Below are positions 1 to 39,076 of a stretch of 39,076 nucleotides of DNA, piece after piece. Position numbers and translations under genes: made by a program. Every line of letters begins with the position of its first letter. The first letter of the stretch is position 1. The notes below the pieces were generated by a model, which was not told the DNA's origin, did no database searches, and worked only from the letters and a program-made list of their open reading frames with translations. This DNA comes from Patescibacteria group bacterium (GTDB taxonomy: Bacteria; Patescibacteriota; Minisyncoccia; UBA6257; JAKLIH01): contig JAKLIH010000007.1 of NCBI GenBank assembly GCA_022709715.1, positions 1-39,076 on the forward strand, in the 5' to 3' direction.

Positions 1-203
1 TCAATGAAATTGATAGCTCTATTTATGGTATTAATATCACTTACTCTTCTAGTATCTCTGAAATTATCAAAAAGTCGGGCTGGATTTAATGCAAAAATTA
101 CAATAGCTGAAAGGATTGCAAGTATTGCTATAACAATCATTAATTCAACTAAGGTGAAAGATTTCTTGGAATTATTTTTTTTATTTATTTTTTTGTTTTT
201 CAT
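1..203 (-). CDS. Type IV pilin-like N-terminus (partial, cut by window edge)
   Basis: From an ATG at 201-203 the frame gives 67 residues: a basic leader of about 15 residues, a class III (prepilin) signal KKS|FTLVE with the Glu at +5, and a hydrophobic helix MIVIAILAILSAIVIFAL, followed by NPARLFDNFRDTRRVSDI. A prepilin peptidase would cleave before the Phe, and the helix would pack in a pilus or pseudopilus core. The C-terminus lies beyond the window. It shares the frame of the rhuM gene upstream with no stop between, so it is either an independent gene started at this ATG or the tail of a fusion. No Shine-Dalgarno sequence precedes the ATG. Confidence 0.7.
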   Translation of the reverse strand, partial: MKNKKINKKNNSKKSFTLVELMIVIAILAILSAIVIFALNPARLFDNFRDTRRVSDINTINRAINFI

Positions 204-1235
204 ATTTAATAATTTTTTAACTTCACAATCAAAATCTGAAATATATTTTCTATCTTGAATTTTATTAAATATTTCATATTCACTCAAAGCTAATGTTTGC
301 GCAACTTCATGACTTATTTTTCCAGTATTTTCTAAAATTTCCTGTTCATTAAATTTTAAGAAAGCGTCTAGTTTTTTTACTCAATCTTTCATATACATAA
401 CAATGCCCTTTTCTGCTTGCATCTCAGCAAAATTTAAATACATATCAACAATTCTATTTAATTTATCTAATTCGTTTTCTTTTAAGTAATTCTTAGCAAT
501 GACAACATCAGTTTCTCTAATTTTTCCTTGAGGTGCATATTTCCATGTGGCAAGTCCCATATTTGGCTTTTTACTATCTGCTCTCTCATTAATTACTTCG
601 GCAGCAGTTTTGCCAGTAATAGCAAAATGTAATTTATTTTGAACGGTAGCAAAAAATTGCTTCGTGATATCACTATCAAAAGAATAATCAGCACTACATT
701 GAGAATAAATATCTGTAATTTTTTGATATAGTCTTCTTTCACTAGAACGAATATCCCTAATTCTAGCTAATTGTTCTTCAAAATAATCTTTTCCAAAAAT
801 ATTATCAGGATTTTTTAATCGTTCGTCATCCATAGTAAATCCTTTGATAATATATTCTTTTAGCCTCTCGGTAGCTCAAATACGAAATTGGGTTGCTCTT
901 TGAGAATTTACTCTATAGCCAACTGAAATAATAGCATCTAAATTGTAAAATTCAATGTCTCTTTTTACCTTTCGATTGCCTTCATTTTGAACTTGTGCAA
1001 TTTTTGCACAAGTTAAACTTTTAGTTAGTTCACCTTCTGAAAAAATATTTTGCAAGTGTTTTGTCACCACACTTCTATCTACATCAAATAACAAAGCAAT
1101 TTTATCTTGAGTTAGCCATACATTTTCATCATGCAAAAAAATCTCTATTTTCACTTTACCATTTGGAGTGGTATAAAGCAAAAATTCAGTAAAATTATTT
1201 TTGCTTGGAATTATTTTTTTATTCTGATTATTCAT
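1..1235 (-). CDS. RhuM family protein, open into a pilin N-terminus
   Basis: The first 344 residues (to about position 204) read as a RhuM-family protein, a widespread group named after a Salmonella pathogenicity-island gene; its biochemical role is not settled. Visible family blocks are WLTQDKIALLFDVDRSVV near the N-terminus, GYRVNSQRATQFRIWATERL, KGFTMDDERLKNP and, at the end, ISHEVAQTLALSEYE and SDFDCEVKKL. Two in-frame UGA codons fall here, one at Trp120 in QFRIW, a fixed Trp of the family. The start is taken as ATG at 1235; an in-frame TTG lies at 1250. No TAA or TAG ends the RhuM part: the frame runs on through MKNKK into SFTLVELMIVIA, a type IV pilin signal, and stays open to the window edge. 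It may be a true fusion, a lost stop, or two proteins made from one frame with an internal ATG at 203. The RhuM identity is secure; the fusion is unproven. Confidence 0.85.
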
Positions 1236-1378
1236 AATATTACTTAACAAGAGTAAAGCTCTTTTTTATTGTTTTGTTGAATATTGGTTATTGAATTTTG
1301 GAATTTTATTTAGTGTATTAGGTTATTAGAGTATTAGAATATTGATTTATTACCACTGTCTTTCCATTGTTTTACTGT
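1236..1378. other. Spacer between rmuC and rhuM with 11-base repeat relics
   Basis: No gene seen. On the minus strand, 1351-1378 contains AACAGTAAAACAATGGAAAG followed by ACAGTGGTAA. These are units of the same 11-base family (ACARTRGTAAG-like) that forms a seven-copy array at 38049-38127. Bases 1312-1345 hold loosely repeated ATTAG/TATTAGA words. A small stem (AGAG/CTCT) sits at about 1250-1262. Confidence 0.5.
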
Positions 1379-2425
1379 TTATTCTTTTTCTTCATTTAAC
1401 AATTTAGTATATTCTTCTTTTTCGTTATCATCAAAATTAACTAGTTTGGTGGCTTTTTTGCTCATTAATTCTAATCGTTTTTGAGATGATTCAAAAGCTG
1501 AATTGGTATCGGACAAATGTTTGCCTAATTTTTTAAAACTTTCGTCTAAACTATTAGCATCTTTAATAATTAGATTTAAACGTTTAATAATATTATGAGT
1601 TTCTTGAGAAAGTTTGGTATCTTGATATCAATGCTCGATTATACGTAAAGTAAGAAATAAAGTGTTGGGAGATGTAATAATTATTTTACGACTTCAAGCA
1701 TATTGCATGATGTTATAATCTCTGTCTAGATGATTAATTATTTCGTAATAGATGGCTTCGGCTGGTATATACATTAAAGCATAGTCAACGGTATTTTCCG
1801 ATGGCAAAATATATTTACTGGCGATTTGATCTACTAAAGTTTTTACATCACTGATAAATAATTTTTTATAATTTAAACGTTCTTGATCGTTTTGGGTTTC
1901 CATATATTTTTTAAAATTGTCTAATGGAAATTTTGAATCAATTGATAAAATTTTATTGTCGGGTAATTTAAAAATCGCATCGGCACGCTCGCCATTGTTA
2001 AATAAATATTGCTCTTTGTATAATTCTTTGGGATAATATTCAGAAAGTAAATGATAAAGTTGACCTTCTCCTCATTCACCACGAAGTTTAGGGGTTTTAA
2101 ATAGATCTTGAAAACTAGAGATGTCTTCCATTTTGGTATTGGTTTGTTTTAAAAATTCTTGGACTTTGACGGTTTCGCGAGTAAAATTTTGGATTTGATC
2201 GTTGATATTTTTAGTGGTGGACGATACAGAAGTGTTGACATTGTTTAGTTGATTAATCATCAAATCGGTTAAACGTCTTTCTAAATTTAATAATTTTTCA
2301 TCTTGTTTGTCATCGGTGGTATTTTTGTTAATATTTTTTTTGAAATACAAAAACAAGCCACCAATAAAAATTAAATTGGTAAACAAAAACAAACCTAAAA
2401 TTAATCAATTAATTGAATTAATCAT
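1379..2425 (-). CDS. rmuC: RmuC family DNA recombination protein
   Basis: The gene encodes 348 residues. RmuC proteins limit inversions at short repeats and carry a nuclease-like domain; the exact reaction is not settled. Visible here are an N-terminal membrane helix (LILGLFLFTNLIFIGGLFLYF), a coiled-coil stretch to about residue 110, the family motif LRGEWGEGQL with UGA as Trp118, then DAIFKLPDNKILSIDSKFPL and YALMYIPAEAIYYE, followed by a C-terminal helical tail. Another UGA lies in IEHWYQD. The start is ATG at 2425, which overlaps the last 8 bases of the upstream membrane-protein gene, so translation is probably coupled. The stop is TAA. Its length is somewhat below that of E. coli RmuC (about 475), which is usual for reduced genomes. 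Confidence 0.93.
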
Positions 2426-3137
2426 TTTCAGGCTTTAGTTCAGTGTTATTTTTTTCAGTAATGACTGGCTCGTAAACTATTAAATAGATTAAAGCGGTAG
2501 TCACAAATCAATCAATTAAAGTAACTAAGCCATTAATTCTTAATCATGATCCGGCTATTCAACCCAATAATACAATAAATTTTCACAATAAAATTAAACC
2601 AATATTTTTTCATAAATTTTCATTAAAAACTCGATAGGCTTTTTTAAGAGAATCGATAATTGATAAATTATCATTGGCTATAATAGTCAAAGCAAAGCTA
2701 AAAATAAACAACAAATAAATACCAGGAATAATAAAGAAAACAATACTTATTGTGACTGCTAATAGTTCTATTAAACTAAATAGGAAAATTTTTCAAAAAT
2801 TCTTCAAGTTTTGTTTTAATAATTTTCAAAAACGAAAGTCACCAACACTGATAGCTTTTGTTAATATATAGATAAAGAAATTATGAACACTAATAGCAAA
2901 AATACTAATTATTAGCATACTAATAGCAAAAATAATTAATAAATTAAGAATATAGTCGTTCATTTTAATATTACCCAAAGTTTCGAGCCGAGAACTTAAT
3001 TGATTGTCAATTAAGTTTGAAGTTGGAGCAAAAATAACAAAAATTAATAGATAAGCAATACCAATAATTAAAAAATTTTTTCAATTAGCTGAAAAAATAT
3101 CAAAAATTTTTTTGGTATAAAGTTTAAGTAATGACAT
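2418..3137 (-). CDS. Multi-pass membrane protein, GPDP-phosphodiesterase membrane-domain type
   Basis: The 239-residue protein is hidden in the standard code because of at least eight UGA codons, all read as Trp (for example ANWKNF, DFRFWKLL, LGWIAGSW). It has about five or six membrane helices. The stretch FFIIPGIYLLFIFSFALTII followed by the acidic SIIDSLKKAYRVF resembles the membrane domain found in glycerophosphodiester phosphodiesterase-type and related YciC-like proteins, where IIPGIY is typical. No catalytic domain is present, so the function is unknown. It lies between a CheY-like receiver gene (10 bases upstream) and rmuC (8-base overlap), so the three probably share a transcript from the promoter at 3608-3636. 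The family assignment is moderate; the gene itself is well supported by an uninterrupted frame with UGA as Trp. Confidence 0.8.
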
Positions 3138-3147
3138 AATTATAAAT

Positions 3148-3582
3148 TTAAACTAATTTTTTAACTTCTTGGCTAACTTTGCTAACTAATTCATCAATGG
3201 ATAGTTTGTTTTTGATGATATATTCAATTACGCCAAAAGTTTTTCCACGCTCAATGTCGGAATCTTGACCTAAGTTGGATGTAATAATAACTGGAATTTT
3301 AGAAAAACGCGGATCATTGCGTAACATTTCTAAAAATTCAAAACCATTACGTTTTGGCAAAATTAAATCTAATAGTATTAAATCCGGCATAAAATTTTCG
3401 AGCATATTAAAGGCTTCTTCCCCATCCATAGCTTTTTCGACTTGAAAACCTTCTTGGCTTAATTTCAATTCAAGCAAACTGCTCAAAAAGGCTTCATCTT
3501 CGACTAAAAGAATTTTCTTTTTAGAGCCGGTTAAATCAGCGGTATTGGTCTGATTAACTGGATTTACAGGATTTGTTTCCAT
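3148..3582 (-). CDS. CheY-like response regulator receiver protein
   Basis: The 144-residue protein is a stand-alone receiver domain with a disordered N-terminal tail of about 20 residues (METNPVNPVNQTN). The acidic pair Glu28-Asp29 (LLVEDE), the phospho-acceptor Asp72 (LILLDLILP), Thr101 (VIITSN) and Lys124 (YIIKNK) are all present, so it should be phosphorylatable. There is no output domain and no histidine kinase in the window, so its partner is unknown. Such orphan receivers are common in CPR genomes, often near pilus or motility genes, but here the neighbours are a membrane protein and rmuC. A good promoter sits about 20 bases before the start. Confidence 0.93.
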   Translation of the reverse strand: METNPVNPVNQTNTADLTGSKKKILLVEDEAFLSSLLELKLSQEGFQVEKAMDGEEAFNMLENFMPDLILLDLILPKRNGFEFLEMLRNDPRFSKIPVIITSNLGQDSDIERGKTFGVIEYIIKNKLSIDELVSKVSQEVKKLV

Positions 3583-3607
3583 AATATATGTTTAATTTAT
3601 TGTTAAT

Positions 3608-3636
3608 ATTGTATTAAATTTTTTGATTTAAATCAA
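3608..3636 (-). promoter_or_regulatory. Sigma70-type promoter of the receiver-membrane protein-rmuC operon
   Basis: On the minus strand there is TTGATT (3631-3636), exactly 17 bases, then TACAAT (3608-3613). That is 4/6 and 5/6 matches to the consensus with ideal spacing. The predicted start of transcription is near 3601, giving a leader of about 20 bases before the receiver ATG at 3582. Confidence 0.55.
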
Positions 3637-3871
3637 GTGATTGGCAATTAAATCTCAAAACCCAAAAGTTCAAATAAAAAATCTAAAAATTTAAAATACA
3701 TATTATAAATAGTCTCTCTTCTCTCTTTTTTGATATTAATGGAGATTATTACTTTTATCTTGTTGTATCCGTTTTAATTTTAAAAGTTTTGATTTATATT
3801 TTTGAGTTTTGACGTTTGACTTTTAAGTTTGCTTTTGAATATTGATTTTGAAACTTGGAATTTGTTTTTCG
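3637..3871. other. Gene-free spacer with TTTTGA-rich low-complexity sequence
   Basis: No gene seen. Bases 3781-3865 are a chain of loosely repeated TTTTGA/TTTGA words. The 19-mer TTTTGATTTATATTTTTGA at 3787-3805 recurs identically at 33266-33284 in the pilus locus. This looks like neutral repeat-derived spacer; no strong terminator stem for the genes on either side was found. Confidence 0.4.
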
Positions 3872-4867
3872 TTATATTCTGCTAATTCCTAAAGTTTTTC
3901 TGACTTGTTCAATTTTTTTGTTTGTGATGGCTTGGCTGAATTTTAACCCCTTATCTAAAATTTTATTTAGATAGTCCTTGTCGTTGATATAATTTTTATA
4001 TTTGATTTGAATTGGTTCTAAGAAATTTCATATGGCTTCGGCTAAATCCTGTTTGAATTGTTTATAATCTAAGTTTACATACTTATTTTCTATTTCTTTA
4101 ATAGTTAGATTGGTGACACCACTATAGATATTTAATAAATTAGCAATTTCGGGTTGTTGATCATTAAATTTTATCGAATTTTTAGAGTCAGTTGGAGCTT
4201 TTAATATTTTTTTAAAGATATCTTCTTTGGAGTCCAAAATAAATATTATACCTTTATCGTCTTTGCTACTTTTACTCATTTTCTTTTCAATATGATACAA
4301 ATCTTTAATACGAGCACCAGTTTTTTGAATTAAAGGTTCGGGTAATTTAAATATTGGGCTATACATAGAATTGAATCTTTGAGCAACGTCACGAGCTAAT
4401 TCGAGATGTTGTTTTTGATCTTCACCAACCGGAACGACATCGCAATCATATAGTAAAACGTCAGCTGCCATTAAAATCGGATAATTAAATAAACCGCAAG
4501 ATATGGTTTCTTTAAGCTCACTAGTTTTTTCTTTAAATTGAGTCATACGACTAGCTAAACCAAAAGGAGTAAAACAATTTAAAATTCAAGCTAGATAGGG
4601 ATGGTCAGAATTATCGGACTGGAGCATAATTTTGGATTTATTTACATCTAAACCAAAAGCTAAAAATAAAGCTAATAAATCATAAATATTATTGTTTATT
4701 TTTCCTTTTACTTTTTCGGGGACAGTAATAGCATGTAAATCAACAATAGAATAAAGACAATCGTAATTGTCCTGAAGAGCTAGCCAATTCTTAATGGCGC
4801 CAATATAATGGCCAATATTTAAATCGCCGTTGGGTTGGATACCTGAGAATACAAATGGTTTTTTCAT
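3872..4867 (-). CDS. trpS: Tryptophanyl-tRNA synthetase
   Basis: The 331-residue class I synthetase charges tRNA-Trp. Signatures are PNGDLNIGHYIGAI (the HIGH-type motif), LMAADVLLYDCDVVPVGEDQKQHLELARDVAQRFN and KKMSKS followed by SKDDKG (KMSKS loop). Length is normal for the family (325-340). One UGA is at residue 94 in YLAWILNCFTPFG, where E. coli TrpRS has the Trp of LGWALNCYTYFG; another follows EAI near the C-terminus (EAIWNFL). UGG is also used (KNWLALQ). The enzyme therefore presumably needs tRNA-Trp able to read UGA for its own synthesis. It is the natural partner of the recoded codon, although no tRNA-Trp gene lies in the window. The gene follows the DUF192 gene after 22 bases. Confidence 0.96.
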
Positions 4868-4889
4868 AATTAATGTTTATTATTTAAAA

Positions 4890-5315
4890 CTAATCTTTAA
4901 AAAGTTCGATTGCATAGTTAACTGGTTGTTTAGGTGTGATAATTTTTAAGCCTGATTTGGAGAAAGCTGGTAAAGTGTCGTTGCCAATAACTTTAAAATC
5001 TTCTAATCAAAAAACATCTAAATCAAGAGACACGCCTTGATTTCAAAATGACATAATTCTTTTTTCTTTGAAGATAAAAATCATACCATCATAATCGCCA
5101 GGACGTTTAGTGACGCCAGATAAACCTTTTGCATAGGCAGTTTCATTGTCAGCGACTTTTAGTTTGTATAATTTATCGTTGACGGAATAATAAAACCATT
5201 CATTGTTTTTGGCGCGTAGATTAATTTGAAACAATCCCCAAGAGGTATAAATAGCTACGCCACAAACATAGGTGAACAAAACAATTATCAAAATTTGATA
5301 AAATTTTCCATTCAT
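4890..5315 (-). CDS. DUF192 family secreted or membrane-anchored protein
   Basis: The 141-residue protein has an N-terminal hydrophobic anchor or signal (ILIIVLFTYVCGVAIYTSWG) and a DUF192 domain: KLKVADNETAYAKGLSGVTKRPGDYDGMIFIFKEKRIMSFWNQGVSLDLDVFW, with the usual G-L and M-F/F-W spacing of the family. UGA encodes the Trp of MSFWN and the Trp of VFWLED. DUF192 proteins are small beta-barrel-like domains of unknown function, often exported and often anchored in CPR. The stop is TAG. It probably leads a two-gene unit with trpS (22 bases downstream) and starts divergently from the HD gene. Confidence 0.85.
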
Positions 5316-5319
5316 ATTA

Positions 5320-5348
5320 TTGTTTTATTTTTATTTTTTTGTTATGAT
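5320..5348 (+). promoter_or_regulatory. Candidate promoter of the HD-domain gene
   Basis: On the plus strand there is TTGTTT (5320-5325), 17 bases, then TATGAT (5343-5348), with a second AT-rich TATATATAA just downstream (5352-5360). It lies in the 66-base divergent gap between the DUF192 and HD genes, about 30 bases before the ATG at 5382. In such AT-rich sequence chance matches are common. Confidence 0.35.
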
Positions 5349-5381
5349 TAGTATATATAAAAAAATCATAAAAATCAAGCA

Positions 5382-6065
5382 ATGAAAAGCGATAAAAACA
5401 TTTTTCCAATTTTTAACTTAATTAAAGAAAATGATATAATCGGCACTTGATTAAGAAATTCATATTTTGTTACTAAAGAGATGTCTTTAACTGAACATGG
5501 TCTTAAACATGCTGAATTTGTGTCAAATCGAGCTCTAGAAATAGCCAAATCTATTGGACTCAACGCAAAACATCAGGATTTAATATTAGTGGCTTCATAT
5601 ACCCATGATATTGGTAATTTTCTTTCAAGAACTTATCATCACTATCTAGGTAGTATGTTTTTATTTGAAATTTTTAAAGAAAAAATTGATATCAAAGATT
5701 TAACTATAATAATGCAAGCCGTGGCCAATCATGATAAAGAAGAGATGAAATTGGTGCATCCAGTATCAGCGGTAATAGTAATCGCTGATAAGTCGGACGT
5801 AAGGCGCGAAAGAGTTTTAGAAAAAGATGGACAAAAAATACAGGCCGATATACATGATAGAGTAAATTATGCAACTATTGAAAATAAAATTTTAATTAGT
5901 ATAGATAAGAAAACAATTACATTAAAATTAAAAATAGACACAAAGGTGTGCCCGATTATGGAATATTTTGAAATATTTACAACTCGTATGAATTATTGCA
6001 GATTATCAGCCGAATACTTAGGATATCATTTTAGTTTAATAATAAATAACTTTAAGTTACTTTAA
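5382..6065 (+). CDS. HD-domain phosphohydrolase
   Basis: The 227-residue protein is the only protein gene on the plus strand. HD motifs are TEHGLKHAEFV (first His), SYTHDIGNFLSRTYHHYLGS (the His-Asp pair) and VANHDKEE (third metal-binding region), followed by VIVIADKSDVRRE, typical of metal-dependent phosphohydrolases acting on nucleotides or phospho-signals. The substrate cannot be told. The start is ATG at 5382; UGA in IIGTWLRN is read as Trp, which explains why only the later ATG at 5481 gives an open frame in the standard code. The tail is variable and Ile/Lys-rich. Its last 14 bases overlap the 3' end of prmC on the other strand. Confidence 0.85.
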
Positions 6066-6795
6066 CTATAACAAAGCGCCAACGCTTGTATTGATCCTGG
6101 TAAAATTCAAATTCTTTGAAGCCATGTTTAATCAGCATGGCTTTTATACTTTTAGCTTGATTAGGGTAAAATTCCATGACAAATATTCCATTTTTATTCA
6201 AAAATCGTTTAATTTGACCTATAAAAGGTTTAATTATTGATAGCCCATCTTTGCCAGCTATAATGGCTTTTGAGGGCTCAAATGGAGCTTTTATCGCATC
6301 TAATTGGGGTACATAAGGTGGATTTGCTAAAATTAAGTCATATTTTCGATTAATTTTGCTAAAAATGTCTGATTTTAGGATTTTTTGGTAATTTTTGACA
6401 TTATTGAGTTTTAGGTTAATTTTTATTTGATCTAAATTCTTTTTTTCAATATCGCTAAAATCAATATTGGTATTTTTAATAGTTTTAGCAACACTAACAC
6501 CAATACAACCGGAACCTGAAAAAATATCTAAAACTTTTGTGTTTTTATAATCTTTAAAATGAGTTTTGATTATTGGTAATACTTTTTCAATTCAATATTC
6601 AGTTTCAACTCTGGGTATTAATGGTTTTTTTGATAGATCAATTTTACAATTTAAAAAATTAACATAACCGATAATATAATCTCGCGGATAATTTTTAGAA
6701 AGTAAAAAAATATCATCAATAAATGGTTTGGTGTTTTTATTGTTAATCTTATTTTGATATTTATCTTTTAAAACATATTCTCAATCGCTCAACAT
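6052..6795 (-). CDS. prmC: Peptide chain release factor N5-glutamine methyltransferase
   Basis: The 247-residue SAM-dependent enzyme methylates the Gln of the GGQ motif in release factors. The SAM-binding motif is VLDIFSGSGCIGVSVAKTI, the catalytic NPPY motif is in LILANPPYVPQ, and the N-terminal IPRVETEYWIEKV block matches the family's PRxxTE region. UGA codons are read as Trp in MLSDWEY and EYWIEK, while UGG is used in YKRWRF. The start ATG is 2 bases after the xth stop, so the pair is cotranscribed and perhaps coupled. If UGA is fully reassigned, RF2 should be absent or altered and PrmC would act on RF1 alone. The 3' end overlaps the convergent HD gene by 14 bases. Confidence 0.92.
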
Positions 6796-6797
6796 GA

Positions 6798-7559
6798 TTA
6801 AAGATTTAAGGTAACGCCAATGGGACAATGATCAGATCCCATTTGATTTGGTAGAATAAAAGCGCTTTCTAATTTTGACATTAAATTTTTTGAAATAAAG
6901 CAATAATCAATTCTTCAACCCAAGTTTCTAGCTCTGGCATTAGCAAAATAGGGTCATCAAGTATAGTTATTTTCTTCTTTATTGAAATATCTAAAAGTAT
7001 CAATAAAATTTAATTTTAATAAATTATCAATCTGGATTCTTTCATCAATTGTGAACATAATACTGTTTTGGTTTTCTTTAGGTCTAGCTAAATCAATTTC
7101 TTTATGAGCAATATTAAAATCTCCAATTAAAATTATATTTTTATTTTTTTGTTCTGCTAAATATTGGTTTATTAAATAATCATAAAATTTTAATTTATAA
7201 TCCAGATTTTCTTTTTTCTGGCCACCATTAATAATATAAAAATTTATTAATATATAATCTTTAAATTCTAATAACAAAAATCGCCCTTCATCGTCAAATT
7301 GTTTAAAACCAATTTTGGTTTCAACTTTTAAAGGCTTTTGATTGGTTAAAATGCCAACACCACTATACCCTTTTCTATTACCACAATTTGAATAAAATTG
7401 ATAACCTGGTTGATTATGTAATAAGTCAGGAATATCTGGTTCTTGAGATTTCAATTCTTGAAAACAATAAAAATCAGCTTTTTCTTGAAAAAGTTTTTGC
7501 AATTCATTTTTATTTACAATGGAGCGAATGCCATTGACATTTCAGGATACAATTTTCAT
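6798..7559 (-). CDS. xth: Exodeoxyribonuclease III (AP endonuclease)
   Basis: The 253-residue base-excision-repair nuclease belongs to the EEP superfamily. Motifs are MKIVSWNVNGIRS at the start (UGA as Trp6, the near-invariant SWNVNG), FQELKSQ with the metal-binding Glu near residue 35, IGDFNIAHKEIDL with Asp147 and Asn149, [21 protein letters not shown] with two consecutive UGA codons as Trp201-Trp202, and GSDHCPIG with the catalytic Asp-His at the end. Length is normal (about 255-268). It is followed after 2 bases by prmC and preceded by a 48-base gap that holds a 9-base tandem repeat. Confidence 0.95.
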
Positions 7560-7566
7560 GTTACCA

Positions 7567-7602
7567 CAATCCGAACAATCCGAATAACTCGAATGATCCG
7601 AA
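7567..7602. repeat. Four-copy 9-base tandem repeat
   Basis: There are four contiguous 9-base units, CAATCCGAA twice then TAACTCGAA and TGATCCGAA, filling most of the folD-xth gap. The first two are identical; the others differ at two or three bases. The unit is the only CG-containing stretch in an otherwise AT-rich spacer. Confidence 0.7.
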
Positions 7603-7607
7603 CATAA

Positions 7608-8423
7608 TTAATTTATTCTTTTTAATAAATTTTCGAATAATTTTGCTACTACAACTGGTCCAAGCCCATTGGGAACGGGTGTAAAAAAAGAACATTTATT
7701 TTCAAAATCTTTATTTATTTCGCAATCACCACAAATTGTTTCTTGTTTATTACAGCCATAATCAAAAATGATAGAATCTTTTTTAATGAAATCAAATTTT
7801 ACTAAATTATTAATGCCAACACCAGTAATAATAACATCTGACATTTGGCATAATTGATTGATATTATCATTGGAATTGTGATTGATGTTGATAAATTCAT
7901 AATGGTGGTTAGTTAGGTATTGTGCTATTGGTTTTCCGATTAATTCTCCTTGCCCAATTAATAAAATGTTTTTAAAATTTAGATTATATTTTTTGATTAA
8001 ATAATCTAAAGCCGATACGGTTGGTGGCATAATATTTTCTTTGCCTTGATAAAATCTTCCCAAGTTTTTATAGGTCAAACAATCAATATCTAATTTATCC
8101 GGAATAGCATTGATTAACATGTTTTTATTTAAATGAACTGGAATGGGCAATTGAATAATAACACCTTTAACAAATTTTTCTTTACAAATTTTACTGATTT
8201 CTTTTCGTAATTCTTTACTAGTTTTAGTTTCGTCTAAATAATAAACATTACATTTTATATTTAATTTTTTTGCAAAATTTTTTTTAATTTTAATATATGA
8301 TGTATTAGCTACATCATTTTTAAAAGTAATAATTTGTAATTTTATTTGTTCTTGATAGTTTTGTCTTTTTGATTGCAACTCTTTAAGAATTTCATCAACT
8401 ATTTCTTTACCATTAATTTTCAT
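7608..8423 (-). CDS. folD: Methylenetetrahydrofolate dehydrogenase/cyclohydrolase
   Basis: The 271-residue bifunctional enzyme interconverts 5,10-methylene-, methenyl- and 10-formyl-tetrahydrofolate using NADP. Visible are NTSYIKIKKNFAKKLNI with the likely catalytic Lys47, KGVIIQLPIPVHLN, the PDKLDIDCLT loop, the Rossmann stretch ILLIGQGELIGKPIAQYL (family GRSxxVGxP, here with Glu in place of the Ser), ADIVI-type SDVIITGVG, and FFTPVPNGLGPVVVAKLFEN (family TPVPGGVGPMT). Somewhat divergent, but length and motif order fit. The gene uses no Trp codon. It follows gap by 6 bases and is part of the Nudix-gap-folD run. Confidence 0.93.
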   Translation of the reverse strand: MKINGKEIVDEILKELQSKRQNYQEQIKLQIITFKNDVANTSYIKIKKNFAKKLNIKCNVYYLDETKTSKELRKEISKICKEKFVKGVIIQLPIPVHLNKNMLINAIPDKLDIDCLTYKNLGRFYQGKENIMPPTVSALDYLIKKYNLNFKNILLIGQGELIGKPIAQYLTNHHYEFININHNSNDNINQLCQMSDVIITGVGINNLVKFDFIKKDSIIFDYGCNKQETICGDCEINKDFENKCSFFTPVPNGLGPVVVAKLFENLLKRIN

Positions 8424-8429
8424 GTTATT

Positions 8430-9458
8430 TTATCTGATCAACTGATTTATTAAAGTGGCGGTATAGGCCCATTCGTTGTCGTATCAAATTAAAACTTTGA
8501 CAAGATTATTATCAACCACTTTTGTAAAGGATAAATCAACAATAGCTGGAAAAGATGTTTTGATAATATCACCGGATACCAATGGTTCACTAGAAATGCC
8601 TAGGATATTTTTTCATTCTGGTTGTTGAGAAGTAGTAATCAAAATATTATTAATTTCTTCTTTAGTGGTTGGTTTCTTGGAAATAAAAGTGATGTCAGCT
8701 AACGATCCACAAATAACTGGAACTCGAATGGCAATACCATCAAATTTATTTTCTAAATCTTTAATTACTTTGGTTACAGTAGTAGCCGCGCCAGTGGTTG
8801 AAGGAATAATATTTTGAGCCCCAGCCCTACCCCTTAAAAAATCACCTTTGACTGAAGTGTCAACAATGGTTTGGGTGTTGGTATAAGCATGAATAGTATT
8901 TAATATAGCTTTTTCAATACCAATAGTTTTGTTTAAAATTTCAATAACGGGGGCAACGGCATTGGTGGTACATGATCCATTAGAAATGATATTGAAATTA
9001 TTAAATTCATTGTCATTAATACCAAGCAAAACAGTTTTACCGTCAATACCTTCATTACCTTTGGCGGGCGAAGTGATAATAACTTTTTTACTGCCAGCAT
9101 TAATATGTTTTTTGGCATCAGTATAATTTTCAAACACACCAGTTGATTCAATCACAGTATCAATTAATAACTCATCTCAAGGTAAATTTAAAGGATCTTT
9201 TTCGTTGAAAATATATATAGTTTGATTATTAATAATTAATGTGCCAATTGATTTTGCTTTTTTAAATTGTTTTTGTTCATCGGTTTTTTGAATGGGAAAA
9301 TTAAATCAACCATAAACAGTGTCGTGTTTTAAAAGATAAATTAAATTATCAAGATTGGCTAAATCATTGATAGCTAGTATTTTAAAATTTGGATTGGAAA
9401 TCGCTTGGCGTAAAAAACAACGACCAATACGACCAAAACCGTTTATTGAAATGTTCAT
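8430..9458 (-). CDS. gap: Glyceraldehyde-3-phosphate dehydrogenase
   Basis: The 342-residue NAD-dependent glycolytic enzyme has INGFGRIGRCFLRQ (nucleotide binding), NDLANLDNLIYLLKHDTVYGWF, DTVIESTGVF, SNGSCTTNAVAPV with catalytic Cys163, TIHAYTNTQ with His190, RGRAGAQNIIPSTTGAA, and WYDNEWAYT at the C-terminus. Of its five Trp codons, four are UGA and one UGG; the UGA codons include the conserved Trp of WYDNEW and of LPWDEL. SNGSC differs slightly from the usual SNASC. It is placed 19 bases after the Nudix gene and 6 bases before folD. Confidence 0.96.
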
Positions 9459-9477
9459 ATGAGAAAGATTTAATTTG

Positions 9478-9987
9478 TTAATGATTTTGTTTATTTTTGA
9501 TTGTATTTATTTTGAAGCTTTCTATTTTTCAATTCTTATCAAAAATAAAAGTTCCTCTAAGTTGTAATCCGGACAATACCCCTGGCAATCAATGTGTATC
9601 ATCTTCTCACATATTATAAAAAGGGAGCTTATTTATTGGTCATCATTTTGGCTTTTCTTCTTCGGTTTCGATTGGTTTGCCTTTTCATTTTGTCGCTACA
9701 AATATTGAAATTTTTTGATTGTCTTTTTGATCAGCTAAATAATAAAATTTTAGCACGGCCATTTTTTTATATTCTAATGGTGTTATGCCAATTTCTTCTT
9801 GTGTCTCACGAATCATTGTGTCTACAATTGTTTTATCTTCTTTATTTTTTTTACCTCCAATTCCGTTTCATTTTCCTCAGCCAATTCCTCTTTTTTTAAT
9901 TCCAAGTAATACCTTGCCATCTTTTACCAAAAAGCAATGGGTTGATTCTATTTTTATATTTATATTTGCTTTATTTTTATTCGTCAT
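9478..9987 (-). CDS. Nudix hydrolase, MTH1/8-oxo-dGTPase type
   Basis: The 169-residue protein has a Nudix box after GIKKRGIGWGKWNGIGGK, ending VDTMIRETQEEIGI (RExxEExG). The GxGKWNGxGGK lead-in is that of the MTH1-like group that sanitises oxidised purine nucleotides, and PWWPINKLPFYNMWEDDTHWLPGVL resembles its C-terminal half. The box has one extra residue and a Lys where the first Glu is expected, so metal binding may differ. About nine Trp codons are all UGA, so the gene is invisible in the standard code; shadow frames on the plus strand at 9594-10063 are not genes. The start is ATG at 9985-9987 and the stop TAA. Confidence 0.88.
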
Positions 9988-10012
9988 TATATTATATATT
10001 TTAATATATATT

Positions 10013-10042
10013 AATATATTTTTTTTAAAAAAACAAGATCAA
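10013..10042 (-). promoter_or_regulatory. Weak candidate promoter before the Nudix-gap-folD genes
   Basis: On the minus strand there is TTGATC (10037-10042), 18 bases, then TATATT (10013-10018), in the 55-base AT-only gap between the sugar transferase stop and the Nudix start. The composition makes chance matches likely. Confidence 0.25.
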
Positions 10043-11347
10043 TTAAATAAAAGGTATTTTTAAAGTTTTAACAATAATATAAAAATCGAGTCAAATTGAA
10101 TAATTTTTAATATAATATAAATCATATTTCAACTTCTCTTTCGCTTCATCTATTGAGTGAGTATTTTTTTGGTTGATTTGAGCTCAACCAGTGAGCCCCG
10201 GAGTAAATAAATGGCGGATATCATAAAAATTGATATTTTGTTTAAAAGTATTAGCTAATTCAATTTCTTCGGGGCGAGGGCCAACAAACGATAAATCTCC
10301 TTTTAAAATATTAACAAACTGAGGCCATTCATCGATATAAAGTTTTCTTAAAATACGACCAATTAAAGTAATACGTTTATCATTGGGCATGGTTCAAGCT
10401 GGGCCATTAAAACGAGCATTTGATTCCATGGTGCGGAATTTATATAAAGTGATAGTTTTGCCATGTTTACCTTGGCGTTTGCTTAAATAAAATATTGGAC
10501 CAGAAGATGTGGTTTTGATTAATAAAATGATAATTGGTCATAATGGTAGTGTAACAATCAAAAACATTGAGCTAAAAAATATATCACTTAAACGCTTGAT
10601 AAAATAAACTGGTAAATATTTATTGGGATTGATGGTTTTTAATAATCAGTTATAATCTATGGTTTCAATGGATATTTTTTGGAAAATAGTTTCGTAAAAA
10701 GCTTCAAAAGTTTGAAAATTAATATTTTTGAAAAGCAATGGATAAAGTTTTTGGGTGGATATTTTGTTAGATTGAATTACAATAGTTTTGACTTTATTTT
10801 GAATGGCGAAATCTTTAATGTGCTCGATATCGACGGTGTCGGGATAAGTGATAATTTTTAATCCAAAAGCATCATTATTGTTAATAATATTTTGAATTTG
10901 TAAAGATAAATCGGTGGTGGGTATCAACAATATATTGATTTTTTCAAGAATATTTCTTTTTTGTAGCCAAAAATGATTAATATAAATAAATAAACTGGAA
11001 ATGATTCAAAATAATAGTAAATTGGTTTTTGGAGTTATGCCAATGGGCATGATATAAAAGTAAAGAACGCCAGTTAAGATTAAAAATAATTGAATGCGAC
11101 CAAGAAAAGCAATAAAATCAATATTTTTTAATTTAAAGCCATAGTCATAAAGATTGTTAATAAAATATATAAAAATAGTTAACAAAATTAGTGGTGTAAA
11201 AGCGATAAGATGGTCATTGATGATAATTTGGTCAAGATTGCCATAAAATCGAAAAATAATGACTAATAGTAAACTTAAATATAACACTATTAAATCTAGA
11301 GTTGATAACAACAAACCATAATATTTTTTATAAAAACCAATATTCAT
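10043..11347 (-). CDS. Polyprenyl glycosylphosphotransferase (initiating sugar transferase)
   Basis: The 434-residue membrane enzyme transfers a sugar-1-phosphate to undecaprenyl phosphate, starting surface glycan synthesis. The N-terminal half has four membrane helices and a Rossmann-like region ([13 protein letters not shown]); the C-terminal bacterial sugar transferase domain starts with a helix at [20 protein letters not shown] and carries [37 protein letters not shown] and PGLTGWAQI, where UGA is Trp388 at a nearly invariant position. It is of the WbaP/WcaJ/EpsL type; the sugar is not predictable. It begins 5 bases after the O-antigen ligase-like gene, so the pair is cotranscribed. Confidence 0.92.
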
Positions 11348-11352
11348 ATAAA

Positions 11353-13653
11353 TTATTTTGCTAGATTATTTAATTGATTTTCCAAATCTTTTAAAGCCGA
11401 TTCAGTTGAAGAACTATAGTTGGTGGTGCGCTGAGATTCATAAACTTTGGTGGCTTGGTTTAAAGCCTGCCTCGCTGAAGAGTAATTTTTAAGATTAATA
11501 TGAGCTTTGGCGAGTTCAATATAAATTTGATAACGATTTAAATTGCTAGGTAAATATCTATTGATAGTATCAATGGCGGAAGCGGATTCATCGTATTTGT
11601 TGAAAATAGTAATGGTTGTGATTAATTGATCAATGGATTCAAAAACTAAATTTTTTTCTTGACTGAGTTTTAATTCTTTTATACCCTCCTTGATATTTTT
11701 TTCTTTATCGATTAAATAAACTCCATAAATTCAATGAAACTTTCCACTTTCCGAATATAATTTAACAAATTCAGAAGCTAATTGCTTGCCCAAAACTCAA
11801 TCTTTTGGATCGCGCGAATTTAATAAAACTTGAATTTCAAAGAAATCTAATTCGGATAAACGCATGCCTATAGATTTGGTAATATCTATTATTTCTAAAG
11901 TTCTTTTGACATCAGCCGATGTAATACCAAGGTTCTTATTGGCGCCCTTACTGGCAATATGAGCCAATTGATAAAGATAAAGACGCGTACGATATGGATA
12001 CCTTTTTGATAATGTTATTTGGGCATTATGAATAATATTATAATAGTCTAATAATTGTTGATTTGTAAAATTTTTTTGATTTACCGTAAAAGTATTAAAG
12101 AATCCAAAATACAGAGCATCTTGATGAGGGTTTTTAATTTTGGTGTTTCTCAAAACATTAAGAGCTGTATTCACTTTTCCGCTAGTAACTAATTTTTTTA
12201 TTTTTAAATGAAAACTATCATAATATCAAGTCAAAATATTAAATTGATAAATATTGATAGCCATAAATACGGCAACTAAAATAATGATTAAATTTGATCA
12301 ATTTTTGGGAATGTTAATATTAATTTTGTTTTCGTTTTTTAAAACTATTATGAATCCCAATAATACTATGAGAGAAATAAAACCCTCAAAAATATCAAAC
12401 ATAAATAAGTTTTGAATAAAATAAGCAACAATACCAAGAATTAGTGATAAACCAGCATAAAAATCAATATTATCACTTAGCATTAGATCACGAATATTTT
12501 TGTAAGCAAAGAAATAAATTCCTAGAAAGAAAATAATCCCAAAAATGCCGGTGGTAGCCATAATTTCAATTGGCATGTTGTGAGCTTTATCAAAACGACT
12601 TTGCTCAGGAACAACATTGGTGATTATAGGCTCAAAGTTTTTTTGAAAGCAAATTTCAAAATTATCGAAACCATAACCTAATAATGGTCTTTGTAAAAAA
12701 CAATTTATACCAATCTTGGTGACAAAAATACGGCTAAGGGATGAACCATCGCTTAGATTAAAAGTTGTTAAACGGTTAACGAGATGATTATTTCTCAATA
12801 GAGATGTATTTTTAAATGCAAACATACAAAAAACTATTGAACAAGCAATTAATAGGATAATAATGCCAATTTTTTGAGTGTCAATTTTTAACCAATGATT
12901 TAAACTATGATTAGGATTGATAATTAAACTAATTAGTAAAAACAAACCAGTAACACCTATTGATAGAAAAGCTCCACGGGAAACTGTAAAAATTAAACAC
13001 ACAATATACATAATACTTATAAAAATATGGAATCATAATTCTCAATTTTTATAATTAGTTTGGAGTTTGGTAAAAAATAAATAAAGATTGATGTAGAAAA
13101 ATATGATAATAATAGCGGCAAAATATAAGGGGTTACCAGTAAAACCAGCAAAACGATTAGTTAAAATATTTTGATTTTGGATAATATGATTAACAATATA
13201 AATTAAAAATGATAAACTGCCCATTGAAAAGATGATGAGATTCCAATAATTAAGTAGTTTATGTCATAATTCTTTGGTTGAAAGAACACTGGAAATAATT
13301 ATAAGAAAAATTAAAAAATTGATCAAATTAAAAGTACCCATCATTCTTTCGGCGGTGGATCAGAAACTTTGACTCGGATCAAGGCTAAATTGGCCAGAGA
13401 TAAAACAAATAATAACAAAAAGCAGAAAAGATAATAAAATACTATTTTTAGATGGTAAATATTTTTTGTCTTTTAATATTAACACAACATAACAAAATAG
13501 CATGATAGCCACAATAATTCTAAATATAATAATTTTAGTTGTGACATATGGGAAAATTAGTCCAGTATAATAAATACCCGGTGTGAAAGCGGTTAAAACG
13601 GTTAATCAATAAATAATATTATGTAATATTTTTTCCGAAAAATATTTTAGCAT
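11353..13653 (-). CDS. O-antigen ligase/polymerase-like membrane protein with C-terminal TPR-like region
   Basis: The 766-residue protein has about 10-12 membrane helices in the first 460 residues. The loop QFSLDPSQSFWSTAERMMGT matches the CPR-type O-antigen ligase domain, as do NRFAGFTGNPLYFA, FTVSRGAFLSIG, RIFVTKIGINCFLQRPLLGYGFDNFE and RFDKAHNMPIEIMATTGIFG. The last 300 residues are soluble helical repeats (ALNVLRNTKIK, SARQALNQATKVYES) like tetratricopeptide repeats. The domain polymerises or transfers glycans, or glycosylates proteins such as pilins; which one cannot be told here. Several UGA codons are read as Trp (LTWYYD, FHWIYG). The start is ATG at 13653, 9 bases after rpoD. Confidence 0.88.
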
Positions 13654-13662
13654 ATTGAAGGG

Positions 13663-14943
13663 TTATAAATTATTATGTTCGTAAAACTCTTTGAGGCGAT
13701 TAATTAATGGATGGTTCTTTAGCTTTTTTAAAGCTTTCATCTCAATTTGTCTTATGCGCTCTCGGGTAACACCAAAAACTTCGCCCACTTCTTCAAGAGT
13801 ATGAGGAATACCATCTTCTAAGCCAAAACGCATACGCAAAACCTTTTGTTCACGGGGTAATATATCTTTTAAAATTTCGTTTAATTGTTGCATCATTAAA
13901 TCTTGAGAAGCTGAATCTTCGGGTGAAATGGTGCTCTCGTCTTTTATAATATCTTTATAGGAACTATTGTTGTCTTCATCATCAGAAAAAGGTTGATCTA
14001 ATGAAAATGTATCTTGATTAATTTTTTTCAAATATCTTACTTCTTCAACAGCCAGTCCTAATTCAGCGGCTAATTCTTCAGCTGAAGGTTCACGATCAAG
14101 TATTTGAATTAAATTGCGATTAGCTTTGCGATAGCGAGTTAATACTTCAACAATATGAACGGGAATGCGAATGGTTCTAGAATGATCGGCTATAGCACGA
14201 GAAATACCCTGGCGAATTCAACAAGTGGCATAAGTTGAAAATCGATAACCTTTTTGAGGGTCAAATTTTTCAACAGCGCGACGAAGGCCAATATTTCCCT
14301 CTTGAATTAAATCTAATAAATCTAATCCACGAGTTTGAGCGGCAAATTTTTTAGCAATATTGACGACTAATCTTAAATTGGCTTCAAGCATTCGTTTTTG
14401 AGCCACTGCATCTTTTTTGACCAGTTTTTGATATAATTCTTTTTCTTCTTCGGGAACAATTAATGATATTTTACCTATTTCTTTAAGGTAGGTTTTTATG
14501 TTGTTAGGAGCATTATGTCATTCTTCTAAAGAAGTTGACCTAACTAATTCTTCAATACTTAAATCTTTATCTACTTCCAGAACATCTAAGTTTTTAGTAA
14601 TTGTAACATTGTCGTTCATTAAAACATTAAAAACATGATCTAAACCTTTTATGTTTAGCTCTGGATATGGAATTAAATTTAAAATTTCGCCAAAAGTAAC
14701 AAAACCTCGAACATCGTTTTTGACTCGCAAAACATTTAATACCTCTTGTATTTCTTCATCGCTATATTTATGAGGTTTTTGATTTAAAACAATGGGTTTA
14801 TTTTTTTGATTTTTTCTTTTACGCAAAACTTTTTTAACTGGTTTTTTGACTAGTTTTTGGCTTGATTTTTTAGTCACCTTTTTAACAACTTTTTTCTTAG
14901 ATAGTTTTTTTGTTGTTTTTTTCGGGTTTATTTTTTTAACCAT
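13663..14943 (-). CDS. rpoD: RNA polymerase sigma factor RpoD, sigma70 family
   Basis: The 426-residue primary sigma factor has, after a very Lys-rich N-terminus (about 50 residues of KKxTKK-type sequence), a region 1.1-like domain ([10 protein letters not shown]), then region 1.2 ([15 protein letters not shown]), region 2 ([48 protein letters not shown] with UGA as Trp242 where STYATWWIRQ is typical), region 3 (TRIPVH-type RTIRIPVH) and region 4 ([35 protein letters not shown]). It binds core polymerase and recognises -35/-10 promoters, in line with the TTGA-17-TATAAT-type sites seen here. It follows dnaG after 10 bases, echoing the classic dnaG-rpoD pairing of bacteria. Confidence 0.96.
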
Positions 14944-14953
14944 AAATGAATAT

Positions 14954-16759
14954 TTATTTTAATTTATTAAGAATATCGCAAATTGTATTTAATTCATTAA
15001 TGAGCTCGATTGATCGAATTGAGTCATTTTGGTTTTCAGCGTTTTTTATTTCATTTTGAATATTATTGATTTTATTTTTATAATATTCATGTTTCAATAA
15101 TTTTATAAAATTATTTATTTCGGCTATAATGATTTCATCACTTTGTTTTAACAAATCATCATATTTGATATTATTAATATATAAATTATCAATAATTTCT
15201 TTATTTTGAGGATCAATATTTTGATCATTAATGACTTCGATACCCTTCTCTTTTATTAAAAGCAAAATATCTTGAAATTTAAAATTAAAAAATTCAATAT
15301 TGTCTAAAATAATATTTTTTAACATTAATGGTTTTTGAATAAAAGTGGACAAAATGACTTCCGATAATGTTTCGGATTTGGTTTTTAATAACGATGAATG
15401 GTCACTATCAAAATTGTTTTGTTTGGGTTTTAAATAAATATCTTCGGTTTCTTCGGGGTTAATTTTTTTAAAGGTTTCTTCAATAGCGCTTAAATTTATG
15501 TCTAGTATGTCGGCTAGTTTATTTAAATAGTGAGATATTTGAATCAAATCTTTTTCTCATTTTAATTTTGGCAAAAAATAATTTAAAAATTCATTTTTAC
15601 CAGCAATATTATTGGTATTAAACATATTTAAGCCATGATCAATATAAAAATCCATGACTGGTAGACTTTGGTCGATTTTTTCGGGTAATTTATTAGGTAA
15701 AATATTAACAAAATCCGAAATGTCTTTAGCTTCAGTGATATTTAAAATTTTAATTTGAAAGCCAAGAGATAGGGCTAATTTTATATTTCGTTCAGTGGCC
15801 ATTTTTCCAGCTTCATCATTGTCGTAAGCAAGAATGATTTTATCGCAAATACGTTTAAGTAAAGTTAGTTGATCAATAGTTAAAGCTGTACCTAAACTGG
15901 CAACTATATTTTTTATACTATCTAAATAAGCGGATAAAAAATCCATAGTACCTTCTACTATTACAGCTTCGTTTTGTTGAGCGATATATTTTTTGGTAAC
16001 ATTTAAACCATAAAGTATTTTTCCTTTTTCATATACTTTGGTTTGAGGTGAATTGACATATTTGCCAGTTTCGTCAATATTTTTTATGGTTTTAAGAGGC
16101 GATGATCCTTCAAAAATTCTGCCAGTGAAAGCTACTGGTTCATTTGAATTATTAAAAATTGGAAACATAATGCGAGATCGAAAACGATCATATAAATTGT
16201 TGCCTGATGGTTTACTGGTGTTTTGAATGAATAAACCAGTTTCAAATAAGTCTTTTGAGGTGTAACCTTTATCAATTAAATAATTTAAAGCTTCATTTCA
16301 ATTATCATTGCTAAAACCAATTTTAAATTCATTAATGATTTCTTCAGTTAAACCGCGTTTAATTAAATAATCTTTAACATTGGAATTTTTATTTAAATTG
16401 GTTTTATATAGTTCAATTACATCTGAAAAAATATTATAAATGGTTTTGTTTTGAGAACTTACTTGATTATCAAACCGAGGCAATTTAACACCGGCTTTAT
16501 CAGCTAAAATTTTTAAAGCGGTAATAAAATCAACATTTTCAATATTCATAACAAATGTAAATATATCGCCAGTTTTTAAACAACCAAAACAATGTCAAAT
16601 TTGACGTTGAGGAGATACAAAAAAAGACGGTGTTTTTTCATTATGAAAGGGACAGCAAGCTTTGTAATTAGTGCCAGCTTTTTGCAGTTGAATATAATTA
16701 GATAAAACATCAACGATGTTTAATTTGGATTTTATTTCTTCTTTGGCGTCAAATTCCAT
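14954..16759 (-). CDS. dnaG: DNA primase
   Basis: The 601-residue primase makes RNA primers for replication. It has the CHC2 zinc finger near residues 38-60 ([15 protein letters not shown], then QIWHCFGC with UGA as Trp55), the primase core ([29 protein letters not shown]), the TOPRIM domain with Glu269 (VIVEGTMDF) and Asp313/Asp315 (LAYDNDEAG), and an Ile/Asn-rich C-terminal helical domain for helicase contact. UGA also encodes Trp in NDNWNEALNY and KLKWEKDL. The start is ATG at 16757-16759, 2 bases after the dgkA stop, and rpoD follows after 10 bases. Confidence 0.96.
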
Positions 16760-16761
16760 AG

Positions 16762-17148
16762 TTAATATTTAAAATAAATTTGAATTAAAGAAAAAATTTT
16801 GGGTATAAATATAATACCGCCAATAATGCCAGCCCCAATAGAAACGATGGCCACGCCACCAGCAATTAAATCTTTAATATTTCTAACTTTGGCATTAATT
16901 TCGGGATGAAATAAATCTAAAAAATGTTCTAAACTAGTATTAAATAATTCTAAAGAAATAACAGCTGTAATTAACATGATTACAGCTATTCATTCACCAA
17001 AAGATATTTTAAAATAAAAACCACAAGCGACAACAACAATGCTAATTAAAGTCATTAAAGTCAAATTTTGTTCTTTACCAAAACAAAATCTTATTCCGTC
17101 TCAAGCATATTTTCAACTCATGAAAAAAGATTTTAGGAAGCGATACAT
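16762..17148 (-). CDS. dgkA: Diacylglycerol kinase, prokaryotic DgkA/undecaprenol kinase family
   Basis: The 128-residue integral membrane kinase has three helices. Family marks are [22 protein letters not shown] at the N-terminus, [17 protein letters not shown] (the ExxNTAIE motif, catalytic Glu region) and [18 protein letters not shown] (KDxAAGAV). In Gram-positive-like lineages this family phosphorylates undecaprenol, feeding the lipid carrier used by the sugar transferase at the end of the same operon. Three UGA codons are Trp (MSW, YAW, GEW). The start is ATG at 17148, 22 bases downstream of the tRNA-Ser(UGA). Confidence 0.92.
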
Positions 17149-17170
17149 TAATTGTTGTTTATTTTTTAAG

Positions 17171-17257
17171 CGGAGAGGGCGAGATTCGAACTCGCGATAC
17201 CCTTTCGGATATAACAGTTTTCAAGACTGTCTCCTTCAACCACTCAGACACCTCTCC
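17171..17257 (-). tRNA. tRNA-Ser(UGA anticodon, reads UCA)
   Basis: The 87-base class II tRNA has acceptor GGAGAGG pairing with CCTCTCC, anticodon loop CTTGAAA with anticodon TGA, a long variable arm closed by CCGAAAGG, T-arm GCGAG-TTCGAAT-CTCGC, and discriminator G. CCA is not encoded (GCTTA follows). It sits 22 bases upstream of dgkA on the same strand. Broken copies of its 5' half lie at 17301-17330 and 17433-17464. The anticodon name should not be confused with the recoded UGA codon. Confidence 0.95.
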
Positions 17258-17300
17258 ACTTAAAAAATAATTGATTATTGCCTATTTATTTAGAATTTGC

Positions 17301-17330
17301 TTCAGAGTCTCCTTCAACTCTCCACATTAA
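17301..17330 (-). pseudogene. Broken copy A of the tRNA-Ser(UGA) 5' half
   Basis: Read on the minus strand, this is GTGGAGAG joined directly to GTTGAAGGAGAC and then TCTGAA. The intact tRNA-Ser(UGA) has GTGGAGAG, then GTGTCTGAGTG, then GTTGAAGGAGAC. The copy thus lacks the 11-base D-arm segment and stops in the anticodon stem. No 3' half follows, so it cannot be a functional tRNA. Confidence 0.6.
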
Positions 17331-17408
17331 CTTTGCGCTAGAATCTATAATCTATATTAAAATAATAAATATTTAATGCGATTATTTATTTTAATGTATC
17401 AAGTCGAT

Positions 17409-17453
17409 AGTAAAGTTAGTGTGGGGACTATCGCACTCAGACACTACTTTACT
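17409..17453. other. Long hairpin with an alternative pairing
   Basis: AGTAAAGTTAGTGT (17409-17422) pairs with ACACTACTTTACT (17441-17453) with a single bulged T, an 18-base loop between. A competing 7-base pairing, CGATAGT (17405-17411) with ACTATCG (17427-17433), uses part of the same stem and loop. The two folds exclude each other. The region also contains broken tRNA copy B. Confidence 0.6.
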
Positions 17454-17464
17454 TAAAAAATAAT
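17433..17464 (-). pseudogene. Broken copy B of the tRNA-Ser(UGA) 5' end with its flank
   Basis: The plus-strand block CACTCAGACAC, seven divergent bases, then ACTTAAAAAATAAT matches the 5' part of tRNA-Ser(UGA) plus 14 bases of its upstream flank (17241-17271). The identical flank shows duplication of a segment rather than chance similarity. The acceptor strand has decayed (TACTTT for CTCTCC), and a strong hairpin has formed with 17409-17422. Confidence 0.6.
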
Positions 17465-17472
17465 TTAGTTAG

Positions 17473-17501
17473 ACTTTATAAATTAAAAATCCCCTTGTCA
17501 A
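17473..17501 (-). promoter_or_regulatory. Candidate promoter reading toward the broken copies and tRNA-Ser(UGA)
   Basis: A perfect TTGACA (17496-17501, minus strand) is followed after 17 bases by TAAAGT (17473-17478) or after 15 bases by TATAAA (17475-17480). Transcription would start near 17466 and run through hairpin 17409-17453, both broken tRNA copies and tRNA-Ser(UGA), possibly on into dgkA-dnaG-rpoD. Confidence 0.45.
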
Positions 17502-17744
17502 ATATTATTAAAAGTGGTTGTTTAATAATAAATTATCGCGATAAAACAGTCATTTTATAGCCGCTTTATGTGATTTAAGAGTAAGGTTATTATACTAAAT
17601 ATGTAATCAAAAGTCAATAGGATAATAAATTAAAAATCAAAAATTAAAAATAAAAAAATAACATTAAAACAAAAGTAAAATAATAAAGTAATTTTATGTC
17701 TATGTTGTAAATGATAAATAAATATGTTAAATTATTAATATATT
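17502..17744. other. Gene-free AT-rich spacer with hairpins
   Basis: No gene seen. TATTATTAAA and TTTAATAATA form a 10-base perfect stem around AGTGGTTG (about 17503-17530), followed closely by the 12-base palindrome TTATCGCGATAA. Bases 17630-17690 are A-rich low-complexity words (ATTAAAAATCAAAAATTAAA). The stems could belong to a small structured RNA or mark divergent transcription; no family was recognised. Confidence 0.4.
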
Positions 17745-17785
17745 GGAGAGATCGCATAGTGGTCGAGTATGAAGCTTGTTACCAA
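17745..17785 (+). pseudogene. tRNA-like 5' half
   Basis: GGAGAGA-TC followed by GCATAGTGGTCGAGTATG looks like an acceptor strand plus D-arm with the GG of the D-loop, then AAGCTTG like the start of an anticodon stem. No matching anticodon 3' stem, T-arm or acceptor follows before an AT-rich hairpin (CAATTTG/CAAATTG, 17783-17813). Its GGAGAGA can pair with TCTCTCC at 17969-17975 in the 3' half beyond the intact tRNA-Ser(GGA). It is most likely a decayed tRNA. Confidence 0.5.
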
Positions 17786-17829
17786 TTTGTTTATTAAAAA
17801 TAAATACAAATTGCAATCCCTTTTATAGC

Positions 17830-17917
17830 GGAAAGGTGCAGGAGTGGTTTAACTGGCAGTCCTGGAAAGACTGTGTATCGAAAGGTACCGCGAGTTCGAA
17901 TCTCGCCCTTTCCGCCA
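17830..17917 (+). tRNA. tRNA-Ser(GGA)
   Basis: The 88-base class II tRNA includes an encoded CCA. It has acceptor GGAAAGG with CCTTTCC, anticodon stem CAGTC/GACTG around loop CTGGAAA (anticodon GGA), a long variable arm with CGAAAG loop, T-arm GCGAG-TTCGAAT-CTCGC and discriminator G. It is the only RNA gene on the plus strand and is flanked on both sides by tRNA-Ser-like half sequences. Short protein-like frames in this area are tRNA shadows. Confidence 0.96.
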
Positions 17918-17924
17918 TAGAGAT

Positions 17925-17977
17925 GGGAGAAAGCGTGTATACCGAAAGGTATCGAGGGTTCGAATCCCTCTCTCCGC
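17925..17977 (+). pseudogene. tRNA-Ser-like 3' half
   Basis: The segment reads AAGCGTG (anticodon 3' stem), the variable arm TACCGAAAGGTA, T-arm GAGGG-TTCGAAT-CCCTC, then TCTCC-G. The D-arm and 5' anticodon strand are missing: GGGAGA is joined directly to AAGCGTG. The acceptor is two bases short unless it shares bases with the T-stem. It may be an internally deleted tandem copy, or the 3' part of a tRNA whose 5' part is at 17745. Confidence 0.55.
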
Positions 17978-18106
17978 AAATTAGCAAAATCAGGGTTTTG
18001 AAGGCTTTTGTCCTCAAAATCCAGATTGGGTAATTTAACCTATGCTTAAAAAATGTTGTTATATAGCTAACAATTATTTTTAAAATTTAATTTTTTATAT
18101 TAATAA
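17978..18106. other. Spacer after the tRNA cluster
   Basis: The 129 bases hold no gene. The first part contains AAAATCAGGGTTTTGAAGGC followed by TTTTGTCCTCAAAATCCAG, with weak internal complementarity; the rest is AT-rich. No clear terminator stem. Confidence 0.35.
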
Positions 18107-18520
18107 TTACCAACCACCCATCGTGCAATTATCATCTACAACTTGTTGAAGGCCCTTATCATTGCCAAAAGTTTGGTCAATGGTGTCTCAATTCATAGTT
18201 CCCTTAGGGAATAAACAATTAAGATTAACAGTGCCGTTGATTTTTCTTTGAAAATGACATTTATCATTTTCAATGCCCAAAATAATTATTTCAATAGCTG
18301 TTCCATCGGTACCAATTAATTTTCCACTAACTGGCAAACAATTATTCATACGATCCATAAAACAGGATGGATTTTCCATGGTGCCACAATCTAGCATTTC
18401 ATTAGATGGGATTTGAGTGGTTGTGGTGGTAGTGATATCTCCCTTCTTGTTATTAAACAAAAAGAAACCAATAACAACAACCAAAACTATTACAATAATA
18501 TATATAATAATATTTTTCAT
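18107..18520 (-). CDS. Small membrane-anchored extracellular protein of unknown function
   Basis: The 137-residue protein starts MKNIIIYIIVIVLVVVIGFFLF, a single N-terminal membrane helix, then a Thr-rich linker (ITTTTTTQ) and a Cys-containing outer domain (EMLDCGTMENPSCFMDRMNNCLP, KCHFQRKINGTVNLNCLF, DDNCTMGGW) with five or six Cys that could form disulfides. I do not recognise the domain. UGA encodes Trp in MNWDTIDQ, while the last codon before the stop is UGG. It lies 56 bases upstream of htpX in transcription order reversed (htpX is transcribed first), separated from it by the terminator at 18562-18589, so it is probably its own unit. Confidence 0.75.
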
Positions 18521-18561
18521 GATTTTAAAATTAATATTTTTTAAAATATTCGACCTTTATT

Positions 18562-18589
18562 AAAAATATCCTAAAACTAGGATATTTTT
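18562..18589 (-). terminator. Rho-independent terminator of the htpX unit
   Basis: ATATCCTA (18566-18573) and TAGGATAT (18578-18585) form a perfect 8-base stem with a 4-base loop, extended by A/T pairs on both sides. On the minus strand it is followed by a T-run, and it includes the htpX TAG stop. The symmetry allows action in both directions. Confidence 0.75.
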
Positions 18590-19491
18590 TTATTTATATC
18601 AATTTGAGTTAAAGCTAAAATGCGTTCTTGAATGGGGGGATGAGTTAACCAAATTTTATTAAATCAAGTTGTTTTTTGCTTAGCTGGATCAGCAATATAT
18701 AAATTTCGTGTATAATCGTTGATTTTAGCCATTGGCTTTGGATAATTGGATATTTTTTGTAGAGCTGATATTAAACCATCTGGATAGCGGGTTAGTAAAG
18801 CGGCCGAAGAGTCAGCCATGAATTCCCTTTTACGAGAAATGGCTAGTTGAATTAAAGTTGCAATAATTGGTGAAAAAATAGCTACACCAATGAAAGCCAA
18901 CAACATAATGGTTCCGCCGATACCCGATCGATCATCATCTTTTGATCGGTTACTACCAAAATTACCAACTCGCAGGACTATATTTGATAATCAAGTGATA
19001 GCAGTTGCTAATATAACAACTAAACTGGCTATTAAAATATCATAATTTTTTATGTGGGATAGTTCATGGGCAATAACCGATTCCAGCTCGGTTTTGTTTA
19101 AAACTTGAAGAAGACCGGATGTAACACAAATAATTGAATGTTTAGGATTTCGGCCAGTAGCAAAAGCATTGGGAGATTCATCATTAATAATATAAATTTT
19201 TGGCATTGGCAGTCCGCTGGTAATACAAAGATTTTCTACTAAATGATATAAAGCTTGATTGTCATCATGTTTTATTAATTTGGCATTTGACATGGACAAA
19301 ATAATTTTGTCGGAAAATCAATAACTGACGATTGATGACCCTAAAGCATAAATTAAAGCTAAATAGATATAGGCTTCGTTTTTTGTGTAATAATAAATAC
19401 AATAACCGAAAACACCAAAGACAATTATAAAAATTGCCATTAATAAATAGGTCTTAATGATATTGTTGTAAACATTATTGTATAAATTCAT
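18577..19491 (-). CDS. htpX: HtpX-family membrane zinc metalloprotease
   Basis: The 304-residue M48 protease is involved in membrane-protein quality control. It has N-terminal helices (YLLMAIFIIVFGVFGYCI and YLALIYALGSSIVSYWF), SGLPMPKIYIINDESPNAFATGRNPKHS, the zinc site VIAHELSHIKNYD (His142, Glu143, His146), two further helices, and the third ligand region RKREFMADSSAALLTRYPDGL. The C-terminus WLTHPPIQERILAL is typical. Three UGA codons are Trp. The stop is TAG, inside the terminator hairpin. It follows lemA by 18 bases; lemA-htpX pairs are frequent in CPR and other bacteria. Confidence 0.95.
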
Positions 19492-19509
19492 AAGGCCAAA
19501 TATTAAATA

Positions 19510-20049
19510 TTAAAATTTAACGGTTACATTTTTGGCTTCTTCCGCTGAAATTTCTAACAATAGTCTTCGTTGATAGTTAAACAATTTAGCAAAAATATTG
19601 GTAGGAATAGATTCGATTAAAATATTATAATCTTTAGCAACGTTGTTATAAAAACGACGAGAAGCTTGAATTTTGTTTTCGGTATCGACTAATTCAGTTT
19701 GCAGGGCTAAAAAGTTTTGATTGGCTTTTAATTCTGGATAATTTTCAAAAGAAACTAAAATATTGGAAATATTTTTTGATATTTCTTGATTAATTTTATC
19801 GCTCTCTTTAAAATCAGAAGTGGCTAAGGCTTGAGAACGGAGTTGGGTAATTTTTTCTAATACTTCTTTTTCATGGCTCACGTAACCTTTAACAGTCTCG
19901 ACTAAATTAGGTATTAAATCAAAACGACGTTTTAATTGAACATTAATATCGGCGCTGGCTTCATCAACATGATTTTTGGCGCGAATTAATTTATTGTAAA
20001 TACCAACGACAATTATTACTAGGCCGATTAAAATGAAATATATATACAT
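19510..20049 (-). CDS. lemA: LemA family protein
   Basis: The 179-residue protein has an N-terminal membrane helix (YFILIGLVIIVVGIYNKLI) followed by the family block RAKNHVDEASADINVQLKRRFDLIPNLVETVKGYVSHEKEVLEKITQLR and, near the end, ASRRFYNNVAKDYN and FAKLFNY. LemA proteins are four-helix-bundle membrane proteins of unclear function, commonly paired with HtpX. There is no Trp codon. It is transcribed ahead of htpX. Confidence 0.95.
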   Translation of the reverse strand: MYIYFILIGLVIIVVGIYNKLIRAKNHVDEASADINVQLKRRFDLIPNLVETVKGYVSHEKEVLEKITQLRSQALATSDFKESDKINQEISKNISNILVSFENYPELKANQNFLALQTELVDTENKIQASRRFYNNVAKDYNILIESIPTNIFAKLFNYQRRLLLEISAEEAKNVTVKF

Positions 20050-20158
20050 GTTTATATATTTAACTTTGTTCTTTAAAAATTAAAATAATAATTTTTTGAA
20101 GAAAAAGAATATTTATTAAATGTTAACATTTCCATTTTATTTTTAAAAATGGGGAAAA
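20050..20158. other. Spacer between nifU and lemA with an A/T hairpin
   Basis: The 109 bases hold no gene. CCATTTT (20132-20138) pairs with AAAATGG (20146-20152) just downstream of the nifU stop, but no T-run follows on the minus strand, so I do not call it a terminator. Confidence 0.35.
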
Positions 20159-20662
20159 TTATTTATTAAGAATTTTTTCTTCGTTATCGACCCAATTTTT
20201 ATAACGTTTTTTTATTTCGGATTGGTCTTTTTGAATGGCTTCATGGCGTTTGAGCATTTCTTTAGTTATTTTAGTTTTAGCCTGTTTAGAATAATAATTA
20301 AAAATAGCTTCAAACAAGGCATCGGTTGATAAGAGCGAACAATGAATTTTGGCTGGGGGTAAACCATTTAATTTTTTTATGACATTTTGCTTACCAATTT
20401 TCAGAGCTTCTTTAATGGTTTTACCTTTAGCTAAAGTGGTAATAATTGAAGAAGTAGCAATGGCAGCTACACAACCAAAGGTTTCAAATTTTATATCAGA
20501 AATTATCTCCTCGTTTTTTTGATTCTTTTTTATTTTAATATAAATAGCCATGACGTCGCCACAAACAATATTGCCGGCTTTGCCAATGCCATCAGGATTT
20601 TTAATTTTACCATAATTTTCGGGATGTTGAAAAATTTCTAAAACTTTTTTTGAATATGACAT
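20159..20662 (-). CDS. nifU: NifU/IscU-like Fe-S cluster scaffold protein
   Basis: The 167-residue protein provides the scaffold on which NifS/IscS-derived sulfur and iron are assembled. The three Cys ligands are present: Cys34 in NIVCGDVM with Asp36, Cys64 in TFGCVAAIATSS, and Cys108 in AKIHCSLLSTDAL. The C-terminal 40 residues form a Lys-rich tail beyond the usual IscU fold (about 128 residues), as in many CPR and clostridial versions. It follows nifS after 48 bases, so sulfur donor and scaffold are likely co-expressed. Confidence 0.94.
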   Translation of the reverse strand: MSYSKKVLEIFQHPENYGKIKNPDGIGKAGNIVCGDVMAIYIKIKKNQKNEEIISDIKFETFGCVAAIATSSIITTLAKGKTIKEALKIGKQNVIKKLNGLPPAKIHCSLLSTDALFEAIFNYYSKQAKTKITKEMLKRHEAIQKDQSEIKKRYKNWVDNEEKILNK

Positions 20663-20710
20663 AACAATAATAGTTAATATTTAAAATTTAATAAAAAATA
20701 AATTGTAAAA

Positions 20711-21931
20711 TTATTTAAAAGGCGAAATATTGCGTAGTTTGGTAATAATATCGGGTAAAACTTTTAATAAATAGTTCACATCTTCGTTGGTAGTAAAACG
20801 ACCAATTGACAAACGAATGGTGCTGTGAGCTTGTTCAGGTTTAAGCCCTAAAGCTAACAAAACATGACTAGGCGATAAGGATAAACTAGCACAAGCTGAA
20901 GCCGAAGAAGCACAAATATTATTATTATCTAGTAAATAAACTAAAGCTTCCCCTTCAATAAAATCAAAACGAATGCTAATAATGTTTGGTATTTGAGTGA
21001 TTGAAGAACCATTAAGATAACAATTGGCCAATTTTGATTGTAAAGTTTTTACAATCTTGGCTTTGAGTTTTGCAGCTTTTTGGCTATCTTGTTTTTGACG
21101 CTTGATAGCAATTTCGGCAGCTTTGTAAAAGCCAAAAATAGCTGGTAAATTTACTGTGCTGGAACGAAAGCCAAATTCTTGACCACCACCATGTATCAAA
21201 GGTGTGATTTTGGTACCCTTTTTAATATAGAGTAAGCCGGCACCTTTGGGTCCATAAATTTTATGCGAGCTTAGAGTCAATAAGTCGCAACCGATTTTAT
21301 TTATGTTAACATCGATCTTACCAAAACTTTGAGATGCATCGGTGTGAAAGTAAAGAGGGGTTTCAATATTTCTTTTTTTACGATATTCTTTAATACTACT
21401 AATAATTTTACCAATTTTTTCAATTGGTTCAATAACACCAATTTCATTGTTTACATGCATAATTGAAATCAGAACGGTTGAATCTTTAATTAGAGATGTT
21501 AATTCGTCTAAATTGACAATGCCGTTTCTGTCAACTGATACGTAATCAACTTTATAACCAGATTTTTCCAATCAATGACTACTATTTAAAACACAAGGAT
21601 GTTCAATGTTGGAAACAATAACTCGTCCGTCTACATTTCGATAAGCATTGGCAATGCCCTTTAAAACAAAATTATTGGATTCACTGGCACTACTAGTAAA
21701 AATAATTTCACTAGCGTTAACTTTTAATAATTTTGCAAAACTTTCTCGAGTTTTTTCTAATAAATCTTTTGATTCTTGACCCAAACTATGAATGGACATA
21801 GTATTGGCGTAATATTTTTCAAAAACCGTAAACATTGATTTAAAAACTAATGGATCAATAGGGGTTGAGGCGGCATAATCAAAATAAATTGACTTTTTAG
21901 TTTTGAAATCGTTTTGGTTTTTCATTATCAT
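20711..21931 (-). CDS. nifS: Cysteine desulfurase, NifS/IscS family
   Basis: The 406-residue PLP enzyme releases sulfur from cysteine for Fe-S clusters and tRNA thiolation. Visible are YFDYAASTPIDP, IIFTSSASESNNFVLKG, SNIEHPCVLNSS, HTDASQSFGKIDV, the PLP lysine in LSSHKIYGPKGAG (about Lys224) and the mobile-loop Cys in SSASACASLSLSPSH (about Cys347). UGA at residue 120 (SSHWLEKSG) is read as Trp. Two ATGs occur at the start (21931 and 21925). It follows rpoC by 5 bases, an unusual but close coupling to the polymerase operon. Confidence 0.95.
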
Positions 21932-21936
21932 AAAGA

Positions 21937-25578
<3,642 letters not shown>

Positions 25579-25594
25579 GATTTTTATTTTAGTA

Positions 25595-25609
25595 CCCTTA
25601 AATTAAGGG
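25595..25609. promoter_or_regulatory. Palindrome between rpoB and rpoC
   Basis: CCCTTAA-A-TTAAGGG is a perfect 15-base palindrome in the 56-base gap, 17 bases before the rpoC ATG. No T-run follows directly. It could be an RNA processing or translation-control stem. Confidence 0.4.
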
Positions 25610-25634
25610 CGATAATTTATTAAGAAAAATGAAT

Positions 25635-28600
25635 TTATTGAGTTTCGGTTTCTTCACGCTTAATCATTTTGGTTTCAATATTAAGGCAGAGAGATTTTAA
25701 TTCATTGACAATAACATTAAAGGCGGCTGGCACAGTTGGATTTTTGATATCTTCGCCCTTGATGATTGAGCTATAGGCCTCGCGACGACTAATAATATCA
25801 TCGGATTTGATAGTTAACATTTCTTGTAAAGCTTTGGATGCACCATAAGCCTCAAGAGCTCAAACTTCCATTTCTCCAAATCTCTGGCCACCAAAATGAG
25901 CACGACCTTTTAATGGTTGTTGAGTAACTAAAGCATAAGGTCCAACCGATCGAGCATGAATTTTATCTTTAACCATGTGGACAAGTTTCATGACGTAGAG
26001 TTTTCCAACTGTAACTTTTTGAGTGAATTTTTCACCAGTGCGACCATCAAATAAATCAAATTTACCTTCGGGCGGTAGATCGGCTTTTTTAAATTCATCC
26101 ACAATTTCACCTTCGGTAGCATTGTCAAATGAAGGCACAACGGCTTGGTAATTTAATTTTTCGGCGGCAAGTCCTAAAGAGGCCTCAAAAATTTGACCCA
26201 AATTCATACGATTAGGTAATGATAAAGCGTTAATAATTATATCAACGGGTGTGCCATCTTCTAAAAATGGCATATCTTCTTCGGGAGCAATGTAACTAAT
26301 AATACCCTTATTACCATGACGACCAGCTAATTTATCGCCAACAGTAATTTTTCTTAATTCCGCAACTTCAACAAAAACTTTTTTGATTACGCCCACTCCC
26401 AATTGGTCACCACTTTTTCTGGATAAGATGCGGTTACGGATAATTCTACCTTCACGACCGTGAGGTAATGTTAAAGATGTGTTTTTAACATCTTTGGCTT
26501 CTTCACCAAAAATAGCTTGCATTAATCTTTCTTCAGGAGTTAATTCAATTTCACCTTTTGGCGAAACTTTACCAACTAAAATATCTCCACTTTTGACTTC
26601 AGCCCCAATACGAATAATACCTTCTTCATCGAGATCTTTTAATAATTTTTCGGAAACATTAGGGATGTCATTGGTGGTTTGCTCAGGCCCAAGTTTGGTT
26701 TCGCGTTGTTCAGATTCAAACTCTTCGATATAAATGGAAGTAAAAATATCTTGTTTTAACAATTTTTCCGAAATAATAATAGCATCTTCAAAAGTATAAC
26801 CATATCAAGGCATATAAGCAACAGTTAAATTTGAGCCTAAAGCTAGTTGACCGTTAATGGATGAAGAGTTATCGCACAAAGGTTGATTCTTTTTTATTTT
26901 TTGCCCTTTAGTAACAATCGGAGTTTGTTTTAAATAAGTATTTTGATTGGTGCGAATAAATGAATAAAGATTATATTCATGTTTCTTGCCTTCTTTATCT
27001 TCAACTATGATGTGTCGATTATCAACTTCAACAACTGTGCCGTCAGTTTTAGATAAAATTAATTGTCCAGAATCTTTAACAACTTGTTCTTCAAGTCCGG
27101 TTACAACTAATGGTGATTCGCGTTTTACGCAAGGCACAGCTTGGCGTTGCATGATAGAACCCATTAAAGATCTATGAGTTTCATCACGTTCAATAAATGG
27201 AATCAAAGCACTAGCGGGTGATAAAATTTGATAAGAACTAACATCAACAAAATCTAGTTCTTTAGGAGCAATTTTTAAAGTATTAGCATAAATTCTGGCA
27301 TCAACTAATTCATCAGTAATTTTACCAGTTTTATCATAATTTACACAAGCATGAGTAATTTTATATTTTTCTTCATCAAGCGCGTTTAATCAAACTAATT
27401 CATCGGTAATTTTACCGTTTTTAACACGAAAATAAGGTGTTTCTACAAAACCAAGTTCATTGACTCTAGCATAACAACTTAATTCATTAACTAAACCAAC
27501 ATTGGAACCTTCAGGAGTGTTAATAGGACAAATTCTACCATAATGAGAAGAGTTAATATCACGAATTTCAACACCACTTTTGGCTTTGAGTTTAATACCA
27601 CCAGGACCAGTACCAGTTAAACGACGTTTGTGTTCAAGTTCAGCTAAAACATTGGTTTGTTCCATGAATTGAGAAAGAGGTGATGTATTTAAAAATTCTT
27701 GATTGATGGCAGTAGTAATAATACGAGGATTGATTAATTGAGCGGGAGTTAAAGTGCTGGGGTCAAGAGAAGTCATACGATCTTGGATAATACGTCGCAA
27801 ACGAGTTAAAGCGATATAAAATTTATTTTGAAGTAATTCACCGGTTGAACGAATACGACGATTACCTAAGTGATCAATATTATCACCAATAGCATTTTGA
27901 TCATTATTCATTCTGATTAATTCATGTAAAGCTTCCACTATATCTTCTTTGCGTAAAATACGATTTTCTTTTTGGTTGATATCTAAATCTTGATTTAATC
28001 TTTGATTCATTTTAAAACGACCAACTTTGTCTAAGTCGTATCTTTCAAACTTTTTAAATAAATTCATAAAATAAGAAGTGGCATTATCAATGGCAACGGG
28101 CTCACCCGGTTTCATTTTGCGATAAATTTCAAGCAAGGCCTCATTTTGATCAGCGGTATAATCTTTTTTCAAAGTTTCGTCTATAAAACTTAATGGGCCA
28201 TTATCAACATCAGCAAATAATTTTTTAATTTCAGTATTGCTTTCAACACCGAAAGCCTTGAGAATAATAGTGGCCATGACTTTTTTCTTGCGATCAATCT
28301 TGGCCGATATATAGCCATCATTTTCGGTATTAAACTCTAATCAAGCGCCACGATGAGGAGTAACGGCAGCTTTAATACGATTTTCGCCAGCATTGTTTTT
28401 GCCAACAGTAAAAATTGTTCCCGGGGATTTAATTAATTGAGAAACAATGGCACGTTCGTTACCATTAACAATAAAAGTTCCAGTTTCAGTTAAAATTGGA
28501 ATGTCACCAAAATAAACTTCTTGATCTTTTTTCTCGCCAGTTCTTTTATTAACTAATCGTAAAGTTACACGTAAAGCCGCGTTATAATTTAAATCTTTTT

Positions 28601-28841
28601 CTCTAGCTTTTTCAGCCGAAAACTTCGGTTCTTCTAAATAATAGTCAATAAATTCTAAGCTAAGTTCCTTATCACTATAATCGGAAATCGGAAAAACATC
28701 GTTAAAGGAATCCTTGATACCTTTTTTAATAAAATTATCGTAACTTTGGCGTTGAAATTCTAATAAAGAATCGGGTGGTATAACTAAATGATGTTTGCCA
28801 AAATAACGTTTTGGTAATGGTTTGGTTTGATGTGAATCCAT
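25635..28841 (-). CDS. rpoB: RNA polymerase subunit beta
   Basis: The 1068-residue catalytic subunit has [20 protein letters not shown] at the N-terminus, [23 protein letters not shown] (UGA as Trp167, the invariant Trp of RGSWL), the rifampicin-region core [48 protein letters not shown]-type [32 protein letters not shown] (UGA as Trp679, invariant MPW), [36 protein letters not shown], and the C-terminal MEVWALEAYGA-type [13 protein letters not shown] and [16 protein letters not shown]. The Asp-Lys-Gln region of the rifampicin pocket has Glu-Gln-Thr (MEQTN) where MDQTN or MDQNN is common. Shorter than E. coli RpoB (1342), as expected without inserts. Confidence 0.98.
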
Positions 28842-28904
28842 GACAAAAGTTTAATTTTATTAAAATAGTATCGTTTTTTCTAATAACCCTGATAGCTATT
28901 TATG

Positions 28905-28910
28905 ATTATA
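28905..28910 (-). promoter_or_regulatory. -10 element of the rpoBC promoter
   Basis: A perfect TATAAT (minus strand, in GCTATAATC) lies about 64 bases before the rpoB ATG, just downstream of the terminator at 28926-28951. The -35 position falls in the terminator T-run and matches poorly, so the site may need an activator or be a weak match. Confidence 0.45.
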
Positions 28911-28925
28911 GCTTTTAAATACAGC

Positions 28926-28951
28926 AAAAAAACACCTTTTGGACAAAAAGG
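28926..28951 (-). terminator. Rho-independent terminator of the pilus operon
   Basis: On the minus strand CCTTTT (complement of 28946-28951) and AAAAGG (complement of 28935-28940) form a stem with loop TGTCC, followed two bases later by a run of seven T. It lies 55 bases past the stop of the last small gene of the pilus locus and upstream of the rpoB -10. Confidence 0.7.
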
Positions 28952-29006
28952 CCTACAAGTTTGTTATGCATTTATAACCCCTGTGTGAATAATAATTTTG
29001 CAAAAT

Positions 29007-29255
29007 TTAAATATTTTTTATTGTCTTGATAACCTTCAAAATAATAGACACAATACGCTCGCTAGTTTGACTAGTTGTCTCGTGTTTTTGATAGATTATA
29101 TCAAGGTTTTTGATATCAGAAACTTTGACTTGATTAACTTTAATTATATCACATTTTAGAAAATTGTCAATAGCATGAAGAGCCCCCTCTTTAGAAATGG
29201 GTAAAATCATAGTTTTTAGAATTTGTTTTTCGGTAAAGCTAATTTTAAGATCCAT
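29007..29255 (-). CDS. Small protein of unknown function at the end of the pilus operon
   Basis: The 82-residue protein from ATG at 29255 (an in-frame TTG is at 29276) begins MDLKISFTEKQILKTMILPI and continues with SKEGALHAIDNFLKCDIIKV and an alternating hydrophobic pattern. It has no membrane helix and no Trp. I do not recognise it. It follows the PilM-PilN gene after 82 bases and precedes the terminator at 28926-28951, which suggests it belongs to the pilus transcript. The gene call rests on frame, length and position only. Confidence 0.55.
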   Translation of the reverse strand: MDLKISFTEKQILKTMILPISKEGALHAIDNFLKCDIIKVNQVKVSDIKNLDIIYQKHETTSQTSERIVSIILKVIKTIKNI

Positions 29256-29337
29256 AATATTATAATGGGTTTTCAATTATCAATTTGGCTAAATAAAGTG
29301 TAATTTCAAAAATTACAGCAATAAAATTTTTATTAAT

Positions 29338-30870
29338 TTAATTAAGGGTAAATTTTATAGAAAAATAATAATTATCGTTATCACTAGACATGGAATCCAA
29401 GGGAGACGTAATATTAGAAAAGTTTTTAGTATTTGAAAGATCGTCTTTAAATTGGCCAATGACAACTTGGGATGGACTGCTACCCTGCAGTGTTACATTT
29501 TTGGATTCATTGCTGATATAAATATTTAAAAGATTGATTTGATTCTTTTTAGCTAAATCATGAACAAAATCAATTTTGCTTTCTCAATCGGTTTTTTTAT
29601 TAGCAATGTTTAAAAATCTAACGACTGAATTATTAAAATTAGTACTTTGGGATTCTAAAAATGATATCTTTTCATTTAATATTTTTTGATCACCGCTAAT
29701 TAATTGGTTTTGCTCAGTAAGAGATATTTTTAATGGTTCGAAGAAAACATTTAGCAATCCATAAAAAATTAAAGCCAATGATACAAAAATAGTAGCACTA
29801 ATTTTTGTTCACATGGATATATAATTGACAATTTTATTTTGAATATAATCTTTTTCTGTGCCAGTTTGCATTAAACTGACAAAGGTATCATGCTCGCGAG
29901 GAATAGTACCGCGAATGGCTGTGCCCATAACACTATATCATTCTTCGGAAATTTTAATTATTTTATCATTTTTTAAAGTGGCGACTTCCAGGCCAAGTGA
30001 AGTGATTAAAGAATTGGTTATTTCCGTTTTAATAGCTGGGATGATTGAAAACAAGAAAAATTTTTTCAAACAAGTGTTTTGGCGAGCTTGACAAAAATTA
30101 ACAACTTGGCCAACTTTTTTGTTAAGAAAAATTAGAAAATCACGATTGGATAAATTGCTGTTTAAATCATATTTGGCCACTTCACTTAAAGTGCTAAAAT
30201 CATAAAAAACCAAAACATTATTTTGGGCTACTATTAAATCAATACCATCGCGATCAATATTAATAACTAAGTATTGATCGGTTTCGGTGGTAAAAGTTTT
30301 TAAAAATCTTAATAATCCTAAGGCTGGTTTTTCAACAGCAATAACTTTAAAACCAGCTTTATTTAAACAATAAATATATTTTTCAATATTTAATTTATCA
30401 CCAACCGCACTAAAAATGGTTTCGTTGTTGGTGTTGCTATTAACACTCATTGATTCTCAATCTAGAAAAGAGTTTTCAAGTGGAATGGGAGAACGTAATC
30501 TTAAATTTAATTTTACTGCTTCTTCAAAACTTGATTTATCGGATAATTTGGGAATGGTTAAAATGCTAGTAAAGAAATTTTGAGACGGTAGTGATAAAAT
30601 AACATAAGGCGAAGATCGATGTTTTGAATTGATGGCTTTTTTAATATCAATTAAAGTTTTAATGAGAGATTGCTCATTTTGAACATAGCCATTATTAATA
30701 GTGTTATTTTCTAGCGGTAAAATGGCTGAGGTTTTGATATTAAAACTTCCTTGATTAGAAAAATAGAAAGCTTTGATAACTTTATTATTAATTTCAACAG
30801 CTCCAATTTCTTCAGTTGGATCTAATAATCTTTTAATTTTTTCAATATTAATTTTTGATTGAAATTTCAT
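29338..30870 (-). CDS. pilM: PilM-PilN-like fusion, type IV pilus assembly
   Basis: The 510-residue protein combines two normally separate proteins. Residues 1 to about 320 are PilM-like, an actin-fold ATPase on the inner membrane face: IGAVEINNKVIKAFYFS, PYVILSLPSQNFFTSILTIPKLS, EAVKLNLRLRSPIPLEN, PALGLLRFLKTF and QYLVINIDRDGIDLIVAQ. After a linker (EEWYSVMGTAIRGTIP), a single helix (ISATIFVSLALIFYGLLNVFF) and a coiled-coil plus ferredoxin-like periplasmic domain give the PilN plan. UGA codons are Trp in FLDWES, SEEWYS, ISMWTK and KTDWES, so four pieces read as one frame. No separate PilN or PilO gene is seen. The start is ATG at 30870, 4 bases after the PilX-like gene. Confidence 0.82.
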
Positions 30871-30874
30871 ATAA

Positions 30875-31444
30875 TTATTGAGTTAAATTATAAGTAATTA
30901 ATGGTTCGCTACTATTTTTTAAATTGGGTCAGTTCATATTTTTACAACTTTCTTTAGAATAGGTATCAAGCAATCCTTCGATTTGAATATCGCTATCACC
31001 GGCACTATAAAATATACCAGCTGTGCAACAAGTTTTATTACTGTAAAGATTTAAATATTGATTGGAAGCGGTAATACGTTTAATAACTAAATTATCATAA
31101 GCTATTGGTAAATCAACATTATTACAATTGCTCAAAACATCAGCTGAACCAATACTTACAGTTGTTAAAATATTGGATGCTTCATTTTCATAAGTGTCAT
31201 AAATATCTAAGCTACCGCTAGCAGTATCGCGAGTACGCATAATTAAAATATACTGCATTAATGTGGCGCTGTCAATAGCATTGTTGTGTCTATCTTTGGA
31301 AATGTTGTTGTTTAATGTTTCTCATCTTCAAGTGTTATAAGTGAAAATTGAAGTCATGGTTAACAAACTTAAAAAGCCAAGGAGCAAAACAATGGTAATA
31401 GTAGCGATTCCCTTTTTAGGTTTTTTATTTAACAAATAAAACAT
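30875..31444 (-). CDS. PilX-like pilus minor component
   Basis: The 189-residue protein has a short basic leader, GIATITIVLLLGFLSLLTMTSIFTY (one hydrophobic helix, the PilX N-terminal pattern GxAxxxxLxxL without the pilin FTLVE), then TWRWETLNNN and a domain with Cys residues (LSNCNN, NKTCCTAG, KESCKN) that may form disulfides in the outer domain. UGA codons are Trp in NTWRWETL and NWPNLKN. It sits between the GW-module pilin-like protein (11 bases upstream) and PilM-PilN (4 bases downstream). The PilX family assignment is by N-terminal pattern and context, not by strong similarity. Confidence 0.65.
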
Positions 31445-31455
31445 ATATATTTAAT

Positions 31456-32895
31456 TTATTTTATAGTAATAGCTTTTTTGGCTAAACTAACATTGCCAAA
31501 TGAATCAATAACTCGTAAATCATAAACTCCAGTTGAAGCTCCACGTAAATCAAACACACAATTGGTTATTGAATCTTGAGATACAAATGTGCAATTAGTT
31601 TTAGTTACAATTGGTAATGATCCAGGTTTGACTAATTCAACTTTTGGATCTTCTAAAAAGTAACTACCGGCAATACTACTAATGGTAAAATCGGTACCAA
31701 CTGTGCCCTGAGTATGAGAAATAGCGCCTAAAGTTGACTCTCGGTAAGTATTATACTTATAATCTTCAGTTACTGATACACTTTCACCATCAACGATGGC
31801 ATCAAATTTATATTGAATTATACCTTCAACATTACGATTATCTTGGACTTTATAATTGGAAGTACTGCAAACACTAGCTTGACTTTGACCGCCAGTTTTA
31901 CAATTGAAACTGATCCAACCAAGATTTTCTGATCAAGCATAACCATCTCACTCACCTGTAGCTTGATCGAGCGTAACTTTATAGTTAGAAGTACCGCAAA
32001 TGTTACTGCCACTATCACCACCAGTCTTGCAATTGAAACTAACTCAACCAACATTTTCACCCCAAGCATAACCTTCGAGTTCACTAGTAGCTTGGTTTAA
32101 AGTAACTTGATAATTCGAATCATTACAAGAATTAGTGGTGCTGCAACTGAAAGAAACTTGATCTTTACCGCTTAAAATAATCGCATTACCACTAAAGTGA
32201 TTGGTATCAGTGTTAAAAACAATATTGCGCAAGTCTCATCAACCGCTATTATCATTTCAAGCATAATGATTATATAAATCCATTGTAAAATAATTCTTAC
32301 CAATAGGTGGTATTGGATTAGAAATAACAACTTGAGAAGATGAAACTGGAATAGCATAAAGAGTTGATGAACTATTATAAGCAGGATATCAATAAAAAAC
32401 ATCGCCACTATAATTTCATTTTGAAGCTAACTCGGATTTAACATCAACGCAAGTACAATTTTCAGAATTTTCAGGATCAGGCACTCAATTTTGATGGCAG
32501 CCCTCACAACCATTAACGTCATTGCAAGCTATTTCGGTACAATCACAAACTAAACAAGATCCGGCTCCGTCTAAATCACAATTTTTCTGGACTCATTGAA
32601 ATGAACAATATTGAGTATTGCCAGGTATTAATTTAACGGGTGGATCATTGGGAAAAAGTTTGCCAGGATTTTGCGGAATAATAACTTTTTTAGGAAAATC
32701 TAGATCGAGTTCAATGGGACTGATATTGTAACGAACAAGTGTGCTGTTTTGCTTATTGACTAATTTATTTAGATTTAAAACATCACCAAAAATATTGAAA
32801 AATACAAAAGTCAAAACTCCAAATAAAGCAATATAAATGGTTAGTTCAATGACCGTAAAAGATTTAAATGATTTTTTAAAATTTTTATTTTTCAT
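31456..32895 (-). CDS. Pilin-like surface protein with GW(V/I)SFNC repeat modules
   Basis: The 479-residue protein starts at ATG 32895 (16 codons inside a longer open frame), giving the prepilin signal KSFKSFTVIELTIYIALFGVL with Glu at +5 and one membrane helix. A Cys-rich stretch follows (CSFQWVQKNCDLDGAGSC, CDCTEIACNDVNGCEGCH), then a module YAWNDNSGWWDLRNIVFNT and two nearly identical 43-residue repeats (YAWGENVGWVSFNCKTGG, YAWSENLGWISFNCKTGG; DNA 31858-32115), and finally an Ig/fibronectin-like C-terminus (STGVYDLRVIDSFGNVSLA). UGA is used heavily for Trp here. The fold of the GW modules is unknown to me; such modules recur in CPR surface proteins. It is probably a pilus-tip or adhesin-type minor pilin. 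Confidence 0.8.
31858..32115 (-). repeat. Two tandem 129-base protein-coding repeats
   Basis: Two 43-codon units, 31987-32115 and 31858-31986, encode NYQVTLNQATSELEGYAWG... and NYKVTLDQATGEWDGYAWS..., with the same CKTGG tails. A third unit starts (NYKVQDN) and then diverges. Confidence 0.85.
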
Positions 32896-33306
32896 ATCTA
32901 TGTTTTTAATATTTCCCCCTCTTTTAAAAGTTGCTAAAGGCACAACTTTTTATTGGAGGAATTTTTATTAAATAGTTTGTAAATCTTTTTTGTTCAGTTA
33001 TTCTAATTGCGATATTAATCGCCCAACTTTCTAAAAGCTGGGGCCAAGCCCCCTCTTTTAAGAACCATTTATAATTCATAAAGCGGAGTGTTTTTGTTAA
33101 AATGTTTTGTAAAAATAACTTGGTTAAGTTTAATTATGTTACTTGCGTCCTTCGGACGCCATGGTCTCTAAAAGAGGGGGCTGATCCCCTTCTTTAGAAA
33201 TCGCTTTTTATTAATATTTTTGCTTTGCAAAAATATTGCGATTTTAAAGAAGGGGGATTTTTAACTTTTGATTTATATTTTTGATCTTTGATTTTTGATA
33301 TTTGAT
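32896..33306. repeat. Hairpin-dense gene-free spacer inside the pilus locus
   Basis: The 411 bases hold no gene. Stems found: AAAAGTTG/CAACTTTT (32926-32950); GCGAT/ATCGC (33009-33022); TTCTAAAAG...CTTTTAAGAA around GGGGCCAAGCCCC (33029-33064); GCGTCC/GGACGC with loop TTC (33145-33159); TCTAAAAGAGGGGG/TCCCCTTCTTTAGA (33167-33198); AATATTTTTGC/GCAAAAATATT (33213-33237) enclosed by AATCGC/GCGATT. The core TTTTAAAAGAGGGGG, or a close variant, occurs four times in alternating orientation (about 32915, 33045, 33167, 33244). A TTTGAT-rich tail (33266-33306) follows. It looks like nested relics of a small palindromic repeat element. Confidence 0.65.
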
Positions 33307-35934
33307 TTATTTTATTATTGTATACGGATACTGGCCAAAATTTAATTTGATAGTGTTAACGGTAGCAGTGTTGGCGGCATCTATTTTAACTTTAAATCTA
33401 AAAAAATGACAATTATATAATGATTGATTATCGGTTTCTCAACAACTCGAAGTGGAAATTAAGCTACTGGAAGTATTAGAATAATAATAATCACTTGAAC
33501 AACGTTTCAGATTGGATGGATCTGGCCCTAAATAATTTCAGCTAACTTCTGGTATTTCAATACCATTTTCATCAATAATATCATCAACACAAGCTAATTG
33601 AAATTTAACTGGACCATCACTGCCCACTCAGCCCAAAGAAATTAAACCAACTTTTTTAGGAAAATTAAAGGTTGGGGATATAAAATAAGCTTCGGTAGCT
33701 TCATTGGTTTTTTCAAAATAACCATCAGCGGTACAAACATCACATGTTCAATCACCCATGCCAGGCGTGCCACTGCAAGTTGTGCAGCCGTTACTATAAA
33801 AGTAAGAAATATTTGAAGATGCACAAGTCTCAGCACCAATAATTTCGCGCCCACAAGTGGTATCGCCACAAGCGGAATTATATTTTACGTCGCTACCGGA
33901 TGAATACCCTTCACCGCCAAAAACAAAACGACCGCAACTATCGCCAACATAACTACTAAATCCGGCTCCTCAAACATTGGTGCCAGCATCAAATTGATAA
34001 AATGAATCAACTAACGATACAACTTGTTCATTTTTTAATTGTTGATTGTTAACACCACTACCATATTTAGTGACATTGATGCTTTTTGCTAAAAATGGTT
34101 CAAAATTGTTACCGCTAACACTTCTTTCGCATTCAGTGCTATTGATGGGATTGCAATTTAAACATTCTGAACCAATTACTTCGTTACTACCAGCTTTGCA
34201 AACGGGTTTAAAATATTGATAATAAGTATAACTATTATCAAAACCGGAATTACTATTAATTTCTTCAATAGTTAAAGCTCGATTATAAATTTTTATTTCA
34301 TCCATATAACCATCAAAATATTCATTGTTGCTCCCTGAATAACCAATATAAATATCGCCATAACTAACATCACTACTAATACCACCAATATGCTCTCAAG
34401 TATTTTTTAATACGCCATTAATATATAATTTTATATCAACGCCATCAAAAGTAACATCAATTTTATATCATTGATCAATTGCTAAATTCGCAGCGTAAGT
34501 TTCGGTGTAGCGAGTACCTTCAATTTTAAGAGCCACGCGAATGTCATCATCATATAAACCTAATGCATAATTGCCACTAACATCTTTTCCGATTAAACCT
34601 TGATAACCAGAATTAATTTTAGTTAATTTGATATTGGTGCTTAAAGTAATATTAAAAGGATCATGCAATTTAGTATATGAATTGATGCTATCAGTTAAAG
34701 TGCCTTTACTACTATAATCACGATGAAATAAAGCACAGGAACCACTAATGCAATTAGTGGAATTATTAATAGCCGAAGCTTTCTCAACTAAAATTGGTAT
34801 ATTATCGACAGTGCTAAAAGTTATAAATCGTGGATTTAAACCAACTTCACTTACACCACTATAAGTGGCTACATTTAAAGCATCATCAAGATGTCAATGG
34901 CCCAATAAACCAACATTTTTTTCATAACCATGATAATGATTTAATATTTCATTTTCATCTAAAGCCCGACCATAGATTTTGACTTCATCTAAATAACCAT
35001 TGAAAGTCATTAAATTATCAGTTTTAAAATAACCAAATTTTAAATTATCAGTAGCTCCCATACTACCAGATAAATCATTAACTTCAATATCTAAAGAACC
35101 ATTAACATAAAGTTTAATTGAAGATCCATCATAAGTGGCTGCAATGTGATATCATTGTAATGGAATTAAATCGGATAAACCAACTAAATTTATGGTTTCG
35201 CTACCGATTTTTCAATTGATAACGGCTTTACCGCCAAATGTACCGAAATAATTATCATCACCCCTTGACATAAAAGCTGTTGAATTTTGAGGTGTAAAAC
35301 TATAAACTCAAGCTTCTCAAGTAGTTTTATCTTTAGCTTTTGAATTTAATTCGCTAATGGTTGGAAACGAAATTGTGCCAGCAGCATTAATTGGATTTTG
35401 AAAAAGAATACAATTGTTGGAAACACATTGACCTTTAGGAGTATCAATAATTGTTGGATTAACACAATTTTCGCCTAGACATGAAATTGTGCCACGTCTA
35501 TCATTGCCGCCTTTGTCATCAACTACAAAAGAGCTACTACTAGGGATAGCGTCAAGCGATCAATAATAAATGTAATCATCGTTAAAGAAATGAATTTTTT
35601 CTTGATTAAGAAAAGCTGTGGTATTATCGGCTGATATATAATTTAAATAAGTATAACTCATATGACTACCTTGATAACCAAAATAATTATTGGTAGCATA
35701 ATCATCGATAATTTTATGATCGGTTAAAAAATAAGCTAAGTTGCGATCATTGATAGCTTTTTGACCGGTGTTTACTTCATAGGCAAAAGCCCTTTGTTTA
35801 TAATTTGAAAATTGGTTAGTGATAAAAGATATATTAACGATAAAAATAGATAAAAAGAAAACTGCTAAAGCGATACCAATAATTAGCTCGATTAAGGCTT
35901 GAGATTTTTTTGGTTTTTTACAACTCAATATCAT
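33307..35934 (-). CDS. Large pilin-like surface protein with two LamG domains
   Basis: The 875-residue protein begins with KKSQALIELIIGIALAVFFLSIF, a pilin/TadE-like membrane segment with Glu in the expected place. Two concanavalin A-like LamG domains follow: the first (about residues 125-330) ends in the signature DEVKIYGRALDENEI, the second (about 340-550) in DEIKIYNRALTIEEI; both contain WYHIAATYDG- or WYKIDVTFDG-type strands. After that comes a Cys-rich region (CLNCNPINSTEC, CTTCSGTPGMGDWTCDVC) and a beta-rich tail ending YPYTIIK. LamG domains commonly bind glycans, so an adhesin role is likely. Many UGA codons are Trp. It lies between the pilin (35997) and the hairpin-dense spacer. Confidence 0.85.
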
Positions 35935-35996
35935 AAATAAAATTAATTATTAACTGAAATAAGTATAGCGGTTTTTATAATAAAATACAATCAACT

Positions 35997-36740
35997 TTAT
36001 TCGCAAGAACAGGCTTCTCCGGTTTGGGCATCAACCGGTGTAAACGATGAACAATAATCAGTAACTTCACCTTCAAAAGCACAACTGTTATTATAGACAA
36101 TATTATTTATACAACTAAAAACTTGTAAACAAAGTTCAGGATTTTCTACGTTTTGTTGAATGTAGGCCTCAGGTTTACACTCATATTGAGTCTTACTGGT
36201 GTTAATAAAAACTTTTTTATCAAAATCGGCGAATTTAGAATTAATATCGATTTCAAAAACTTCATTACAAACTAATCCATCATCATCACATAAATATTCT
36301 AAGCCACCAGTATTAGCACTAGGATCAATGGCTAATTTATAATTGACATCAGCGCAAAATCTTAATTCTAAAGTTTCGCCTAAATCTAAATTGGAAAAAT
36401 ATACATAAGTGGGTAAATGAAAAGTTTCAATAACTTCAGTGCCACTTAAAGATTTTCGGAATGAATAATAATAAGAATTATTATCACTGTCGCGGGTAAA
36501 GCCAATACCATAATAAGTTTGATTTTCGGCTGACATGCCTGGAACACCAAAAACTTTATTTTGATTTTGAACTTTTTTAAAAAATTGGACAATATCACTA
36601 CCGACTGTAGCTACGGCAGTTTTGGCAACGCCATTTAATAAAAAATCAATACTAAAAAATGAAATAGTAGCTAACAATACTATCACTATAGCTGTTTCGA
36701 CTAAAGTGAAAGCCATTTTTGATTTATAAATTTTTAGCAT
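35997..36740 (-). CDS. Type IV pilin-like protein, Cys-rich C-terminus
   Basis: The 247-residue protein has a prepilin leader MLKIYKSKMA followed by FTLVETAIVIVLLATISFFS (Glu at +5, one helix), then an outer domain with many Tyr/Asn and at least ten Cys (RFCADVN, EYLCDDDGLVCNE, CLQVFSC, CAFEGEVTDYCSS, ending EACSCE). The signal is clear; the outer domain is not recognised. No Trp codons occur. It follows pilC by 40 bases and precedes the LamG protein by 62 bases, so it is likely part of the same operon as pilC. Confidence 0.85.
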   Translation of the reverse strand: MLKIYKSKMAFTLVETAIVIVLLATISFFSIDFLLNGVAKTAVATVGSDIVQFFKKVQNQNKVFGVPGMSAENQTYYGIGFTRDSDNNSYYYSFRKSLSGTEVIETFHLPTYVYFSNLDLGETLELRFCADVNYKLAIDPSANTGGLEYLCDDDGLVCNEVFEIDINSKFADFDKKVFINTSKTQYECKPEAYIQQNVENPELCLQVFSCINNIVYNNSCAFEGEVTDYCSSFTPVDAQTGEACSCE

Positions 36741-36780
36741 AAATATATTTTAAAGTAATTATTAAACTAGTAGTTAAAAT

Positions 36781-37989
36781 TTATATACTACCCATCATTT
36801 GATACATTGGCAAGATAACGGAAACGGCTATACCACCAATGGCAGCACCCATAAAAATTAACATAACTGGTTCAATCAATGCTACCAATGATTTTAAACT
36901 GGCTTCAATTTCTTTTTCGTAAAAGTCCGACATAGTGGCTAAAATTTCATCAATATGGCCGGCTTTTTCGCCAATTGCTAATAAATTGCTTAAATATCTT
37001 GGAAATGATTTTTCTTGACGAAAAGCTTCGCCAACGGTTAAACCTTGAGTTAAATAGGTGGCCACATTAGATAACGATATTCTAAAAATGTCTTCACCAA
37101 CTGATTCACTAGTAATTTTTAAACTTTCTACTAGTGGCATGCCGGCTTTGATTAAACTTGATAAAGTGCCGGTTAAACGTTGCAAGGCCATTTTATTTAA
37201 AAAATTGCGAATGGGTGGAATTAAACGAATAAATTTATTGAATTGTTTTTTACCAATATCAGTTTTAAAAAAATAAAATCCTAAAACAATTGGTACACCA
37301 AAAAATGTTGCTAAAACGGGAACCATGTGGGCATTAAAATATGTGCTAACTGAAAATAACATTTTGGTAAAAGCAGGTAATTTTAAACCGGCTTCCGTAA
37401 AAGATGCGCCCATTTTAGGCAGTAAAAATATCATTAAAAATACCATTAAAACCAACATTAAAGATAATAATAAAACTGGATAAGTGAGGGCAGAAATAAT
37501 TTTCCCTCTCAAATCTTTATCTTTCTCTAAATTAATAGAAATTTTTTCTAAAGTGATTTGCAGAGTACCAGATTTTTCACCAGCTTTTATTAAATTGATA
37601 GTTACATAGGAAAAAACTTTTTTATTTTGTTCAAAAGTAATATAAAATGGGCTACCCTTTTCTAAATTGGAGCGAGATTGAAGTAAAAAATTTTTAACTG
37701 GGCCCTTGTCATAATCTTGCATTAAAACATCAACGGCTTTTAAAATATCAGTGCCAACTTTTAACATCAAGCCTAAATATTTAAATAAAAATATTTGTTC
37801 CATTAAAGAAATACGGCGTTGAAACAAAGTTAAGCTTTTCGCCTGAGCTTTTAAATTAATTGGAACAACTTTAATAGGTTTTAATTGTTGATTGTTTAAA
37901 AATTTTAAAACGTCTTCAAGAGTTGGCATATCGATGTCACCCTCAACATAAACATTTCTTGTGTCAAATGCGGTGTAGTGAAAAAGCAT
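36781..37989 (-). CDS. pilC: Type IV pilus inner-membrane platform protein
   Basis: The 402-residue GspF/PilC-family protein links the assembly ATPase to the growing pilus. There are two T2SSF domains: the first with RRISLMEQIFLFKYLGLMLKVGTDILKAVDVL and NLIKAGEKSGTLQITLEKIS, the second with LTGTLSSLIKAGMPLVESLKIT, GLTVGEAFRQEKSFP and LLAIGEKAGHIDEILATMSDFYEKE. Three membrane helices: YPVLLLSLMLVLMVFLMIFLLP, VPVLATFFGVPIVLGFYFF and VMLIFMGAAIGGIAVSVILP. Start is taken as ATG at 37989 (TTG at 37995 is in frame). There is no Trp and hence no UGA. No pilB or pilT ATPase lies in the window; they must be to the right or elsewhere. Confidence 0.95.
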   Translation of the reverse strand: MLFHYTAFDTRNVYVEGDIDMPTLEDVLKFLNNQQLKPIKVVPINLKAQAKSLTLFQRRISLMEQIFLFKYLGLMLKVGTDILKAVDVLMQDYDKGPVKNFLLQSRSNLEKGSPFYITFEQNKKVFSYVTINLIKAGEKSGTLQITLEKISINLEKDKDLRGKIISALTYPVLLLSLMLVLMVFLMIFLLPKMGASFTEAGLKLPAFTKMLFSVSTYFNAHMVPVLATFFGVPIVLGFYFFKTDIGKKQFNKFIRLIPPIRNFLNKMALQRLTGTLSSLIKAGMPLVESLKITSESVGEDIFRISLSNVATYLTQGLTVGEAFRQEKSFPRYLSNLLAIGEKAGHIDEILATMSDFYEKEIEASLKSLVALIEPVMLIFMGAAIGGIAVSVILPMYQMMGSI

Positions 37990-38254
37990 ATACAAAAAAT
38001 TTAATTCTTAAATTTTTAAAGTTTCAAAAATAGAAATAGAAAAGAAAAACAATGGTAAAGTAATAGTAAAGCAATAGTAAGACAGTGGTAAGACAGTAGC
38101 AAGACGGTAGTAAAACAATTGCAAAGAGTAAGTAGAAATTAGTAATTAGTAATTGAATATTATAATGTATTAGATCATTACTACTTGCTAATCGCTATTT
38201 ACTATTTACCAATTACTCTTTTAATTTTTTATTTTTTATCTTTAATCTTTGATT
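37990..38254. repeat. Repeat-rich spacer upstream of pilC
   Basis: No gene seen. Bases 38049-38127 are seven degenerate 11-base units (for example ACAGTGGTAAG, ACAGTAGCAAG, TAATAGTAAAG). Then GAGTAAGTAG with AATTAGTAATTAGTAATTG (38125-38155) is partly complementary to CTACTTGCTAAT...CAATTACTC (38180-38220), giving a long imperfect hairpin. A TTTAATCTTTGATTTT tail abuts the stop of the LamG gene. No good promoter for pilC stands out. Confidence 0.55.
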
Positions 38255-39076
38255 TTATTGTTGGTACTTTTCTTTCGTTTGATTATATATTTCTGAAACT
38301 TCATTTGCACTTAATGCTCGATTATATATACGGACACCGTCAAGATAACCTTTCATAAAATAGTTATTAGTGTTATGAGAGCCAATATATTTTGCTCTTA
38401 AAGTATCTGGAAATAAAGGAGTGGTTAAATTGTTACTTGTATAAAACAATGCTCCGTTTCTATAAAATTTCGCATTGTTATTATTGTAATCTACTATAGC
38501 GGTTGCTAAAATTCATTGACCATCATAATTAAGAAAGAAATTATTAGATCCAGCAGTAGTAAAAACACTACCATTTGAATATCTTCACGCTAAATCGTTT
38601 GTACCTGTCACTCTACGATACCAAATAGCTCCAAGACTTTGAACTTCACTATTATCACCTACAATAGTCTGATTAAAGCTCTGACTCGTACAATTTACCC
38701 AAGCAGATATAGTAAGTACTCCAGTGTTAGGTATAGCAAATGCAGGTGTAACAACATAATCATTAGTACCATCAAAGTATAGATTTCTTTCTCCATAAGA
38801 TGTAGTAGTTTGTACTGGCCCATTAGTAAGAGTCCCATTATATCCATGTCCAGAATAATCATAGGCAGTATTTCCTGATGTTTCATCAAACTTTCAATGA
38901 CCAACTAAGTTAGTATCTCTAGACAATGGTGTATTTCAAGATCTATTAGGACTACCTACAGTAAAGGCTCCAGTGAGTGAATCATCATCATTGATGGAAT
39001 TAGTATTGGGATTCTTAAGTAGAGCTGTAACTTCATAGGATCCACCGGAATAGTAGGTATAGAAGTAAGTAGTATC
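38255..39076 (-). CDS. LamG-domain surface protein (partial, N-terminus beyond the window)
   Basis: The 273 visible residues are the C-terminal part of a larger protein. They start in a stretch (FYTYYSGGSYEVTALLKNPN) that resembles the end of a pilin-like domain. One LamG domain follows: LVGHWKFDETSGNTAYDYSGHGYNGTL, RNLYFDGTNDYVV, TISAWVNCTS, and the signature DGVRIYNRALSANEVSEIYNQ near the end. It is transcribed toward pilC. UGA is read as Trp at RSWNTP, GHWKFD and LAWRYS; UGG also appears (AWVNC, IWYRR). Base use is visibly richer in C/T words than in the neighbouring LamG gene, which may reflect a different history. Probably another adhesin-like pilin. Confidence 0.85.

Follow-up and report, generated by a model that had tools for sequence, protein, structure and literature searches.

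In the tRNA-dependent lysogeny of mycobacteriophages, the phage is described as supplying an isoacceptor of the tRNA gene that it breaks, and the attachment sites used in this system commonly lie at the anticodon loop (Guerrero-Bustamante and Hatfull 2024, PMC10865867). For the tRNA-Thr(GGU) gene of Caldiarchaeum, the abstract of another study (PMC3293823) proposes that a mobile element disrupted the gene and left fragments behind, the insert being a 1.8-kb archaeal sequence with a predicted recombinase that was linked to intron gain. As to Patescibacteria, no report of a tRNA gene nested within another tRNA gene was found in the literature searched, most subscription journals and bioRxiv lying outside that search.

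The stretch of DNA analysed here (hereafter the window; 39,076 nucleotides) is one contig of a Patescibacteria assembly of 900 kb in 107 contigs. It contains a tRNA-Ser cluster flanked by dgkA and dnaG on one side and by a small ORF beside an htpX-like gene on the other (names read from translations). The tRNA-like halves around an intact tRNA-Ser(GGA) noticed in the initial annotation are real and lie where it had placed them (Table 1), and the 150-nt insert between them (17779-17928) consists of a hairpin, a stem and the tRNA. These searches found no tRNA-Ser(GGA) in the assembly other than the carried copy, and intact tRNA-Ser genes are present in the genome for TGA, GGA, CGA and GCT; the idea that the halves represent a missing tRNA-Ser(GCU) was dropped, an intact one being located on another contig (C1:95679-95766). 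Two relatives belong to the same genus (G001 and G002), and dnaG matches at identical positions indicate the isolates STD2_257 (Candidatus Paceibacterota) and UR.bin204 (Patescibacteria).

Table 1. Parts of the interrupted tRNA-Ser(GGA) gene and of the inserted element, with a neighbouring tRNA gene; positions are those of the window.
Feature	Position	Strand	Basis or remark
Outer tRNA-Ser(GGA), 5' half	17745..17778	+	Acceptor strand, D-arm and anticodon arm to G34; matches uninterrupted tRNA-Ser(GGA) genes of relatives
Element left hairpin (TTACCAATTTGTTTATTAAAAATAAATACAAATTGCAATCCC)	17779..17820	+	Alignment of 42 left hairpins; model R1 match 1.8e-9
Right stem, 5' strand (TCCCTTTTATAGC)	17817..17829	+	Extends the acceptor stem of the carried tRNA; permutation test and fold
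Carried intact tRNA-Ser(GGA)	17830..17917	+	ARAGORN call; 84/88 identical to tRNA-Ser(GGA) of G048, from another family
Right stem, 3' strand, ending in element right end GGGA	17918..17928	+	Right-end tally and pairing test
Outer tRNA-Ser(GGA), 3' half	17929..17976	+	G35 onward, variable arm, T-arm, acceptor strand with 2-nt deletion, discriminator G
Neighbouring intact tRNA-Ser(TGA)	17170..17257	-	Outside the element; marks the locus as a tRNA-Ser cluster

Some features of the host genome were recorded on the way. The rpoC gene holds ten in-frame TGA codons, and TGA is read as Trp there (window 21937-25578) and in other ORFs; a literature search turned up no report of TGA-as-Trp in this Patescibacteria genome. 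A tRNA with anticodon TCA, labelled SeC by ARAGORN, lies beside tRNA-Trp(CCA) at G000:C20:18597. Three related odd tRNA-like genes occur at G000:C1:34819-35099 (L049), scoring 58, 49 and 28 bits against Rfam tRNA; one is given a stop anticodon, TTA, by ARAGORN, and one is without a full anticodon.

Judged from sequence, the two outer halves belong to one gene, chance being excluded by the arrangement in G002 and by contiguous relatives in other families. The search in relatives that the initial annotation had proposed was productive: the arrangement recurs in G002, which is a separate assembly from the same genus, and ARAGORN calls contiguous tRNA-Ser(GGA) genes of the outer type in other families, so that the outer gene exists whole and the proposal that one tRNA gene was split by insertion of another gains support. 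In a further genome, G004, BLAST matches to both halves lie 11 nt apart and ARAGORN calls a complete tRNA-Ser(GGA). When joined at 17778|17929, the halves match six contiguous tRNA-Ser(GGA) genes at 71-74 of 79-82 aligned positions; the carried tRNA matches its own outer shell at 61/81 and belongs to a second lineage. The joined halves read TTGGAAA in the anticodon loop, with anticodon GGA, and the cut therefore falls between G34 and G35. Their anticodon stem is not wholly absent, as had been thought, although it is indeed incomplete: three of five pairs form in the window and four of five in G002, G-U counted. The 7-base acceptor strands said to match fare similarly, for the 5' GGAGAGA is present, but TCTCTCC borrows a TC (17969-17970) that also closes the T-stem. 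Where G002 reads CCCTCTCTCTCC, the window reads CCCTCTCTCC; because of this loss of two bases, the acceptor stem and the T-stem of the window copy cannot both be complete. Decay of the outer gene, favoured in the initial annotation, agrees with this 2-nt loss and with the failure of ARAGORN to recognise the joined halves. Between the halves ARAGORN finds only the carried tRNA; the target gene is broken and is rebuilt at neither junction.

Comparison of the window with G002 reveals uneven conservation. In the 5' half, the acceptor strand and D-arm have 23 of 24 bases in common, as against only six of the last ten, and the 3' half, leaving aside the window's 2-nt deletion, is identical over 48/48 bases. 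One of 88 positions differs in the carried tRNA and five of 44 in the left hairpin, while the flanks are identical at 77/96 aligned positions upstream (19 differ) and 52/74 downstream (22 differ). The outer 3' half is thus more conserved in this genus than a dead gene should be, and its identity may reflect chance, residual function or exchange. The best explanation is that the insertion in the window predates the split from G002 and that two bases of the outer acceptor and T-stem have been lost since; window and G002 represent a single insertion event.

The insert is one member of a family of elements. The common layout is TTCCCGATTT-hairpin-AAATCGCAATCCCG, followed by a second stem that is closed by CGGGA and bears a complete tRNA at its tip. 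Forty-two left hairpins could be aligned, in the order TTCCCGATTT, hairpin, AAATCGCAATCCC; the lower eight pairs are kept in 42/42, with compensatory changes at three of the eight. (This set and the 42 nested copies discussed below overlap, and are not identical.) In 65 of 81 rows the left end is TTCCCG, and the base before it may be G, A, C or T. The second stem starts after AATCCCG and is closed on the right by CGGGA. Short copies end this stem in a loop of a few bases or in a small hairpin; nested copies have a whole tRNA at its tip, the acceptor stem of which is continuous with the stem. Among 30 forward nested copies, the sum of pairing energies between the variable parts of each right stem and its own partner strand beats all 10000 permutations (observed -81.3 kcal/mol, permuted mean -26.2, sd 7.0; the copies are not fully independent), and for single copies a median of 28% of the 3' strands of other copies pair equally well. 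The right ends are CGGGA in 55 cases, CGGGG in nine and TGGGA in three, with seven rarer forms seen once each, several of these ends being uncertain. Left flanks vary (TTG, TTA, TTC, ATG and GTT, loosely alike) and follow no strict target motif, and neither a target-site duplication nor a duplicated core was seen at the two junctions; the exact junction TTG|GAA recurs in 12 copies, one of them in tpiA. Lengths are nearly uniform: counted from CCC, the distance to the right end is 105-112 nt in 25 of the 26 Ser copies, 126 nt in the remaining one (L117) and 94-95 nt in seven Val copies. An element with its tRNA measures roughly 150-180 bp and has two hairpins, with the tRNA as its sole gene. 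No Rfam family matched the element hairpin in the window or in eight loci.

A covariance model of the hairpin matched in 68 of 244 genomes of the order, the window's own genome having one copy. In a sample of the class it matched in 58/383 genomes, 13 of which are order members counted before, and in a sample of the phylum in 5/286, two of the order and three from outside the class. A sequence pattern with fixed spacing was found in 22/244 genomes of the order (2/244 for the reversed-pattern control), and the pattern without spacing in 30/244 (control 0). Loci were fetched for only part of the model matches, and a regular expression, which misses divergent copies such as L118, caught 81 rows in them, reduced to 80 copies by removal of one artefact (a second row for L171). 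An ARAGORN tRNA lies within -160 to +330 of 63/80 copies and is lacking for 17/80. This association is best judged on 58 copies, the other 22 having been picked up by BLAST or by the pattern in which a tRNA-sized gap was obligatory; with these removed it stands at 43/58, and at 24/36 for copies found first by the model. The same nested arrangement, with similar start and end of the insert, occurs in G057 and G005, which belong to other families, and altogether 42 nested copies have a readable right end, from 35 genomes and, by our own tally, 19 families. Once rejoined, 30 of the 42 outer genes are unrecognised by ARAGORN; 12 are still called, nine of them with the carried anticodon, and that of G002 is still called tRNA-Ser(gga), whereas the window copy is not called. 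Comparison of these draft genomes, whose copies are not all independent, shows that the family is widespread, that its ends, hairpin and junctions are conserved, and that most of the outer genes are no longer recognised as tRNAs.

The carried tRNA and the broken tRNA share both anticodon and coding strand in 36 of the 42 nested copies. In these 36, rejoining the flanks restores T33 and the carried anticodon across the junction; shuffling the labels 5000 times gave a mean of 6.8 and a maximum of 16 matches. In the window, GGA is both the carried and the outer anticodon, and the 36 comprise Ser GGA, TGA, CGA and GCT, Val TAC, Cys GCA, Gly CCC, Thr TGT, Ala CGC and Arg GCG. Depending on the anticodon, the cut lies at 34|35 or 35|36, and for Ser TGA and Ser CGA the junction table gives the same cut in both orientations of the element, which is reversed relative to the tRNAs in nine of the 42; all nine match on the strand of the carried tRNA. 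Four of the six misses (L107, L117, L121 and L140) have altered or uncertain junctions. The fifth, L120, is an insertion in the T-loop, and its rejoined outer gene reads CGA, the carried anticodon; in the sixth, L230, the left flank resembles an anticodon loop and the right flank a T-loop. One of the matches, L115, is owed to T-loop letters: this copy too sits in the T-loop, and its rejoined outer gene also reads CGA. Nine outer genes are still recognised with the carried anticodon; over aligned bases each shares 66-79% identity with its carried tRNA, and because of these values local tandem duplication was rejected as the source of the carried tRNA.

Insertion is not confined to this design or to tRNA genes. 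At three loci, of which two are from the same genus, tpiA is split at a Trp codon, TG|G, with an intact tpiA adjoining. The element of G080 lies within the beginning of the gene (ATGCCAAAACTGATCATTGTAAATTG|GAAACTGAATCC) and is followed by a complete tpiA that differs in its codons, and in G171 and G172, from one genus, tpiA is split likewise by an element in reverse. At L145, L166 and L231 a short element splits a tRNA and the tRNA with the matching anticodon lies just downstream, not inside; L147 and L288, with uncertain right ends, may be further cases. Serial 3' halves at one locus (L122, L126 and L150) suggest repeated invasions. Nine loci (L133, L142, L149, L151, L154, L171, L172, L173 and L279) show short elements beside GAATG| and an intact minus-strand tRNA-Ala(CGC), the near end of which lies 70-94 nt before the final CCC of the hairpin; we read these loci as the same event in a stereotyped tRNA-Ala form whose junction is ambiguous.

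Other palindromes were encountered in the same surroundings. On the minus strand of the window, 17307-17464 holds a different palindromic element with the inverted repeat CCCCACACTAACTTTAC ... GTAAAGTTAGTGTGGGG; this second element sits in the D-loop region of dead copies of tRNA-Ser(TGA), next to the intact gene. Remnants of two such dead copies stand in a row in UR.bin204 (L088, 1-430), one with an extra palindrome in its T-loop. The outer halves at L108, L110, L111, L114 and L298 contain further palindromic inserts in the D-loop or T-loop, for example CCTGCCTGCCGGCAGGCAGG, and several families of palindromes may thus have hot spots in tRNA loops. Finally, small ORFs in two genomes (L303 on G759:C1 and L249 on G178:C25) are flanked by repeats, of 920 nt and 1055 nt, that contain element hairpins; the flank GAAAAACTTG|...|AAAATTGTC is common to them, and the whole looks like a cassette array.

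Among described systems, mycobacteriophage tRNA-dependent lysogeny is the closest in concept: here as there, the broken target tRNA is not rebuilt and the same anticodon is supplied (36/42 copies and the T-loop case L120). The mycobacteriophage system, however, is that of a temperate phage with a tyrosine integrase, whereas the present element is of some 150-180 bp, contains no integrase and no gene other than the tRNA, and serves many tRNA species in either orientation. The 150-nt insert, with these properties, is a distinct variant of the supplied-isoacceptor idea. In build, the element rather recalls the palindromic elements of Rickettsia and MITE-like repeats, which are short, non-coding, hairpin-forming and dispersed, and which occur inside genes; it is similarly short, hairpin-forming, dispersed and inserted in genes, but unlike them it prefers the anticodon loops and T-loops of tRNAs, and its cargo tRNA matches the broken gene. 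Elements of the IS200/IS605 group and their non-autonomous derivatives have hairpins at their ends, cause no target duplication and insert next to one fixed tetra- or pentanucleotide on the left. Our element resembles them in its end hairpins and lack of target duplication and departs from them in its varying left flanks, which contain no fixed short target word, and in a weak association with Y1 transposases. These enzymes (PF01797) are encoded in 27 of 68 genomes with the element versus 43 of 176 others (p = 0.026, uncorrected for phylogeny), and a Y1 transposase is a weak candidate for the mover. Integron attC sites have the core GTTRRRY and are cut at G|TT, from which the left end TTCCCG, after any of the four bases, differs. 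With the Caldiarchaeum case the element shares the breaking of a tRNA gene by mobile DNA that leaves fragments; it differs from it in carrying a matching tRNA as cargo in a hairpin, of which the abstract of PMC3293823 tells nothing.

We put the probability at roughly four in five that the outer halves are a dead tRNA-Ser(GGA), its anticodon interrupted by a small mobile DNA element, non-autonomous and made of two hairpins, that carries a working replacement. Such an element would insert into the loops of tRNA stem-loops, moving as DNA with the tRNA as cargo. With a complete tRNA gene on the tip of its second hairpin, the element would have delivered a working tRNA-Ser(GGA), and the cell would have survived the insertion. 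The carried tRNA would presumably be read from the promoter of the broken gene. The agreement in anticodon probably reflects selection, in that a single-copy essential tRNA could be lost only if the same anticodon arrived with the insertion. The mobilising enzyme, none of which was found, would act in trans and would itself prefer the loops of tRNA stem-loops. Targeting offers another account of the anticodon match: a selfish tRNA gene in a double-hairpin cassette might home to the anticodon loop of the cognate gene and replace it repeatedly, the match being a targeting rule and not only the result of selection. We regard this as unlikely; were it true, targeting would proceed via the shared anticodon-loop sequence or the tRNA itself, and tRNA genes would turn over by invasion, not by descent.

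The outer gene might instead be functional in pieces, its halves being those of a split tRNA or the insert being an intron, so that the outer tRNA-Ser(GGA) is spliced and the second tRNA is lodged in its intron. A cut in the anticodon loop, where tRNA introns sit, would be expected, the outer halves are conserved between the window and G002, the rejoined outer gene of the latter is still called a tRNA, and the stretch 17745-17977, carried tRNA included, folds as RNA more stably than any of 200 shuffles. The intact tRNA-Ser(GGA) makes splicing unnecessary, though, and intact tRNA-Ser genes serve all four anticodons named above. We rejected an intron or split tRNA, as entertained in the initial annotation, because 30/42 rejoined outer genes are unrecognised, the window copy having its 2-nt acceptor/T-stem deletion, and because the element occurs in both orientations (reversed in 9/42) and also inside a protein gene, tpiA; this reading thus appears very improbable. 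Rfam matches in window 16000-20000, at E up to 1, were tRNA, tRNA-Sec, tmRNA, a plastid UTR model and mir-3613, with no intron family, and at gathering scores eight loci matched tRNA alone. A group I intron was discarded with these results, an archaeal-type bulge-helix-bulge intron, judged by eye, was set aside for the reversed copies and tpiA, and the plastid psbL-rps4 matches on tRNA arms were taken as trnS look-alikes. Next to no credence attaches to the other suggestion of the initial annotation, that two tRNA genes were truncated independently and came to lie side by side by chance: the outer halves do look degenerate when read alone, but they are conserved in G002, and their contiguity in relatives and the exact 34|35 cut, with TTG|GAA in 12 copies, refute it.

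Another conceivable origin is a prophage or island that entered the anticodon loop by tRNA-dependent integration, together with its own tRNA-Ser(GGA), and was afterwards deleted except for its ends and the tRNA. Such a scar would follow the logic known for mycobacteriophages, in which the invader supplies a tRNA of the same isotype (PMC10865867). Independent deletions would hardly yield the near-uniform length and single hairpin design seen across families; no full-length form was seen, and a blastn query with one 62-nt hairpin (E up to 1) matched neither phages nor plasmids, which is weak evidence given so short a query. The hairpin pattern does occur at four loci in viral contigs, which by eye look like chance occurrences in coding DNA, without full element ends; no tRNA lies near them, the one tRNA-Arg being over 2 kb away, and one locus, L170, has an inverted repeat in the right place after its hairpin. 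We give this origin little chance, and as little to the retention of the outer shell as a functional RNA, for instance a processing scaffold for the carried tRNA. The 3' half unchanged over 48 bases between the window and G002 would suit such a role, as would the outer acceptor strands of G057 and G005, which on paper can still pair; against it, 30/42 rejoined outer genes are unrecognised, several have received further insertions and the window copy has lost two bases.

Annotators of such genomes should bear in mind that pieces of a tRNA next to a whole one can be the scars of an element, and the motif now defined can be used to seek the mobilising enzyme. The finding suggests that an element only about twice the size of an essential single-copy tRNA gene can capture that gene and supply the replacement in the same step, and it points to a possible route by which tRNAs may be replaced by foreign ones in reduced genomes.
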